NCBI GenBank assembly: GCA_020056225.1
Contig: JAGVIE010000006.1
Coordinates: forward strand, 1 to 64,000
Direction: 5' to 3'
Length of the DNA: 64,000 bases
DNA from: Bacteroidota bacterium
GTDB lineage: Bacteria; Bacteroidota; Ignavibacteria; UBA10030; SZUA-254
Positions 1 through 64,000 of this stretch are shown piece after piece (positions within the stretch are counted from its first letter, which is position 1; each line of letters starts with the position of its first letter). The notes beneath the pieces were generated by a model. The model did not search any database. It had not been told where the DNA came from and saw only the letters and a program-made list of their open reading frames with translations. A program made the position numbers and the translations under genes.

Positions 1-1
1 G

Positions 2-520
2 AATGTGACAGCCAATCATACCATACATGCTGTGTTCGCCATAGATGCATTTACAATAACAGCAACGGCAGGATCGAACGGAAGTATCAGTCCATCAGGC
101 ACAGTGAATCTGAACTACGGCAGTAACCAGACATTCACCATCACACCAAACACCGGCTATCATGTAGACAGCGTATATGTAGACGGAAGCAGTGCAGGCG
201 CGGTAACGAGTTATCCGTTCACGAATGTTACAGCCAATCATACCATACATGCTGTGTTTGCCATAGATGCGTTTACAATAACAGCATCGGCAGGATCGAA
301 CGGATCTATCAGTCCATCAGGCACAGTGAATCTGAACTATGGCAGTAACCAGACATTCACCATCACACCGAACACCGGCTATCATGTAGACAGCGTATAT
401 GTAGACGGAAGCAATGCAGGCGCGGTAACGAGTTATCCGTTCACGAATGTGACAGCCAATCATACCATACATGCTACGTTCGCTATTAATGTATTTACAA
501 TAACAGCATCGGCAGGTAAT
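2..520 (+). repeat. 222-bp in-frame tandem repeats
   Basis: The same sequence recurs with a period of exactly 222 bp (74 codons): copies begin at 2, 224 and 446, each opening with a version of AATGTGACAGCCAATCATAC. The first two copies differ at only a few bases. The third starts to diverge after about 70 bp. The period is a multiple of three, so gain or loss of a unit keeps the reading frame. The array probably continues left of the window. Confidence 0.9.
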
Positions 521-1027
521 CATGGTTCAATCACACCGAATGGAATAGTCAATGTGAATTATGCAGATAGTGTAATTTTTATAATGCATCCGGATGCAGG
601 ATATAGGGTAGATAGTATTTTTGTGGACGGAATATATGTCGGCAGTGATTCAGTATGGATATTAAGGGATGTGGCATCGAACCATGCAATTCATACAACA
701 TTTAAATTGGCAGTTTCAGTCGACGATACGATTTATGAAATCCCCAAAGATTACGCGCTAAAGCAGAATTACCCGAACCCATTCAATCCAACCACAACAA
801 TAAGGATTGATTTGCCGGAGCAATCGGTTGTCACGCTAAAAATATATAATGTGCTCGGGAGGGAGATAAAAACATTGATTGACCGTGAAACAATTTCAGC
901 AGGCGTCCTGGAGGTCACTTTGGATGCGTCGCAGATTTCATCAGGATTATATTTCTATCGATTGATCGCCGAGAAATCTGACGGCAAGCCATTCGAAAGT
1001 ACCAAGAAAATGATGCTGGTTAAATAG
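2..1027 (+). CDS. Secreted repeat protein with T9SS type A sorting domain (5' end outside the window)
   Basis: The reading frame is open to the left edge, so this is only the C-terminal part. It has at least three repeats of about 74 residues of the divergent InlB B-repeat kind (motifs GSNGSISPSGTV, TPNTGYHVDSVYVDG, NVTANHTIHA). The first two are nearly identical; the last has drifted. A linker from about residue 245 leads to a type IX secretion sorting domain: QNYPNPFNPTTTI, then a KIYNVLGREI strand, then GLYFYRL and the terminal KKMMLVK. Family knowledge says such domains direct export across the outer membrane and surface attachment or release. A cell-surface or extracellular role is inferred; the ligand is unknown. 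It is the chromosomal gene next to the island's left end and is followed by a strong hairpin. Confidence 0.85.
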   Translation, partial: NVTANHTIHAVFAIDAFTITATAGSNGSISPSGTVNLNYGSNQTFTITPNTGYHVDSVYVDGSSAGAVTSYPFTNVTANHTIHAVFAIDAFTITASAGSNGSISPSGTVNLNYGSNQTFTITPNTGYHVDSVYVDGSNAGAVTSYPFTNVTANHTIHATFAINVFTITASAGNHGSITPNGIVNVNYADSVIFIMHPDAGYRVDSIFVDGIYVGSDSVWILRDVASNHAIHTTFKLAVSVDDTIYEIPKDYALKQNYPNPFNPTTTIRIDLPEQSVVTLKIYNVLGREIKTLIDRETISAGVLEVTLDASQISSGLYFYRLIAEKSDGKPFESTKKMMLVK

Positions 1028-1053
1028 TATCTTGGGATAGTCATAAAAAAGAC

Positions 1054-1090
1054 AACCCCTGTTTTCAAAAGAACAGGGGTTATTATTTTG
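1054..1090. terminator. Bidirectional intrinsic terminator
   Basis: A perfect 10-bp stem (AACCCCTGTT at 1054-1063 with AACAGGGGTT at 1072-1081). On the plus strand it ends the secreted-protein gene. On the minus strand it is followed by GTCTTTTTTATG, a better T-tract. It therefore looks like the original terminator of the minus-strand tRNA-Gln before the island separated the two. Confidence 0.8.
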
Positions 1091-1136
1091 CTGCCCGGCT
1101 AGGAGTCGAACCTAGACTTCCTTGATCCAGAGTCAA
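1085..1136 (-). repeat. Left attachment site: orphan 3' part of tRNA-Gln
   Basis: These 52 bp are identical to 46787-46838. Bases 1091-1136 equal the discriminator base, 3' acceptor strand, T arm, variable loop, 3' anticodon stem and anticodon loop of tRNA-Gln(CTG). The match also runs 6 bp past the tRNA 3' end. It stops at 1137, so the 5' half of the tRNA is missing here. This is the usual sign of a site-specific element that integrated into a tRNA 3' end. Confidence 0.9.
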
Positions 1137-1717
1137 ACCTCAAGCTTAAAATCATAAGATAAACGAAGATTCTTCCTTCCAAAAGCAATAAAATTCATGA
1201 GAGTATGTTACACTATTGTAACATGTCGATGTTTTAGAGAGTTCGGAATCGAAAAATGCAAACTGTAACTGTAACCAAAGTGTAACTCTGTATCTTCATG
1301 TGGTGCTAGGAGATGGCGTCACCGGTTACGGTTACACTTTGTGGAGGACATTTTTAGTCGATGGGACTTCGGTAGAAAAAATAAATATCACACTACCGTT
1401 TGGTAATTAGAATCTTTCTGAAGCCAGAGTAGCGGGGGCCCGAACTATACACTACAGAAAGTTTGAGTTTTACAAGGTTTCGATGATTTTGGGTTACAGA
1501 AAGATATCGGAATGAGACGAAAACACAGATTCTTTCCCAGTTGCCTCAGAATAAAAGGTAACCCAGGATGTGAATAAGGTGAATACTTGATATTAAGAAG
1601 TAGACGACATAAGACATAATAATAGTTTCTTTCTTTTATTGCTACTTATTTTCTTTCTTTGAAGAGATGTTAATAAGTGAAGGAGCGATGAGACCCTCAG
1701 GTGTAGCGAGTTGAAGA
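1137..1717. other. Non-coding left end of island with clustered GTTACAC motifs
   Basis: No convincing gene is visible. An inverted repeat ATGTTACA-CTAT-TGTAACAT occupies 1205-1224. CAAAGTGTAAC at 1276-1286 is inverted at 1331-1341 (GTTACACTTTG). GTTACAC or its complement thus occurs three times within 140 bp of the attachment site, and again at 46741 near the other end. By analogy with lambda-type arms these could be integrase arm-binding sites. That role is an inference. Confidence 0.45.
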
Positions 1718-2172
1718 ATGCGTTTAATTTTATCAGCAATGAGTTCCTGTAAGAGAAACGGATTGAGAGAATCCCTGAAAGAACAAGTTATTAGGAATAT
1801 ACTTGGTTCCCCAAAGTTACCAAGAGAAAAAAGATATTTCAATACAACAGCAGAAGCATATGAATTTTATCTATTTGGATTGGCCTATCTAAAAAAAACA
1901 CCTCAATAGACAATAATTTAGCAATAGAATGTTTTACCAAAGGGATTCAAATAGATTCGATGCACCTTCCCTCAAGATTGGATATTGCAAAGGCACAACT
2001 TGAACGATATAGCCAAGGTTGGGATACCTCAAAAACACTGTTATTAAAATCAGAGAGAACCTGTCAAAATGTACTTCAAGTGAATCTAGGAAATTCTGAT
2101 GCATATGCAAATCTTGGTGTTATGAAAGACCTACAAGGTAAATCGAAAGAAGCTATAGAATTCATTAAATAA
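1718..2172 (+). pseudogene. Frameshifted remnant of a TPR-repeat protein
   Basis: Two frames read through one decayed gene. The first part contains AYEFYLFGLAYLKKT. After a frameshift in or near the A-run around 1890-1905 the next frame continues with NNLAIECFTKGIQIDS and later SDAYANLGVMKDLQGKSKEAIEF, which are TPR-like helices. The style resembles the C-terminal TPR part of cyclase- or kinase-linked TPR proteins, but the N-terminal domain is gone. A second shift near 2165 leads into NKSLDLNSNN, the expected end of a TPR unit. It is non-functional as it stands. Confidence 0.6.
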
Positions 2173-2182
2173 ATCCCTTGAT

Positions 2183-2587
2183 TTGAATTCTAATAATGCT
2201 GTCAATATCGCTGAGTCCGCTGTTGCCTTAGCGAAACACAAAAGAAAAGAATCTCTGCTTAAATTGCCAGAGATGGAAGAACTTGCTCAGAAGATGTTAC
2301 AAAATGCTCTCGATGGATTTATTCATTCGGACGCCTCCCCTGACATGTTGGTACTCGTTAATGATGACACGATGGATGCGTTGAACTGTGAGGTGACGCA
2401 AAGCATTATAAAACGAATGAAAAATGAACCAGAAAGGATCAAGGGAAGTATTGGAATCATCCGTATAAACAGAAACTTAGAGCGTGTAGCAGATATTGCA
2501 ACAAACATCGCAGTAGAAGTTATCTTCATTGCGCAGGCACGAGTTGTGAAGCATCATGCAAAAGAAAAAAATAATATTGCGAAGTAA
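2183..2587 (+). pseudogene. C-terminal fragment of a PhoU-like phosphate regulator
   Basis: The reading resembles the second half of PhoU: NIAESAVALAKHKR at the end of the first three-helix bundle, then MEELAQKMLQNALDGF, DDTMDALNCEV, and RNLERVADIATNIAVEVIF, which is the PhoU metal-binding signature region. Full PhoU is about 220-235 residues; only about 130 remain. The upstream codons come from the decayed TPR gene, so the two were joined by a deletion. No start with a ribosome site is apparent. PhoU normally represses the Pho regulon through PhoR and the Pst transporter; this copy lacks those neighbours. Confidence 0.65.
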
Positions 2588-2774
2588 AGCCAGTCAACAT
2601 AGTAATTGATACATTCATACGAATCTCGAATTATTACTGAGAAAAATTTCAGTTTAAGTTTAACAAAAACTCATCTTACCCTTAATGTTAAGATTCTGGG
2701 TTCGCTTTTTTAATGTAAGTTATAATCGTGACTGTGAAAAATTTACGTAACACTATGCCGCACTGTGATTGCAT

Positions 2775-3935
2775 TTATTGAACGAGAATAATATTAATTT
2801 GACGTAATTCTTTTAATATCATCTCTTGTTCGCGGTTTAATTCCTTTAATCTTTTATCTAATCCTTGGGTTTTTATGTAGAAATCCCCGGACGATACATT
2901 AGCTTTCCTAATTCGAGAGTTAACGAATGTTAGATTGCTGGTATTGTCGGTGGCGATACCTTTATTATTGCTATTGGATTGTTTAGGTGAATCATCTTTC
3001 ACTTCGTAATGATTCATTGCTTGAGACTCAGTTCGATATTGGAGAAGAACGCCATCCTTGATAGAAAACGAAATGGTATCTTTTACCGCGAGAGATGCAA
3101 TTATCTCATCTTGTTGTCGCAGTGACCGATTCGTATTGAGTTCAACTTCCGCCGTGTAATTGCCATCTACAAACGGATGCAAAGCAAATTCTAATCGCCG
3201 AATTAATGTACTATAGATCGCAATTTCCCGACGCACGCTGTCGATGATATTGCCATTTACATTGCGGAGAGTGCCCACAATGTTGCCCCTATAGGCGGCA
3301 TTCCCTAAGCGTGCGAGATGTGCGAATATGCATATTCTGTTATTGCTTATCGATGCATTGTTTTTGTGAATCATAACACTTGTTTGGACATCGCCTTGTC
3401 GATAATTTACTCCAACAATGAGTCGATATACTGGTTCGGATGTAAAAGGATGTTCGTTAAGTGCGCCTGCACTGTTTTGTTGATCTGGGACTGCGGGTTG
3501 AATGATGACTTCGGGTTTGAGCCAATACTCGCCATCCGGTAAATTCTCCGGAGGTTTTATTGTAACGGAAATAACCTGAGATTCCCCAGTACCCAGTTCA
3601 AAATGGTTTGGATAGATAGATACCCAGGATTCCATAATTGCTCGAGGATCAGTATTTGAGTTAAAAAATCTGAACGTAGTGTTTCCATCCTCGTCTGAAA
3701 CTGGATATCCAAAATTTAATTTGATATTGATTATTTTTGGTCCAAAGCTACCGTTGAATAAAACAAATCTTCCGGATTTGTTGTTTTGGCTAAGGAATAT
3801 TGAATTGGGGCTAATGGAAAGCTCTGCTCTTGCTGTATTAAACAGGAAGCACGTAACAGCGAATACAATTGCAAGTTTACATCTTGATATAGTTGTTCGA
3901 GTACATAAGTGTCTAATCGGTATTGTCTTGCTCAT
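2775..3935 (-). CDS. Secreted PapD-like (pili-assembly chaperone type) protein
   Basis: 386 residues. A basic N-terminus and hydrophobic stretch (around 20-37, ending NTARAE) form a signal peptide. The next 130 residues have the layout of the N-terminal immunoglobulin fold of periplasmic pilus chaperones: LSISPNSIFLSQNNKSGRF, a strand with FELGTGESQVISVTIKPP, then GEYWLKPEVII and PVYRLIVGVNYR. A second beta-rich domain and a charged C-terminal helix (KRLKELNREQEMILKEL) follow. A clear AGGAGG sits 6 bases before the ATG. It lies 66 bp downstream of the small secreted protein, in the same direction, so both are probably read from the sigma-54 promoter at 4558-4573. No usher gene is nearby, so a classical chaperone-usher pilus is not supported. 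Confidence 0.65.
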   Translation of the reverse strand: MSKTIPIRHLCTRTTISRCKLAIVFAVTCFLFNTARAELSISPNSIFLSQNNKSGRFVLFNGSFGPKIINIKLNFGYPVSDEDGNTTFRFFNSNTDPRAIMESWVSIYPNHFELGTGESQVISVTIKPPENLPDGEYWLKPEVIIQPAVPDQQNSAGALNEHPFTSEPVYRLIVGVNYRQGDVQTSVMIHKNNASISNNRICIFAHLARLGNAAYRGNIVGTLRNVNGNIIDSVRREIAIYSTLIRRLEFALHPFVDGNYTAEVELNTNRSLRQQDEIIASLAVKDTISFSIKDGVLLQYRTESQAMNHYEVKDDSPKQSNSNNKGIATDNTSNLTFVNSRIRKANVSSGDFYIKTQGLDKRLKELNREQEMILKELRQINIILVQ

Positions 3936-4001
3936 AACATGCCTCCTTGTGTTTTCACATTCATTAACGATTGTTCGTTGTATTACATATATTGTTTGTC
4001 G

Positions 4002-4511
4002 TCATTCATTGACAGCTACCACCATGAGATCATTTTGAAATGGTTGAGATTGGCTTTGGGTAGCTGAGGAAATATCACTTCGTGGTTGCTGATGAATATA
4101 TAATCTGCCACGGGTATCTAGTATAGTTGACGTACCAAGTCTCGCATTCACGAATCTATTCTCGATTATCAGGTCTTCGGATATTTTCTCGCCGGATTTT
4201 GTGTATTCCGAAATAGAACGGTTAAAAATTGAGCTATTATTGTTATCGAATTTCACGTCAGCTGATTTTTCTTCATCTAGATTCTGTATGCTGGCGTCTG
4301 AACCAAATAATTTAGAAAGGAGGATTGCTTCCGATTCAATACCGACAGAAGGATTGTTTTCTACTACTGTAACAGAAATATGTATTATTCCGGTTGCTGT
4401 TTGAGACCCATGCTGGGCGGTAGCATGTTGTGGTACAAATAATACTAAAGAAAGTAGTGCCAAAAGGTAGATCGTTTGTTTTAGTTCTCGTAAGCTATGC
4501 ATCTTATTCAT
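4002..4511 (-). CDS. Small secreted protein, candidate partner of the PapD-like chaperone
   Basis: 169 residues with a typical signal peptide (IYLLALLSLVLFVPQHATAQ, cleavage near residue 33). The mature part begins with a TATGIIHISVTVVE strand, reminiscent of the first strand of DUF4402/spore-coat-U-like subunits, but similarity is too weak to assign a family. The remainder is polar and rich in Ser, Asn and Asp. An AAGGAAC ribosome site precedes the ATG. As first gene after a sigma-54 promoter and directly upstream of a chaperone-like gene, it could be a surface-fibre subunit. That is inferred from context only. Confidence 0.6.
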   Translation of the reverse strand: MNKMHSLRELKQTIYLLALLSLVLFVPQHATAQHGSQTATGIIHISVTVVENNPSVGIESEAILLSKLFGSDASIQNLDEEKSADVKFDNNNSSIFNRSISEYTKSGEKISEDLIIENRFVNARLGTSTILDTRGRLYIHQQPRSDISSATQSQSQPFQNDLMVVAVNE

Positions 4512-4557
4512 TTCAATTAGTTCCTTTTCTATTATTCATTATTCTTCTCAAGAGAAT

Positions 4558-4573
4558 CGCAATAGATGTGCCA
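4558..4573 (-). promoter_or_regulatory. Sigma-54 (-24/-12) promoter for the secreted-protein/chaperone pair
   Basis: On the minus strand TGGCACATCTATTGCG matches the sigma-54 consensus (TGGCAC-N5-TTGC) with the exact GG-N10-GC spacing. Transcription would begin near 4547, about 36 bases before the ATG at 4511. An NtrC-family activator is encoded divergently next to it. Confidence 0.75.
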
Positions 4574-4797
4574 GCACGAGCATAGTGTGAAATTCAAAAA
4601 ATAATGGGATGCAGTGGAAGATGTGGTAAATTATAAGACAGTTACTATGTGCTATACCCGAACACTACTGTCTGTGTTAAATATGATGTAATGGTTTCAT
4701 GTGAACGCTAATAACTTAATTACGGAAACTAAATCATATCTTAGCACCTATTGCCAAGTATATAAGAGGAAAATTCTCAGGATAAACTTGACATTTG

Positions 4798-4826
4798 ACT
4801 ATAAACTTTATAAATTTATCCGAAAC
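4798..4826 (+). promoter_or_regulatory. Possible housekeeping promoter of the NtrC-type gene
   Basis: TTGACA at 4798-4803 is followed 17 bases later by TAAATT (4821-4826), with an alternative TATAAA at 4819. It lies 30 bases before the start codon. The AT-rich surroundings make chance matches likely. Confidence 0.35.
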
Positions 4827-4855
4827 TCAAAAAAAGCTTCCTAAGGAGATATTTG

Positions 4856-6247
4856 ATGAAAAAAATAGTCATGGATAATGATCTACAATACAATGTACTG
4901 ATCGTTGAAGATGATAATGAATATCGAAAGTTAGTCCGGCAAACCCTTGAAAATTACATTTCTCATATTGATGAAGCAGCAGATGGTGCGATAGCAATCA
5001 ATCTTATCAATCAGCAACCGTATGACTTAGTTTTACTCGATATGGAATTACCACGCGTCAGCGGACTCGAAGTTCTCGCCCATCTCAAAACACATAACAA
5101 TTCTGTTCCCGTGATTGTACTTACTGCTTCGCGTGATCTTAAAGTGGCGATCGATGCAATGAAGCAAGGAGCGTATGATTATCTTACCAAACCATTTGTA
5201 ACAGATGAGCTTTTACTAACCATGGTACGAGCATTGGAGTTTAAATCGCTTCGGAATACCGTAACTATTTTGGAACGATCGAAGAAACAGCGTGGAGGAA
5301 AGAATGAGGTAATAGGAGATAGTAGCGTATGGCTTAAAGTGTTGAAGCAGGCAAAGCAGTTCGCTGTCAGTGATTTCTTAGTATATATTGAAGGTGAATC
5401 AGGTTCTGGGAAAGAAATCTTGGCTCATTATATCCACGAAAACAGCGGCAGACGGAATAAATCTTTCGTATCGATAGATTGCGGGACTATACCTGAAAAT
5501 CTTATTGAGTCAGAGTTGTTTGGACATGAAAAAGGTGCATATACCGGAGCAGATTCTGCTAAAGAAGGAATGGTTGAATTAGCTAATGGGGGGACGTTAT
5601 TTCTTGATGAAATCGGACATATTGATTTAAGATTTCAACAAAAATTACTTACGTTTGTTGAGACAAAAACCTTCCGACGTGTAGGTGATAATAAATCACG
5701 AACTGTAGATGTACGCATCATTGCAGCAACGAACAAAAAACTTTCTGAAGAAGCAAGAGAAGGGAAATTCCGTAGTGACTTGTGGTATCGCTTAAATGTA
5801 ATGAAGCTTGCAGTACCACCATTACGTGAAAGGAGACCTGACATTCTCCTGCTATCAGAGTATTTTCTCAAGAAATTTTCTAATGAACGCCTTATGAAAT
5901 CACTATCTGAAGATGCCATTGCAGCGCTTGAAGTATATCGCTGGCCCGGAAACATTCGGGAGCTCAGCTACACAATTCAGCGCGGGATCGCAATTTCTGA
6001 AGGAAATCTGATTACAGCTAAGGATCTCGGGATAGAGATTTCACAAAAATCGACACGTGTATTTAATTCGAGTTCCGAATTTGATCTCGTTTCACTTCGA
6101 GATGCTGAACATCTTCATATAAAGAAAGTACTTTCAGCTACGAATTGGAATATTTCAAAAGCAGCAAAGATCCTACAAATCGGACGCAATACCCTCCATG
6201 TGAAATTGAAAGAAGTCGGTCTAGAATCGCCCACGAAATCCTCATAA
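4856..6247 (+). CDS. NtrC-family sigma-54-dependent response regulator
   Basis: 463 residues in three standard parts. A receiver domain (about 12-125) has the acidic pair in VEDDNE and phospho-acceptor Asp62 in LLDMELP. A sigma-54 AAA+ domain (about 150-385) has Walker A GESGSGKE near 180, the sigma-54-contacting loop as GAYTGA near 228 (usually GAFTGA), Walker B GGTLFLDEIG near 246, and an arginine-finger region RSDLWYRLNV. A C-terminal Fis-type helix-turn-helix (about 425-460) includes NWNISKAAKILQIGRNTLHVKL. AAGGAG lies 7 bases before the ATG at 4856; a TTG one codon earlier is less likely. Matching GG-N10-GC promoters lie on both sides, so it probably activates the divergent chaperone pair and the downstream giant surface-protein gene. 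The cognate kinase is not adjacent; the hybrid kinase at the island's right end is a candidate. Confidence 0.93.
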   Translation: MKKIVMDNDLQYNVLIVEDDNEYRKLVRQTLENYISHIDEAADGAIAINLINQQPYDLVLLDMELPRVSGLEVLAHLKTHNNSVPVIVLTASRDLKVAIDAMKQGAYDYLTKPFVTDELLLTMVRALEFKSLRNTVTILERSKKQRGGKNEVIGDSSVWLKVLKQAKQFAVSDFLVYIEGESGSGKEILAHYIHENSGRRNKSFVSIDCGTIPENLIESELFGHEKGAYTGADSAKEGMVELANGGTLFLDEIGHIDLRFQQKLLTFVETKTFRRVGDNKSRTVDVRIIAATNKKLSEEAREGKFRSDLWYRLNVMKLAVPPLRERRPDILLLSEYFLKKFSNERLMKSLSEDAIAALEVYRWPGNIRELSYTIQRGIAISEGNLITAKDLGIEISQKSTRVFNSSSEFDLVSLRDAEHLHIKKVLSATNWNISKAAKILQIGRNTLHVKLKEVGLESPTKSS

Positions 6248-6526
6248 AGTAGATTTACGGTTTACCAACAGGGATTTATTCTGGTGGAATTCGTAGACCG
6301 GTTATTCTGATTCTCCCAAGGTTTTCATTTTTTTACAACCCATTCTTGTTTTTCGAAGTATGTAACAGTTATTCACTCTTGGTGTTAAATCTCTTTCGGG
6401 TAATCCTCATGGTCTGAAATTGTACAACAATCAATTCTTGCACACCTGTTTGATAATATTTTGGAATTTATGGCGAAAAATATCTAGAACAGAGCTTCTC
6501 TTGCAGTAACCTTCACAAAAACGCGC
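6248..6526. other. Intergenic region upstream of the second sigma-54 promoter
   Basis: No gene is visible. The 8-bp palindrome TTGTACAA at 6420-6427, within a slightly longer ATTGT-ACA-ACAAT dyad, lies about 108 bp before the -24 element, where activator-binding sites often lie. No second copy was recognised near the other promoter, so this stays tentative. Confidence 0.3.
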
Positions 6527-6542
6527 TGGCATTTCTTTTGCC
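6527..6542 (+). promoter_or_regulatory. Sigma-54 (-24/-12) promoter upstream of the giant surface protein
   Basis: TGGCATTTCTTTTGCC has GG at 6528-6529 and GC at 6540-6541, the exact N10 spacing, with TGGCA and TTTGC close to consensus. The expected start of transcription is near 6553. The activator gene ends 280 bp upstream on the same strand. Confidence 0.72.
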
Positions 6543-6557
6543 ATTGCCTATCTCGAT

Positions 6558-6782
6558 ATGAAAAAGCAGTCGAAAATAAAAATGCCAAGAGAAAATTCAA
6601 ACATACGGAAATCTGTTATGGATGTAATCAATATTATCGACGATCATATTAGGTATATAAGGATTCGAAGAGGTTATTCTTTGCAGACTGAACTTGATCT
6701 CATTGCAATCGTGAACGGATTACGACAAATAGAATCAATCATCAAGATGTTAAATGCAAATAATAATAAAAATAATTTTTAA
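6558..6782 (+). CDS. Hypothetical 74-residue protein
   Basis: A short open frame, highly charged, with a helical middle (SVMDVINIIDDHIRYIRIRR) and an Asn-rich end. The first ATG lies about 5 bases after the predicted sigma-54 transcription start and has no ribosome site, so it would be almost leaderless. A later Met at 6582 is possible. It ends 9 bases before the giant protein's ATG. It could be a small regulator or simply leader RNA; no family is recognised. Confidence 0.35.
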   Translation: MKKQSKIKMPRENSNIRKSVMDVINIIDDHIRYIRIRRGYSLQTELDLIAIVNGLRQIESIIKMLNANNNKNNF

Positions 6783-6791
6783 GGAGTGGTT

Positions 6792-9700
6792 ATGAAAAGA
6801 TTTAAATTGTTGTTTTGTTTGCTATTTACAATCAGCTTGATATCGACCGATGTTCTTTTTACGCAAGATTGGTATCAACAGCAGAGCGGTACTTCTAGTG
6901 CGATCCGAGGTGTTTATTTCAACGATCCGAACACCGGTACCGTGGTGAGTAGTAATGGATCGATTATTCGAACAACGGATGGTGGTACTTATTGGACAAT
7001 GCAAGTAAGCGGTACCTCTAAGAGTCTTTATGATATATGTATTACGGACGCGAATACAGGTATTGCTGTTGGAAATAATGGAACAATATTGCGGACAACT
7101 AATGCAGGAATGACATGGACACAGCAGTATAGTGGGACAACAAAACAGTTTAACAAAATATTTTTCTCAGATCCTCTGCATGGAATCATAGTAGGAAATA
7201 ATGGTACAGTTTACCGGACATCTAATGGCGGGCTCAACTGGTTGGGCAGACAATTAGGTTCAAATCATTTAAAAGGCTTACACTTTGTTGACCAGATGGT
7301 TGGGATGGTGGTTGGAAGTGGGGGCACGATCTATCGGACGACGGATGGTGGCGGCACATGGATACAGCAATCTTGTGAATCGCCTAAGGCACAGATACAA
7401 AACTCCTTGATGTGTACATCACCCGATCTTGAAGATGTCTTCTTCACTAACATCAATTTTGGGACAATTGTTGGAAGCGGTGGAAGAATTTGCCGCACAG
7501 TAAATGGTGGTACGAACTGGGCACAGCAATCAAGCGGGACTTCTGCTGGACTCCACGGTGTTTTCTTTGTGGATGGAAACACCGGAACTGCAGTTGGTGA
7601 TAGCGGAATCATAGTACGTACTACTGATGGTGGTTTGACTTGGCGTCGTCAAATCAGTGGAACCAAAAATACACTGTTTGATGTGTTCTTCTCCAGCGCG
7701 GCTGTCGGTACTACTGTTGGTGCCAACGGCACTATTCTAAGAACTGTTCCGGGAGTGATACCATGCCCAGAAATTTCACTTAAACCATCTGTGCTTAATA
7801 ACGGTAGTGTGTATGTTCAGTATCAATCTAACTTGACCGCAAGTGGTGGTACAACACCCTACGTGTTTAGCGTGTCTGGGGGTGCTTTGCCATCAGGAAC
7901 TACACTTTCGTCTGATGGCTTAATATCAGGTATACCAGTTGTTTCGGGTACATTTACTTTTTCAATAGCAGCCAAGGACACTAAAGGTTGTTTGGGGTTT
8001 CAGAATTATTCGTTAGTGATTACAGCTCCGCAATTTTCAGTTTCAACTAATAATATATTATTCGGGGATGTCAGAGTCGACTCCGATAAACAAGCGAGCC
8101 TCATCGTAACCAACACGGGGAATTCACTTTTAGTGGTTTCTTCACTTTTTTCTGATAACTCGCAATTTTCTCTTGACGGTACAACATTCGGTCTCATGCC
8201 CGGAGAAAACAAAAACATCCTCGTGAGTTTTGCTCCCACTGCGACTGGATTTCTATCAGGAACTATAACTATGGTTCATAATGCTATGATGTCACCATCT
8301 ACTATTCATGTTTCTGGAACAGGTGTGGCTTCCTTATTTTCTCTTTCTGAGGCAAATATTGACTTCGGCGATGTTCGTGTTGGATCTTACAAAAGTGACA
8401 GTTTAACTGTGACAAATACCGGCAATACAGTATTGACTATTTCTTCTGTGAGTTCAGACCGAAGCGCTTTCGTAGAATCATCGACAAGTTTTACCGTCGA
8501 TCCCAGCGTAAGTAAGAAATTTGTAATCAGCTTTCTTCCTGCAAGCATTGGTATGATCTCTGGGAATATCGTTTTTACACATGATGGAGCTAATTCGCCA
8601 ACATCGGTAAGTGTAAACGGAACTGGTATTACTCCGGATTTTTCAATTAATCAGTCTGCTAAATCATTTGGCGATGTGCTTGTTGGGTCGAACAAGGTTG
8701 ATAGCGTAGAAGTGAAAAATAGTGGTTCTGCACCGCTGACTATTTTCTCAGTAACATCTGACATGAATGAATTTTCAGTTATTCCAACGAACGTGGTTCT
8801 ATCAGTGGGTACAACTCAGCGATTTCTAATCTCTTTTCATCCGCAGACGAATGGGGCATTATCCGGGACGATCATTTTTAATCACGACGCACAGGACTCA
8901 ACAAACTCTATAACTGTGGATGGTATTGGCGTTTCTCCTGTTTTTTCTATTATGCCAACCGACATTGCTTTTGGCGAAGTACTTGTTGGTTCTGAGAAAA
9001 AAGACAGCGCGATTGTTACAAACAGCGGTACTACGCCGTTGACCATTAATTCAGTTGTGTCGAGTACGGGTGAATTTACCGTTATCCCACAGAATGTAGT
9101 ATTGACATCCGGCTCCAGACAAGTGTTCTCAGTGAATTTTAAGCCATCTGTTGCTGGTGTTCACAATGCTCAACTCGTTTTTTCCAATGATGCGTCCGGA
9201 TCACCCGCTACTGCCAATCTAACTGGCAATGGTGTCGTACCGGGTTTTGTGGTTACACCATCGATAGTCAAATTTGGGAATGTGCTCGTTGGTACCAGTT
9301 CGCAGCAAGTCCTCAATGTGAGAAATACTGGATCGTATGATCTTTCGATCTCATCAGCAATGTGCGATAATGCGCAATTTGTAATTGGCCCGCTCTATGC
9401 AATATTGAAGCTGGGTGCTGAGCAAATTTTTACAGTTACTTTTCGCCCAACTACGGTGGGTATGCAAAATGGAACGATCACTTTTGCCCATAATGCAAGC
9501 CAATCTCCGACAACGGTTTCCTTCAATGGGAATGGTGTGGTGCCGGGTTTTTCGGCAGTTCCTGCAATTCTTTCTTATGGCTCAATCAGCATTGAGTCAA
9601 GCAAAACAGATAGTATTGTCGTAACTAATTCAGGGTTATCACCTTTAACAATATCATCCGTGGCGTCGGATAATAGCAATTTTATCGTTTCATCAGGAAG

Positions 9701-12700
9701 TGTTTATCTGCAAACAGGGGGAAGCCATATTTTCCAGGTTACCTTCACCCCTAATACAAGTGGTTTACAAAGTGGTAACATTATTTTCAATCACGATGGG
9801 CCAGGATCGCCAGGGCAAGTAGGTGTAACTGGAACTGGGATGGCACCAATATTTTGGGTAGACCAATCTCACATTTCATTTGGTGATGTTGAACTTGGCT
9901 CTAGCAAAGAAGAGCGCGTATATATAAGGAATATTGGATCGTCAGCGCTTACAATTTATTCCATAGAGGTAAATAATAATGCATTTTCTACTTCTGATAT
10001 ATCAGGGAGTATTCTTCCGGGTACAGATGAAGAATTATCGATCTTCTTTTCCCCTAAAAAATCTGGAGCAACAAATGGGATAATTATTGTCAACCACAAT
10101 GGTTCAAATTTACTAGACACGATTATCGTAAGTGGTGTAGGAGTGCATGGAGAATTCTCTGTATTCCCGACAAATGTTTCTTTCGGAAACGTTCCAGTTG
10201 GTTCATACAAAAAAGACAGCGTGCTTGTAGCAAATCTTGGCACATCATTATTGACAATTTCTTCTGTTATCTCAAGTGACCAGCAATTTAGTGTTTCTCC
10301 CATAAAAGCGAGTATCATTCCTGGCGGCCATGAAGTATTTTTCATATCATTCTGTCCTATCCAAAGCGGAACAATTACAAGTGCTATCAATTTCGATCAT
10401 AATGGATTAACAACTTCATCTTCAATTGCTGTTCAGGGTCTTGGGGTAAGTTCCGGATTTCTTATTGCTCAAAATATTTCTTTCGGTAATGTTGTTCAAG
10501 GAACCTCGAAGGTGGATAGTATCATAGTTAAGAATACCGGAAATAATATATTGAATATTAATTCAGTGGTTTGTAACAATACTGAATTTTCGATAATGCC
10601 AACAAGTGGAACCGTTGCACCATCGGATGCTATAAAGTTTTATATTACATACAGCGCTTCACAACTTGGTGGTGCCGATGGCTTAATTACCTTTAACCAT
10701 GATGCAGAAGGCTCCCCTGCGACACTTCTAGTCAAAGGCACCTGTGTTGCCTCTGGATTCACTGTTACGCCAGAAAATTTTAGTTTTGGGAAAATCCCGA
10801 TTGAAACCGAGAAGCTCGATAGTATCATCGTTACAAATACGGGATCCTCTTTACTTACTATTTCTGCTGCCAGGTCTAATAAAACAGAGTATACTATTTT
10901 CCCTTCAAAAGCATGGATACCTCCCCTTTGTTACCAGATATTTCATATTGCATATCGCCCGTTTATGGCTGGAAAACAAGAAGGCGCTTTGATTTTTGTA
11001 CATAATGCAGCTTCTAAACCCGATACTGTTTCAGTAACAGGAACCGGGACTGTAAGTTTGACTCTGTTACATCTTAGAGACAGCGATGGTAACCCTAACA
11101 CAACATATGATCTTGTTCCCAAGTCGTGGCTTCTTTCTCTTTACAGTGAATCAGTCAAAGAAGAAAATCTTATCACTCAAGCTAATGAATATCGGTTGCA
11201 GTCAACACTATCTCGATCTGGAGTATACATCGCTTGCATAGCAGACAGTGGATCGATTTGGAATCGCATCAATGGTAATCGTACCTGGTTTGATACACTC
11301 GAAATTGGAACAACCGCTTCAGTTATAGATAGCTTTATTCAAATTCGGCCGAATAACATAATTGTTAATCAGTTTGAAGATCTAGACGGAAATGTTGCAA
11401 CTTCGGATGACCGCATTGAAAAAACGTGGCATCTTGAAATTCACCGTGGTTCAGTTGATGGACCTGTGATAGCTTCTGGAGATGGTGCAACATTGGAAGC
11501 TAACTATCTTTGCGATGGTACTTACTATGTGATGCATGCTGATAGTAGTGCATGGATTAGTCTTGGTTATGCACTCAATGGAGTTATTGTGCCAGGTGAA
11601 ATTAGCGTTGTTGCTGTTACACTCACAGGTGGAGAGAGTGCTTCGTTAGATTTTATTAACGCCCCGCCGATTTATAGCCGAACGTATAGAAGTTTTGTGC
11701 CTGAAGCTATTGCACAAGAGAGAGCTGTGCTTAAGAGAATTTTTGCTATGAAATTCTGTGCAAAATTTGTAAATACTACCGGTAAAACAATCAACGGTTT
11801 GGAATTTACTGCAAAATGGCAGGTTCAAAGGATGTTTGTTATGCCGATGACAAGCTATTCGCACTTCACAAGTGCAATGTATGATGGTCGCGGCAAATGG
11901 GTATTTCAGGATGGAAGTGTAAAAGCAGGAGACACAGTAACAATTTCTGGCACAGCGTATTTAACCAAACCACTGATTATTGGAAAATGGGGATGGCTGG
12001 TTGATGGAGTATCGCAGGGAACAAATGTAGGGTTCACCCCAACCGGTCAAATTCCATTATTGCCTATGCCAAATTATGCAAATTTGAGAAACGAATTATT
12101 ACGCACACGACTCTTCGGATTGAAAGGTTTAATAGTAGGAGTGCCACAAACTGTTAAGGGATATGGGTGGGTTCAAATGAGAACGAGTGCATCCGTCCGA
12201 TATTCTCTAAAAAATAGATTTGGTATACATAATCAGGCGGGACGTGGATTCGACAAGTTAAATAGCGGCAGACTATTTGTCGGTGTAAAATATAGTTTAT
12301 CTCCTTCGATACAAAACAATGAATTGTTTGCAAACATAGTCGCTCTACGTTTTGGCATAACAGCAAGTGCTGGTGGGAGAACCCCCATTGGATTCGGGGA
12401 ACTTATTTATGATGAAGGTGCTGGCAATACAGAAAACCCATTCAATGGGATGATGGTCAAAGAAATATCTCGCGCAGCTGATTCGCTCATAATGGGTTAT
12501 TATGAAGACAAGGTACATAAGTTTGTTAGCCCAAGTCTTTACGGAATATTGAACGAGACTATACGCAGGATTAACGAAACATTTAGTGGACAGATTGACA
12601 CGGTGAGTTTCGGTACACAGCTTGTGTTCAAAGGTACTAAACGTATTGCTGATGTTAGTGTGTTGCACCCCAATCCCGGAGTGGAACCTGCGCGCATATA

Positions 12701-13112
12701 TGCATCGCAAGAAGCAATGTTAAGTGAAGATGAGGAAGAGAATCAGGAAGACCAATATATGGAAGAGGAACTACCGACAGAATATCGATTGGAACAGAAC
12801 TATCCTAACCCATTCAATCCGGTTACGACGATTCAATATGCCCTGCCAGAAGTATCACAGGTGACTCTGATTATCTATAATATATTGGGACAGGAAGTAG
12901 TCCGGATACTTGATGGAGTGGTAATGACTGCTGGAAGGCATGAACTTGAGTTTGATGGCACAAACTTCAGCAGTGGAGTGTATGTGTATCGCGTCGTTGC
13001 ACATCAAATCACCGAAAGCAGCACTGCTGCTTTAGCTGGTGATATAAATAAAGTAAAGAATGTTACACAACAAGAGTTCACGAGCATTAGGAAAATGATG
13101 CTTGTGAAATAA
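6792..13112 (+). CDS. Giant T9SS-exported surface protein (YCF48 repeats, Ig-like ASH repeats)
   Basis: 2106 residues, starting at an ATG five bases after AAGGAG and opening with a signal peptide (LLFCLLFTISLISTDVLFTQ). Residues about 25-330 hold six or seven YCF48/sortilin-type beta-propeller units (T-DGG-TW, GNNGTILRT motifs). One putative-Ig (He_PIG-like) domain follows (PYVFSVSGGALPSG, about 345-410). Ten immunoglobulin-like units of about 98 residues then run to roughly 1420, each starting like FSVxPxxxxFGxVxVGxxKxDS and ending VxGTGV; these resemble ASH or choice-of-anchor-D domains. Three less clear domains precede a C-terminal sorting domain (QNYPNPFNPVTTI to RKMMLVK). That domain carries a 20-odd-residue insertion just before its last strand. 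It is probably a long adhesin or stalk on the cell surface, expressed with sigma-54. Confidence 0.85.
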   Translation: MKRFKLLFCLLFTISLISTDVLFTQDWYQQQSGTSSAIRGVYFNDPNTGTVVSSNGSIIRTTDGGTYWTMQVSGTSKSLYDICITDANTGIAVGNNGTILRTTNAGMTWTQQYSGTTKQFNKIFFSDPLHGIIVGNNGTVYRTSNGGLNWLGRQLGSNHLKGLHFVDQMVGMVVGSGGTIYRTTDGGGTWIQQSCESPKAQIQNSLMCTSPDLEDVFFTNINFGTIVGSGGRICRTVNGGTNWAQQSSGTSAGLHGVFFVDGNTGTAVGDSGIIVRTTDGGLTWRRQISGTKNTLFDVFFSSAAVGTTVGANGTILRTVPGVIPCPEISLKPSVLNNGSVYVQYQSNLTASGGTTPYVFSVSGGALPSGTTLSSDGLISGIPVVSGTFTFSIAAKDTKGCLGFQNYSLVITAPQFSVSTNNILFGDVRVDSDKQASLIVTNTGNSLLVVSSLFSDNSQFSLDGTTFGLMPGENKNILVSFAPTATGFLSGTITMVHNAMMSPSTIHVSGTGVASLFSLSEANIDFGDVRVGSYKSDSLTVTNTGNTVLTISSVSSDRSAFVESSTSFTVDPSVSKKFVISFLPASIGMISGNIVFTHDGANSPTSVSVNGTGITPDFSINQSAKSFGDVLVGSNKVDSVEVKNSGSAPLTIFSVTSDMNEFSVIPTNVVLSVGTTQRFLISFHPQTNGALSGTIIFNHDAQDSTNSITVDGIGVSPVFSIMPTDIAFGEVLVGSEKKDSAIVTNSGTTPLTINSVVSSTGEFTVIPQNVVLTSGSRQVFSVNFKPSVAGVHNAQLVFSNDASGSPATANLTGNGVVPGFVVTPSIVKFGNVLVGTSSQQVLNVRNTGSYDLSISSAMCDNAQFVIGPLYAILKLGAEQIFTVTFRPTTVGMQNGTITFAHNASQSPTTVSFNGNGVVPGFSAVPAILSYGSISIESSKTDSIVVTNSGLSPLTISSVASDNSNFIVSSGSVYLQTGGSHIFQVTFTPNTSGLQSGNIIFNHDGPGSPGQVGVTGTGMAPIFWVDQSHISFGDVELGSSKEERVYIRNIGSSALTIYSIEVNNNAFSTSDISGSILPGTDEELSIFFSPKKSGATNGIIIVNHNGSNLLDTIIVSGVGVHGEFSVFPTNVSFGNVPVGSYKKDSVLVANLGTSLLTISSVISSDQQFSVSPIKASIIPGGHEVFFISFCPIQSGTITSAINFDHNGLTTSSSIAVQGLGVSSGFLIAQNISFGNVVQGTSKVDSIIVKNTGNNILNINSVVCNNTEFSIMPTSGTVAPSDAIKFYITYSASQLGGADGLITFNHDAEGSPATLLVKGTCVASGFTVTPENFSFGKIPIETEKLDSIIVTNTGSSLLTISAARSNKTEYTIFPSKAWIPPLCYQIFHIAYRPFMAGKQEGALIFVHNAASKPDTVSVTGTGTVSLTLLHLRDSDGNPNTTYDLVPKSWLLSLYSESVKEENLITQANEYRLQSTLSRSGVYIACIADSGSIWNRINGNRTWFDTLEIGTTASVIDSFIQIRPNNIIVNQFEDLDGNVATSDDRIEKTWHLEIHRGSVDGPVIASGDGATLEANYLCDGTYYVMHADSSAWISLGYALNGVIVPGEISVVAVTLTGGESASLDFINAPPIYSRTYRSFVPEAIAQERAVLKRIFAMKFCAKFVNTTGKTINGLEFTAKWQVQRMFVMPMTSYSHFTSAMYDGRGKWVFQDGSVKAGDTVTISGTAYLTKPLIIGKWGWLVDGVSQGTNVGFTPTGQIPLLPMPNYANLRNELLRTRLFGLKGLIVGVPQTVKGYGWVQMRTSASVRYSLKNRFGIHNQAGRGFDKLNSGRLFVGVKYSLSPSIQNNELFANIVALRFGITASAGGRTPIGFGELIYDEGAGNTENPFNGMMVKEISRAADSLIMGYYEDKVHKFVSPSLYGILNETIRRINETFSGQIDTVSFGTQLVFKGTKRIADVSVLHPNPGVEPARIYASQEAMLSEDEEENQEDQYMEEELPTEYRLEQNYPNPFNPVTTIQYALPEVSQVTLIIYNILGQEVVRILDGVVMTAGRHELEFDGTNFSSGVYVYRVVAHQITESSTAALAGDINKVKNVTQQEFTSIRKMMLVK

Positions 13113-13174
13113 GTGGAATCGCTGGGTTTATTGTTGGATCGGATGCCATCAATTAATCTACTTTGAAATTGAAG

Positions 13175-13214
13175 CAAAAGTGCACGACTAAGTAATCGGA
13201 GACGTGCACTTTTG
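13175..13214. terminator. Intrinsic terminator after the giant surface-protein gene
   Basis: A perfect 12-bp stem (CAAAAGTGCACG at 13175-13186 with CGTGCACTTTTG at 13203-13214) and a 16-base loop. The T-run lies inside the stem's 3' arm. It sits 62 bp after the stop codon. Confidence 0.6.
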
Positions 13215-13497
13215 TAACCTGTTCCTTGACTGATCCATCACATTATCGTTTTTTGTATACTATCATCATAATTTTACTTCAATTCGTATAGCAACATAAT
13301 GAGATTAAATTTTTTGGTTGAGCGGATATCTAATAGCAACTATAGACTTTTAGTGAAAAGCTGCCATGCTCTAATATTGAGTGAAGCAAATTGTTTTTCA
13401 ATTAAATACTTGACAATCAAGAATAAATTACCTATATTTTTCTGAAAATGGAAATTCATTATAAAATATTTCAAAAATAAATAAATGGGAGTCAAAA
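13215..13497. other. Intergenic region before the small AraC-type gene
   Basis: AT-rich with no convincing gene on either strand. GGGAG at 13487 is the ribosome site of the next gene. No clear promoter or operator was recognised. Confidence 0.4.
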
Positions 13498-13872
13498 ATG
13501 GGTGTACAGTGCAAACAATCAAAGTGTGCAAATGCTGTTGTCGGTTATGTCGAAACACAATGGATGACAGGTCTTACCATAAAGAATATAGCTGTAAAAT
13601 TTGAACTGTATCCAACGGATGTTGGGCGCATCTTTCGCCGTGAAAAAGGGATAACAATTCATAGATACATTGATAAATGCAGGAAGGATAAATTACTCGA
13701 GCTTTTGAAAGATGGACATCCATGTGGATATGAGATTGGTTATCTCATCGGATTTCAAAACGATATTACCTTTTATCGATGGGTAAAACGCACCTTCGGT
13801 GTTCCTTACTCAGAATTACGTAGACAAATACCGCACAGGGAAACGTTCCCGCAGCCTCGCACACCGTATTAA
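13498..13872 (+). CDS. Small AraC-type DNA-binding protein
   Basis: 124 residues, almost only the double helix-turn-helix of AraC/XylS regulators. The first helix-turn-helix is TIKNIAVKFELYPTDVGRIFRREKG. The second is CGYEIGYLIGFQNDITFYRWVKRTFGVPYSELRR, matching the family signature in which a Phe-rich helix is followed by GxxPxxxR. There is no ligand-binding or receiver domain, so it may be constitutive or a truncated regulator. GGGAG precedes the ATG. It stands alone between the surface-protein gene and the polysaccharide locus and may control the latter (inference). Confidence 0.75.
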   Translation: MGVQCKQSKCANAVVGYVETQWMTGLTIKNIAVKFELYPTDVGRIFRREKGITIHRYIDKCRKDKLLELLKDGHPCGYEIGYLIGFQNDITFYRWVKRTFGVPYSELRRQIPHRETFPQPRTPY

Positions 13873-14536
13873 CAATAAGCATAATTGCTTTCGCTTCAAG
13901 GGGTTGCAGGGATGGTATAGATTCAGGTGATATTCGTTGCTTACCAGTAGTGATTTTTTGAAAATTCGTACGAGCAACTTTTTTCTAACAACTCATGCAG
14001 TGCACTCCCCCTTCTATTTAATAAAACGCTCCATTGTTGAAACCGAACACCATTGCCATTTTCACTCAACTCTGTTTTCCACTTTTTAAAAATAGTTTGT
14101 CGTTCTTCTCAACTCATCATCATATTCCAACTTGATGGTATCATTCTACTAGCGTACTTTCGTTTCGTAATGCGCTTAAAGAGTTCCTCCCATCGTCGTC
14201 GTATTTCCATAGTTACATCTGTATCCTGTTTGTTGTTTTTTCATGTTGCTCGTAACATATCTATTCGAACAATAAATTATTTTTTTATCAATTCGATCAC
14301 CACGAAATGTCATGGCAAAAATAGTCAATAAAGATCACGTCAAAAAACTACTCAGAATAGTCACTACAAAAACTCCCCCCAAAAAACAACTACGAAACGT
14401 AACCACAAATAATCACTGTAATAAGTCGCCACATAATGATAAGTTTATTCCATTGACTCTTGCTAAGAAAATAATAATATTAAACACGATATAAAATTCT
14501 GCTATATCAATGAACGATTTATGATTGCAAGATAAA
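13873..14536. other. 660-bp region without a supported gene, upstream of the NusG paralogue
   Basis: Short frames exist here (for example 14053-14331 and 14312-14494), but they have no ribosome sites and low-complexity Lys/Asn/Thr content, so they were not called. The region is AT-rich and probably holds the promoter and leader of the polysaccharide locus. No confident promoter element was identified. Confidence 0.45.
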
Positions 14537-15142
14537 ATGGGAAACACTTCACCTGATATATCTCAAACATTAACAACTAACAGCTTAAATGATTTAAGTG
14601 TTCGAAGTGCTTTAGTCATTTCAAGGGTACGGTGGTATGCTCTGTATGTGCGATCTCGATTTGAAAAGAAAATAGATAATGCACTACAGGAAAAACGTAT
14701 TGAGTGTTTTCTCCCCATGATTACAGAAATTCACAAATGGAGTGATCGGAAGGTTAGGATTTCGAAGTTATTATTTCAAGGATATATATTCATTCGTACC
14801 GATCTTCACGATCAGTTTGATATTCTTGAAATACCGGGAGCTGTATATTTTGTGGGAATACACGGTAAGCTGTCACAAATTCCCGAAGAACAGATAAACT
14901 GGTTGAAAATTCTTATGCTGCATCCTGAAGTAATTCATCAGGAGAATACTCTCATGGTAGGTGAACGAGTGAGAGTTATTGCCGGACCTTTTGCTGGAAT
15001 GGAAGGAACAGTTGTGAGGGTAAAAGGTTCGACACGTTTGGCAATATCTATAGATGCAATCCAACAGTTTGTCACCATCGATATTGCACCTGAGTTGCTT
15101 CAGTGCATAAGTAGTAATCTGTTGGTTTCAATAAGTCAATAA
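14537..15142 (+). CDS. NusG-paralogue transcription antiterminator (RfaH/UpxY/LoaP type)
   Basis: 201 residues from the ATG; a TTG four codons upstream is possible, and neither has a strong ribosome site. The N-terminal NGN domain starts with RWYALYVRSRFEKKIDNALQ, the standard NusG opening, and continues to LLFQGYIFIRTDLHDQFDIL. A C-terminal KOW domain has GERVRVIAGPFAGMEGTVVRVKG. Core NusG normally sits next to secE and ribosomal genes; this copy instead precedes a 26-kb polysaccharide locus, which is typical of specialised paralogues that let RNA polymerase read through long surface-polysaccharide operons. A hairpin follows 2 bp after the stop codon. Confidence 0.9.
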   Translation: MGNTSPDISQTLTTNSLNDLSVRSALVISRVRWYALYVRSRFEKKIDNALQEKRIECFLPMITEIHKWSDRKVRISKLLFQGYIFIRTDLHDQFDILEIPGAVYFVGIHGKLSQIPEEQINWLKILMLHPEVIHQENTLMVGERVRVIAGPFAGMEGTVVRVKGSTRLAISIDAIQQFVTIDIAPELLQCISSNLLVSISQ

Positions 15143-15143
15143 C

Positions 15144-15168
15144 CTCGATGGGATTACATCCCATCGGG
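15144..15168 (+). other. RNA hairpin between the NusG paralogue and the export gene
   Basis: A perfect 8-bp stem (CGATGGGA at 15146-15153, TCCCATCG at 15159-15166) with a 5-base loop, extendable by two weaker pairs. Only a weak T-tract follows (GTCGTTAATAAAATT). It may be a leaky terminator or an element recognised by the specialised NusG. The following 220 bp to the export gene contain no other gene. Confidence 0.5.
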
Positions 15169-15391
15169 TCGTTAATAAAATTATAGCTGTTATTTTTCTT
15201 TTGGCAACATTCTGTGACTGAAAGGGCGGAGCTGTATAGATAGAAAAACTATCTTCATAATTCATCAGAGATTTTTCGGCGTATATGTCAAAATTATTTC
15301 AGAAGATGCGGAACGAATTAGCAAATATCATTAGAGAGTATTTTAGTAAAACAGTTTCTTTTAGTTACCAATTCCTTCTTTTTATTCCAAG

Positions 15392-18163
15392 ATGGTAGAT
15401 CTAAAGCACCTTCGAAGAAGTGCCGTACACAAACGGGTAAACTTACGTTGCTTCTTGATTGTTCTATGCTGGGCATCCATATCCCATCTTTTTGCACAAG
15501 AAATCCCAAGACACGAAGTTAAACAAAAGGCGGAGCAACAACTTCAGCAAATGACCCCTCAACAAATTGAGGCGAAGATTAAAGAACTGGGGATGACACG
15601 CGAGCAAGCAGAGGCGAAGGCAAAGGAATATGATGTCGATCTTAACACCTATCTCCAACAGAGAATTACTTCTACAGGTGTTATAACACCAGAACAAATC
15701 GAAGCGATGCAGATCGAATCAAAACCCGACTTACCAAAAGCAGAAGAAGGAAAGACAGAAACCAGTAAAGAAGCTGAAAAGAAAAAAGATGAGATTACTG
15801 TGAGTCAAGCAGCCACCGCTGGTTCCGGGGGACTTCGGTTCTTCGGTTACGATATTTTTGCCACTATGCCTTCTGCTTTTGAGCCAGTGGCTTCAGGTCC
15901 CGTTGACCCAGAATATCTGATTGGGACTGAAGATGTCCTAAGACTAAATGTTTGGGGTCAGGTAGAACTTCGAAATGATATGGAAGTTGACAAAGAAGGA
16001 AGAATTTTTATACCTACGGTTGGGCCAGTTTTGGTAACCGGTCTGACGTTTGAACAAGCATATAAGACACTCATTCGACAGATGTCGAAATCATATGCTG
16101 GGCTTGTTGCAAGTCCTCCAACTGTCTGGCTCGACATTACATTAGCACGGCTTAGGCCAAAGCGAATTTTCATTATGGGTGAGGTAGTAAAACCTGGTGG
16201 ATATACAGTCAGCAGTTACGCAAATGTTTTCAATTCTCTGTATAGTGTTGGTGGTCCTACAGTCAAGGGTAGTCTGCGTGATGTTCGTGTAGTTCGTGGG
16301 AGTAAGGTGATCGCACATATCGATCTCTATACCTATCTGACAGGTGCCGAGATGACCAACGATATCCGGTTGCAATCAAATGATATTGTGTTCATTCCCC
16401 CACGCGGCAAAACTGTTGCCGTGAAGGGTGAAGTTCGACATCCAGCAATCTTCGAGTTATTGGCAGGAGAAAATCTGAAGAAACTGCTTGAATATGCCGG
16501 AGGAGCTCTGACAACCTCCTACTTGGAGCGGATTCAGATTGATCGTGTTATCCCGTTTGATGAGAGAATTAAGGGTGAGTCTGAACGGAAAATAGTTGAT
16601 ATTAATTTTAGAGAAATTCTGAATCTACAGTCAGATTATGAACTCAATGATGAAGATGTAATATCAATATTTTCAGTTCTAGATTTCCGAAAGAATTTTG
16701 TTTCAATAAGTGGTGCAGTAGTTCGTCCTGGTATATACCAATGGGAGAAAATTCCGCGGTTGCGCGACCTAATTATTGAAGCTGATAGTCTTTTGCCTGA
16801 AGCATATTTACCTCGTGCTGATATTATGCGCACTCGGCCGGATCAGACACTTGAAGCAATAAAAGTGGATATAAAGAAAGTGTTAGAAGAAGATGAAGAC
16901 GAAAACATCTATCTCCAACCTCTTGATCAGGTTCGGATTTACTCTATATATGAAATCTCTGACCGAAAATTTGTCTCAATATCAGGGCATGTACGAAATC
17001 CCGGTCGATACGCCTATGCTGATAGTCTTACACTCTATGATCTGGTTTTTAAAGCAGGTGGATTGACCGATTCATCGTTCCGATCTCAAACTTTTTTACC
17101 TCGAGCTGATCTTATCAGGTTAAATCCAGACGGAATCACTAAAAAAACAATCCCATTCAATCTCGAAGCTCTACTTGATTCAATACTTGGTGTAAATAGA
17201 TTACTCCAATCAGGCGACGAGGTTGTGATTTATGAAATTGATGTTGCCAAGCTTCGCAATAAGTTTGTTGAAGTAAGAGGAAAAGTCCGACGACCAGGGA
17301 AATTCAATTTAACTACCAATATGACACTTGCAGATGCCATTTTACTTGCAGGTGGACTGACTGAAGACGCATGGCAACTAAGTGCAGAAGTTGCTCGTAC
17401 TATCCAATTATTTGGCATGGGGCAGGATTCATTGGCAATAATTCGTTTCGCACAAGTCCCCAATTTTTCAGATACAACACAATCGGCTCATCTAATACAT
17501 GCTGAGTCAAGAGAAAAAGATTTCCAACTTCAACATAGAGATATTGTTTATATCAGACCTAATCCGGATTTTCGGATTCAAGAATCAGTCACGGTAGGTG
17601 GCGAAGTTGTCTATGCAGGCGAGTATGCTCTTAAGGTGCACGAAGAAAGACTTTCGAGTATCATCAAGCGGGCAGGAGGTATTACCAAATCAGCCTTCTT
17701 GAAAGGCGGAAGAATCAATAGACACAGTAATCAAGTCATCATAGATTTTGAAAAGGCACTTGCGGACCCGTTTGGCAGCTACGATATTATTCTACATTCG
17801 AATGATGTAATACAGATACCTAAAAAACTAAATGCTGTCATGATCACGGGAGAAGTTAATCATCCGGGATTATTGGGTTATATTGATGGAGATAATCTGT
17901 GGAACTACATCGACAGGGCAGGTGGAACTAGAGATAGCGCCGATTATATATTGCTCACATATCCATCCGGAAATGTAAAGAAGATCGGTACAGGTTTGTT
18001 CAGTCGCAACCCAACCGTTGAAGACGGATCGATGATAAATGTAGCTAAGCTTCCGCCTCCTCCACCATCCAAAGAATTCGACTTAGGGGGAACTTTGAAA
18101 GACATTTTTGCAGTGACCGCGTCTGTTGTTACTATAATTGTTTTGTCGAAACAACTAAAGTAA
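15392..18163 (+). CDS. Wza-type polysaccharide export protein with seven SLBB domains
   Basis: 923 residues, more than twice E. coli Wza. A signal peptide (CFLIVLCWASISHLFAQ) is followed by a Gln/Glu-rich helical part (about 45-130), then a polysaccharide-export domain (YLIGTEDVLRLNVWGQVELR, about 175-260). Seven SLBB units follow, recognisable by their openings: IFIMGEVVKPGGY, VAVKGEVRHPAIF, VSISGAVVRPGIY, VSISGHVRNPGRY, VEVRGKVRRPGKF, VTVGGEVVYAGEY and VMITGEVNHPGLL. A hydrophobic C-terminal helix (DIFAVTASVVTIIVLS) could anchor it. Family role: outer-membrane/periplasmic channel for capsule or exopolysaccharide. The Wzz gene follows after 6 bp, and Wzi lies at the far end of the locus. Confidence 0.92.
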   Translation: MVDLKHLRRSAVHKRVNLRCFLIVLCWASISHLFAQEIPRHEVKQKAEQQLQQMTPQQIEAKIKELGMTREQAEAKAKEYDVDLNTYLQQRITSTGVITPEQIEAMQIESKPDLPKAEEGKTETSKEAEKKKDEITVSQAATAGSGGLRFFGYDIFATMPSAFEPVASGPVDPEYLIGTEDVLRLNVWGQVELRNDMEVDKEGRIFIPTVGPVLVTGLTFEQAYKTLIRQMSKSYAGLVASPPTVWLDITLARLRPKRIFIMGEVVKPGGYTVSSYANVFNSLYSVGGPTVKGSLRDVRVVRGSKVIAHIDLYTYLTGAEMTNDIRLQSNDIVFIPPRGKTVAVKGEVRHPAIFELLAGENLKKLLEYAGGALTTSYLERIQIDRVIPFDERIKGESERKIVDINFREILNLQSDYELNDEDVISIFSVLDFRKNFVSISGAVVRPGIYQWEKIPRLRDLIIEADSLLPEAYLPRADIMRTRPDQTLEAIKVDIKKVLEEDEDENIYLQPLDQVRIYSIYEISDRKFVSISGHVRNPGRYAYADSLTLYDLVFKAGGLTDSSFRSQTFLPRADLIRLNPDGITKKTIPFNLEALLDSILGVNRLLQSGDEVVIYEIDVAKLRNKFVEVRGKVRRPGKFNLTTNMTLADAILLAGGLTEDAWQLSAEVARTIQLFGMGQDSLAIIRFAQVPNFSDTTQSAHLIHAESREKDFQLQHRDIVYIRPNPDFRIQESVTVGGEVVYAGEYALKVHEERLSSIIKRAGGITKSAFLKGGRINRHSNQVIIDFEKALADPFGSYDIILHSNDVIQIPKKLNAVMITGEVNHPGLLGYIDGDNLWNYIDRAGGTRDSADYILLTYPSGNVKKIGTGLFSRNPTVEDGSMINVAKLPPPPPSKEFDLGGTLKDIFAVTASVVTIIVLSKQLK

Positions 18164-18169
18164 TAATTA

Positions 18170-19186
18170 ATGAATCAAGATGTTTCCAAAAAGTCGCTGT
18201 TTGAAGAAGCGCGGAAATCGTTCGATCTTGTTGAATTCACATCTATTATTTGGCAACGAAAGAAGTTGATAACATATATAGTAGGAATTTCAATCGTGTT
18301 GTCGATTGTTATAAGTCTTCTACTGCCCGAGTATTTCAAATCAACGGCAGTGCTATTGCCACAAACCGAAAAAGGAAAGCTCAGTGGTGGAACAAGTGAC
18401 CTAACGGATTTAGCTTCGATTGCAGGTATAAATACGCTGGGTGAAGGTTCCATCGTCAAACTATATCCGGCGATTATCAAAAGCGAATCAGTATTGAAAA
18501 ATGTTCTTTATGCGAAGTATAAGACGATGAAACTCAAGGATTCTGTTAATCTGATAAAATTTTTAGGGATTGAAGCAAAAACTCCGGCCTTGATATATGA
18601 AAATGCATTGAATGCGCTTCGCGATGCGCTTGAGGTTACAATAGAGAATAGAACCTATATAGTTACTATATCCACAGAGACAAGAGAACCACAGTTATCA
18701 TCTGACATTGTCAATCGGGTAGTTTTCGAGTTGGACCGATTTATACGTACAAAGAGAACAGCAAACGCTTCAGAACAGCGAAAATGGATAGAGATCAGAC
18801 TCGATGAAGTCAAGCATGACTTAGAAAAGTCAGAAAATACTCTTAAAGAATTTCGCGAGAGAAATAGAATCGTAGTTAGTTCACCTCAATTGTTGTTAGA
18901 GCAAGAGAGACTTTTACGTGAAGTTCAAATTAATTCGATAATGTATATTGAACTCAAAAAACAATTTGAAATTGTTAAAATTGAGGAAATCAAAAATCTA
19001 CGGATCATTAATATTCTTGATGATGCAAGACCAGCAGTAAAAAAAGATAAACCGAAAAGAAGCAATGTGGTTGGTATAACATTTGCAGTAAGCTTACTGA
19101 TGGTCTTACTGTATATCATAATAGAATATCTGTATAAGCGAAAATTTATAGAATTGATTTCAAAACTTAATATTAGACTTAAGTAA
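18170..19186 (+). CDS. Wzz-type chain-length determinant
   Basis: 338 residues with the Wzz layout: short cytoplasmic N-terminus, first membrane helix (about 35-53, LITYIVGISIVLSIVISLLL), the PEYFKSTAVLLP segment after it, a long helical periplasmic region with charged coiled-coil (about 200-270), the proline-rich DDARPAVKKDKPKR segment and a second membrane helix (about 300-320). It ends without the tyrosine-kinase domain of Wzc, and no such kinase is in the window. It should set polysaccharide chain length in a Wzx/Wzy pathway. Its last base is the first base of the next gene's ATG. Confidence 0.88.
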   Translation: MNQDVSKKSLFEEARKSFDLVEFTSIIWQRKKLITYIVGISIVLSIVISLLLPEYFKSTAVLLPQTEKGKLSGGTSDLTDLASIAGINTLGEGSIVKLYPAIIKSESVLKNVLYAKYKTMKLKDSVNLIKFLGIEAKTPALIYENALNALRDALEVTIENRTYIVTISTETREPQLSSDIVNRVVFELDRFIRTKRTANASEQRKWIEIRLDEVKHDLEKSENTLKEFRERNRIVVSSPQLLLEQERLLREVQINSIMYIELKKQFEIVKIEEIKNLRIINILDDARPAVKKDKPKRSNVVGITFAVSLLMVLLYIIIEYLYKRKFIELISKLNIRLK

Positions 19187-20550
19187 TGTCATTTGTTTTA
19201 ATGAATGAACGTGAAAAAAATATTCGTGAAGAAATATCTAAAAGAGTGAAAGATCTCTATTTGTTGAGACAAGATGAAAATATATTTATACCAGGAGAGA
19301 CTTATGTTAACTATGCCGGACGCGTCTACAATGAAAACGAGATGGTTTCTCTTGTAGACTGTGCTTTGGATTTTTGGCTTACGTCCGGGAGATTTACAGA
19401 ACAATTTCAACACAGTCTCGGAAAATATTTAAATGTTAAACACGCAATTCTCTGCAATTCTGGGTCTTCAGCTAACCTTTTAGCTATTAGTTCATTGACT
19501 TCAACCAAACTTGGGAAAAGAGCGCTGACACCGGGCGACGAAGTTATTACTGTGGCATCCAGCTTTCCAACAACAGTAAATGGTATCATTCAAAATAAAT
19601 TGATCCCGGTGTTTCTTGATGTTGATATTGGTACCTACAATATTGACACCACATTACTTGAAGAGGCAATTTCAGAAAAAACGAAGGCAATTATGCTTGC
19701 CCATACACTAGGAAATCCATTCAATGTTCAGGAGGTAATGCGCGTTGCAAAGAAATACCACCTATGGATAATCGAAGATAGTTGCGATGCTTTAGGCGCC
19801 CAATACAATGGTAAATTGGTCGGGACATTCGGCGATTTGGCAACATTCAGTTTCTATCCTGCACATCATATTACAACCGGAGAAGGGGGAGCAGTTGTTA
19901 CAAATGATACAAAGCTTAAGACAATAGTGGAATCATTCCGCGACTGGGGCAGAGATTGTTGGTGTGATTCTGGCAAAGAAAATACATGTAGAAAAAGATT
20001 TCAGTGGGACTTTAAAAATGCCCCGAACGGATATGATCACAAATATATATACTCTCATATTGGATACAACCTCAAAGCAACCGACATGCAAGCGGCAATT
20101 GGTGTAGAGCAACTGTGTAAATTAGATACCTTTATCAACATGAGGAAGCTTAATTTCCAGAAATTGCTTTCTGGTTTAAAGAAGTACGAAGATATCTTTG
20201 TATTGCCTCGCGCTACTCCAAATAGTGATCCAAGCTGGTTCGGATTTCTCTTGACTGTTAGAGAAGATGCTGGGTTTGATCGTAACGCCATTGTTCAGTA
20301 TCTCGAAAGCAACAAAGTAGCTACGAGAATGCTTTTTGCTGGGAATCTTTTACGTCAACCCGCTTATAAAAATCTTAATTGTCGTGTTGTCGGGAAATTG
20401 TGTAATGCGGACATTGTAATGAGAAATACGTTCTGGATCGGGGTATACCCAGGTATAGATGATCAACGTATGGAATATATGATAAAACAATTTGATAATT
20501 TTATCCAAACGTTTTCATATCATTTCTCACAAATTAAGGAACAAAAATGA
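19186..20550 (+). CDS. rfbH: CDP-4-dehydro-6-deoxyglucose 3-dehydrase (E1, RfbH/DdhC type)
   Basis: 454 residues of the DegT/DnrJ/EryC1 fold. The PLP site carries His in place of the usual Lys (PAHHITTGEGGAV near 225-237), the hallmark of the E1 dehydrase. The cysteines for its [2Fe-2S] cluster are present in CWCDSGKENTC and flank it (about 258-270). The N-terminal part has the expected CNSGSSANLLA phosphate-binding loop. The reaction removes the C3 hydroxyl of CDP-4-keto-6-deoxyglucose, the first step to 3,6-dideoxyhexoses. It overlaps the Wzz stop by one base and the cytidylyltransferase start by four bases. The partner reductase E3 is not seen in the window. Confidence 0.92.
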   Translation: MSFVLMNEREKNIREEISKRVKDLYLLRQDENIFIPGETYVNYAGRVYNENEMVSLVDCALDFWLTSGRFTEQFQHSLGKYLNVKHAILCNSGSSANLLAISSLTSTKLGKRALTPGDEVITVASSFPTTVNGIIQNKLIPVFLDVDIGTYNIDTTLLEEAISEKTKAIMLAHTLGNPFNVQEVMRVAKKYHLWIIEDSCDALGAQYNGKLVGTFGDLATFSFYPAHHITTGEGGAVVTNDTKLKTIVESFRDWGRDCWCDSGKENTCRKRFQWDFKNAPNGYDHKYIYSHIGYNLKATDMQAAIGVEQLCKLDTFINMRKLNFQKLLSGLKKYEDIFVLPRATPNSDPSWFGFLLTVREDAGFDRNAIVQYLESNKVATRMLFAGNLLRQPAYKNLNCRVVGKLCNADIVMRNTFWIGVYPGIDDQRMEYMIKQFDNFIQTFSYHFSQIKEQK

Positions 20551-21332
20551 AGGCGGTCATTCTCTGTGGAGGGAAAGGAACGAGAATTCGAGATGTGACA
20601 GAAGTGCTTCCCAAACCAATGGTTCCCATTGGAGGCAAACCAATACTCTGGCACGTAATGAAGATTTATTCTTACTACGGTATAAACGAATTTATTCTCT
20701 GCCTTGGTTATCATGGGTGGATGATTAAAGAGTATTTTTTGAACTTCAAAACGATGAATAACGATTTTACAATAGAAATTGGTAAACCCAATGAGTTAAT
20801 GTTTCATAATGGAGTTGATGAATCATCCTGGAAAGTGACCCTTGCGGATACCGGGGAAGAGGCAATGACAGGTGCAAGACTCTGGAAAGTTAAAAAATAT
20901 CTTGAGGGCGAAGACCATTTTTCACTCACTTATGGTGACGGAATTGCCGGAATTGATCTTCGTCAACTCATCAATTTCCATATTGAAATTGGTAAGATTA
21001 CTACCTTGACAGGTGTTCGACCTACCGGTAGATATGGTGAGCTTAGTGTAGATAACAACACAGTCACTCATTTCAATGAGAAACCTCAAATGACCGAAGG
21101 TTGGGTAAACGGCGGATTTATGTTGTTCGACAACAAACGAGTATGGGATTACTTTTGGCCCGATGAGGAACTTATCCTAGAAAAGGAACCACTACCTATG
21201 ATGGTTCGAGATCGTCAAGTTGCAGTCTATAAGTTTGATGGTTTTTGGCTGGGTATGGATACCATGCGTGAGTACAATACTCTCAATGAATTATGGTCAT
21301 CCGGTAAAGCACCTTGGAAGGTATGGAGCTAA
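20547..21332 (+). CDS. rfbF: Glucose-1-phosphate cytidylyltransferase
   Basis: 261 residues, the usual size. It opens with the sugar-nucleotide transferase signature (MKAVILCGGKGTRIRDVTEV, then PKPMVPIGGKPILWHVMK). YGDGIAGID near 132 is the metal-binding part, with NGGFMLF and WLGMDTMREY later, as in RfbF/DdhA. It makes CDP-glucose from CTP and glucose-1-phosphate, the entry step of CDP-deoxysugars. Its ATG overlaps the previous stop (ATGA), and the next gene starts on the base after its stop, so the three genes are tightly coupled. Confidence 0.95.
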   Translation: MKAVILCGGKGTRIRDVTEVLPKPMVPIGGKPILWHVMKIYSYYGINEFILCLGYHGWMIKEYFLNFKTMNNDFTIEIGKPNELMFHNGVDESSWKVTLADTGEEAMTGARLWKVKKYLEGEDHFSLTYGDGIAGIDLRQLINFHIEIGKITTLTGVRPTGRYGELSVDNNTVTHFNEKPQMTEGWVNGGFMLFDNKRVWDYFWPDEELILEKEPLPMMVRDRQVAVYKFDGFWLGMDTMREYNTLNELWSSGKAPWKVWS

Positions 21333-22445
21333 ATGTCGTTGGAGAAATCTTTCAAGGAATTCTATCGAGAAAAGAAGGTGTTGATAACCGGCCACACCGG
21401 CTTCAAGGGCTCATGGTTATCAATTTGGTTAAACGAACTTGGAGCAAAAGTGTATGGTTACTCTCTTCAACCTCCGTCCGATCCGAGCAACTTTACAATC
21501 TGTAAACTTGAAGAGAAATTGAATCATAAAATTGGAGATGTACGCGATTATGACCAATTGATAGCATACATTCAAAAGATTCAACCGGAAATTGTTTTTC
21601 ATTTAGCTGCACAGCCCCTAGTTAGGTATTCCTATGAAGTACCCAAATTGACTTTCGATGTTAATGTTCTTGGAACTGTAAATATTTTAGAAGCAATACG
21701 TCTGACTCCCTCAATTAATACCGCCGTGTTGGTTACAAGCGACAAATGTTACGAGAATAGAGAACAGATTTGGGGTTACAAAGAAAATGATCCGATGGGT
21801 GGAGACGATCCATATAGTGGTTCCAAAGGGGCAGCCGAATTAGTCATTAGATCATACCTAAGATCATTCTTCACTAATAGGGAAAATTTTGGTGCTGTCA
21901 GTGTGAGAGCTGGTAATGTAATCGGTGGAGGTGACTGGGCAAAAGATAGGATAGTGGTAGATAGTATACGAGCTCTTAGCGAGGGTAAAAATGTTGAAGT
22001 TCGTAATCCTATGGCAATTAGACCCTGGCTGTATGTGCTTGAGCCTCTTAGTGGATACTTGTGGTTAGCAGCCCGATTGAATGAGGCTCCTCAAAGATTC
22101 TCCGGGGGATGGAATTTTGGACCTTCTGATCATTCAGCAAAATGTGTTCGTGATCTTGTTGATGCAGTAATCTGTGAATGGAAATCAGGTAAATTGATAG
22201 ATCTTTCTGAGAAGAATGATCAACGGCTCCACGAAGCAGGATGGTTGCAACTTTCCTGTGACAAAGTTCATGCTATGTTACCCTGGTCGGCAACATTATC
22301 GTTCGATGAGATTGTGAAAATGACAGTAAAATGGTATAGGCATTATTATGACTCTCGAAATGCAAATTTGTACCAATTTTGTGTTCATCAGATAAGAGAG
22401 TATGCTAAACAGGCTGGGAACCGTGGTCAAATCTGGCCGTCATGA
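21333..22445 (+). CDS. rfbG: CDP-glucose 4,6-dehydratase
   Basis: 370 residues, short-chain-dehydrogenase fold of the extended type. The NAD-binding motif is TGHTGFKGSWL near 20. The active-site region is VTSDKCYENRE near 130, and DPYSGSKGAAE near 158 has the catalytic Tyr and Lys. Later motifs (RAGNVIGGGDWA, RPWLYVLEPLSGYL) match RfbG/DdhB. It makes CDP-4-keto-6-deoxyglucose for the E1 dehydrase encoded two genes upstream. It overlaps the following gene by four bases. Confidence 0.95.
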   Translation: MSLEKSFKEFYREKKVLITGHTGFKGSWLSIWLNELGAKVYGYSLQPPSDPSNFTICKLEEKLNHKIGDVRDYDQLIAYIQKIQPEIVFHLAAQPLVRYSYEVPKLTFDVNVLGTVNILEAIRLTPSINTAVLVTSDKCYENREQIWGYKENDPMGGDDPYSGSKGAAELVIRSYLRSFFTNRENFGAVSVRAGNVIGGGDWAKDRIVVDSIRALSEGKNVEVRNPMAIRPWLYVLEPLSGYLWLAARLNEAPQRFSGGWNFGPSDHSAKCVRDLVDAVICEWKSGKLIDLSEKNDQRLHEAGWLQLSCDKVHAMLPWSATLSFDEIVKMTVKWYRHYYDSRNANLYQFCVHQIREYAKQAGNRGQIWPS

Positions 22446-23485
22446 AATCGCAAAATAGGAATAGGTTGTTGCTAGAGGATTTAGAGAGCGTTGTTTCTCT
22501 TACTGGCTCCATTTGGCAGAAGATTGCTGGGAAAAGAATTTTCATCACTGGCGGAACTGGTTTTTTCGGATCCTGGCTACTTGAAAGCATCGCACATGCC
22601 AATGAAAAATTAGGATTGGAGGCGCACGTAGTAGTACTTACTAGGAATCCTAAAATGTTCAGGGAGAAAGTACCGCATCTTGCTGCTGACCGATTAATAG
22701 AATTATTACCTGGCAATGTTATTGACTTCAATTTTCCTAAGGATTCGTTTGATTATGTCATACATGCTGCCACAGAATCTAGCACGCGACTAAACAAAGA
22801 GAATCCACTATTGATGGTGGACACTATTGTGAGTGGAACGAGGAGAGTGTTAGAGTTTTCTCAACAAAAAGGTGTTAAGAAAATTCTCTATATAAGTTCA
22901 GGCGCAGTTTATGGCAATCAACCCCCCGATATTCCAAGACTCGAGGAAGACTTCTATGGTGGACCCAATGTACTCAATGTAGCATCAGCATATTCTGAGG
23001 GGAAAAGAATGGGTGAATTGTGTTGTAAAATATTTTCTGAAAAATATGATATAGGAATAACCGTAGCTCGCTGCTTTGCTTTTGTTGGTCCATATTTGAG
23101 CCTTAATGCTCATTATGCTATTGGGAATTTTATTCGGGATGGTTTGGAGGGTGGTACTATTGTTATCAACGGAGATGGAAGCCCAAAGAGATCCTACCTT
23201 TACGCTGCGGATTTAACAACTTGGCTTTGGACTTTATTGATCAATGGAGAAAATGGGGAAGCATACAATGTTGGATCGGATAGAACCGTGACCATATTTG
23301 AACTTGCTAAAATCGTAGCAAAGGTTTTTGGGAGTATAAATGTCCAAGTGAAAAATAATACAGCGAAACCATCAGAACTTCGCGTCTACGTTCCATCTGT
23401 CGAAAAGGCGAAGAAAAAATTGGGGCTTCTTCAAACTGTTGAACTTGAAACAGCTATACAGAAAACAATAGAATGGAATCGATAA
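22442..23485 (+). CDS. NAD-dependent epimerase/dehydratase-family sugar enzyme
   Basis: 347 residues. The Rossmann motif TGGTGFFGSWLLES lies near 36-50, SSGAVYG near 152 gives the Ser, and AYSEGKRMGE near 180 the Tyr and Lys of the extended SDR family. FVGPYLSLNAHYAIGNFI and GDGSPKRSYLYAADL follow the dTDP/CDP-sugar dehydratase-reductase pattern. Position right after the CDP-glucose dehydratase suggests it reduces or epimerises the CDP-keto-deoxysugar, as abequose, paratose or yersiniose synthases do. The exact product cannot be read from sequence. Confidence 0.8.
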   Translation: MKSQNRNRLLLEDLESVVSLTGSIWQKIAGKRIFITGGTGFFGSWLLESIAHANEKLGLEAHVVVLTRNPKMFREKVPHLAADRLIELLPGNVIDFNFPKDSFDYVIHAATESSTRLNKENPLLMVDTIVSGTRRVLEFSQQKGVKKILYISSGAVYGNQPPDIPRLEEDFYGGPNVLNVASAYSEGKRMGELCCKIFSEKYDIGITVARCFAFVGPYLSLNAHYAIGNFIRDGLEGGTIVINGDGSPKRSYLYAADLTTWLWTLLINGENGEAYNVGSDRTVTIFELAKIVAKVFGSINVQVKNNTAKPSELRVYVPSVEKAKKKLGLLQTVELETAIQKTIEWNR

Positions 23486-23539
23486 ATAAAATCTTATCGT
23501 TAATCGGAAGAGAAATTATCAAGGACTGTGAGGTTACAT

Positions 23540-25051
23540 ATGAAAACGAATTATCTTTTTTCCAAACCGCTTTTCATCTTCGAAATGGCAAACAATCATA
23601 TGGGGCAAGTTAGTCATGGCTTACGAATTATTGAAGAGGTTCATAAAATTACTCAAGAATTTGATTTTAATTTTGCGTTTAAGCTCCAATACCGCCAACT
23701 CGGCACATTTATTCATCCTGCCTATAAAGATAGAAAGGATTTGAAGTATATAAAAAGGTTCATCGAAACAAGATTAGATGAAAATGATTTTAAGAAACTT
23801 AAAAGCAGGATCCAGGAATTAGGTTTTCTTTCGATATGCACAGCTTTTGATGAAATATCTGTAGATAAAATTGAAGAACATGGTTACGACATTCTTAAAA
23901 TTGGAAGCTGTTCATTTACGGATTGGCCGTTACTCGAAAGAATTGGAAAAGTTAACTTACCAATATTGGCTTCAACAGCTGGAGTCGCGACAGATGATAT
24001 TGATAAAGTTGTGAGTTTTTTTGAACACAGAAACAAAAATATTTCGCTCATGCATTGTGTTGCAGAATATCCAACAGAGATGAAAAATTTACAGCTGAAT
24101 CAGATTGATTTTCTTAGAACTCGTTACCTACAGATAAGAATTGGATTTTCAACACATGAAGATCCTTCAAATAACCAGGTGATCAAAATAGCGGTGGCAA
24201 AAGGTGTTACTATTTTTGAGAAGCACGTGGGTGTGCCAACCGATTCAATATCTCTCAATGCATACTCTGCAACCCCGAAGCAAGTACATGAATGGTTACA
24301 CTCTGCCAAGGAAGCATATGCTATGTGTGGCATGACCGGAGAACGTCACAACTCTACTCAAAAAGAATTGAATGATCTACATGGTTTAAGACGGGGAGTA
24401 TTTGCCAAAACACCATTGAGGAAAGGTGATAAAATTGATTTGTCAAATGTGTTTCTGTCTATACCTGTCGACGAAGGACAACTCTCTGCGAATGATCTTT
24501 CGAAATATACCGAGTTTCACTTATCGGAGCATGTAGCTCAAGATGAACCCATTTATTTTGATCAGGTCAAGCGCGTTGAATTAAGAGAGAAAGTCTTAAA
24601 CATTGTAGATAAGGTTAGCCATTTGATATTAGAGAGCAAGGTCCCTGTGCCTCCTAAATTAGATTTTGAAATATCACACCACCACGGGATCGATCGCTTT
24701 TTTGAATTTGGAGCGACGATCATCAATTTCATAAATCGAGAATACTGTAAGAAGCTGATTATTATGCTTCCCGGACAAGTTCATCCAGAACAGTATCACA
24801 AATTAAAAGAAGAAACCTTCCATATACTTTATGGCAACTTGATCGTCATACTTGATGGAAAAGAGAAAGAATGTAATGAAGGTGATATTTTGATAATAGA
24901 ACGCGGTATCAAACATAAAATTCTGGCAAAGACGGGTGTCGTTATTGAAGAGATATCCTCAACACACTATAAAGATGATTCGTACTACATGGACGAAAAT
25001 ATTCTAAAGAATGGCAATCGCAAGACATTAATTACTTACAGACTCAAATGA
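23540..25051 (+). CDS. NeuB-family PEP-dependent sugar-acid synthase fused to a cupin
   Basis: 503 residues from an ATG preceded by GAGG (the GTG 12 bases upstream overlaps that site and is rejected). The N-terminal barrel (about 5-270) has FIFEMANNHMGQ, FAFKLQYRQLGT, CTAFDEISVDKI, LKIGSCSFTDW, GFSTHEDPS and EKHVGV, the NeuB/SpsE pattern of PEP-condensing nonulosonate synthases. An SAF-like domain (about 275-345) contains LRRGVFAKTPLRKGDKI. A C-terminal cupin (about 380-490) has HPEQYHKLKEETFHILYG and GDILIIERGIKHKI. Ordinary NeuB is about 340 residues and lacks the cupin. The substrate is probably an aldose (phosphate) made or isomerised locally. No CMP-sugar synthetase (NeuA) is in the window. 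The next gene, a HAD hydrolase, overlaps by four bases. Confidence 0.85.
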   Translation: MKTNYLFSKPLFIFEMANNHMGQVSHGLRIIEEVHKITQEFDFNFAFKLQYRQLGTFIHPAYKDRKDLKYIKRFIETRLDENDFKKLKSRIQELGFLSICTAFDEISVDKIEEHGYDILKIGSCSFTDWPLLERIGKVNLPILASTAGVATDDIDKVVSFFEHRNKNISLMHCVAEYPTEMKNLQLNQIDFLRTRYLQIRIGFSTHEDPSNNQVIKIAVAKGVTIFEKHVGVPTDSISLNAYSATPKQVHEWLHSAKEAYAMCGMTGERHNSTQKELNDLHGLRRGVFAKTPLRKGDKIDLSNVFLSIPVDEGQLSANDLSKYTEFHLSEHVAQDEPIYFDQVKRVELREKVLNIVDKVSHLILESKVPVPPKLDFEISHHHGIDRFFEFGATIINFINREYCKKLIIMLPGQVHPEQYHKLKEETFHILYGNLIVILDGKEKECNEGDILIIERGIKHKILAKTGVVIEEISSTHYKDDSYYMDENILKNGNRKTLITYRLK

Positions 25052-25638
25052 AACCAATTACAATAGTTTGGGATGTCGACGATGTCCTCAATGAATTTAC
25101 GCGTTTGTGGTTCGAGAAAGCCCTAAAGTCCCAGCATAAATTTAATCTTTTGTTCGAGGATATAAGGGAAAATCCACCTACCAAGATACTCAGAATGAAA
25201 GAGCAAGAATATTTTAGGTCCATAGACAGGTTTCGAGTGTCAGAAGAGGCAAGGAACATGTCCCCCAATCCATATGTATTGGGCTGGTTCAAACAGCATG
25301 GTCACAAATTCGAACATATTGCATTATCAAGCAGGCCTTTAAGTACGATTCCCGCTCTCTCCGAATGGATTTTTCGGTTTTATGGAAGTTGGATCAGAAC
25401 CTTCGGCTATGTTCCTTCAAGAAAAGATGTTTTAGGATCTACAAACATAAAGAAAAATAAGCATGGTTACCTAAAATGGTTAGGGAAAGGTGATATTTTT
25501 ATCGATGATAATACCGATAACGTCTTAACCGTGGAATCACTGGGAATCGAAACAATTCTCTTTCCCCAACCATGGAATAATAGCACCTTGGGTGTGGGAA
25601 AAGTTCTCAACTTACTCTTAAAATATAATTTAAAATGA
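25048..25638 (+). CDS. HAD-superfamily hydrolase (likely sugar-phosphate phosphatase)
   Basis: 196 residues. Motif I is WDVDDVLNEF (Asp9 and Asp11, the nucleophile and the acid/base), motif II is LSSRP near 92, and motif IV is DIFIDDNTDNV near 148. The overall pattern resembles small 5'-nucleotidase-like HAD proteins. Its start overlaps the NeuB-cupin stop (ATGA), suggesting it dephosphorylates the synthase product or its precursor, the role that KDO-8-P or sialate-9-P phosphatases have in related pathways. The assignment to a particular sugar phosphate is inference. Confidence 0.78.
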   Translation: MKPITIVWDVDDVLNEFTRLWFEKALKSQHKFNLLFEDIRENPPTKILRMKEQEYFRSIDRFRVSEEARNMSPNPYVLGWFKQHGHKFEHIALSSRPLSTIPALSEWIFRFYGSWIRTFGYVPSRKDVLGSTNIKKNKHGYLKWLGKGDIFIDDNTDNVLTVESLGIETILFPQPWNNSTLGVGKVLNLLLKYNLK

Positions 25639-25668
25639 ATTGATAGCTTTGAAAATTAGAAAATTTAA

Positions 25669-27495
25669 ATGATTAAATTATCCGATATCGTATTTGATTT
25701 TGTGGCGAAGTCAGGAGTAAAACATGTATTCATGTTGCCAGGCGGTGGTTGCATGCATCTTGTCGATTCACTTGGAAGAAACAAGAAATTACAATTCATT
25801 GTCAATTTGCATGAACAGGCGTGTGCAATTGCCGCCGAGGCTTACGGCCAGTATACAAACAATCTTGGTGTATCATTAGTTACGACCGGGCCCGGAGGAA
25901 CTAACGCTCTAACAGGAGTCGCCGGAGCTTGGTGTGAATCTACTCCTTGTTTATTCATTTCAGGACAAGTGAAAAGAGAGGATATGATGGGAGATCGAGG
26001 AGTTCGACAAATGGGACCACAGGAAATTGATATTGTTTCAATAGTGAAACCAATTATCAAATATGCTATTACAGTAATGGATCCTGAGAGCATACTATAT
26101 CATTTGGGGAAGGCTCTATATCTCGCTCAAACGGGTCGCCCAGGTCCTGTATGGATTGATATCCCATTGGATGTGCAAGCGACTATGATTGAAGAAATTC
26201 GCTTGAAGGAGTTTGTTCGACCTGCGGAGGCTATCATCTATTGTGATACACTTTGTGCACAAATAGATCGAGTGTTTGATTTACTTAAAGTCTCAAAAAG
26301 GCCTGTGATATTGGTTGGAAATGGAGTTAGGCTTGCTAACGCAAAAAACCAGTTTCTTGAATTGATTGAAACGCTCAACATTCCTGTTTTAACAACATGG
26401 AAAATGATAGATTTTCTTGAGGACGATCATCGACTCTATATCGGTCGACCCGGCTCAAGTGGTCAACGCGCAGCAAATTTCTGCCAACAAAATGCCGATC
26501 TGCTCATCGTTATCGGAGCCAGACTTGATTTACCTCAGTTGGCTTTTAATCACGAATGGTTTGCGCGTGATGCTCAAAAGGTCATGGTTGATATTGATGC
26601 TGCTGAGATTAATAAGATGAAAATCCCGATAGAAGTTCCTATAAATGTTGACGCAAAGTTCTTTATTGATCAGATGCTGGCTAAAGCAAAAATAGTGAAC
26701 TTAAAAGATTATTCAGGTTGGTTGAATAAATGTGTTGAGTGGAGAAAGAAATATCCTGTTGTCCTTCCAGAATATTGGCAGTTAAAAGATAAAGTCAATT
26801 TATACGTACTTGTTGACGTGATTTCTGGTCTTCTTAGTGAAGAGGACGTTGTGATACCAGGTAGTTCTGGACCAGCAAGTGAAGCCTTTATGCAATCATT
26901 TAGAGTGAAGAAAGGGCAGAGAGTATTTAACACTTCTGGACTCGGTGCGATGGGATTTGGTTTTCCTGCGAGTATAGGTGCGTGTTTAGCTAGTGGTGGA
27001 AAGCGAACGATTTTAATCAATGGTGATGGTGGATTCCAATTAAATATCCAGGAACTGGAAACATTGAGGAGACTGCAACTACCCATAAAAATATTTATTT
27101 TGGATAACAACGGTTATGCATCGATTATGACAACCCAGAGAAATTATTTTGATGGACGGTATTATGGTAGTGAACCCTCTGGTGGTTTAACTCTTCCCGA
27201 CATATATAAAATTGCTTTAGCATATGGAATCAACGCGAGAACTATTGTGGATCAGTCTAATCTTCGTGATGATGTCAAAGAATTTTTGAACTTACCCGGT
27301 CCTGCAATATGTAACGTCAAGATATCTCCGGATCAAGTGCTATCACCAAGGGTAAAATCGAGTATTCGTGAAGACGGCAAAATGGTTACTCTTCCGATGG
27401 AAGACATGTGGCCATTTTTAGATCGAAACGAATTTCTGGGGAATATGATGATTAAGCCGACGGAATCAAACCGAAATATCACAAAACAAAATTGA
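25669..27495 (+). CDS. Acetolactate-synthase-like ThDP-dependent enzyme
   Basis: 608 residues with the three-domain ThDP decarboxylase/ligase layout. Glu49 in NLHEQACAIAAEAYG is the cofactor-activating residue. The central domain has VILVGNGVRLA. The C-terminal domain has NGDGGFQLNIQELETLRR and DNNGY, the ThDP-metal motif (GDG about 450, NN about 477). It is not the housekeeping acetolactate synthase by context: there is no small subunit, and it lies inside a CDP-sugar/polysaccharide operon. YerE of Yersinia, from the same superfamily, adds a two-carbon unit from pyruvate to CDP-3,6-dideoxy-4-keto-glucose to make the branched sugar yersiniose. A YerE-like role is a reasonable but untested inference. 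Confidence 0.82.
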   Translation: MIKLSDIVFDFVAKSGVKHVFMLPGGGCMHLVDSLGRNKKLQFIVNLHEQACAIAAEAYGQYTNNLGVSLVTTGPGGTNALTGVAGAWCESTPCLFISGQVKREDMMGDRGVRQMGPQEIDIVSIVKPIIKYAITVMDPESILYHLGKALYLAQTGRPGPVWIDIPLDVQATMIEEIRLKEFVRPAEAIIYCDTLCAQIDRVFDLLKVSKRPVILVGNGVRLANAKNQFLELIETLNIPVLTTWKMIDFLEDDHRLYIGRPGSSGQRAANFCQQNADLLIVIGARLDLPQLAFNHEWFARDAQKVMVDIDAAEINKMKIPIEVPINVDAKFFIDQMLAKAKIVNLKDYSGWLNKCVEWRKKYPVVLPEYWQLKDKVNLYVLVDVISGLLSEEDVVIPGSSGPASEAFMQSFRVKKGQRVFNTSGLGAMGFGFPASIGACLASGGKRTILINGDGGFQLNIQELETLRRLQLPIKIFILDNNGYASIMTTQRNYFDGRYYGSEPSGGLTLPDIYKIALAYGINARTIVDQSNLRDDVKEFLNLPGPAICNVKISPDQVLSPRVKSSIREDGKMVTLPMEDMWPFLDRNEFLGNMMIKPTESNRNITKQN

Positions 27496-27505
27496 GGTTC
27501 AGTTA

Positions 27506-28699
27506 ATGAACAAAAGCCGGAGAAGTTTGAGCGAGAAATTAGATGCACTGCTCATTGAAGAACCAGACCATGCAATAAAACGTGAGGTTCAAACATTGTG
27601 TGATGTCACCAATGATTTTACAATGCCAATTGTTCTGGTTGGAGTCGGCAGTCTTGGTCAAAAGATTTCTTCTGTGTTGAAGTTGAACAATGTAAATATA
27701 GCTGCTTCCACAGATAGTAATCCTCAGAAGTGGGGTATCAGCTTAGCTGGTACACAAGTTCTTTCACCTAATGAAGCGGCGGAGAAATTTGGGGAAAGCG
27801 GTGTGTTTGTGATTTGCATATGGTCCCCAAAACACAGTTACCTCGAAACAAAGGCACAATTTACAAAACTCCACTGTAAGAGAATTATTCACTTTGGAAC
27901 TGTGATTTGGAAGTTCGGAGATGATATTCTTCCCCATTATCAATTTGAATTACCACACAGAATTCTTCGAAATAGTGAAACCATAAGAATTGTATTTAAT
28001 CTTCTTAGAGATGAAGAATCGAAGCGACAATTCCTTGCACATTTGCAATATCGTTTATATTTGAACACAGAGGTTCTTCCTATTCCGTCTTTTACAGATC
28101 AATACTTTCCTCGCGAATTGATCACTCTCCGGTCAAATGAAGTCTTCATCGATAGTGGAGCTTATGACGGGGATACTTTGAAGTCTTTTCTAAATGTGCA
28201 AGACGATAAATTTAAAAAGTACGTCGCCTTTGAACCTGATCCGACGAACTTTCAAAAGTTGACTGCATTCACAGATGGTTTGAGTAGGATAATGAGAGGG
28301 AAAATATTTCTTCACAAGAAAGCTGTCGCTCATAAGAAGGGCAAGGTACTTTTTAACATTACAGGAGGGTCCAGTTCAAATGTGTCTGAGAGCGGATCAG
28401 TTCGGATCAATTGTGCGAGTATCGATGAGGAGGTCTACTCTCTAAAGCCAACTTATATTAAATTGGATGTTGAAGGACAAGAACAAAATGCTTTAAGAGG
28501 AGCAAAAAATGTAATATCAGATTTTCACCCAGTTGTGGGAGTTTGTGTTTACCATTTACCTGACGATTTGTGGAACATACCACTTTTTCTGCACCGACTA
28601 TATCCCGGCTATTCACTTTATTTACGTACCCATGATTACGATGGATTGGAACTAGTCTTGTATGCAATTCCACGTGAACGTTCAATTAAAAAACATTGA
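27506..28699 (+). CDS. FkbM-family methyltransferase with N-terminal nucleotide-binding-like region
   Basis: 397 residues. The first 150 have a Rossmann-like pattern (IVLVGVGSLGQKISSVL, then DSNPQKWG). The C-terminal FkbM methyltransferase domain (about 205-385) has FIDSGAYDGDTLKSFL (SAM-binding loop), KYVAFEPDPTNFQKL and YIKLDVEGQEQNALRGA, all family signatures. It probably O-methylates a sugar of the polysaccharide. TGAGG immediately before the ATG is the ribosome site and includes the previous gene's stop. The N-terminal part could bind a nucleotide or sugar nucleotide; its role is unknown. Confidence 0.85.
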   Translation: MNKSRRSLSEKLDALLIEEPDHAIKREVQTLCDVTNDFTMPIVLVGVGSLGQKISSVLKLNNVNIAASTDSNPQKWGISLAGTQVLSPNEAAEKFGESGVFVICIWSPKHSYLETKAQFTKLHCKRIIHFGTVIWKFGDDILPHYQFELPHRILRNSETIRIVFNLLRDEESKRQFLAHLQYRLYLNTEVLPIPSFTDQYFPRELITLRSNEVFIDSGAYDGDTLKSFLNVQDDKFKKYVAFEPDPTNFQKLTAFTDGLSRIMRGKIFLHKKAVAHKKGKVLFNITGGSSSNVSESGSVRINCASIDEEVYSLKPTYIKLDVEGQEQNALRGAKNVISDFHPVVGVCVYHLPDDLWNIPLFLHRLYPGYSLYLRTHDYDGLELVLYAIPRERSIKKH

Positions 28700-28720
28700 A
28701 GTGCGATAGAGTTTATACAG

Positions 28721-29920
28721 ATGAATATTAATAATTTCTTCAATACAGTTGAGCAGAAGAGATTTTATACTCCAACTCATGTATTTCTGGGCAAAGGGAC
28801 AAAGGATGTAATTTATAGTATTTTACACAAGAGCATGTCAGCAGTGCTTGTGATTGACAGTTTTTTCAAAGAAGATGATTTTGTGTGTCAACTGTTTAAT
28901 TATTTCGACGGTTCACCATACAAGATTGATGTTGATTCAGAGCCGCATGAAACAATGATTAATACCCATATAGGGAATATTCCGAAGAAATATAATTGCA
29001 TCATTGCAATAGGTGGAGGAAGTACCATAGACACGGCAAAGGCCATCCTATCAAAAAAGATATATGGTGAATATAAAAAGGTAGGTTACGGCCACCTTAG
29101 AGATATTCCAGAAGTTGTAGGTAATGAAAGGCCATTGTTTATCACACTCCCTACAACTGCGGGAACGGGTTCTGAGACAAGCAGGTATTTTCTAATTTCT
29201 GATGAAATAACTAAGGGAAAAAATGTAAGCCGTTCATGGTCATTCGTAGCAGATTATGCCTTATTAGATCCATATTTTTTAAATCGAGCTTCTAAGAAGT
29301 TGTTGTGTCTATGTGCATTCGATGCTTTTGTACATTTGTGGGAAACGTATGTATGTCGTTATGAGAGTTCATGGTTTGGCGAGATGCTCTCTCATGAAGG
29401 AATTACACAAGTAATCTCTGCGATGCAAAAGCTTAATGAGCGATCAGAACTAAACGAGGAGGTTCTTTTAAGACTCCAATATGCAGCTCTATTGGGTGGG
29501 ATTGCAATAGCTAATACCCGAACAGGAATCATTCACGATGCTGGTGAATCACTTTCCGCTCAGTGTACTTTGTCTCATCCGGAAACCCTTTTTATTTTTT
29601 TTGAGGAAGCAATTAAACAATATAGGGAGGCAATACACAGAAAAGAAATAAGTCTCATTGATAGAATCAAATCATCTTCAATGATTTCTGGTAATTTCAA
29701 TTCTCTTGATGATATATTTCTTTTTTGGAATGAGCTTTTTGATATCCATGGTATCGATTCTGGAATACAGAGTGTTATAAAATCGAACAACATAAATCCA
29801 GATTTGATAATTGCTAATATTTTAGAGGATCAAGTGTTGGTAAACAAAGAATCTCCCGAGGTTCTTACGCCCAATAGGGTAAAGAGTTTCGTAACTCAAT
29901 CTATTCAAAATTTCTCGTAG
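28721..29920 (+). CDS. Iron-type (group III) alcohol dehydrogenase
   Basis: 399 residues. The nucleotide-binding motif is AIGGGSTIDTAKAI near 93, followed by TLPTTAGTGSE near 144. Metal ligands are visible: Asp and His in CAFDAFVHLWE near 205-212, and two more His in RTGIIHDAGESLSAQCTLSHPE near 268-286. The family reduces aldehydes or ketones with NAD(P)H; some members act on phosphonoacetaldehyde or on sugar-derived ketones. Inside this operon it probably reduces a keto intermediate made by the ThDP or CDP-sugar enzymes (inference). No phosphoenolpyruvate mutase is present, so a phosphonate pathway is not supported. Confidence 0.85.
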   Translation: MNINNFFNTVEQKRFYTPTHVFLGKGTKDVIYSILHKSMSAVLVIDSFFKEDDFVCQLFNYFDGSPYKIDVDSEPHETMINTHIGNIPKKYNCIIAIGGGSTIDTAKAILSKKIYGEYKKVGYGHLRDIPEVVGNERPLFITLPTTAGTGSETSRYFLISDEITKGKNVSRSWSFVADYALLDPYFLNRASKKLLCLCAFDAFVHLWETYVCRYESSWFGEMLSHEGITQVISAMQKLNERSELNEEVLLRLQYAALLGGIAIANTRTGIIHDAGESLSAQCTLSHPETLFIFFEEAIKQYREAIHRKEISLIDRIKSSSMISGNFNSLDDIFLFWNELFDIHGIDSGIQSVIKSNNINPDLIIANILEDQVLVNKESPEVLTPNRVKSFVTQSIQNFS

Positions 29921-29968
29921 TTCTGCCATCAAATTATCCCAATATTTCACTCATAAATTAGAAAAACC

Positions 29969-31360
29969 TTGGAGAATTCAATCACGACAAGACTGAAAAT
30001 GCTTGCAAATTTGGTTGGAATAGATCGAGCTGTGCTGTATGTACTCATTAGTCGTGGATTTTCCCTCATCGCCCTGCCATTGACTCTCTATTTAATCGTC
30101 AATTACTTCTCACTTGCAGAGCAGGGATTTTATTATACCTTCGCCAATATTCTATCTATTTCAGTTTTCGTTGAACTCGGACTCGGTCTTGTATTAACAC
30201 AGTTTGCCAGTCATGAATTCGCACATCTCGCATGGAAAGAGGATGGTTCGTTATATGGTGAAGAGAACTCCTCCCATCGTCTGATTTCTTTGATACGAAA
30301 ATCACTGAGAATTTATGGAATCATATCTGTTTTGTTATTAATCATTCTGCTACCTCTCGGTTTGTTCTTTTTTAGCTCGGGTGTAAACTCTAGAAGTGTC
30401 AACTTTTCTCTTCCATGGATATTGCTTGTATTGTTTAGTGTAATAAATCTTGGGACGTATCCCCTGCTAACTATCATCGAAGGGTGTGGCAAAGTGGCGG
30501 AGGTTCAAAGGTTGCGGCTATCTCAATCAATCATTGGAACACTCGGGATTTGGGCGATTTTGATTTTACACGGTGGATTATATGTAGCTTCAGTTATCGC
30601 TTGTTCAAACTTTGTGATAGCAGTGATTTGGATTAGGAACAGATTTAGAGGACTAGTACTTCAAATTGTTAATTTTGATAAATCGAGAACAAATGGGCAC
30701 TTATCATGGAGGAAAGAAATACTACCGATGCAATGGCGAATAGCTGTAAGTTGGATATGCGGATTTTTTATCTATCAATTGTTTAATCCGTTGCTATTCC
30801 GATACCAAAATGCTGAAGCAGCAGGTCAAATGGGTATGAGTCTAACTGTTTCGAATATAGCATTGTCCATTAGTGTTGCTTGGATATCGACCAAATTTCC
30901 AACTTATGGCTCGCTAATAAAAAAAGGGCTTTATAGCGAACTTGATTCAATTGCGAAGAAAAGTACAATCCAAGCTTTTTCTTTCAGTTTTGTCGGTTCA
31001 ATAGGAATTATTCTTATAGTGCTGTTGGTAAAACATCATTTTCCTAATTACGGAAACAGGCTCCTGTCAACAAGTGCCGTTGCTGCATTGCTTCTTACAA
31101 ATATGATCAATCTTCTTACAACATCGATGGCGGGATATCTTAGAGCTCACAAGGAAGAACCGTTTCTGATTAACTCAATTGTTGGTGCAATTCTCATTTC
31201 CTCTGTGGCTTGGTTTTGTGCTCGATACTACGACGCAAACGTCATGTGTTTCACAATCACAGTGATAAATCTTATTGTTGGATTACCTTTAGCCGTCTAC
31301 ATTTTTCTCTACAAACGGAAGATGTGGCTTCAAACAAATACCTCTAAATCGTTAACCTAA
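29969..31360 (+). CDS. Wzx-type polysaccharide flippase
   Basis: 463 residues, strongly hydrophobic, with about 12 membrane helices in the MATE/polysaccharide-transporter pattern (first helices AVLYVLISRGFSLIALPLTL and GFYYTFANILSISVFVELGL; the EQGFYY segment between helices 1 and 2 is typical). It would flip lipid-linked oligosaccharide across the inner membrane. The start is uncertain: the listed TTG has no ribosome site, and the first ATG in frame is at 29999. It lies between the sugar-nucleotide enzymes and the glycosyltransferases, and a Wzy-like polymerase follows further on. Confidence 0.85.
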   Translation: MENSITTRLKMLANLVGIDRAVLYVLISRGFSLIALPLTLYLIVNYFSLAEQGFYYTFANILSISVFVELGLGLVLTQFASHEFAHLAWKEDGSLYGEENSSHRLISLIRKSLRIYGIISVLLLIILLPLGLFFFSSGVNSRSVNFSLPWILLVLFSVINLGTYPLLTIIEGCGKVAEVQRLRLSQSIIGTLGIWAILILHGGLYVASVIACSNFVIAVIWIRNRFRGLVLQIVNFDKSRTNGHLSWRKEILPMQWRIAVSWICGFFIYQLFNPLLFRYQNAEAAGQMGMSLTVSNIALSISVAWISTKFPTYGSLIKKGLYSELDSIAKKSTIQAFSFSFVGSIGIILIVLLVKHHFPNYGNRLLSTSAVAALLLTNMINLLTTSMAGYLRAHKEEPFLINSIVGAILISSVAWFCARYYDANVMCFTITVINLIVGLPLAVYIFLYKRKMWLQTNTSKSLT

Positions 31361-31447
31361 TAAACTATATTGACGATTCTATTCTATGAAAGATATCTCG
31401 GTTTTTTCGATCATAATGAAATAGAATTAGAACGGCAAATTTTATTT

Positions 31448-32452
31448 ATGATTCCACAACTTTCTATTTGCATTCCAACATACAACAGAGCCAATTATTT
31501 GGAAGAATGTTTAACGTCTCTTGCGCTTCAAGTGAAATTTAGAAGTGATGTTGAAATAATAATCTCGGATAATAATTCAACTGATGCCACTTCAATTATA
31601 GTGGATAAATTCAAACAGGAAATATCAAACATCAAATACTTCCGTAATCAAGAGAACCTCGGGTTTGATGGAAATACGGTAAAATGTTTCGAAAGGGCAA
31701 CAGGTGGATATATAGCCCTTCTCTCTGATGAAGATAGATATTGCGAAAATGAAATTGATTCAATTATCCAACTTATTCAAAATGGCAAATATTGTTTGAT
31801 ACTCCTTAATTACTATGGATTCTCGAAGTTATGTCGGAAACTCCCAACTATCTATGCCCCAGAGTCAGATGTAATTTTTCACAGACCCTATGATATTCTT
31901 AATTATCCGAGTGTCGGTCATTTCTCAGGTTTTATCTATAATTCTGAATTAGCCAAAAAAATTCTTTATGAAATTCTAAATAGAAATCCACTGGATACGC
32001 GAGATAGGTCTAGAGGTATTTATCTAGAAGTTGCCGCTCGTACCGCGGTATCCTCAGGGTTACCCTCATACTACATCGGCAAAAGAGGACTGGCTGCTAG
32101 GTTGACATTGGATAAAAACTACAATGGATTGGAAAGTGACTGCCTTCATTATTATCGCTTGTTCTATACATTGAATAAGGAAGGCTTGATTAATATAAAG
32201 GATTTGGAATATCGAAAGGATTTAGTGCTTTCGTGGCTTCCACGTAAGATAATGTCTGGTTCTCCAAAGATACCGGATGAAAAATTTCGATCAGTTGTCG
32301 ATGAGTTGAAATTGTACTTATCATCAAATTGGAAGTTTCGAGTATTCCATTTGCCATTATTGTATGCAGGTAGGATAGATTTAATAAAATATATGTATTT
32401 GTGTTTATCAAGCGTTTCTCGATTTTCAAAAAAATTGCGTCTCGGTATATGA
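31448..32452 (+). CDS. Family 2 glycosyltransferase
   Basis: 334 residues from an ATG just before the conserved core; an in-frame TTG at 31370 would add a poorly conserved 26 residues. The GT-A pattern is LSICIPTYNRANYLEECL, VEIIISDNNSTDAT, then LLSDEDRY, which takes the place of the DXD metal site. It should add one sugar to the lipid-linked repeat unit on the cytoplasmic face. Donor and linkage cannot be read. The next gene is a diverged relative in tandem, after 7 bases. Confidence 0.85.
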   Translation: MIPQLSICIPTYNRANYLEECLTSLALQVKFRSDVEIIISDNNSTDATSIIVDKFKQEISNIKYFRNQENLGFDGNTVKCFERATGGYIALLSDEDRYCENEIDSIIQLIQNGKYCLILLNYYGFSKLCRKLPTIYAPESDVIFHRPYDILNYPSVGHFSGFIYNSELAKKILYEILNRNPLDTRDRSRGIYLEVAARTAVSSGLPSYYIGKRGLAARLTLDKNYNGLESDCLHYYRLFYTLNKEGLINIKDLEYRKDLVLSWLPRKIMSGSPKIPDEKFRSVVDELKLYLSSNWKFRVFHLPLLYAGRIDLIKYMYLCLSSVSRFSKKLRLGI

Positions 32453-32459
32453 GGTTTCC

Positions 32460-33467
32460 GTGATTGAATTATCTATTTGTATAACAACGTACAACAGAGT
32501 CAGATGTTTACGCGATTGTCTTGATAGTATTGTTCATTGTTTTCAAAGAGATTGGTCCTCAGTGGAGGTTCTTGTTTCAGACAATGGAAGCTCGGATGAT
32601 ACGTATAGAATATTAAAAGAATATGAGTCGAGCCACAAAGAATTGAGAATTCATCGCCATGAGCAAAATATAGGTGGTGATGAGAATTTTTATTATTTGG
32701 TACAACATGCAGTTGGTAAATATATTTGGATCTTCGGCGATGATGATAAAATGGAACCACTGGCTTTGAGTCAAATCATGGTACATACAAAAAAAGATTA
32801 TGACGCAATAATTCTTAATTTCTCTACCTGGTCACACGATTTCAAAGAGATGCTCAAAAAATCATATTATGGCGGAAAAAAGATTCAATTCTTTCAATTA
32901 CGTGATATTATACTTCGAAATTTTGGATTAAAACTCGGATTTATTTCTTCTGTAATTGTCAAACGTTCACTTTTTCTAAAGACAAGTTACCAATGCTACT
33001 TAGAATTTATCGGATATGGATGGGCGTTTTTATATGCAATTTATAATGGCTTAAATAAAAATTGTAATGTGCTATACCTTCCACAGTCACTCGTTTGTTA
33101 CCGAGGGAATAATGTTCAAGCGTTCGGGGATAGGGTTTTATGGTATAAATACTTCGCAATAGGTAGTTCAGTATTGTTCGAGAAATTGAGGGAACTAGGG
33201 TATTCGAGCAGATCAGTATATCGAGCAGAAAAGTCAGTTTTAATAACTTATATCCTTCATGATATTTCTCATAGAAAACGAAAAAATCAAAATCTAAAAG
33301 GGATACTCAAGACAATATTTCCACTATATAGAGGTCAATATTTTTTTTGGTTTGTTATTTTGCCCCTTCTTCTTTCCCCTCGATTCATGGTCCATAGTGT
33401 CCACAAAGCCGTGATTATTGCGCGTAAAGTAATTAAAAAATGTAAGTGTGATTCTTTATTGAATTAA
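32460..33467 (+). CDS. Family 2 glycosyltransferase
   Basis: 335 residues, GTG start with GAGG seven bases upstream overlapping the previous stop. It has LSICITTYNRVRCLRDCL, VEVLVSDNGSSDDT and IWIFGDDDKMEP (metal-binding acidic run near 93). The C-terminus has a hydrophobic segment (YFFWFVILPLLLSP) that may hold it at the membrane. It resembles its upstream neighbour in the first 110 residues, consistent with an old duplication. Confidence 0.87.
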   Translation: MIELSICITTYNRVRCLRDCLDSIVHCFQRDWSSVEVLVSDNGSSDDTYRILKEYESSHKELRIHRHEQNIGGDENFYYLVQHAVGKYIWIFGDDDKMEPLALSQIMVHTKKDYDAIILNFSTWSHDFKEMLKKSYYGGKKIQFFQLRDIILRNFGLKLGFISSVIVKRSLFLKTSYQCYLEFIGYGWAFLYAIYNGLNKNCNVLYLPQSLVCYRGNNVQAFGDRVLWYKYFAIGSSVLFEKLRELGYSSRSVYRAEKSVLITYILHDISHRKRKNQNLKGILKTIFPLYRGQYFFWFVILPLLLSPRFMVHSVHKAVIIARKVIKKCKCDSLLN

Positions 33468-33673
33468 TAAAGTAATTCAAATACCTGGTTGGCCTGATTC
33501 ATGAAGGTAAAACGTACTCCAATATGTTTATTAACTAATGTAATGTCAGAATACTCCGATATCAATGTTGAAGATAAGATATTGAATATTCTGAACTAAA
33601 AATACCTATTGAATAGTTCGAGATTGTTTCATTACTAGTTTAAATTTAAATACTAATTTATACGGTCTCCACA

Positions 33674-34783
33674 ATGAAGATTTTAATCGATACATCGGCG
33701 AAGTATGTGACAAAAGCTGGAATGACGACCTATATCGATGGTTTGTTAGATGGGTTCAGCAATTTATCAATGAGTTATGAAATCAAGGAGGTATTCCATG
33801 TTCCCCTCTTCGACCGCAAGAATAGGGCTCGACGCGTTATAGATACTCTTTACAGAGATATTATATGGACATTTTATAAATTACCGAAACTTAAGGAAGT
33901 GCACGAAAGCATGTTATTGCATTCGCCGGCAATACTGGCACCTCTGAGGTGCAAAGTTCCTCTCGTAGTCACAATACACGATCTTTATGTTATCAGGAGT
34001 CCCCAATCATTTTCATCTTGGCATTCGAACTTAATGAAAAATACTCTCCCAAATATTGTTCAGCGTGCTGATAAAATAATATCAATATCAAATTTTACAA
34101 AATCAGAAATATTAAACATATACCCCGAGGTGCCAGAAAGCAAGATATCGGTGACACTGCAAGGAGTGAATAACCGGTTTAAAGTTTTACCTAAGGACAT
34201 GGCGGAGAAAGTTAAGCATAAATTTAAATTAAATAAGCCCTATGTTTTAACGGTTTCAACTATTGAGCCGAGGAAGAATCTTCCCAATTTGGTAAAAGCT
34301 TTTTCGAATATAAGTTTTAAGATTGAACACGATCTGGTAATTGTAGGTGCATATGGATGGAAAAATAGTGAATTGGAGGAAATCCTATCTCGGTTGAACG
34401 ATAGATCGAGAATCCGATTCCTTGGTTATGTCGAACCGGAGGATTTACCAAATCTCTATAATTTGGCTCATGTATTTGTGTATCCGTCGTTATACGAGGG
34501 TTTCGGTATGCCTCCTTTGGAAGCTATGGCTTGCGGATGCGCGGTTATTACATCAGATAACTCTGGTCTTCGAGAGGTAGTAGATAATTCTGCAATCAAG
34601 ATTGATCCTTTGAATGTCGAGGAGATTGGAGAAGCAATCCTTGATGTTATAAGAAATGAATCATTAAGACTTCAATTAATCAATCGGGGATTAGAAAGGG
34701 CACGGAGATTTACATGGGAGAGTTGTGCAAGAGAAACGCTGTCAGTGTACGAATCGGTCATAGATAAACGGAGAGAATCATAG
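33674..34783 (+). CDS. Family 4 glycosyltransferase
   Basis: 369 residues with the GT-B fold. The C-terminal donor-binding domain shows STIEPRKNLPNLVKAF, LGYVEPEDLPNLYN, and YPSLYEGFGMPPLEAMACG with the E-x7-E signature, then TSDNSGLREV. The N-terminal acceptor part has TIHDLYVIR. A mannosyl- or rhamnosyltransferase type is common in this group but not proven. A 206-bp gap without a gene precedes it. Its stop codon lies inside a 30-bp perfect palindrome. Confidence 0.9.
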   Translation: MKILIDTSAKYVTKAGMTTYIDGLLDGFSNLSMSYEIKEVFHVPLFDRKNRARRVIDTLYRDIIWTFYKLPKLKEVHESMLLHSPAILAPLRCKVPLVVTIHDLYVIRSPQSFSSWHSNLMKNTLPNIVQRADKIISISNFTKSEILNIYPEVPESKISVTLQGVNNRFKVLPKDMAEKVKHKFKLNKPYVLTVSTIEPRKNLPNLVKAFSNISFKIEHDLVIVGAYGWKNSELEEILSRLNDRSRIRFLGYVEPEDLPNLYNLAHVFVYPSLYEGFGMPPLEAMACGCAVITSDNSGLREVVDNSAIKIDPLNVEEIGEAILDVIRNESLRLQLINRGLERARRFTWESCARETLSVYESVIDKRRES

Positions 34784-34810
34784 TAATTGAAAGTTAACTT
34801 TCAATTACTA
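34781..34810. repeat. 30-bp perfect palindrome overlapping a stop codon
   Basis: TAGTAATTGAAAGTT is followed directly by its exact reverse complement. It starts on the TAG stop of the upstream glycosyltransferase and ends 28 bp before the Wzy gene. No T-run follows, so a rho-independent terminator is unlikely. It could form an RNA hairpin affecting mRNA stability, or bind a dimeric protein. Confidence 0.85.
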
Positions 34811-34838
34811 GCTAAAGATAAAGCCCGGCAAAATTACT

Positions 34839-36113
34839 ATGTATATACTTGTGTATTTAATCCCTTTCTTTGCTGCGCTTAACGGTATCCATCTGAGCAT
34901 TTATGGGTTGAATGTTCGCTTGGATCAATTCGCCTCTACTCTTGTACTCCTGATATTGTTCATGAAAGTAGCACTTCGTTCGACAAAATTATATCTGGAT
35001 TTCCCTGCGAAAATGTTGATCATTTTTCTAGCTATAAGCTTCACTTCGTCAATATCAAATTCTCCGGATCGATCATACAGTCTGACACAAACCGCAAATC
35101 TTGCATCAGTTTCATCACTTTATATTGTTTTGATAAATTTATTGGATTCGAAAGATCGAATAAGCAGATTTTTGGAATACTATGTAATTGCAGGTATTCT
35201 TGCCATTGGGTTTGGGATATTGTTATATATTTTTTCACTTATTTCAGGATCTCAACTTTACGGAGTTAATCTGTCGGAGGACTTGGGCAACAATGCTTAT
35301 GGAGTTTACGGGACAATGAGGGAACCGAATATATATGGAAGTTATTCTCTTGTCTATTTTCTTCTTTCCACTATGATGTTTTACTCGCGAGAAAATGACA
35401 ATTCTTCCATGAGAAAATCAAATGGGTTTTTGTTTTTGATATCATCGATCGGAGTATTTCTAAGTTTTACGCGTGCCGTATGGCTTGCAGCCATTATAGG
35501 TTTTTTCATGTTGAGTAAATATTCAAAAAGATATCTATCAACACCGACTCGAAAAGCAAAAATCGCCGGACGAGTTGTATTAGTTGCGATAATAATAATA
35601 ATAATGAGTAACTATGTATCAGACTTATTTCTGACATATAAGATCGGTAATATTTTTAATCTCGAAGAAAGTACAGCGGCATATAGATTGGTTCTTTGGG
35701 GGGCTGCATTGGAAAATTCCCAGAATCATCTTCTGATAGGAAATGGAACATACAGTTTCGCATCTTTCCTTAGCGTCGGTGATTCGTATAATAGTCAAAC
35801 AAATGTATGGATTAGCAATCTATTCCTTGGACTACTGCATGATACAGGTGTTTTAGGATTGATGGTGTTTGTTGTATTTCTGATTTCTTTATACCGATCA
35901 GGTATAAGTTCATCAAAAAAAATCTTGTATATCAGTAGACAGAATACTACAGAAATACTAGGATTTTGCACTTCTCTTGTTTGCCTTATGATTGCTTATA
36001 TTTTTACATCAGGACTTTCATATGGTTATACTTGGATCGTTTTTGGCATGATAGGTGCCTACGGACGATATGTTGGGGAAGTGGAAACAAAAATTCCTGA
36101 AAGACAAAGCTAA
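34839..36113 (+). CDS. Wzy/WaaL-type O-antigen polymerase or ligase
   Basis: 424 residues with about 10-12 membrane helices. The conserved Wzy_C region includes FLSFTRAVWLAAIIGF near 208, then a large periplasmic loop with AAYRLVLWGAALENS and LLIGNG, where family members carry the functional Arg and His residues. Because Wzx and Wzz are in the same operon, polymerase (Wzy) is the more likely role than ligase. Confidence 0.83.
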   Translation: MYILVYLIPFFAALNGIHLSIYGLNVRLDQFASTLVLLILFMKVALRSTKLYLDFPAKMLIIFLAISFTSSISNSPDRSYSLTQTANLASVSSLYIVLINLLDSKDRISRFLEYYVIAGILAIGFGILLYIFSLISGSQLYGVNLSEDLGNNAYGVYGTMREPNIYGSYSLVYFLLSTMMFYSRENDNSSMRKSNGFLFLISSIGVFLSFTRAVWLAAIIGFFMLSKYSKRYLSTPTRKAKIAGRVVLVAIIIIIMSNYVSDLFLTYKIGNIFNLEESTAAYRLVLWGAALENSQNHLLIGNGTYSFASFLSVGDSYNSQTNVWISNLFLGLLHDTGVLGLMVFVVFLISLYRSGISSSKKILYISRQNTTEILGFCTSLVCLMIAYIFTSGLSYGYTWIVFGMIGAYGRYVGEVETKIPERQS

Positions 36114-36135
36114 AGTAAAATAACTAAGGAGGCTT

Positions 36136-37230
36136 ATGAGGGTTGGAATAGATGGGAAATGGTTCTTTCGTGGAAATCCTAGCGGGCGAGTTGTTGTAAG
36201 AAACCATATTGAGCAACTTGTCCGGCGCAATCCACATGTTGACTTTGTTATTTTCTTAGATCGGAAAGATAAGAATAAAGATTTTCCTTTCTTGAATCGT
36301 AACGTACAGCTTGTGTATGTTTGGGGGACGATCAACCTTATCTCAAACCTTTTTGTGGTACCTTTGAAGGCATCTCGATATAAAGTCGATATTTGTATTT
36401 TCCAATATTTTGCTTCGTTATGGGGAAGGTTTTATCGAATAGTGTTCATACACGATATTATTTTTGAATCGCATCCCGAGTATTTTACACTCGCTGAGAG
36501 ACTGTATTTTTTTCCAATGAAACTGTTAGCAAGGAAAACTGACGCAATTTGCACAGTTTCTGAAAACGAAAAGAAAAGATTGGTGCAATATCATTATGGT
36601 TCTCCTGACTGTGTTTTTGTTGTCCCAAATGGTGTCAATTCATGCTTCCTTCCTTCAATAAACAACAAAACAATTGAACATTCTGATTTCAAAAGACCTT
36701 TCATTCTGTACTTGGGAAGGATTAATTGTCGCAAGAATCTTGAAAACCTAGTATCTGCATTTGGGATTCTTGAAAACAAAGGTGTAGATCTTATCCTTGC
36801 TGGACCCGATGATGGCAAGTCAATTCAGTTGGAAAAAAAGATTAATTTGTCTCCGCGTCGAACGCAAATAAAGAAAATAGGATTTGTAAATGAACAATAC
36901 TTACATAGCTTGATGCTGAAAGCCCGAGTGTTCTGTTACGTTTCTCACGATGAAGGATTTGGCTTACCACCATTAGAAGCGATGGCATATGGAATACCGG
37001 TTGTTGCTGCGAAGAAGGGTTCGCTTCCAGAGGTCTGTGGTCGAGCCGCTGAGTATGTGAATCCGTCAGATCCGTTGGACATTGCACGTGGCATTGACAA
37101 AGTTCTTTCAGATGAAAAACTCCAGGATTTGATGAGAAAACGCAGCAAGAAACGTGCTGCCGAATTTACTTGGGCCAGATCTGCGGACATTTTAATGTCT
37201 GTAATCAAAAGAATCCTGAGGTTGCCTTGA
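36136..37230 (+). CDS. Family 4 glycosyltransferase
   Basis: 364 residues with AAGGAGG just before the ATG. The start MRVGIDGKWFFRGNPSG is typical of mannosyltransferase-like GT4 proteins. The donor domain has LYLGRINCRKNLENLVSAF and VSHDEGFGLPPLEAMAYG with the E-x7-E pair, then AAKKGSLPEVCG. It would transfer a hexose to the growing repeat unit. The next gene starts at the TTG that overlaps its TGA stop. Confidence 0.9.
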   Translation: MRVGIDGKWFFRGNPSGRVVVRNHIEQLVRRNPHVDFVIFLDRKDKNKDFPFLNRNVQLVYVWGTINLISNLFVVPLKASRYKVDICIFQYFASLWGRFYRIVFIHDIIFESHPEYFTLAERLYFFPMKLLARKTDAICTVSENEKKRLVQYHYGSPDCVFVVPNGVNSCFLPSINNKTIEHSDFKRPFILYLGRINCRKNLENLVSAFGILENKGVDLILAGPDDGKSIQLEKKINLSPRRTQIKKIGFVNEQYLHSLMLKARVFCYVSHDEGFGLPPLEAMAYGIPVVAAKKGSLPEVCGRAAEYVNPSDPLDIARGIDKVLSDEKLQDLMRKRSKKRAAEFTWARSADILMSVIKRILRLP

Positions 37231-38384
37231 ATCGAAAACTCCCAAAAACAATTAGGAGGAATTACCCCCGACCATTAAGGATAGCAATCCTTGGTTCACG
37301 AGGCTATCCATATGTATATAGTGGATATGAAACATTTATTCAAGAAGTTGCACCTCGTTTGGTCTCACGAGGTCATCAGGTCACAGTTTACTGCCATCGG
37401 AGTTTGTTCAAAGATCGCCCATCGTATGTCAGTGGAGTCAATCTAGTTTATCTACCATCCATCGAAAAAAAAGTGTTGAGTCAATTAAGTCACAGTTTCG
37501 TTTCAACCTTACACGTGCTTTTCCAGAAGATTGATATTGTACTGTATGTGAATTCCGCAAATGGTCCGATGGGTCTTTTTACCTTTCTGATAAACAAAAA
37601 GACTGCTATTAATGTTGATGGTTTAGAGTGGCTCCGACCTAAATGGAAGGGTTTGGGCGCAAAATATTTTCGATTCGCTTCTTATCTATCTACAAAATTC
37701 TTTAATGTCGTGATTACTGATTCCGAAAGGATGGCAGATATATACAAAAGTGAGTTTAACTGTCCATCTATCACTATAGCATATGGTGCAAACATAGGGT
37801 ACAGCTCAAAACCGGAACTAATCAACAAATTAAGGTTAACTGCGAACGATTACTATTTAGTTGTTGGTCGTTTGGTCCCGGATAATAATGCGGATTTGAT
37901 AGTCCGGGGATTTGTGAGATCTGATTCAAAGAGGAAATTGGTAATCCTCGGAGACGTTCCGTACAAAGATAAATATGCAGAATCTGTCCGAAGCACAACA
38001 GATGAACGCGTGTTGTTCCCTGGGTATGTTCGCGACCAGAATCTATTACGGGAACTTTACTGCAACTCTTACGTTTATATCCACGGCCATGAATTTGGTG
38101 GAACTAACCCTGCCTTACTCAAAGCTCTTGGATATGGATGTTGTGTGCTTGCTTTAGATACACAGTTTAATCGTGAGGTCCTTGAAGGGGAGAAATATGG
38201 AGTATACTTTAGTAAAAATGAAGAAAGTATTGTAAAAATGTTGGGTCAAGTCGATTTGAATGAATCAATTGTAATTCAGAAGAAGAATATTGCTCGGGAA
38301 AGAATAACTTCGAATTATACATGGGGAAAAATAACGAGCCAATACGAAGAATTATTCAGAAGTATGGTGGATTCTTCGAATTAA
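37227..38384 (+). CDS. DUF1972/family 4 glycosyltransferase (WchF-like)
   Basis: 385 residues. The chosen start is the TTG overlapping the previous stop (TTGA), with GAGG about six bases upstream; a longer frame starting at 37170 would overlap the preceding gene by 60 bases. The N-terminus RIAILGSRGYPYVYSGYETF is the DUF1972 signature found in rhamnosyltransferases such as WchF. The donor domain has VVGRLVPDNNADLI and HGHEFGGTNPALLKALGYG. A rhamnosyl- or related deoxysugar transferase is plausible. Confidence 0.87.
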   Translation: MNRKLPKTIRRNYPRPLRIAILGSRGYPYVYSGYETFIQEVAPRLVSRGHQVTVYCHRSLFKDRPSYVSGVNLVYLPSIEKKVLSQLSHSFVSTLHVLFQKIDIVLYVNSANGPMGLFTFLINKKTAINVDGLEWLRPKWKGLGAKYFRFASYLSTKFFNVVITDSERMADIYKSEFNCPSITIAYGANIGYSSKPELINKLRLTANDYYLVVGRLVPDNNADLIVRGFVRSDSKRKLVILGDVPYKDKYAESVRSTTDERVLFPGYVRDQNLLRELYCNSYVYIHGHEFGGTNPALLKALGYGCCVLALDTQFNREVLEGEKYGVYFSKNEESIVKMLGQVDLNESIVIQKKNIARERITSNYTWGKITSQYEELFRSMVDSSN

Positions 38385-38648
38385 TGAGAAAAATTAACGC
38401 GACCTACCTGAGCAAATCATTTTCTCGCGTATAGAAGTAAACCTCAATCGGTCTTATCTTTACCTTGATTACTTTTTTGTGTAGACCTGTCAACCTTGGG
38501 AATGAAATAGAATTGTTCAAGATGTTTTTCACAGCAACCCAAAGTAGCAAGATTAGCCCGCGCGGAAGACACTTTCATATTTAACCTTAATTACCTTGTC
38601 CTTGTATTTCCTGGAGTATATGATAAAAAGAAAGGAGTAATTCTAAGA
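38385..38648. other. Intergenic region before the priming transferase
   Basis: 264 bp without a gene. AAAGGAG just before 38649 is a good ribosome site. A separate promoter for the priming transferase and Wzi genes is possible, but no convincing motif was found. Confidence 0.35.
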
Positions 38649-39557
38649 ATGGCAACAATTGAAAAAGATTTTTCGGTGGATCAAGAAGTTATAGTCTCTT
38701 GGTTTCCAGTTCCTCAAATATCCGAAACCGATATTGAAAAAACAATTGACGGCTTGACCGATATTTCGATATCCTTATTTACGAATAAACATTCAGATCC
38801 TTGGAAAGCACTTGCGAAAAATCAAATAAACATAAGGCCTTTCCCATATGATGCTGTGCAAGCACTGCCTATGGATAGAGCGCACGAAATTACAGCTGCT
38901 AAGGCGTACTTTCCAATACGGATAAGGGATGAATTCCTACAAAAAATCATAAAGAGGACTTTTGATATAGTAGGATCTAGCATCCTTTTGATTCTTCTAT
39001 TACCACTTATCTTTATGGCCGCGATCGCGATTGTTTTGGATTCTGGTTTTCCAATCTTCTATAAACAAGAAAGATCCACCATCAAAAATGGGAAATCTTT
39101 CCCTTTTTATAAGTTTCGCAGTATGATAAATGGTGCCGATAAGATGAAAGAGAGTCTTTTCCGATATAATGAATCAAATGGAGCCCTCTTTAAATTGAAG
39201 AATGATCCGCGTATGACAAAAGTTGGAAGAATTATCCGAAAGTACAGCATTGATGAACTGCCGCAGTTATTAAATGTTCTTAAAGGTGATATGAGTTTGG
39301 TGGGTCCTCGCCCGCTACCTGTATCCGATTTTGACAAAGTGGAGGAAAATCAAAAATATTTGATAAATATCAAAGATCGTGAAGAAGTTAGACCGGGGAT
39401 GACAGGTCTGTGGCAAATCTCAGGCAGATGTAATCTCGGATTTAAAGAAATGATAATACTCGATTTATATTATGTGAAATATCATTCGTTTTTATTTGAT
39501 TTGAAGATCCTACTCTCAACTATACCTGTGGTCATTTTCGGGAGGGGTGGTTGCTGA
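38649..39557 (+). CDS. Priming glycosyl-1-phosphate transferase (WbaP/bacterial sugar transferase type)
   Basis: 302 residues. A poorly conserved first 95 residues are followed by the monotopic PHPT core: [19 protein letters not shown] membrane segment (about 102-125), FYKFRSM, a D-E-L-P-Q segment in [20 protein letters not shown], and [13 protein letters not shown]. This family moves hexose- or deoxyhexose-1-phosphate onto undecaprenyl phosphate, the first step of the repeat unit. The N-terminus lacks the multi-spanning part of full WbaP. Its 3' end overlaps only an unlikely upstream extension of the Wzi gene. Confidence 0.92.
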
Positions 39558-39603
39558 GGGGCTTGAATGCTGGTTCTGTTCTCTTATGCTATCTCATTTT
39601 AAA

Positions 39604-41295
39604 ATGAAAAGCACATTATCACTTCTCTTCTTTGTATTTTCTGGGTTGCTATCAGTGGCTTCCGCTCGCGCACAAAGCGATTTGATCCCACCATCACATT
39701 TAGTGTACAGATTTCTTCTCAGGCAAGAGATGCACGAGTCGATCAAGGATTTCCATTGGGGAATGCTCCCATTGTCGAGGAGAGAGATTGTTGGCTTTTT
39801 GGATTCCCTCAAGACCGATTCACAAAGTGGATTGGTACACTTATCAACAAATGAAAGTCGTCTATTGGAAAAATATCGCAGAGAATTCATATATGATTCA
39901 CCTGAGTTTTCCCCAGCAACAAGTGCATTCCTGCCAGACTTCGCATTCTCGTCTGTACTTGATGACGAAAAACAAAAATATCTGTACCGTTATACTGATT
40001 CAACCACACTGTTTCTCATCGATGGCTTCGGTTCATACAGCTATCGTGGAGGACAGGGGGATTCTGTCGGTAGCCATTTTGCTACACTTGGAGAGCTTGG
40101 ATTCAGAATACGAGGCTCACTCTATAATAGACTCGGTTATTACATGCAGGCATCTAATGGGGTCCTTTTCAGCGGTTCTCGCGATTTCGCAGTGCTTGAT
40201 CCGCGGCTTAAGGCAAATAAAAAATTCAATACATCCGAGGCGACATACTTTGATTTCACGACTGGTTATCTTCGGTATGCATCTGATTGGTTTGCAGTAA
40301 CTGCTGGGCGTGAACAAGTGCTCTGGGGGATGGGTTATGCTGATCGGTCAGTATTTTCAGATAATACCGTACCATTCAATTACGCAAAAATCGACATTAA
40401 AAGTAAAACTCTTCAATATTCCTTTTTACATGGGAGCCTGGTTGGTGCTGATACTAATGGACGCACACTCTCGTCAAAGTACATCGCTGCTCACAGGCTG
40501 GAATTTTCTATCGGTTCTCGTTTTCGATTAGGATTTAGCGAAATGGTTCTCTATAGTAACCAGCCGATGAATTTCGGATTGCTAAATCCATTCGTTTTTC
40601 TCACCAGCGCAGAATTATCGACTGAGCTACCTGAAGGTGGAGATAATTTTCACAATACATTAATGGTTCTCGATGCAGAACTCAGTCCGATTAGAAATTA
40701 TCGAATTTTTGGTTCGATACTAATTGATGATCTCGATTTCAAAGAAGTTGGGAAATCTAACATCAATGCGAACAACAACAAATTCGGTTGGCATACCGGG
40801 GTTACTATCTGCGATCCTTTCATGCTATCCAATACCACACTCATCATCGAATACACACGTATCAACCCATTTGTGATGGCTCATTGGACGAATGTCAACT
40901 CATACACACATTGGAATTTCTCGCTTGGAAGTTCAGTACAACCGAATTCGGATGAATGGTTGTTTGGGATCGATTATTATCTGACACACCGATTATTTTT
41001 AAATGGACGAATAAAAATTCAGCGTGCAGGAGAAAATATTCTCGATTCGCAAGGACGAGTAATCTACGAGGCTGGCGGTAACATTCTCAGTGGTACTAAT
41101 TATCGCCAACATCCCAACACATTTCTTCAAGGGAACAGGGTAAACCGATCGATTATTTCACTTCAACTCGTTTGGCAATTTCTATGGCAATACTATGTGG
41201 AATTAAATTACTTTCTTCGTTCATTCAATTATACTTCGGAGAACCGGAGGCTTTCAGACTCGATAGTTTGGACGACCTTGAGATTAGATTATTGA
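39604..41295 (+). CDS. Wzi-like capsule assembly outer-membrane protein
   Basis: 563 residues from the ATG that begins a standard signal peptide (LSLLFFVFSGLLSVASARAQ); ATG 39586 and GTG 39547 are alternative in-frame starts. The body has alternating beta-barrel strands such as WFAVTAGREQVLWGMGY, NFGLLNPFVFLTSAEL and WLFGIDYYLTHRLFLNG, consistent with the capsule-assembly Wzi family (an 18-strand barrel that anchors capsule at the surface). The last residue pair is aromatic-rich, as is common for barrels. It closes the polysaccharide locus. Confidence 0.83.
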   Translation: MKSTLSLLFFVFSGLLSVASARAQSDLIPPSHLVYRFLLRQEMHESIKDFHWGMLPLSRREIVGFLDSLKTDSQSGLVHLSTNESRLLEKYRREFIYDSPEFSPATSAFLPDFAFSSVLDDEKQKYLYRYTDSTTLFLIDGFGSYSYRGGQGDSVGSHFATLGELGFRIRGSLYNRLGYYMQASNGVLFSGSRDFAVLDPRLKANKKFNTSEATYFDFTTGYLRYASDWFAVTAGREQVLWGMGYADRSVFSDNTVPFNYAKIDIKSKTLQYSFLHGSLVGADTNGRTLSSKYIAAHRLEFSIGSRFRLGFSEMVLYSNQPMNFGLLNPFVFLTSAELSTELPEGGDNFHNTLMVLDAELSPIRNYRIFGSILIDDLDFKEVGKSNINANNNKFGWHTGVTICDPFMLSNTTLIIEYTRINPFVMAHWTNVNSYTHWNFSLGSSVQPNSDEWLFGIDYYLTHRLFLNGRIKIQRAGENILDSQGRVIYEAGGNILSGTNYRQHPNTFLQGNRVNRSIISLQLVWQFLWQYYVELNYFLRSFNYTSENRRLSDSIVWTTLRLDY

Positions 41296-41381
41296 GATAT
41301 AAATACGATGACTTGGTGATTTTGTGTTGTAAGCTTTTGAGATACAATATTGTTTTCACAATCTAAACGAAAGGAATTACA

Positions 41382-41795
41382 ATGGAAATGGGTCAAAAAA
41401 TCATCCTATTGGTTGAAAATAATCCTGCTGATGAATTGCAATTCATAAAGACGCTCCGTGAAAATAAGATCAAGAGCGAAGTAGTCGTTGTGCACGATGG
41501 GGTTGAGGCATTAGAGTATCTCCTTGGCATGAATGCTTACAAAAATCGTGATCTAAGCGTTATGCCGCGAGTCATTTTGCTGGATCTCACACTTCCCCGC
41601 ATTAGCGGACCTGAAGCCATGCGCGCAATTCGTTTGCATGAACGTACTAAATCTTTGCCTGTTGTCATTCTCACATCGTCAGAAAAAGAACAAGACATGA
41701 TTAATAGCTACAAGCTTCGTGCAAACAATTTCATCCAAAAACCCATAGACTTTAATCAATTTATTAAAGCGGTACAACCGTTAGGGTTAGATTAA
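41382..41795 (+). CDS. Single-domain response regulator (Rcp1-like)
   Basis: 137 residues, receiver domain only. The phospho-acceptor Asp near 67 lies in ILLDLTLPRISG, the Thr/Ser in VILTSSEKE and the Lys in FIQKPIDF. The acidic pocket near the N-terminus is VENN instead of the usual E/D-D, so one metal ligand may be changed. The inserted VEALEYLLGMNAYKNRDLSVMP segment is typical of Rcp1-type regulators that partner with large PAS or phytochrome kinases. It precedes such a kinase by 40 bp. Confidence 0.9.
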   Translation: MEMGQKIILLVENNPADELQFIKTLRENKIKSEVVVVHDGVEALEYLLGMNAYKNRDLSVMPRVILLDLTLPRISGPEAMRAIRLHERTKSLPVVILTSSEKEQDMINSYKLRANNFIQKPIDFNQFIKAVQPLGLD

Positions 41796-41835
41796 CTTCT
41801 GATTAACTTAGTATAAAAAGCCAAATAAGATTGAA

Positions 41836-44800
41836 ATGAAAAAGTTGATTCGAGTGTTAATCGTTGAGGATTGCAAAGATGACGCTCTACTCATTGTGAA
41901 CAAGTTGAGAAATGGCGGGTACAACCCTGTCTACGAACAAGTAAAAACGCCTGCAGCGGTGAAGAGGGCATTAAGAAAAAATAAGTGGGATTGTATAATC
42001 TCAGATTACTCTATGCCACTGTACGAAGGTCCTGCTAAGTTATTTGATTCACAGCAGAGTAGCATCGATATTCCCATTATCAAGGTCTCAGCTACGATGG
42101 GTGACAACACATCAAAGTTAAAAATGAAAACCAGTGCCTATGATTACATTAGCAAGGACAATCTCGCTGGACTTATTCCATTACTTAAGCGCAAGTTAAG
42201 ACAAGTTAAATTGCGTAGGAAACAAAAGCAAGGAGATGGAATGGGGCGGCAGCAAACACAAATCATTAACCAATGCCTTGATGCTGTAATCACCACCGAT
42301 CTAGACGGGAACATAACTAGTTGGAACGATGGCATGGAGAAATTAACCGGACGTCAAAAGCAAGAAGCAATCGGTAAACACATCTCCTGTTTTAATCCAG
42401 AAAAAAAGCTGATACCCTTTCAAAATCAGGTAATTGCCCCGCTGATGAAAAATGGGTTTCACGTAGTTGAATTACGAATCTATAAAAAGTTGGGAGAATA
42501 TACTTACGTTAGGCTTTCGCTCTCATTGAGCAGAGACAAGATGTGCACTCCTACAGGGATAATTGGCTCCCCGATTGACATCACGCGGTGCAGGCAAGCG
42601 TCAGAGAGCTTGGGAGCAGACGCACGAATACAGCAGCTCGCACTTCAGGTCGGTCACATCGGGGCATTTGAGGTTGATCTTGAGAGTGGTCGGGGAGCGT
42701 GGACACCAGCACTCGCAAGGATCTGGGGCATACCTGCCAATTTCGCTGGTGATTTTGCTTCCTTTTGTTGGGAGCGTGTGCACCCTGAAGACTTAACCCG
42801 GGTCAAAAAAGAATTTGAGCAATTGGCACAGAATTTCGAAGGTGATGCGATGGAGTTCCGCATTATCCGACCTGACGGCGAGATGCGGTGGATACTCTGG
42901 CAGGGTCAGGTGATTCGTGATGCCGTCAAAGGGTGCTCACGAGTTGTTGGAGTCAATTTGGACATCACAGATCACAAGTTGGTGGAGAAAGCGTTGAAAG
43001 AAAGCGAGTGCGCCAAATCGGAACTCCTTGAAAAATTGAATGAAGCCCAACATATTGCCATGATCGGAAGTTGGGAGTGGAATTTGCTTACTAATCAAGT
43101 CTGGTGGTCGGACGAGACCTATCGGATTTTCGGTGTAACACAACAGGATTTCGTTCCGAGTTTCGATGCAAACGGCAAGTTCATTCATCCTGATGATTTC
43201 GAAAAATACCGCAACTCATTCGAACACTCTTTGGAAACAGGCGAACCATTAGATCTGGATATCAGATTGGTTGTCAACAATGGTGCGTTGAAATACTGTC
43301 AAGCGAAAGGGAAGGTTATTTATGATGATTCCAGTCGACCGTTTCGTTTTATCGGAACGGTTATGGACATCTCCTCGCGTAAGCGGGCGGAGGAGATACT
43401 GCGAGCGAACAGTTCATACAATCGCCGACTGATCGAGGCCAGTATTGACCCGCTTGTGTCCATCGGCTCGGACGGCAAGATTACCGATGTGAACGAGGCG
43501 ACTGAGACCGTAATCGGAGTCTCCCGTGAACGACTCATCGGCAACGACTTTTTAAATTATTTTACAGAGCCTGAGAAAGCCAGAGAGGGATACCAGAAGG
43601 TGCTGGCAGAGGGTCTGGTGAGAGACTATCCGCTTACAATTCGCCATACATCAGGAAAAACAACTGATGTGCTTTATAACGCAACTGTTTATAAAAACGA
43701 GGCAGGGGAGATACAAGGCGTCTTCGCCGCCGCACGTGACATCACCGAACGAAAGAAAGTCGAGGAAAATCTGTCAACAGCACATAACCTCTTACGACAA
43801 GTTTTTCAGAGCCTAGATCAGGCAGTGTTAGTTGTCGACTCTTTGACAAGCAAGATTATAATGTGTAACTCTGCCGTTGAACAGGTATTTGGTTATCAAG
43901 AAGACGAGATTCTTTCAAATGCAATTGACCGTTTGCAAATAAATAGTAAATGGGGTAAAAAATTTGGACAGGCACTCTCATATGCATTGGATCAAAGTGG
44001 CAGATTTCATATTGAATATAGAATGCGTAGAAAAAATGGAACAAATCTTGACGCTGAAGTTACTGCGACAGAAATAAAAGATCATCCCAGAGGACGAATC
44101 GGTATCGTTTTCGTTATTCGTGATATCACTGAACGAAAACACATAGAAGAAGCATTACAGATGGCAGAAAATAAATATCGCAGCATTTTCGAAAACGCTG
44201 TAGAGGGGATATTTCAGTCCACATTATCAGGGAAATTCATCACAGTTAATCCTGCTATGGCACGGATGTTAGGTTATGAATCTCCCAAAGAACTTATAAC
44301 CAAGATTACCGACATCGAACAACAATTGTATGTCGATCCTAAGAAACGTCAGGAATTGACTCGGCGGCTTGAAGGACATGATGTTGTGGAAAGATTCGTA
44401 TCCCAACTCTATCGAAAAGACGGCAAGAAAATTTGGATTTCGGAAAATGGTCGTGCAGTACGAGATGGGAGCGGCATCATACAATATTACGAGGGCATTG
44501 CTGAGGACATCACTGAAATGAAGCAACTCGAATATCAGTTTTTACGAGCTCAGCGGTTGGAGAGTATTGGGGCGCTTGCAGGCGGCATTGCTCACGACCT
44601 AAACAATATCTTAGCACCTATTCTCCTTGGTATTGAGTTGGTTCGCAGGAAAGTCGCCGATGAATCTGCTATGGGCGTGCTCAATACAATGGAATCAAGT
44701 GCCAAGCGCGGATCTGATCTTATCCATCAAATTCTTTCTTTCGCACGAGGTGTTGAGGGTGAGCGCATAATAGTACAGTTGCGTCATCTTATCAATGATA

Positions 44801-45696
44801 TTGAGAAGGTTATCAGAGAAACATTTCCAAAAACAATTACACTTCATCTTGATCTTATCAAAGAGCTTTGGAGAATTATGGCCGATGCCACGCAACTACA
44901 TCAGGTATTGATGAACATCTGTGTGAATGCGCGAGATGCGATGCCGCAAGGAGGTACTATTGAAATAAAAGCGGAAAATATTTTCTTGGATGAACATTAC
45001 TCAAAGATGAACTCTGAGGCGAAAAAAGGTGCTTATGTTGTTTTGAGCGTTACCGATACAGGCGCAGGAATATCAGACGAAGTCATTGATAAAATTTTTG
45101 AGCCATTCTTCACTACCAAGGAAGTAGGCAAAGGAACGGGGTTGGGTCTTTCGACTGTTAATGCCATAGTGAGGGCTCATAGTGGATTTATAAATGTGCA
45201 GAGCAAGGTCGGTAAAGGCACAACTTTCAAAATATTTCTGCCCGCATTGACTACACTGGAGAGTGAAAAAGCCGTCAGTCAAGTAACGACCAAACCTTTG
45301 GGAAATGGTGAACTTGTACTTGTTGTCGATGATGAGGCGGCAGTACGAGAAATCACCAGAGCAATGTTGGAAGCGTACAATTATCACGTTCTGACAGCGA
45401 ACGACGGCGCTGAAGCTATTGTTGTTTTTGAAAAACACAAAAATGAAGTCGCAGCAGTTATCACCGATATGATAATGCCGCTTATGGATGGCACGGCAAC
45501 CATTCATGCACTAAAAAAAATAGATCCAATAGTGAAAATTATTGTTTCAAGTGGTAAAAGCGCAAACGGCGATTCCGCTAGAATACCCGATGTTTCTGTG
45601 AGTGCATTCTTAACGAAACCGTTTACATCAGAGAAATTGCTAAAAGTTTTGCACGAGGTTATCTGTTGCGGTTCAGACTCAATCTTAACGCAGTGA
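41836..45696 (+). CDS. Hybrid sensor histidine kinase with REC, six PAS domains, HisKA, HATPase and REC
   Basis: 1286 residues, no membrane helix seen, so cytoplasmic. Order: receiver (1-125, Asp57 in ISDYSMP); six PAS units beginning about 145, 265, 395, 525, 645 and 775, several ending with the PAC motif DITERK; HisKA with the phospho-His near 919 ([11 protein letters not shown]); HATPase with [23 protein letters not shown] and [11 protein letters not shown]; and a C-terminal receiver (about 1160-1280, Asp near 1211 in [12 protein letters not shown], Lys in LTKPF). The HDLNN motif matches the NtrB-like kinases that often phosphorylate NtrC-type regulators. Single-domain regulators flank it on both sides, suggesting a phosphorelay. 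The sigma-54 activator at the island's left end is a possible output (inference). Confidence 0.92.
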
Positions 45697-45867
45697 AAGC
45701 GCATCTTAAGGAGTTTTCGCGGGTTGAGTCTAAAGCGACTATCAATGGATCGAAATATGGTTGCATGAAAAATTCCTTATAGGACCCTCAGATAAACTCT
45801 CTTGGGAATAAATACGTCTCAAGCAATATATGTTTAAACAAAAATTTGGAAAATTAAAGGAGTATAT

Positions 45868-46236
45868 ATGGCTAACAAAAATTGCATATTAGTTGTGGAT
45901 GATAACGAGATGCTTAAAGTTACTTTGGCCCGCGCACTAAAGAGGGAAAGATATGTGGTGTTGACAGCCTCAGATGGAGAGGAGGCGATGAATATTGTTC
46001 AAAATGAACAAGTTGATCTTGTTATCCTTGATATTAAAATGCCAAAAGTAGATGGCTTTCAGGTATTGAAGTTTATAAAGAAAAAATTTCCATCCATAAA
46101 AGTAATTATGCTAACTGCATATGCAGATCTTAAAAACGCTATGAAATCAAAAAAACTTGGCGCTGATGACTTTACCAGTAAACCCTTCGATCTAGTTGAC
46201 TTATCCTATACCATTGAGCGTGTGTTACACCAGTGA
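45868..46236 (+). CDS. Single-domain response regulator
   Basis: 122 residues, receiver only, AAAGGAG before the ATG. It has VVDDNEM, Asp near 54 in LVILDIKMPKVDG, the Thr in VIMLTAYAD and Lys in TSKPFDL. It resembles the chromosomal receiver encoded at 57623-57985, with a shared GF-VLKFIK core and the KVIMLTA-ADLK segment. It lies last among the island's intact genes, after the hybrid kinase, and probably carries or drains phosphoryl groups. Confidence 0.9.
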   Translation: MANKNCILVVDDNEMLKVTLARALKRERYVVLTASDGEEAMNIVQNEQVDLVILDIKMPKVDGFQVLKFIKKKFPSIKVIMLTAYADLKNAMKSKKLGADDFTSKPFDLVDLSYTIERVLHQ

Positions 46237-46440
46237 CAGACGATTAAAATATGACATCGACTATTTTATAATGTACTGTACTAAAGCACACTACACAGCA
46301 GTGGAAAATAAGAAATGTTTTAAGATATGAGGGACAAGGAAAGAAAGCGAAGCATACTTCCATTGAATTAAAATAACAAGTTTGACAAACCTGAGCAATA
46401 CCTCTACGCAGATTAAGAAAATGGTAGGTAGGTGGATGAA

Positions 46441-46476
46441 GGAAAAACCCCAATCAGAAATGGTTGGGGTTTTTCC
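46441..46476. terminator. Bidirectional terminator-like hairpin
   Basis: A perfect 13-bp stem (GGAAAAACCCCAA at 46441-46453 with TTGGGGTTTTTCC at 46464-46476) and a 10-base loop. The T-run is inside the 3' arm. It can end rightward transcripts from the two-component genes and would also work on the other strand. Confidence 0.75.
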
Positions 46477-46539
46477 TTGGAATTTAAAAATATTTTTTGT
46501 ATATTATACAAGTTATACATGGACTTCGATTAATGATCG

Positions 46540-46776
46540 AAGGTTGAAGTGGCTTCAATTGATCCTGCGGGATTAGCTGAAGCCATTTTGATTTTAAAAT
46601 GGGCTATTGACATTTTAACTGAAAAGATCAATCGGTTGCTCGGACACACCGATCTGAAAACCAGTATGATCTATGCAAAAGCAAATATCGAAACGTTAAG
46701 AGAAGTAGTAGAAAAATTAGGTAACTCATGTTGCACTAATGTTACACGGGCGGTTATAAATCACAATGGGCAGTGA
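46540..46776 (+). pseudogene. C-terminal remnant of a tyrosine integrase
   Basis: Only the last part of a tyrosine recombinase remains: INRLLGHTDLKTSMIYAKA with the conserved His of the LGH motif and the Tyr nucleophile region, then NIETLREVVEKLG. The upstream catalytic Arg and the HxxR motif are absent, and an in-frame stop lies just upstream at 46537-46539. Its last codons lie immediately before the attachment site, the normal location for a tRNA-targeting integrase. It cannot be active. Confidence 0.75.
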
Positions 46777-46785
46777 AACTGCCCA
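46767..46785. terminator. Hairpin between integrase remnant and tRNA-Gln
   Basis: TGGGCAGT, loop GAA, ACTGCCCA: an 8-bp perfect stem followed by AATTTT on the plus strand. It could terminate the integrase transcript, or the tRNA transcript coming from the other side. It is inside the island, so the tRNA acquired it with the integration. Confidence 0.6.
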
Positions 46786-46786
46786 A

Positions 46787-46838
46787 ATTTTGCTGCCCGG
46801 CTAGGAGTCGAACCTAGACTTCCTTGATCCAGAGTCAA
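46787..46838 (-). repeat. Right attachment site, inside tRNA-Gln
   Basis: 52 bp identical to 1085-1136. Bases 46793-46838 belong to the intact tRNA, and 46787-46792 are downstream of its 3' end. The element thus restored a complete tRNA on this side. Confidence 0.9.
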
Positions 46839-46865
46839 GTGTGTTGCCAATTACACCACCGGGCA
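46793..46865 (-). tRNA. tRNA-Gln (anticodon CTG)
   Basis: 73 nt. The acceptor TGCCCGG pairs with CCGGGCA and the discriminator is G. The D stem GTGT/ACAC, anticodon stem CTTGA/TCAAG with loop CTCTGGA (anticodon CTG), variable GAAGT, and T arm CTAGG-TTCGACT-CCTAG all pair. The CCA end is not encoded. It is the integration target of the island. Confidence 0.95.
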
Positions 46866-46885
46866 ATGCAGGAAATTACGTGAAT

Positions 46886-46914
46886 AATATAGCAAAAAAG
46901 CGATCGAGTTGCAA
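46886..46914 (-). promoter_or_regulatory. Promoter of tRNA-Gln
   Basis: On the minus strand TTGCAA, 17 bases, then TATATT; the -10 box lies about 20 bases before the tRNA 5' end. Spacing and position fit a housekeeping promoter. Confidence 0.6.
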
Positions 46915-47148
46915 AAGTCGCAGATCATATTCTTTGAGTTATTATGATAAATCTTCGATTACTTCGTTGTACATTTATCTTCTAATCTTTCCAGTGAAAT
47001 TCTGATACAGTAGATAATATAAAATCATTGCGCGAAGTATTTATACCTGACGATATAATGATATCCAGTCTGATCGATGCTCAAATGTTTGACTTTAACT
47101 CATAATTTTGTTATATATCATTCGAATCTTGATACATTTTTTAATTTT

Positions 47149-47910
47149 ATGAAGCATCAAACGCAAACTCTGATCGACGATAGTCTAATAACGCCTGAGC
47201 AATCTTTAAAACGAGAAATAATATATGAACGACAGGGAAAGCATCTTTATCAATCCGATAAACCCGATCTTCTTATCCAGGAATTCATCTCCAGCGAAAT
47301 TACAGACGATCCAATTAATGTTCCAACCAGAACTTTAGATACTTTAAGAAATAATATTTCATCTTATCTTTTTGAATATCTCGATGGGTTTCACATCCCA
47401 ACGCATTTTGCGGGGAAAATAAATGATGTAGAGATGATGATCAAACGCACGGACATTATCCCGATAACTCTAAAAATATATAACTCCTTTAACGGACAAT
47501 TATTGAAACGATTCAACGTTAAAGAGTCGGTTGCGTCTGATCTACCCATCATCGAACATTATTACAACAACGATAGCAAGACGAATACATGGATGAACGA
47601 GTATCATGTTTATGCATTAGGCATAGCAACCCCTGACGAGTTTAAACATATCAACCGGATTGCCTCTAAAGCCAATGCTGTTTTACGCGGACTTTGTGAT
47701 CGAAGAAATCTTGCACTTGGCGAATTGCATTTGGAATTCGGCAGGTACAAAGGTCAGATACTTTTGATAGATGAACTTTCACCGTTAACATGCCGTTTTC
47801 TGGATATGTCGAACGGAAATCGGGCAAAACGCGACAAGTTTTCCTTATATCAAGAAAACTCTGAAGAAGCTCTCATGGAATTGTTGAATCGCTTGATGTT
47901 GAAAATTTAA
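47149..47910 (+). CDS. purC: Phosphoribosylaminoimidazole-succinocarboxamide synthase
   Basis: 253 residues from the ATG at 47149, near the usual size; upstream in-frame codons look unconserved. The family motifs are visible in sequence order: DVEMMIKRTDIIPI, then PIIEHYYNNDSKTN, YALGIATPDEF, ELHLEFGRYKGQILLIDELSP and TCRFLD. It makes SAICAR from CAIR and aspartate in purine synthesis. It is the first intact protein gene to the right of the island and begins a rightward group that also holds purS and purQ. Confidence 0.93.
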   Translation: MKHQTQTLIDDSLITPEQSLKREIIYERQGKHLYQSDKPDLLIQEFISSEITDDPINVPTRTLDTLRNNISSYLFEYLDGFHIPTHFAGKINDVEMMIKRTDIIPITLKIYNSFNGQLLKRFNVKESVASDLPIIEHYYNNDSKTNTWMNEYHVYALGIATPDEFKHINRIASKANAVLRGLCDRRNLALGELHLEFGRYKGQILLIDELSPLTCRFLDMSNGNRAKRDKFSLYQENSEEALMELLNRLMLKI

Positions 47911-47928
47911 AATTGGAAGTTCACTCGG

Positions 47929-48603
47929 GTGATCACTAAATATGGAATCGGCGTTGTTATTCGGTTCTTATTCATAACCGCCGTAATTACTCTCTTATCA
48001 TTTTTGTTCATAGATAACCTGATTATCCGTGGCACAATTCTTTTTATTTTATTTACTGCAGGGATATTTGTTTTTAATTTTTTCCGGGATCCAAACCGCT
48101 CAGTCCCACGAAATGAAGCTTTGGTAATCTCACCCGCCGACGGCAAAGTTGTTTTGATCAAAGATTATTTTGAACCGGAATATTTACAGCAAGAAGGAAT
48201 TCAAGTTAGCATATTTATGTCGCCCCTGAATGTTCACGTAAACCGTTTTCCGATATCGGGAATTGTAGAATATTTTAAACATATTCCCGGAAAATATATG
48301 GTTGCATTCAATGATAAATCATCAGAGCTGAATGAGCGAACTCATATCGGTATTGCTGATGATAAAGGATATAAGTTGCTTTTCAAGCAGATTGCAGGAA
48401 CTGTTGCCAGAAGGATCGTTGCCGATCTTAATGTAGGACAAAGAGCTGAAAGAGGGGACAGATTTGGGATGATCAAGTTTGGCTCACGTGTCGATGTAAT
48501 AGTGCCTAAAGGAACCGAAATACTGGTTAGCTTAAATGAGAATGTTCGTGCGGGCGAAACGATACTTGCACGTTATCCGAAAATTATTCAAGGAAAATCT
48601 TGA
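47929..48603 (+). CDS. psd: Phosphatidylserine decarboxylase proenzyme
   Basis: 224 residues with a GTG start. Two hydrophobic segments (about 8-27 and 30-48) are followed by NFFRDPNRSVP, SPADGKVVLI, FMSPLNVHVNRFPISG and, near 183, KFGSRVDV. Cleavage between the Gly and Ser of that motif makes the pyruvoyl cofactor, as in the short Psd family. It converts phosphatidylserine to phosphatidylethanolamine at the inner membrane. pssA follows in TGATG overlap, so the two phospholipid enzymes are coupled. Confidence 0.95.
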   Translation: MITKYGIGVVIRFLFITAVITLLSFLFIDNLIIRGTILFILFTAGIFVFNFFRDPNRSVPRNEALVISPADGKVVLIKDYFEPEYLQQEGIQVSIFMSPLNVHVNRFPISGIVEYFKHIPGKYMVAFNDKSSELNERTHIGIADDKGYKLLFKQIAGTVARRIVADLNVGQRAERGDRFGMIKFGSRVDVIVPKGTEILVSLNENVRAGETILARYPKIIQGKS

Positions 48604-49370
48604 TGAGAATAACACGGGCGGTTGTACCGAGTCTGTTTACCATTCTCAATATCTTTTGTGGATTTCGCTCCATCATACATACATCCCAGGGTGATTTTGT
48701 CCTCGCCGGGTGGTTTATTATTCTGGCGGCTGTCTTTGATTCGCTTGATGGCGTTATGGCGCGAATTACAAAATCGTCGAGCGATTTCGGAGTAGAACTT
48801 GATTCTTTATCGGATGTAGTATCGTTCGGAGCCGCGCCGTCATTTCTCGTTTATACAATCCATTTACAATCCCTCGGTGGCGCGGGAATGCTTATCAGTG
48901 CCATGCCTATGATATTCGGCGCTCTAAGATTAGCGCGATTCAATGTCCAGTTGATCGGCTACGATAAAGATTTTTTCAAGGGTTTACCGATTCCAGCCAT
49001 GGCAATTACAATCGTATCGTACGTTCTGACATATTACGAATACGGTACCGGCTTGCCGCAAACTCAAGCTTTGCTCTTCGCTCCGATTGTAGTTATTCTA
49101 TCGTTACTGCTTGTCAGTACATTTAAATACGATACGACCCCGAAATTTTCCCGGAAAGGAATCAAACAACACCCTCTTAGGTTTACAATTACCGTGATCG
49201 GTTTGACTGCCGTTGCTTTAACAAAAGGCGGGGCGTTGTTTCCATTTTTTGTTTTTTTCGTTGCGACAGGTCCGCTGAGATATTTAATAAATATTATCAA
49301 GCGCAAATTCCATCATTCGGAGAAATCGACCGAAGAAAAGGAAACCGAAATGTCGAGTATCGATATATAA
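48603..49370 (+). CDS. pssA: CDP-diacylglycerol--serine O-phosphatidyltransferase
   Basis: 255 residues from the ATG overlapping the psd stop. The CDP-alcohol phosphotransferase signature is complete: D-S-L-D-G-x2-A-R, then G-x3-D-S-L-S-D (FDSLDGVMARI and GVELDSLSDVV near 42-65). Multiple membrane helices follow. It supplies phosphatidylserine to the decarboxylase encoded just upstream. A charged tail (EKSTEEKETEM) ends the protein. Confidence 0.95.
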   Translation: MRITRAVVPSLFTILNIFCGFRSIIHTSQGDFVLAGWFIILAAVFDSLDGVMARITKSSSDFGVELDSLSDVVSFGAAPSFLVYTIHLQSLGGAGMLISAMPMIFGALRLARFNVQLIGYDKDFFKGLPIPAMAITIVSYVLTYYEYGTGLPQTQALLFAPIVVILSLLLVSTFKYDTTPKFSRKGIKQHPLRFTITVIGLTAVALTKGGALFPFFVFFVATGPLRYLINIIKRKFHHSEKSTEEKETEMSSIDI

Positions 49371-49383
49371 AGGATGTTTTACC

Positions 49384-49650
49384 GTGTATCTTGCAAAAAT
49401 CACAATTATATTGCGAAAATCGATCCTCGACATACAGGGGAAAGCCGTGCATCACGCGCTCAATAGTTTGCATATGAACTTGGTGGAGGAAGTACGCATC
49501 GGGAAATTTATCGAAATGAAAATCAATACCGGCGATCAAGAAGAAGCGGTGCGGATAACAAACGAAGCATGTAAAAAGCTCCTGGCAAACCCCGTCATGG
49601 AAGATTTTTCATTCACAGTTGAAAAAATCTCTGAGGGATTTGGAATATGA
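49384..49650 (+). CDS. purS: Phosphoribosylformylglycinamidine synthase subunit PurS
   Basis: 88 residues with a GTG start. It has the PurS pattern LRKSILDIQGKAVHHALNSL and VRIGKFIEMKI. PurS bridges the PurQ glutaminase and PurL synthase in the three-part FGAM synthase. purQ follows, as expected. No purL is in the window. Confidence 0.92.
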   Translation: MYLAKITIILRKSILDIQGKAVHHALNSLHMNLVEEVRIGKFIEMKINTGDQEEAVRITNEACKKLLANPVMEDFSFTVEKISEGFGI

Positions 49651-49689
49651 GATTTGAAAAATGTGCAGAGACCCTCAATCCGAAACCAT

Positions 49690-49742
49690 TCGACTTCGCT
49701 CTGGATAAATCCGAAATCAGAAATCCTCAATCCGAAATCCAT
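49690..49742 (+). repeat. Short degenerate repeats between purS and purQ
   Basis: Variants of TCCGAAATC/CAGAAATCC recur here (GGATAAATCCGAAATCAGA, then AAATCCTCAATCCGAAATCC). The stretch is not convincingly coding, although it is open in the purQ frame. It looks like a microsatellite-type spacer. Confidence 0.55.
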
Positions 49743-49743
49743 A

Positions 49744-50490
49744 ATGTCTTATCCTAAACAAAAATTCGGCGTTGTTGTTTTCCCCGGTTCAAATTGCGAT
49801 CATGATGCGTATTATGTTCTGAAAAGTATCTTCAAACAGGATACACGCTTTCTGTGGCATAAGGATAGTTCGCTCGACGGAGTAGATGCAGTTATTCTGC
49901 CCGGCGGATTTTCGTACGGCGATTACCTGCGCTGCGGCGCCATCGCACGGTTTTCACCGATCATGAAAGAAGTAACCGCTTTTGCTAACGATGGCGGAAT
50001 CGTAATCGGTATCTGCAACGGGTTCCAGGTTTTGTGTGAAGCCGGACTTCTACCGGGGGCGCTCTTGCGTAATGAATGTCTCACATTCATTTGCAAGTTC
50101 GTCGATCTGCGGGTTGAAAATTCGGAAACGAGATTTACCTCGGAGTGCAAAACCGGAGAAGTACTGCATATTCCAATAGCACATGGTGAAGGAAATTATT
50201 TCGCAGATGATGACACGCTTGAGCGTCTTGAGAAAAACGGTCAGATTCTTTTCCGCTACTGTTCACCGGACGGATCCATAACTAAGGAATCAAATCCGAA
50301 CGGCTCTAGTGGAAATATCGCGGGTATAATGAACGCAACCGGCAACGTTATGGGATTGATGCCGCATCCTGAACGCGCCGCCGATCCGCTAATCGGACCG
50401 ATAGACGGTCAGAAAATATTTCAATCTGTAATAAAAAGTATAACAAAATATGAACAGGCAAATAACTACTCTATTGTAGAAAGGAGTTAA
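49744..50490 (+). CDS. purQ: Phosphoribosylformylglycinamidine synthase glutaminase subunit PurQ
   Basis: 248 residues from the ATG at 49744, where similarity to PurQ begins ([19 protein letters not shown]). The class-I glutaminase triad is visible: Cys in [11 protein letters not shown] near 98, and His/Glu in [10 protein letters not shown] near 215. The region between purS and this ATG is open in frame but repeat-like, so the longer start is rejected. tatA starts 3 bp after its stop. Confidence 0.95.
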
Positions 50491-50493
50491 CTT

Positions 50494-50688
50494 ATGTTTG
50501 GTAACCTTGGAACCGGTGAAATAATATTAATACTTTTGATAATCCTGATTTTCTTCGGAGCGAAGAAAATTCCGGAGCTTGCTCAGGGATTAGGTAAGGG
50601 GCTTCGTGAATTTCGAAAAGCCGCGAAAGATATTCAGGAAGATATAAATAAACCGCCGGAAGAAACTAAGAAGATAGAAAATAAGTAA
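50494..50688 (+). CDS. tatA: Sec-independent translocase subunit TatA/E
   Basis: 64 residues with AAAGGAG upstream. It has one N-terminal membrane helix (about 7-24, [20 protein letters not shown]), the FGxKKxPE hinge, an amphipathic helix ([14 protein letters not shown]) and a charged tail. This is the pore-forming component of twin-arginine export of folded proteins. tatC is not in the window. Confidence 0.93.
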
Positions 50689-50820
50689 TAACCACATTCC
50701 GCGGTTGCAAGAATATAACCCCTTGAAAAGAGTTGTTAATTTCGCCGGGATTTCTGGTGACCCGGAAAATATTTAATAATAATTTTTAACTATGATTTAT
50801 TTATTTTTCATTGAGGAACT

Positions 50821-51810
50821 ATGAGCATTCTCGTCGATAAATCAACACGCCTTGTGGTTCAAGGAATTACAGGCGGTGAAGGTACTTTTCACACGTATCA
50901 GATAATTGACTATGGTACAAAAGTAGTCGCCGGTGTTACACCCGGTAAAGGCGGTCTGGTGTATAACGGCAGCGATCAATATCCCTTCAAAAAACCGGTG
51001 CCTGTATTTAACACTGTTGCAGATGCCGTAAAAAATGAAGGTGCGAATACTTCTGTAATTTTTGTTCCTGCCGGATTTGCGGCTGAAGCGATTATGGAGT
51101 CGGCGGAAGCGGGAATAAAACTAATCGTTGCAATTACGGAAGGAATACCCGCGCGCGATATGGTGAAGGTATATGAATATCTCCAGCGCACAGGTGCGCG
51201 GATGATCGGTCCTAATTGCCCCGGTATAATTTCTCCGGGCAAAGCAAAGGTTGGAATCATGCCGGGATTCATTCACAGACCCGGAACTGTCGGCATCATC
51301 TCCAGAAGTGGAACGCTCACGTACGAAGCGGTATGGCAAGTTACACAGCTTGGTCTGGGACAATCTACATGCATTGGTATAGGCGGCGATCCAATTATCG
51401 GAACGCGATTCATTGATGCCATGAAATTATTTAAGGATGATGACGGAACCGAGGCCGTTATTATGATCGGTGAGATTGGTGGAACTGCTGAAGAAGAAGC
51501 TGCCGATTATGTTAAGAAATATTTCAAGAAACCTGTTATAGGTTTCATCGCTGGACGAACCGCTCCTCCCGGCAGACGCATGGGACACGCTGGTGCGATC
51601 ATCTCCGGCGGTAAAGGAACTGCGGCAGAGAAGATGTTGGCGATGAAGAAAGCAGGGATTCATGTGGTCGAAAGTCCTGCCCTGATAGGTGAGATGGTAA
51701 AAAAAGTGTTAGGAAAAAAGGTATCAAAAAAGAAAGTTTTTCTAATCTCTAAGAAGATTAAACAGTCTAAAATAAAAAGCAAAAAAGGTAAAGGAAAGAG
51801 TAAAAAATGA
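50821..51810 (+). CDS. sucD: Succinate--CoA ligase (ADP/GDP-forming) alpha subunit
   Basis: 329 residues. CoA-binding N-terminal domain ([11 protein letters not shown], then GVTPGKGG) and ligase domain with [20 protein letters not shown] and [17 protein letters not shown], which holds the phospho-His near 245. Typical SucD is about 290 residues; here the end carries about 35 extra residues rich in lysine ([18 protein letters not shown]). It acts in the TCA cycle with SucC, which is not adjacent. The ndk ATG overlaps its stop by four bases. Confidence 0.95.
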
Positions 51811-52232
51811 TTGAACGGACATTGGCAATATTGAAACCTGATTGTGTCAGGAAGAAATTAACCGGGGAAGTGATTGCCCGAATCGAAAAAGCCGGATTTA
51901 AAATTCTCGGTATGAAAAAAATCAAATTAACTAAAGAAACAGCAGGCGGTTTCTATGTTGTCCATAAGGGAAAACCTTTTTACGACGGATTGGTAGAGTT
52001 TATGAGTTCCGCACCATGTGTTCCGATAGCTCTTGAGAAAGATAATGCTATAGCAGATTATCGTACGCTTATCGGCGCGACAGATCCCAAGGATGCGGCA
52101 CCCGGAACGATACGCAAACTCTTTGCCGATAATAAAGGCGAGAACATCGTTCACGGTTCCGATTCACCCGAAAATGGAAAGATCGAAATCGGTTATTTCT
52201 TTTCGGAAAAAGAACTTATTGAACTAGATTGA
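51807..52232 (+). CDS. ndk: Nucleoside diphosphate kinase
   Basis: 141 residues, the usual size. [19 protein letters not shown] opens the fold, and the active-site His lies in [20 protein letters not shown] near 116. It balances NTP pools. The ATGA overlap with sucD suggests coupled translation and links GTP/ATP made by succinate-CoA ligase to nucleotide exchange. A strong terminator follows. Confidence 0.96.
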
Positions 52233-52253
52233 AAAGCTTTAGTTACTCAACTT

Positions 52254-52287
52254 AAGCCGATTCTTAGACAGAGTCGGCTTTTTTTAT
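52254..52287 (+). terminator. Intrinsic terminator after ndk
   Basis: An 11-bp stem (AAGCCGATTCT at 52254-52264 with AGAGTCGGCTT at 52270-52280, one G-T pair), 5-base loop and a seven-T run. It separates the convergent ndk and rnhA genes. Confidence 0.85.
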
Positions 52288-52751
52288 TTACCATGTGTTT
52301 CGATTCCTTGTTGTGCTAGTTTGTCTGCCCGCTCATTAAACGTATCTCCTGAGTGTCCTGCCACCTTATGAAAAGTAACGTCATACTTCTCTAAAAGCTC
52401 TAAGAGTCTCATCCATAAATCTTTATTCTCGACCGGTTTTTTCTTCGCGTTCTTCCACCCGTTTTTCAGCCACGTCTCGAACCAACGCTCCTTCATACAA
52501 TTGACTAAATATGCGCTGTCGGAGTAGATGCTTATATTGATACCATCTTTTTTAATCGCTTCCAACGCTTTGATGCAAGCGGTAATTTCCATTCTCTGGT
52601 TCGAAGTATTCTTTTCGCCGCCGTAAATTTCTTTTGTGATGTTTCCAAAATTTAAGACAGCGCCCCAGCCGCCGTAGTTGTGGTCGAATTGATTGCCGGA
52701 ACATGCACCGTCGCAATAGATGATTATTTTATTTTCAGCAGAATGTTTCAT
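52284..52751 (-). CDS. rnhA: Ribonuclease HI
   Basis: 155 residues. The D-E-D-D catalytic set is visible: Asp in YCDGACSGNQ, Glu in RMEITACIKALEA, Asp in SIYSDSAYLVNC and Asp in NERADKLAQQG; the basic handle WLKNGWKNAKKKPVENKDLW is present. It removes RNA from RNA-DNA hybrids. It starts 5 bases after the stop of the methyltransferase gene and is probably co-transcribed with it. Confidence 0.96.
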   Translation of the reverse strand: MKHSAENKIIIYCDGACSGNQFDHNYGGWGAVLNFGNITKEIYGGEKNTSNQRMEITACIKALEAIKKDGINISIYSDSAYLVNCMKERWFETWLKNGWKNAKKKPVENKDLWMRLLELLEKYDVTFHKVAGHSGDTFNERADKLAQQGIETHGK

Positions 52752-52756
52752 AGTTG

Positions 52757-53638
52757 TTAGTTTTTGGGTTCTTGTCTGTTTTCTTGTGCATTCATTCTTT
52801 GTTTTCTTGCCTCATATAAGAATACAGCGCTCGCGCTTGCTACGTTGAGCGAATCTGTTCCGTTCATCATTGGGATTGTAACGCTCATATCGCAAGCATC
52901 CAAAACTGTTTTTGATATTCCTTCACCTTCATTTCCCAACACTATACAAATATTCCCGTTGAGATCGGTTGTAAGTATGGAATGTTCTTCTCCAAGATGC
53001 GCCGCTATAATTTTAGTGCTATAATTTTTCTTTACCATCGAAAAAGATTCAACGAGGTTTGAACTGTGTACAACCGGAAGACCAAATACCGCGCCCATGG
53101 AATTTCTTACAGCACGCCGTAAGTATGGACTGCTTGAATTCTCACCTATAATAATTCCATCGACGCCGAACGCGCCACAATTTCTTACTATGACTCCGAC
53201 ATTTTCTGAATTTACCAATCCATCTAAAGCAATCAATAGATGCGGTTTTGTAACTCCGACGATCAGTTCCTCCAACGTCTTCTGTGTCGGAACTTTTGCA
53301 ACTGCCATAATCCCCTGGTGAAGGTTAAAGCCAACGATCGACTCAAGCAAAAACTTTTCTGCAATAAAAATAGTTTGTAGTTGAATAGTGGAGAGCCGGG
53401 GTGATGGAGTTATGGATGATGGATGTTCGGTGTTGAACAGTTGTTTATACCATTGTGGGGTCATTAACATTGAGACTATAGTCAGGTCGGATGAGAGTAA
53501 TCGGCGAACGACTTTCTCGCCTTCCGCTACAAAGATACCATCCCGGATGTGTTCGAGCGGTCTGCGGAGTGTTCTGTAGGGTTGAAGCTCCGGCAGATCG
53601 AGTGATGTAACTTCCATGATTTTATAATTTTGGCTCAT
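52757..53638 (-). CDS. TrmH/SpoU-family RNA 2'-O-methyltransferase
   Basis: 293 residues. The SPOUT knot motifs are in order: LDGLVNSENVGVIVRNCGAFG (motif 1, Asn and Arg), CIVLGNEGEGIS (motif 2) and IPMMNGTDSLNVASASAV (motif 3). An N-terminal extension (about 1-110) with GIFVAEGEKVVRRLL resembles the substrate-binding part of RlmB-type enzymes. It probably methylates rRNA or tRNA ribose; the target nucleoside cannot be told. Confidence 0.9.
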   Translation of the reverse strand: MSQNYKIMEVTSLDLPELQPYRTLRRPLEHIRDGIFVAEGEKVVRRLLSSDLTIVSMLMTPQWYKQLFNTEHPSSITPSPRLSTIQLQTIFIAEKFLLESIVGFNLHQGIMAVAKVPTQKTLEELIVGVTKPHLLIALDGLVNSENVGVIVRNCGAFGVDGIIIGENSSSPYLRRAVRNSMGAVFGLPVVHSSNLVESFSMVKKNYSTKIIAAHLGEEHSILTTDLNGNICIVLGNEGEGISKTVLDACDMSVTIPMMNGTDSLNVASASAVFLYEARKQRMNAQENRQEPKN

Positions 53639-53734
53639 GTCGTATAAAAGATATATCTTACAATCTTGAAAAACAAACTATTGGCAAATCTAAAATAAAA
53701 AGGTTACAATATATCAAACTAATGGAGGTTAAAC

Positions 53735-54643
53735 ATGAAAATTATCGTTGCAGGCGGCAGTGGATTCATCGGGTCCGAACTAATCCGAAGATTGGTGGAT
53801 GCCAAACACGATGTTGTTTTACTTAGTAGAAATCCCGGCGCTGTTCGTTTACTTGAGAGCGCTTCGCTCAAAATTGTGCGATGGGATGGGAAGACTATTG
53901 GATCATGGTCGCAATTCATCGATGGCGCCGATGCAGTTGTCAATCTCTCGGGGGAAAATATAGCGGCAAAACGCTGGAGTGATTTACAAAAAACCCGGCT
54001 GATCAATAGCCGGATTGACCCCACCCGCGCGATCCTCCAATCAATTAACAAATCAGCGAAGAAGCCGGGAGTCCTAATCAATGCTTCTGCAGTAGGATAT
54101 TACGGCAATTTCGGTGACGGTGATGTAACTGAGACTCAAGCTAAAGGTGAAGGTTTTCTTTCAGACTTATGCGAGCAATGGGAACGTGAAGCATTGTCTG
54201 CCGAAAAGCACAGACTGCGGGTTGTTTTGTTGAGAATCGGGATTGTGCTTGAACCCTCAGGCGGTGCGTTGAAAAAAATGCTGTTGCCCTTTAAATTGTT
54301 TATCGGTGGACCGCTTGGCTCAGGCAAACAGTGGTTCCCGTGGATTCATCGTGAGGATGTCATAAATATTATTCTCTTCGCGCTTGAAAAACAATCACTA
54401 TCGGGTGCGGTCAATGTCGCATCGCCGTCACCAGTAACTATGAATGAGTTCTCTTCTCTGCTTGGGAAAGCGATAGGGCGGCATTCCTGGATACGCGTGC
54501 CGTCATTTATGTTAAAGCTGATGTTAGGAGAAATGTCTGAAATGCTTATTGGCGGAAGGCGAATCATTCCAAAGAAATTAGTAGATCATGGTTTTGTGTT
54601 TAAATATCCAACCCTCGATGAAGCGTTATCTGTTTTGATTTAA
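53735..54643 (+). CDS. SDR39U1/TIGR01777-type epimerase-like protein
   Basis: 302 residues with GGAGG before the ATG. Rossmann start VAGGSGFIGSELIRRL, then VVNLSGENIAAKRW, NASAVGYYG and ERWEREA-like QWEREALSAE, as in the YfcH/SDR39U1 group. The C-terminal DUF1731 part has VPSFMLKLMLGEMSEMLIGGRRI. The physiological substrate of the family is poorly known. It stands alone between the rnhA pair and the tRNA region. Confidence 0.9.
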   Translation: MKIIVAGGSGFIGSELIRRLVDAKHDVVLLSRNPGAVRLLESASLKIVRWDGKTIGSWSQFIDGADAVVNLSGENIAAKRWSDLQKTRLINSRIDPTRAILQSINKSAKKPGVLINASAVGYYGNFGDGDVTETQAKGEGFLSDLCEQWEREALSAEKHRLRVVLLRIGIVLEPSGGALKKMLLPFKLFIGGPLGSGKQWFPWIHREDVINIILFALEKQSLSGAVNVASPSPVTMNEFSSLLGKAIGRHSWIRVPSFMLKLMLGEMSEMLIGGRRIIPKKLVDHGFVFKYPTLDEALSVLI

Positions 54644-54668
54644 AGGAAAGAGCAGTAATTATAAATTG

Positions 54669-54780
54669 TGGGTGCTGCGGGGATCTCCGCCAGAGGCGGA
54701 TGCGCCTTCGGCGCAGAACCTGCGACCTTCCCGTCTCGTTCTACCGAACGAGACGGGACGCTCTGAACCATTTGAGCTAC
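54669..54780 (-). pseudogene. tRNA pseudogene with hairpin insertions and no 5' acceptor strand
   Basis: Reading the minus strand: the D arm GCTC...GAGC, variable AGGTC, T arm and 3' acceptor AGCACCC match the neighbouring tRNA-Val. A 30-base block of two small hairpins (54686-54715: TCCGCC-AGA-GGCGGA and TGCGCC-TTC-GGCGCA) splits the T loop exactly; removing it restores the tRNA-Val sequence. The anticodon arm is a 13-bp hairpin (54729-54758). The 5' acceptor strand is replaced by the end of the GIY-YIG gene. It cannot be a working tRNA. Confidence 0.8.
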
Positions 54781-55022
54781 ATTTTATTGATGATTGTTTC
54801 TATATATTTCTTACTCTTGCGGTTTTTAATATATCTTTCACGAAGTGCCGCTTCGCTTCTAGTTTGATATTCTTCGAAGTAGACCAACTTCCATGGAATA
54901 CCGCGCTTAGTATAGTTGACTTTTCCTGAGTTGTGATATTTTAATCGGGATTGTAAGTTGTTAGTCTGACCGACGTAGTAGGATGAATCTTTCTCGCTCC
55001 GCAAAATATATGTGTAGAACAT
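54777..55022 (-). CDS. GIY-YIG nuclease-family protein
   Basis: 81 residues, a stand-alone GIY-YIG domain: MFYTYILRSEKD and SSYYVGQTNNLQSRLKYHN (the YVG part with the conserved Arg), then WKLVYFEEY and RSEAALRERYIKN with the catalytic Glu. The start chosen is the Met before the domain; a longer reading would run through the tRNA-Val sequence. It begins 5 bases beyond the tRNA-Val 3' end and its stop codon lies in the D arm of the tRNA pseudogene. Family members include homing endonucleases and UvrC-like nucleases. The placement between tRNA copies suggests a mobile or tRNA-site-specific unit. Confidence 0.85.
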   Translation of the reverse strand: MFYTYILRSEKDSSYYVGQTNNLQSRLKYHNSGKVNYTKRGIPWKLVYFEEYQTRSEAALRERYIKNRKSKKYIETIINKM

Positions 55023-55027
55023 ATCAG

Positions 55028-55102
55028 TGGGTGCTGCGGGGATCGAACCTGCGACCTCCGCCTTGTAAGGGCGGCGCTCTGAACCAGCTGAGCTAAGCAC
55101 CC
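55028..55102 (-). tRNA. tRNA-Val (anticodon TAC)
   Basis: 75 nt. Acceptor GGGTGCT/AGCACCC with discriminator A, D stem GCTC/GAGC, anticodon stem CCGCC/GGCGG with loop CTTACAA (TAC), variable AGGTC and T arm GCAGG-TTCGATC-CCCGC with one A-C mismatch. It appears functional and lies between the GIY-YIG gene and a second damaged tRNA. Confidence 0.92.
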
Positions 55103-55114
55103 GATAATATTTTG

Positions 55115-55197
55115 TGGACGCTGCAGAACCTGCGACCTTCCCGTCTCTTTTCAATGAAAAGAGACGGGACGCTCTGAACCAGCTGAGCTAAGCGTCC
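55115..55197 (-). pseudogene. Damaged tRNA-like sequence with hairpin anticodon arm
   Basis: Acceptor GGACGCT/AGCGTCC pairs perfectly and the D arm is intact. The anticodon arm is replaced by a nearly perfect 31-base palindrome (55139-55169) starting TCCCGTCTC and ending GAGACGGGA. The T arm lacks about six bases (GCAGGTTC then TGC). No readable anticodon remains. Its anticodon stem ends equal those of the pseudogene at 54669-54780, so both probably derive from one tRNA or one insertion type. Confidence 0.75.
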
Positions 55198-55216
55198 AAT
55201 GTTTGTACTTTTTGTT

Positions 55217-55313
55217 TCCCGTTTCGTTATCGGCAGATAACGAAACGGGATTCTCAAAATGACGGATAACTTAACTTCTCCGCTTTGCGGTATCGTTAAG
55301 TTATGTCATTTTG
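55217..55313. repeat. Two palindromic hairpin elements
   Basis: First: TCCCGTTTCGTTATC, loop GGCA, then its exact complement (55217-55250, 15-bp stem). Its ends match the hairpins inside the two damaged tRNAs (TCCCGTYTC...). Second: CAAAATGAC and ATAACTTAAC at 55255-55275, inverted at 55295-55313, with a small CCGC-TTT-GCGG hairpin in the middle. These look like small palindromic repeat elements lying between tRNA genes. Confidence 0.8.
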
Positions 55314-55317
55314 GAAG

Positions 55318-55389
<72 letters not shown>

Positions 55390-55690
55390 AATCGATTTTT
55401 GCCATTTCATTTGTATTTTGATCTAAATTCATTGTTTTAAAAATTACGTGTGCCAAATGTGTGACAAAAACTAAATTAATGAAGTACGAACTGTTTTAAT
55501 GTTAATCAATATAACTTTTTCTTACTACATTTTCAATTATTTAAGGTATTGTCCTATTTCGTATAGCGTATCCTAACATAAAATAGAATTAAAAATATTG
55601 TTTAGTATGAAATTCATTCTGGTTTTGTTTTTTTGTTCACAATTAATGTAACATTTTATCAAAATATTTAATAACAATATCTCCTGTTCT
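55390..55690. other. AT-rich region without a gene
   Basis: No gene, repeat or clear promoter recognised. It separates the tRNA array from an AT-rich orphan gene. Confidence 0.4.
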
Positions 55691-56914
55691 TTATTTCTTT
55701 TCGTATAGCGTTTCGAAATACTTCCCCCTCTTACTATGATCTAACGATAAATCACCATTAAAATTTATCCATCTATATTTAAATTGATTTTCAAGCATTT
55801 TTGCTATCTTAGCACGATTATATTTTGCATGTGTTGAAGCAAATGTTGCTAGTTGTTCCAAACTAAATATTCCGCAATTATTAAAATTTATATCTCCACC
55901 AACAATCATCGTTTTCAGTAACTTATCAGTCAATGAAATATTAATTGATTTTTTAATAATTTTTTGTTCAATAGGCTCACCATTTATACATATTCTTAAA
56001 AAAGAAATATTATTTTTAACGCCAAATTCACAATTTAAATAGATTGGGTTTTTAAAATCAATAATATTTTGATTCTTTCTTATAATTGTTTCATATGAAT
56101 TTTCTAGACTATCAATTATACGAAAGCATAAATCATTTTCTTTTGTCATAAATACTGAAATTCTATCTCTTTTTTCATTATAGCCAACATCCAGTATATA
56201 TTTTTCCCTTAGTAATAATGTATCATTAAGCATGATAATCATATCAAATGAATAACCGGGGAAATTTTCTAATATATTGGATATAAATTTTTGCATATTG
56301 AATATTTGAGATATATCTTCGTATTTTAAAGTACCTTCTTGACGATTTACATCTTGGCAAATATAGTTCTTTTCTCTAAGCTCATTGTTATCTAAAATCC
56401 ATCTGAAGAATGCATAGTAATTTTTCGTTTCACCATTGATAGTTGCATCATATGAAACAAATAGTCGGAAATCGTTGGAACTCTGATCTGAAAAATTCGT
56501 TTTTATCATAGCTGGATTATTATACTCCGTAGAACTATGTCTTGATAACGTTCTATTGATTGGAGGGATATTTTCTATTCCCGCGACTCCTGGTGCTTTG
56601 AATATGTATTTTATATTATCTGCAGGCAAGTTACCTGTATTTCTAATTATAAAATTAAAATAATACCCTTCTTTATCAATTCTATTTATTACTAATTCTG
56701 GTTCTATGCTTGGACTATTCAATTTTGCATAATCTTCTGGCAATTTTATCGGAGTTAGTGCGTTAAATAATAAATTCAAAAATGTAACAAGCAAACTGCC
56801 AATGAAGGCAGTAACTATTTGATTTTTAGGCTGTGACGGATTAACTTTTTTTATATATAATAAAAAAATAACGAATGTTCCCACAAATACAACCATTAAA
56901 GATATGATCAACAT
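55691..56914 (-). CDS. Hypothetical membrane-anchored protein
   Basis: 407 residues, no family recognised. Two N-terminal membrane helices (about 2-20 and 33-53: LIISLMVVFVGTFVIFLLYI, IVTAFIGSLLVTFLNLLF) are followed by a beta-rich domain (YYFNFIIRNTGNLPADNI resembles a CARDB-like or DUF11-like strand pair) and a second part with FGVKNNISFLRICINGEPI, which could be a lectin/LamG-like sandwich. It is markedly AT-rich and Asn/Ile/Lys-rich compared with the housekeeping genes on both sides, suggesting recent gain. Confidence 0.6.
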   Translation of the reverse strand: MLIISLMVVFVGTFVIFLLYIKKVNPSQPKNQIVTAFIGSLLVTFLNLLFNALTPIKLPEDYAKLNSPSIEPELVINRIDKEGYYFNFIIRNTGNLPADNIKYIFKAPGVAGIENIPPINRTLSRHSSTEYNNPAMIKTNFSDQSSNDFRLFVSYDATINGETKNYYAFFRWILDNNELREKNYICQDVNRQEGTLKYEDISQIFNMQKFISNILENFPGYSFDMIIMLNDTLLLREKYILDVGYNEKRDRISVFMTKENDLCFRIIDSLENSYETIIRKNQNIIDFKNPIYLNCEFGVKNNISFLRICINGEPIEQKIIKKSINISLTDKLLKTMIVGGDINFNNCGIFSLEQLATFASTHAKYNRAKIAKMLENQFKYRWINFNGDLSLDHSKRGKYFETLYEKK

Positions 56915-57050
56915 AATATACTCTTTCTAAATAATTTCTTAACTATATCAAAATATTAATGATTCAATTTATCTATAGTTCCCATTCTTCAATATCATAA
57001 ACTGAGCATTATAGTACAAAATCCTTCACCAATATTCAACAAGTATTGCC

Positions 57051-57266
57051 TTATATATTTTCCCCACCTCTATAAATCAACCTTTGACACATTCTTAAAA
57101 ACTGATCTGAAAATTCATCATCCTTTGAAATGCTCTTTATAGCGTGTCGTGTCTCCTCTATCCTCGAAGATAATCCTATATCATCTCGTGTCATTTTGTG
57201 TAAATCCAACTGCCCACACACTTTTGATATCCCTTCGATCATTTCAGGTTTTAACATTAACCACAA
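57051..57266 (-). pseudogene. Probable N-terminally truncated gene remnant
   Basis: A 71-residue frame with a weak TTG start. The same frame is open for about 28 more codons upstream (IRILRKWIAKHLGKKRF) until a stop, without a start codon, so the 5' end seems lost. The helical, charged sequence fits no family I recognise. AT-rich like its neighbour. Confidence 0.35.
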
Positions 57267-57379
57267 TCCACAAAATCTTTTTTTCCCTAAATGCTTAGCA
57301 ATCCATTTCCTTAAAATCCTTATAGCTTTACTATCTCAGGAATAATTGAAACTCATCTTTTAAATTCTTATACTTCCAC

Positions 57380-57613
57380 ATGGCTGTTTTAGATAAATAT
57401 CTCTTCTGGTTTTTCTTTTCCTTAATTATTCTGTCGTTAAGCTGGTCGGGGTTTGCGTTTTATCGGGCATTCAAAAATGCGGACTACAAAAAAGATCCTG
57501 AAGGTCTGCGCATGTTTCTATGGTCAACCGCCGGTTTGTTGGGTTTGGTAATCGCGGCAATGAGCGCGGCTTATATTTTACTGCCGATAATATTTCATTA
57601 TTCTTCTCAATAA
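57380..57613 (+). CDS. Small hypothetical membrane protein
   Basis: 77 residues, two predicted membrane helices (LFWFFFSLIILSLSWSGFAFY and STAGLLGLVIAAMSAAYILL) joined by a charged loop (NADYKKDPEGLRM). No family recognised. It ends 9 bp before the convergent stop of the response regulator gene. Confidence 0.6.
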   Translation: MAVLDKYLFWFFFSLIILSLSWSGFAFYRAFKNADYKKDPEGLRMFLWSTAGLLGLVIAAMSAAYILLPIIFHYSSQ

Positions 57614-57622
57614 AACCTACTG

Positions 57623-57985
57623 CTATTTCAGAAGGTCTTCAACAGTATAACGCAGTTCCTCAAGGCTATACGGCTTGCTTATGAATCTGTCGGCGCCGCT
57701 CTTCATGGACATTACTAAGTGTTTCAAGTCGGCGAATGCCGTAAGCATGATAACTTTAATCAAGGGTTTTTCTCGTTTGATGAATTTCAATACTTCAAAT
57801 CCGTCAACGTTTGGCATCCGGATATCGAGTATTGCGAGATCAACAGGATTTTGTTCTATGTGTGAGATTGCTTCCTCACCGGATTGAACATATTCGATAT
57901 CATAACCGAACGATGTAAATTCCGTTTGTAAAATCTTGCCAAGCTCGGGATCGTCGTCGGCGAAAAGAATTCGATTTGTGGGCAT
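57623..57985 (-). CDS. Single-domain response regulator
   Basis: 120 residues, receiver only: FADDDPE acidic pair, Asp near 54 in LAILDIRMPNVDG, Thr in VIMLTAFAD, Lys in ISKPYSL. It is the chromosomal relative of the island receiver at 45868-46236. No kinase is adjacent. It is divergent from nadE across about 250 bp. Confidence 0.92.
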   Translation of the reverse strand: MPTNRILFADDDPELGKILQTEFTSFGYDIEYVQSGEEAISHIEQNPVDLAILDIRMPNVDGFEVLKFIKREKPLIKVIMLTAFADLKHLVMSMKSGADRFISKPYSLEELRYTVEDLLK

Positions 57986-58232
57986 GAAATATTCCCTTCC
58001 AATTTTATTCTATAATCATATCTCATAATCAACGCGTAAAAGTACAAATAAATCTAAGGATATTCAAGGATTTTTTTTCCGGCGGATTTTGTTTAAATCA
58101 TAATCCTGATGTAAGGTATCCAAAATCATGTTAAAAATGGCTGTAACGCGGTTTTTACTGTGCCGGCAGTCACTTGCACTATCACCAAAATTCATGTATT
58201 TTATAAGGCAAAATAAAATAAAGGGATATGAA

Positions 58233-59219
58233 GTGCCATTTTCAAAAGATATTCTAAAAATCGATGTGCAGGCTGCCATTGAAAAAATTACTTCAGCGAT
58301 AAAACATCAGATCGTAAACATTCTACATCGCCGGGGTGCGGTCATTGGACTTTCAGGAGGAATCGATAGTTCGGTATGTACTTCGTTATGCACGCGTGCG
58401 CTTGGCAAAGAGAATGTCACGGTAATTTTTTTGCCAGATCGTGATTCATCGGCTGAGTCGTTGCGATTCGGAAAACTTCTTGCCGATTCGCTTGGCGTGG
58501 ATGCGATTACTGAGAACATAACTCCGATCCTTGAAGGCGCGGGATGTTACAGGCGTCAGTTGGAAGCGATCCGTGAAGTATTTCCTGAGTATGATGACAA
58601 CTGGAAATGCAAAGTAACAATTCCATCCATACTTCAGGGTGATCGGCTCAACGTATTGCGGCTTACCGTTCAATCGCCGGCAGGTGAGCAGAAAACTGTA
58701 CGCATGCCGCTTCCCGCGTATCTGAAACTTATTGCCGCTACAAATTGGAAACAACGCACACGCAAAGCGATGGAATATTATCATGCCGATCGTTTGAACT
58801 ATGCAGTATGCGGTACACCCAATCGGTTGGAATACGATCAGGGTTTTTTTGTAAAGGGTGGAGACGGCGCGGCCGATTTCAAACCGATTGCTCATCTGTA
58901 CAAGACACAAGTGTATATGCTTGCAGAAGCGCTTGGCGTTCCGGAAGAAATCAGATCGCGCCCGCCGACCACCGACACATATTCTCTTGCGCAAACGCAG
59001 GAAGAATTTTATTTCGCACTGCCGTATGAAAAAATGGATCTATGTCTTTACGGTCATAATCATCAAATCCATCCGGCAGAAGTTGGCTCAGTGATTGGTT
59101 TAACAGCCGAGCAGGTTGACCGAGTATATAAAGACATCGAATCGAAAAGGCGGGGCACGAAATACCTTCATCAACAGCCGCTTTTTGTGGAACCTGTTAA
59201 AGAAATTCGAAAAGATTAA
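58233..59219 (+). CDS. nadE: NAD synthase (ammonia-type, NadE)
   Basis: 328 residues from a GTG with AAGGGA about 8 bases upstream; ATGs at 58128 and 58194 are alternatives but have no ribosome site. The PP-loop SGGIDSSVCTSLC lies near 43, with CGTPNRLEYDQGFFVKGGDGAADFKPIAHLYKTQV-type motifs later (quoted in part: NRLEYDQGFFVKGGDGAAD). There is no N-terminal nitrilase domain, so free ammonia is the nitrogen source. The enzyme adenylates and amidates nicotinate adenine dinucleotide. It is longer than E. coli NadE by about 50 residues (insert around 95-150). asnB starts 1 bp after its stop. Confidence 0.9.
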   Translation: MPFSKDILKIDVQAAIEKITSAIKHQIVNILHRRGAVIGLSGGIDSSVCTSLCTRALGKENVTVIFLPDRDSSAESLRFGKLLADSLGVDAITENITPILEGAGCYRRQLEAIREVFPEYDDNWKCKVTIPSILQGDRLNVLRLTVQSPAGEQKTVRMPLPAYLKLIAATNWKQRTRKAMEYYHADRLNYAVCGTPNRLEYDQGFFVKGGDGAADFKPIAHLYKTQVYMLAEALGVPEEIRSRPPTTDTYSLAQTQEEFYFALPYEKMDLCLYGHNHQIHPAEVGSVIGLTAEQVDRVYKDIESKRRGTKYLHQQPLFVEPVKEIRKD

Positions 59220-59220
59220 T

Positions 59221-61242
59221 ATGTGTGGAATCGCCGGACGGATAAACCTCAGCACTAATTTAGAACCACCATCGATTGAATTACTTCAAAAGATGGTTGG
59301 TGCCATCCGACATCGCGGTCCCGATGAGTACGGTTATTATCGCGATGCTCATGCCGGCTTAGTTCACGCGCGCCTATCGATCATCGATCTTACTACAGGT
59401 CAACAGCCGCTCTCGAGTGAGGATGAAACGCTGTGGATCGTTTTCAACGGGGAGATTTTTAATTACATCGAGCTTCGAAATGAATTAAAAGCATATGGTC
59501 ATCGCTTTCGCACCCAATCTGACACAGAGGTAGTTGTCCACGCGTATGAGCAGTGGGGGGATGATTGTTTTCGGAGATTCAACGGTCAGTGGGCGCTTGC
59601 ATTGTGGGATAGTCAACAGAAGAAGCTTACTTTGTGCAGAGATAGAGTCGGTGTTCGTCCACTCTTCGTCTGTGAACGCGATAACAGTGTATGGTTCGCG
59701 AGTGAGATAAAAGCGATTTTTGCCGATTCTTCTATACTACGTAAAATCAGTCCCCAAGGACTTGATCAGGTATTCACATATTGGGGAACAGTTGCCCCGA
59801 CATCGATTTTTACCGGTATCGAAGAGATACAGCCGGGTGCGGTACGCATTTATGAATTTGGAAGAAAAAGGGTTGACAAGATTTACTGGCAGCCATCCTT
59901 CCCTAATATTTCCGAAAAAGATAATCTTAAACCCAATAAAGTAAATTTACACGAAGCCGTTGAAGTATTGAGCGATAAGTTGATGAATGCAACCAAGCTC
60001 AGAATGCTTCGTTCAGATGTTCCGGTGGGAAGTTATCTCTCCGGCGGACTCGACAGCTCGCTTGTCGCGTGGATGGGGCGAAGAGCAAAGGAGGGAGAGT
60101 TTAGAACTTTCTCAATCCGGTTTGCCGATGCGGAATTTGACGAAACGGAATATCAAAGAAAGATGGCATCGACACTCGACAGCAAGCACGAGGAAATTAC
60201 GGTAACCGGAAAAGATATTGCCGGGATTTTTCCGGATGTGGTTTACCATACGGAACGCCCGATACTCCGGACAGCGCCAGCGCCGTTATTTCTACTGTCA
60301 AAGTTGGTGAGGGATTCGGGTTTTAAAGCTGTTCTTACGGGAGAAGGCGCTGATGAGATGCTTGCCGGGTACGATATTTTCCGTGAAGCGAAGATTCGGC
60401 GGTTCATGGCGAACGATCCCGGATCAAAAATACGGCCAAAACTGTTTGATCGGTTATATCCGTATCTTGCACGATCGCCCCAGCAAACGAAAGGCATGGC
60501 TATTGAATTCTGGAAGCGCGGACTTGATCTTGTCAACTCACCATCGTTTTCACACGATCCGCGCTGGAATACAACTTCGAGTTTAAAAAAATTCTTCTCC
60601 GACGAAGTTCAACAACAACTTAAATCTCGACCAGGTCACGATATATTGTCGGATCTTCCACAAGGTTTTTCGTTGTGGGATCCTCTTGCCCGCGCGCAAT
60701 ATTTGGAAATCATTACATTGTTCTCCGGTTATCTCATATCATCACAGGGAGATCGAATGCTGATGGCGAATTCAGTGGAAGGTCGTTTCCCATTTTTAGA
60801 TGCCGATGTGATGGAATACTGCAACAATCTTCCTCCTGAATATAAACTGATAGGTTTAAATGAGAAACATGTCTTAAAGCTTGCTGCGAAAGGAAAGGTT
60901 CCTGAAGAAATTCTAAAGCGTAAAAAACAACCATACCGTGCACCCGATGCCATTAGTTTTGTTTCAGAGGATGCGCCGGAATATGTCGGTGAAATGTTTT
61001 CCGAACGACTTTTACATACTGGAGGACTCTTCAATCCGAAAACAGCGCGGTTGCTATACGAGAAATGCCGCGAGGTAGTAAGAACAGGGAAGACGGTTCT
61101 AAGCAACAATGATAATATGGGAATTGTCGGGATATTATCTGCACAACTTTTATTTTTTAAGTATATTTACGATATTAGTAACACAAAATCCGGCGATATC
61201 GTATTTACCACTAAGATTGACCGGATATCGAATACTTTATAG
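59221..61242 (+). CDS. asnB: Asparagine synthase (glutamine-hydrolysing) family protein
   Basis: 673 residues from the ATG that puts Cys2 at the start (MCGIAGRINLS), as required for the N-terminal glutaminase. The glutaminase has RGPDEYGYY and VVFNGEIFNY-like WIVFNGEIFNYIELRNEL. The synthase half has the PP-loop SYLSGGLDSSLVAW near 274 and VLTGEGADEMLAGYD near 375. AsnB-like proteins beside carrier proteins often amidate substrates other than free aspartate. Here it is followed directly by a carrier protein and an AMP-ligase, so a biosynthetic amidotransferase role is plausible. Confidence 0.88.
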   Translation: MCGIAGRINLSTNLEPPSIELLQKMVGAIRHRGPDEYGYYRDAHAGLVHARLSIIDLTTGQQPLSSEDETLWIVFNGEIFNYIELRNELKAYGHRFRTQSDTEVVVHAYEQWGDDCFRRFNGQWALALWDSQQKKLTLCRDRVGVRPLFVCERDNSVWFASEIKAIFADSSILRKISPQGLDQVFTYWGTVAPTSIFTGIEEIQPGAVRIYEFGRKRVDKIYWQPSFPNISEKDNLKPNKVNLHEAVEVLSDKLMNATKLRMLRSDVPVGSYLSGGLDSSLVAWMGRRAKEGEFRTFSIRFADAEFDETEYQRKMASTLDSKHEEITVTGKDIAGIFPDVVYHTERPILRTAPAPLFLLSKLVRDSGFKAVLTGEGADEMLAGYDIFREAKIRRFMANDPGSKIRPKLFDRLYPYLARSPQQTKGMAIEFWKRGLDLVNSPSFSHDPRWNTTSSLKKFFSDEVQQQLKSRPGHDILSDLPQGFSLWDPLARAQYLEIITLFSGYLISSQGDRMLMANSVEGRFPFLDADVMEYCNNLPPEYKLIGLNEKHVLKLAAKGKVPEEILKRKKQPYRAPDAISFVSEDAPEYVGEMFSERLLHTGGLFNPKTARLLYEKCREVVRTGKTVLSNNDNMGIVGILSAQLLFFKYIYDISNTKSGDIVFTTKIDRISNTL

Positions 61243-61259
61243 ATCAATGAAGGATATGT

Positions 61260-61523
61260 ATGACGAAAGAAGAAATCGGAACATCGGTAAGTAAATTTAT
61301 TAGTAAGACGTTTTTATTTGATGAGACTAAGAAAGTTGGCGAGAATGTTTCTCTTCTGGGAACGGGTGTCATCGATTCAACCGGTGTGCTGGAATTAATT
61401 TCGTTTCTGGAATCGACATTCAGTGTGAAGTTTGCGGACAATGAGTTGGTAGGTGATAATTTTGATTCAATTGATAAGATCCAAAACTTTATGCACGAAA
61501 AATTATCACGTCGTAATAACTAA
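61260..61523 (+). CDS. Acyl/peptidyl carrier protein
   Basis: 87 residues, four-helix carrier size. The phosphopantetheine Ser lies in GTGVIDSTGVLELI near 40, which has the D-S motif of carrier proteins; a charged C-terminal helix follows. It sits between asnB and an AMP-dependent ligase, which probably loads it. Confidence 0.88.
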   Translation: MTKEEIGTSVSKFISKTFLFDETKKVGENVSLLGTGVIDSTGVLELISFLESTFSVKFADNELVGDNFDSIDKIQNFMHEKLSRRNN

Positions 61524-61527
61524 TCAG

Positions 61528-63039
61528 ATGACTATCAGTCATTATTTGACGGCGTCGGCGAAAAAATATCCCGATAAAGAAGCCTTAATATGCGGCAAGA
61601 AAAAGTTCACATATCGGACTCTGAATGATGCTATGATGTCCCTTGCGGGTTTTCTTGTCGCAAATGGATTGAATAAAGAAGACCGTGTCGCTGTATTCCT
61701 TGATAATTCTTATGAAGCAGTTGTTTCAGTTTTCGGCATTCTTCAGGCGGGTGGAACGCTTGTGTTGATACATCCCTCGACGCCTGCGGAACGGATGGGA
61801 TACATTCTACAGAATTGCGAGCCACGGTTTTTGGTAGCACCATCATCAAGGTTTAGTCAGATTGTTGACGCGGAGAAAGTTTGTACAACAATTCCTACGC
61901 ACATTTATACCGGTAATGACGATATCCCTATATCTGCGTTTCGTTTCGATGTCGCCTGCAAAACGAAACCGATTAATGATAAGAACATTGTTTCCGATGA
62001 AGACCTTGCTGTAATCGTTTACACTTCCGGTTCAACGGGAAAACCAAAAGGTGTTATGTTGACGCATCGTAATTTTGATGTGGTTACGGATGCGGTCAGT
62101 GAGTATCTCGAGAATACTTCCGACGATATCATTTTAGATTTTCTGCCACTCTCAATCACTTACGGACTTTTGCAGCTTCTTGTGACTTTCAGGACGGGTG
62201 GAACACTGGTTTTGGAAAAAGGATTCGGATTTCCCTATGAAATCATCAAGCGAATAAAAGAAGAGAAAATTACTGGTTTCGCGGGAGCGCCGACAGTGTA
62301 CTCGATTATTACACATCTTAACCTTGAAAGTGAAACATTTCCTTCGCTTCGTTACATCACGAATGCGGCGGCTGCAATGCCGTACAGTTTTATACCGAAA
62401 TTGAGAAAAATATTTCCAACGACGAAAATTTACTTAATGCACGGTTTGACTGAATGTTTGCGTACTACCTATTTACCTCCAGAGGAAATCGAGACAAGAC
62501 CGACATCGGTTGGTCGCGGTATGAAATATGTTCAGTTATCCGTTGAGGATGAAAATGGTAATCGCTTAACGAGCGGGCAGGTCGGGGAATTGTGCGTTCG
62601 GGGTCCCAATATAATGAGAGGTTATTGGAACGATCCCGATACAACAGCGAAGGTTTTACGACAGGATAAAAATACCGGCGAGATTGTTTTGCGATCCGGT
62701 GATTTATTTACCGTAAATGATGAGGGGTACTTTTATTTTGTTAGCCGCATGGATGATATAATAAAGAGCCGCGGGCGAAAAGTTAGTCCGGTAGAAGTTG
62801 AGGATGTAATTTATCTGTGTGAAGAAGTTTTGGAGGTGCGTGTCATCGGCATACCCGATACTCTTCTCGGACAGGCGGTTAAAGCTGAGATTGTATTGAA
62901 AAAAGGCGCAACAATTACTGCTGACCAGATCAAAGCTGAGTGCAAGAAGCGTTTAGAAGATTTTCAGATTCCCCAAAAAATCGAGTTTGTTCAATCTCTT
63001 CCCAAAACAGCCGGTGGAAAAATTAAACGGACTAATTAA
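61528..63039 (+). CDS. AMP-dependent acyl-CoA synthetase/ligase
   Basis: 503 residues from the ATG 4 bases after the carrier-protein stop. The adenylate-forming core motifs are in order: VYTSGSTGKPKGVMLTH near 176, LMHGLTECLRTTYLP near 308, GELCVRGPNIMRGYW near 355, RSGDLF near 390, SRMDDIIKSRGRKVSP near 405 and KTAGGKIKR at the end with the catalytic Lys. It activates an acid as acyl-AMP and likely passes it to the carrier protein. Similar trios occur next to exosortase systems and D-alanylation genes, but no other marker of those is present here. Confidence 0.9.
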   Translation: MTISHYLTASAKKYPDKEALICGKKKFTYRTLNDAMMSLAGFLVANGLNKEDRVAVFLDNSYEAVVSVFGILQAGGTLVLIHPSTPAERMGYILQNCEPRFLVAPSSRFSQIVDAEKVCTTIPTHIYTGNDDIPISAFRFDVACKTKPINDKNIVSDEDLAVIVYTSGSTGKPKGVMLTHRNFDVVTDAVSEYLENTSDDIILDFLPLSITYGLLQLLVTFRTGGTLVLEKGFGFPYEIIKRIKEEKITGFAGAPTVYSIITHLNLESETFPSLRYITNAAAAMPYSFIPKLRKIFPTTKIYLMHGLTECLRTTYLPPEEIETRPTSVGRGMKYVQLSVEDENGNRLTSGQVGELCVRGPNIMRGYWNDPDTTAKVLRQDKNTGEIVLRSGDLFTVNDEGYFYFVSRMDDIIKSRGRKVSPVEVEDVIYLCEEVLEVRVIGIPDTLLGQAVKAEIVLKKGATITADQIKAECKKRLEDFQIPQKIEFVQSLPKTAGGKIKRTN

Positions 63040-63106
63040 TAAGCAGTATCGGAGTTAGAAACCGTTGATCTCGTAATTCTGTTAATCCCCCCTCCGGTGT
63101 GTGTGT

Positions 63107-63391
63107 TTACTTTTCTTGTATGGCTTTATTCTCGAAGTTATTGCTATTATTTTGAAATAACTTTCTATCAAGTTCCATAATCTCTCTGTACAATCTGTTA
63201 GAATGCTCACCGTTCAGCAGCCTGCGGCGTAATGGAGCTACCACGTTGAATGTCACGTAGGCATCGTGTTTGGACTGTTTTGCCATGATAGAATTCAACT
63301 TGTCGAGTGCTTTTTGCCAATCACTAATTCTCATACTACGGTGTCTTTCATTATATTCTCTTCGCAATGATGGTGTAATTGACAAACCCAA
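63107..63391 (-). pseudogene. Hypothetical truncated protein remnant
   Basis: 94 residues from a weak TTG start. The frame stays open about 25 codons further upstream (YLIDYACGSGGLDQIAAPEL) without a start codon, so the 5' end looks lost. A helical basic region (WQKALDKLNSIM, APLRRRLLNGEHSNRLYREIMELD) is present. No family recognised. Confidence 0.35.
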
Positions 63392-63627
63392 TTCAGGAGC
63401 GGCAATTTGATCTAAACCACCTGATCCACATGCGTAATCTATTAAATAATAAATAATCCACTTGTGATATCGGGTAAATTACTTAAAGTAGATCATGCGA
63501 GATTTGATTGAATAAATGGAGTCTCATTTCCAGTTACTCGTATTTCTTATTTTTTTTGATAATTGTTGCAGTTCATTTTTGGGCATTGCTTGTAAATAAC
63601 TTTGCTTAAGGTTTCGTATATTAACTC

Positions 63628-64000
63628 ATGCAAAAAGGCGAAGAAAAAATATTAAAGATCGAAAGTCTCTCTGGCGACGGGAAAACTATCTCGCGCGAGG
63701 ATGGAATGGTGTACTTTGTTGAAAACGCTGTTCCGGGTGACACTGTAAACGCACGTATCTGGAAAGTCAAAAAGAAATATGCCGAAGCGCGCGCAATCGA
63801 AATTCTCGCGCCATCTCCGATGCGTGTCGAGCCGAGGTGCAAATATTTTGGGATATGCGGAGGGTGTAGATGGCAGAACTTATCCTATGAAAAACAATTA
63901 CATTTCAAACACCAACATATTTCCGATGCATTCAAACATATCGGCGGATTCAGCGCTCCCAATGTTGTACAAGTGATTGGGTGCGAAAGTCCTTATTTTT
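63628..64000 (+). CDS. RlmD/TrmA-type RNA (uracil-5)-methyltransferase, 5' part only
   Basis: The first 124 codons of a gene that runs off the right edge. The N-terminus is a TRAM domain (ILKIESLSGDGKTISRED, YFVENAVPGDTV). It is followed by the iron-sulfur cysteine cluster CKYFGICGGCRWQNL near 70-84 and YEKQLHFKHQHISDAF, the standard RlmD/RumA start. It would methylate a uridine in rRNA or tRNA. The catalytic SAM domain lies outside the window. Confidence 0.9.
   Translation, partial: MQKGEEKILKIESLSGDGKTISREDGMVYFVENAVPGDTVNARIWKVKKKYAEARAIEILAPSPMRVEPRCKYFGICGGCRWQNLSYEKQLHFKHQHISDAFKHIGGFSAPNVVQVIGCESPYF

Follow-up and report, generated by a model that had tools for sequence, protein, structure and literature searches.

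What is a gene for a short GIY-YIG nuclease doing between a working tRNA-Val gene and a broken copy of the same tRNA? The gene lies in region 54669–55197 of the window, the whole 64,000-nucleotide stretch of DNA that was analysed. A sequence-only reading of this region had proposed a small homing or transposing unit that targets tRNA genes and duplicates them. The proposal was evaluated at the locus itself, in the rest of the genome, in related genomes and across the phylum.

The tRNA-Val locus and its nuclease gene

The locus and its surroundings contain the following features.

53735–54643, convergent: epimerase-like gene beyond remnant B
54668–54779, minus strand: remnant B, a copy of tRNA-Val that lacks the 5' acceptor strand and runs from the D arm to the exact 3' end
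54686–54715, no strand: two adjacent 15-bp hairpins (a doublet) that split C56 from G57 in the T loop of remnant B
54729–54758, no strand: palindrome TCCCGTCTCGTT..AACGAGACGGGA in the anticodon arm of remnant B (30 bp, 13-bp stem)
54777–55022, minus strand: GIY-YIG nuclease ORF of 81 amino acids matching PF01541, from the ATG at 55022 to the TAG stop at 54779–54777
55027–55102, minus strand: intact tRNA-Val(TAC), found by ARAGORN and Rfam, with acceptor GGGTGC/GCACCC
55114–55197, minus strand: remnant A, a copy of tRNA-Val with acceptor GGACGC/GCGTCC, both strands kept
55139–55169, no strand: palindrome TCCCGTCTCTTTTCAATGAAAAGAGACGGGA in remnant A (31 bp, 14-bp stem)
55217–55250, no strand: third member of this palindrome family, located between remnant A and tRNA-Gly (15-bp stem)
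55317–55389, minus strand: tRNA-Gly(CCC), found by ARAGORN and Rfam, the ancestral neighbour of tRNA-Val(TAC) in relatives

Along the minus strand, the order is thus tRNA-Gly(CCC), a palindrome, remnant A, intact tRNA-Val(TAC), the GIY-YIG ORF, remnant B and the epimerase-like gene. The 3' end of tRNA-Val is followed by TGAT and then by the ATG at 55022, so the gene starts 5 nucleotides past the tRNA, as the sequence-only reading had stated. That reading had also put the stop codon in the D arm of a damaged tRNA lacking its 5' acceptor strand, and a second damaged tRNA on the other side; both placements were borne out. The D-arm sequence TAGCTCAAATGGTTCAGAGCG of remnant B opens with the three bases of the TAG stop. 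This remnant shares its exact 3' end with the intact tRNA-Val (GATCCCCGCAGCACCCAC), and nucleotides 17–28 and 46–76 of the intact tRNA are repeated exactly within it. In remnant A, a palindrome takes the place of the anticodon arm and the T arm is truncated; its acceptor is that of the working tRNA-Val in most relatives. The intact tRNA-Val(TAC) is the single full-length match of its kind in its own genome (G000). Besides the tRNAs, no intron or other Rfam match was found in the window. Unlike in an att-flanked integrative element, the GIY-YIG ORF stands alone between the tRNA copies, with no integrase.

The 81-residue protein matched PF01541 with an E value of 1.7e-19 and 70.3 bits (cut-off 22.6). 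The GIY-YIG domain spans residues 1–73, with no separate DNA-binding region, and its catalytic residues are conserved, Y4, Y15, G17, R25, H29 and E61 being invariant among 18 relatives. The ORF lies outside any intron or intein. The nuclease is under purifying selection: similar copies gave a median dN/dS of 0.14, with values below 1 in 36 of 36 informative pairs, many of which came from arrays. The longest frame of the nuclease (125 amino acids, 54777–55154, minus strand) uses a TTG start and reads back through tRNA-Val into remnant A. This frame gives the nuclease a false N-terminus, and gene callers are likely to attach such tRNA-derived N-termini to nucleases of this kind.

Association with tRNA genes, exact tRNA ends and tRNA identity

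About 110 loci from 40 related genomes were picked by GIY-YIG score alone, blind to tRNAs. In the GIY-YIG group that includes the window's nuclease, 58 of 74 members have a tRNA no more than 200 bp away, without exception on the same strand, compared with 0 of 45 members of other short GIY-YIG clades in the same genomes. When 119 short GIY-YIG proteins were placed on a tree, those linked to tRNAs grouped together, and the 45 formed the two large remaining clades. The link to tRNA genes, on which the earlier proposal hinged, was therefore found among the homologues. Strand was invariable: wherever a tRNA lay within 200 bp of an ORF in the 40 genomes, it was on the ORF strand (65 of 65).

Moreover, in 50 of these 65 cases the sequence beyond the ORF carries a repeat of at least 18 nucleotides of the same tRNA; with shuffled flanks the average was less than 2 nucleotides, and the reverse-complement control never exceeded 11. 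Two arrangements were distinguished, type A (intact tRNA, ORF, remnant) and type B (remnant, ORF, intact tRNA), and the copy beyond the ORF either starts in the D arm and reaches the exact 3' end or covers nucleotide 1 to about nucleotide 30–50. Gapped mapping of 77 remnants from a wider set placed the end at the exact tRNA 3' end in 45 of 54 type A remnants and the start at exactly nucleotide 1 in 22 of 23 type B remnants. Duplication of the target, as first proposed, is thus partial: the second copy is a broken fragment that ends exactly at one tRNA end, not a working tRNA.

The tRNA isotype is clustered on the tree, with 14 changes against a shuffled mean of 37 (minimum 31 in 200), and the A/B arrangement is not (15 changes vs. 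18.5), on a tree that has few columns and in which some neighbours share a locus by descent, such as the Gly-Cys-Leu-Val cluster of L045, L063 and L101. Lineages for Pro-CGG, Pro-GGG, Ser, Asn, Asp, Ala, Leu-CAA, Cys and Arg therefore recur across families of the order, and several of them carry both placements. As judged from this tree, the nuclease lineages are specialised for a tRNA identity; the targeting claim of the earlier reading stands as an association with tRNA genes, but with a preference for one identity per nuclease lineage instead of tRNAs at large. The element nearest in protein to that of the window (L080 in G020) adjoins a tRNA-Val(TAC) whose sequence is broken by a run of N, probably because the assembly has a gap at a repeat.

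Further loci were found in the same genome, where nine GIY-YIG matches comprise one long UvrC-like frame (643 amino acids) and eight short genes. The order of intact tRNA, ORF and hairpin-bearing remnant occurs at tRNA-Val, tRNA-Asn (two tandem copies of a 378-bp unit) and tRNA-Pro(CGG); one further short gene lies 115 bp after tRNA-Ser, and three have no tRNA. Four of the eight short genes follow a same-strand tRNA at a distance of at most 120 bp (p ~2e-11, computed for 44 tRNAs in a 3.5-Mb genome). Separately, short same-strand tRNA fragments adjoin tRNA-Ala(CGC), tRNA-Thr(CGT) and tRNA-Phe (L252, L253 and L011) with no nuclease gene; these fragments are probably scars of lost elements.

A scan of named genomes with the single protein returned ten loci, nearly all from Bacteroidota. 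A domain was recognisable in nine of them, and in eight of the nine a tRNA on the same strand lies no more than 165 bp away. A profile search across the phylum found a match in 94 of 148 genomes, in loci showing the same pattern, with tandem arrays of up to eight units. The single-protein scan of public contigs returned no viral contig, and phage and plasmid records held only distant relatives of about 46% identity at most, so that no vector was found.

The sequence-only reading had called for alleles without the gene and with one intact tRNA, and such alleles, with a clean tRNA, are present at tRNA-Val(TAC) in relatives. Among the approximately 30 relatives examined at the orthologous gene, alleles were clean, carried a frameshifted ORF (G021) or a truncated ORF, or retained scars only. 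The truncated ORF (L155 in G011) lies in an insert of 149 bp, and the sequences on either side of this insert match those of the clean allele in a same-genus genome (L153 in G003). Filled and empty alleles of a target locus also occur at tRNA-Val(GAC), which is filled in L045 and empty in L063 and L101. In addition, scarred genomes have more GIY-YIG genes than clean ones (p=0.01, with counts entered by hand). In another relative (L174 in G022), a tandem array of 5' tRNA-Val fragments with hairpins lies upstream of tRNA-Val(TAC), with no nuclease gene.

Each remnant was also compared with tRNAs of its own and other genomes. The remnant is closer to its own resident tRNA than to that of any other genome in 67 of 68 informative cases, so a tRNA piece imported from far away is not needed. 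The match could reflect mostly within-species transfer, target duplication on insertion, or gene conversion keeping the copies alike, and the data choose none of these. The window, with its intact GGGTGC and relic GGACGC acceptors, had raised the idea of an element that carries a foreign tRNA; given the resident match, this is not general. The GGGTGC acceptor is also present without scars in G002 and G034.

Taken together, we regard it as probable that the gene is a minimal selfish element resembling a homing endonuclease, which would live on tRNA genes, with a tRNA identity specific to each lineage, and keep one tRNA copy intact.

Hairpins, palindromes and alternative explanations

The remnants are rich in hairpins. 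When the perfect hairpins of the 64-kb window are ranked by length, three of the top five fall in the 54669–55197 stretch. Among remnant insertions of at least 8 nucleotides, 69 of 94 have a perfect stem of at least 5 bp, compared with 15% in shuffled sequence. Their positions are uneven: the T loop has 25 insertions against 9 expected, and 19 of these fall exactly between C56 and R57; the anticodon loop has 19 (9 expected) and the acceptor strands have none (14 expected). Both the anticodon arm and the T arm are free of hairpin insertions in 8 of 77 remnants; in the three of these that were read closely (L083, L106 and L137), a hairpin of about equal length replaces the anticodon arm.

Short hairpins of the T-loop type (TSCGCCNNNGGCGSA) occur at 31 places in the genome, often as doublets of 15+15 bp (L239–L258), and some of them lie in the scars beside tRNA-Ala(CGC) and tRNA-Thr(CGT). 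At least two (L244 and L256) lie inside long reading frames, near apparent C-terminal sorting domains. Rickettsia palindromic elements, short dispersed palindromes as well, offer a comparison. By eye, the sampled insertions often seem to fall between TTY and RAA, as the T loop offers. Because such hairpins are found elsewhere in the genome, part of the remnant decoration may be secondary, and the idea that a hairpin marks the cut site is weakened. Two explanations of the hairpins remain, namely selection silencing the spare copy, or free palindromes inserting into tolerated targets.

Palindromes also accompany GIY-YIG genes that have no tRNA. A sister clade of the tRNA group (L085, L088, L093, L105 and L110) has its ORF flanked by short inverted repeats CCCGTGAGATA..TATCTCACGGG, and in two of its members a tyrosine-recombinase gene is interrupted by the ORF. 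The genes of the other short GIY-YIG clades are surrounded by the common bacterial palindromes GTCATTCCCGCGAAAGCGGGAATCC, GTCATTCTGAGCGAAGCGAAGAATC and CACCCTGAGC..TCGAAGGGTG, which flank the ORF on either side (L001, L004, L007, L040, L041, L061, L077, L090, L113 and others); these clades may supply the enzymes behind such repeats. Near outgroup GIY-YIG ORFs there are 0.5–0.7 hairpins per 250 bp, compared with 0–0.13 farther off. We tentatively entertain, with considerable doubt, that short stand-alone GIY-YIG proteins form a general class of bacterial selfish nucleases that live in and spread palindromic DNA, with one large branch in tRNA genes, whose arms are palindromes, split by tRNA identity, and sister branches in intergenic palindromes or integrase genes.

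These patterns bear on an alternative in which the GIY-YIG protein mobilises palindromic repeats, as RAYT does for REPs, so that the remnant hairpins would be the real mobile cargo and tRNA genes would be targeted because their arms are palindromes. Such a mobiliser would fit the hairpins at the centres of the T and anticodon arms, the inverted repeats of the sister clade and the palindromes around the outgroup genes. However, the long palindromes form a family of exactly three in the 3.5-Mb genome, every one of them at the tRNA-Val locus, and most of the short-hairpin copies that were sampled lie at a distance from GIY-YIG genes. The exact tRNA ends of the remnants and the tracking of tRNA identity by nuclease lineage would also be left unexplained, and at the tRNA loci no inverted repeats bracket the ORF. 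We therefore consider this alternative unlikely.

A role on RNA appears very improbable. The nuclease would then serve or poison the host, for example by cutting tRNA or tRNA-like transcripts, with the hairpin remnant as a decoy or regulator. This would agree with the same-strand placement inside tRNA units in all cases and with purifying selection; it does not account for the patchy presence between relatives, the decay of ORFs to scars or the formation of arrays, the sequences and placements of the remnants are too varied for a single RNA role, and short GIY-YIG domains are known as DNA nucleases. Finally, tRNA 3' ends are classical integration sites, but it is scarcely credible that the gene is an ordinary passenger of hot spots of integration or tandem duplication at tRNA ends, since the insert is a few hundred base pairs without an integrase, and the association is repeated at tRNAs of many identities, is confined to one GIY-YIG group, always keeps to one strand, whether upstream or downstream, and tracks tRNA identity.

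Proposed mechanism and known systems

For the selfish, homing-endonuclease-like element, we propose the following course. Its sole gene, encoding the 81-residue nuclease, would be transcribed with the tRNA, in whose transcription unit it lies on the same strand. Insertion would duplicate part of the tRNA and leave the ORF between two tandem copies, a complete one that keeps the cell alive and a partial one interrupted by hairpins. We infer that the nuclease cuts the cognate tRNA gene in chromosomes without the element and that the break is repaired from the element-bearing copy, the flanking tRNA copies serving as short homology arms. The repair product would be tRNA-ORF-remnant or remnant-ORF-tRNA. 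Hairpins in the spare copy may block re-cutting or recombination with the good copy, unequal exchange could produce tandem arrays, and loss of the ORF would leave tRNA scars.

Some points argue against the selfish element. The intact tRNA leaves the presumed target beside the gene, and the avoidance of self-cutting has no explanation. The bare GIY-YIG domain is without the added DNA-binding region of known homing endonucleases, so recognition of tRNA identity also lacks an explanation. Furthermore, the remnants match the resident tRNA and not that of a donor.

We know of no tRNA association described for UPF0213 or YhbQ-like proteins, and of no established biological role for them. By sequence, these short GIY-YIG proteins are the nearest solved relatives (PDB 1zg2, 1ywl) and share the length and domain of the nuclease. 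A literature search of open-licence papers yielded no description of GIY-YIG genes that have inserted at tRNA genes in bacterial chromosomes, and the family of tRNA-gene elements is apparently undescribed so far.

REP/RAYT systems (PMC2817692, PMC3116915) share the scattering of short palindromes through a bacterial genome, including some inside reading frames. Their enzyme is an HUH tyrosine transposase between inverted palindromes, whereas here the enzyme is GIY-YIG and the hairpins are inside broken tRNA copies.

SegB of phages T4/T6 is a homing endonuclease whose free-standing GIY-YIG gene lies, like the present one, among tRNA genes (PMC2988022, PMC13096335). It is reported to cut within tRNA genes at the motif RAWTSGAAC (PMC13096335), to drive tandem amplification of a tRNA segment, to lie often near tRNAs in phages and to have no isotype preference (PMC2988022, PMC13096335). 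The motif is the complement of GTTCSAWTY, the T-arm sequence split by T-loop hairpins here; this agreement is suggestive only. In contrast to SegB, the present genes lie in bacterial chromosomes, encode a bare 81-residue domain, keep to one tRNA identity per lineage and have a partial, hairpin-bearing tRNA copy on their far side.

The mitochondrial mORF gene hybrids of Allomyces atp6 and of Glomus atp6, atp9, cox2 and nad3 (PMC3630166) likewise have an endonuclease gene between a functional gene and a displaced duplicate of its end, the duplication keeping function. The endonuclease ORF beside a duplicated target end, with one copy functional, is present here as well. The hybrids involve protein genes of fungal organelles and a foreign inserted gene end; here the targets are tRNA genes, the copies match each other and the end is not a foreign one, the remnant fitting its own tRNA best in all but one of the informative cases. 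As the added DNA-binding region that defines SegB and the foreign gene end that defines the mORF hybrids are both absent, the element is best described as a variant working like them and not as a member of either.

If this reading is true, the element would be among the smallest selfish genes known, a single bare nuclease domain that targets essential tRNA genes across a bacterial phylum. Since its lineages track tRNA identity, target recognition by a minimal GIY-YIG domain becomes testable. The reading would also explain tRNA pseudogenes and scars, and would give a lead on the enzymes that go with widespread bacterial palindromes.
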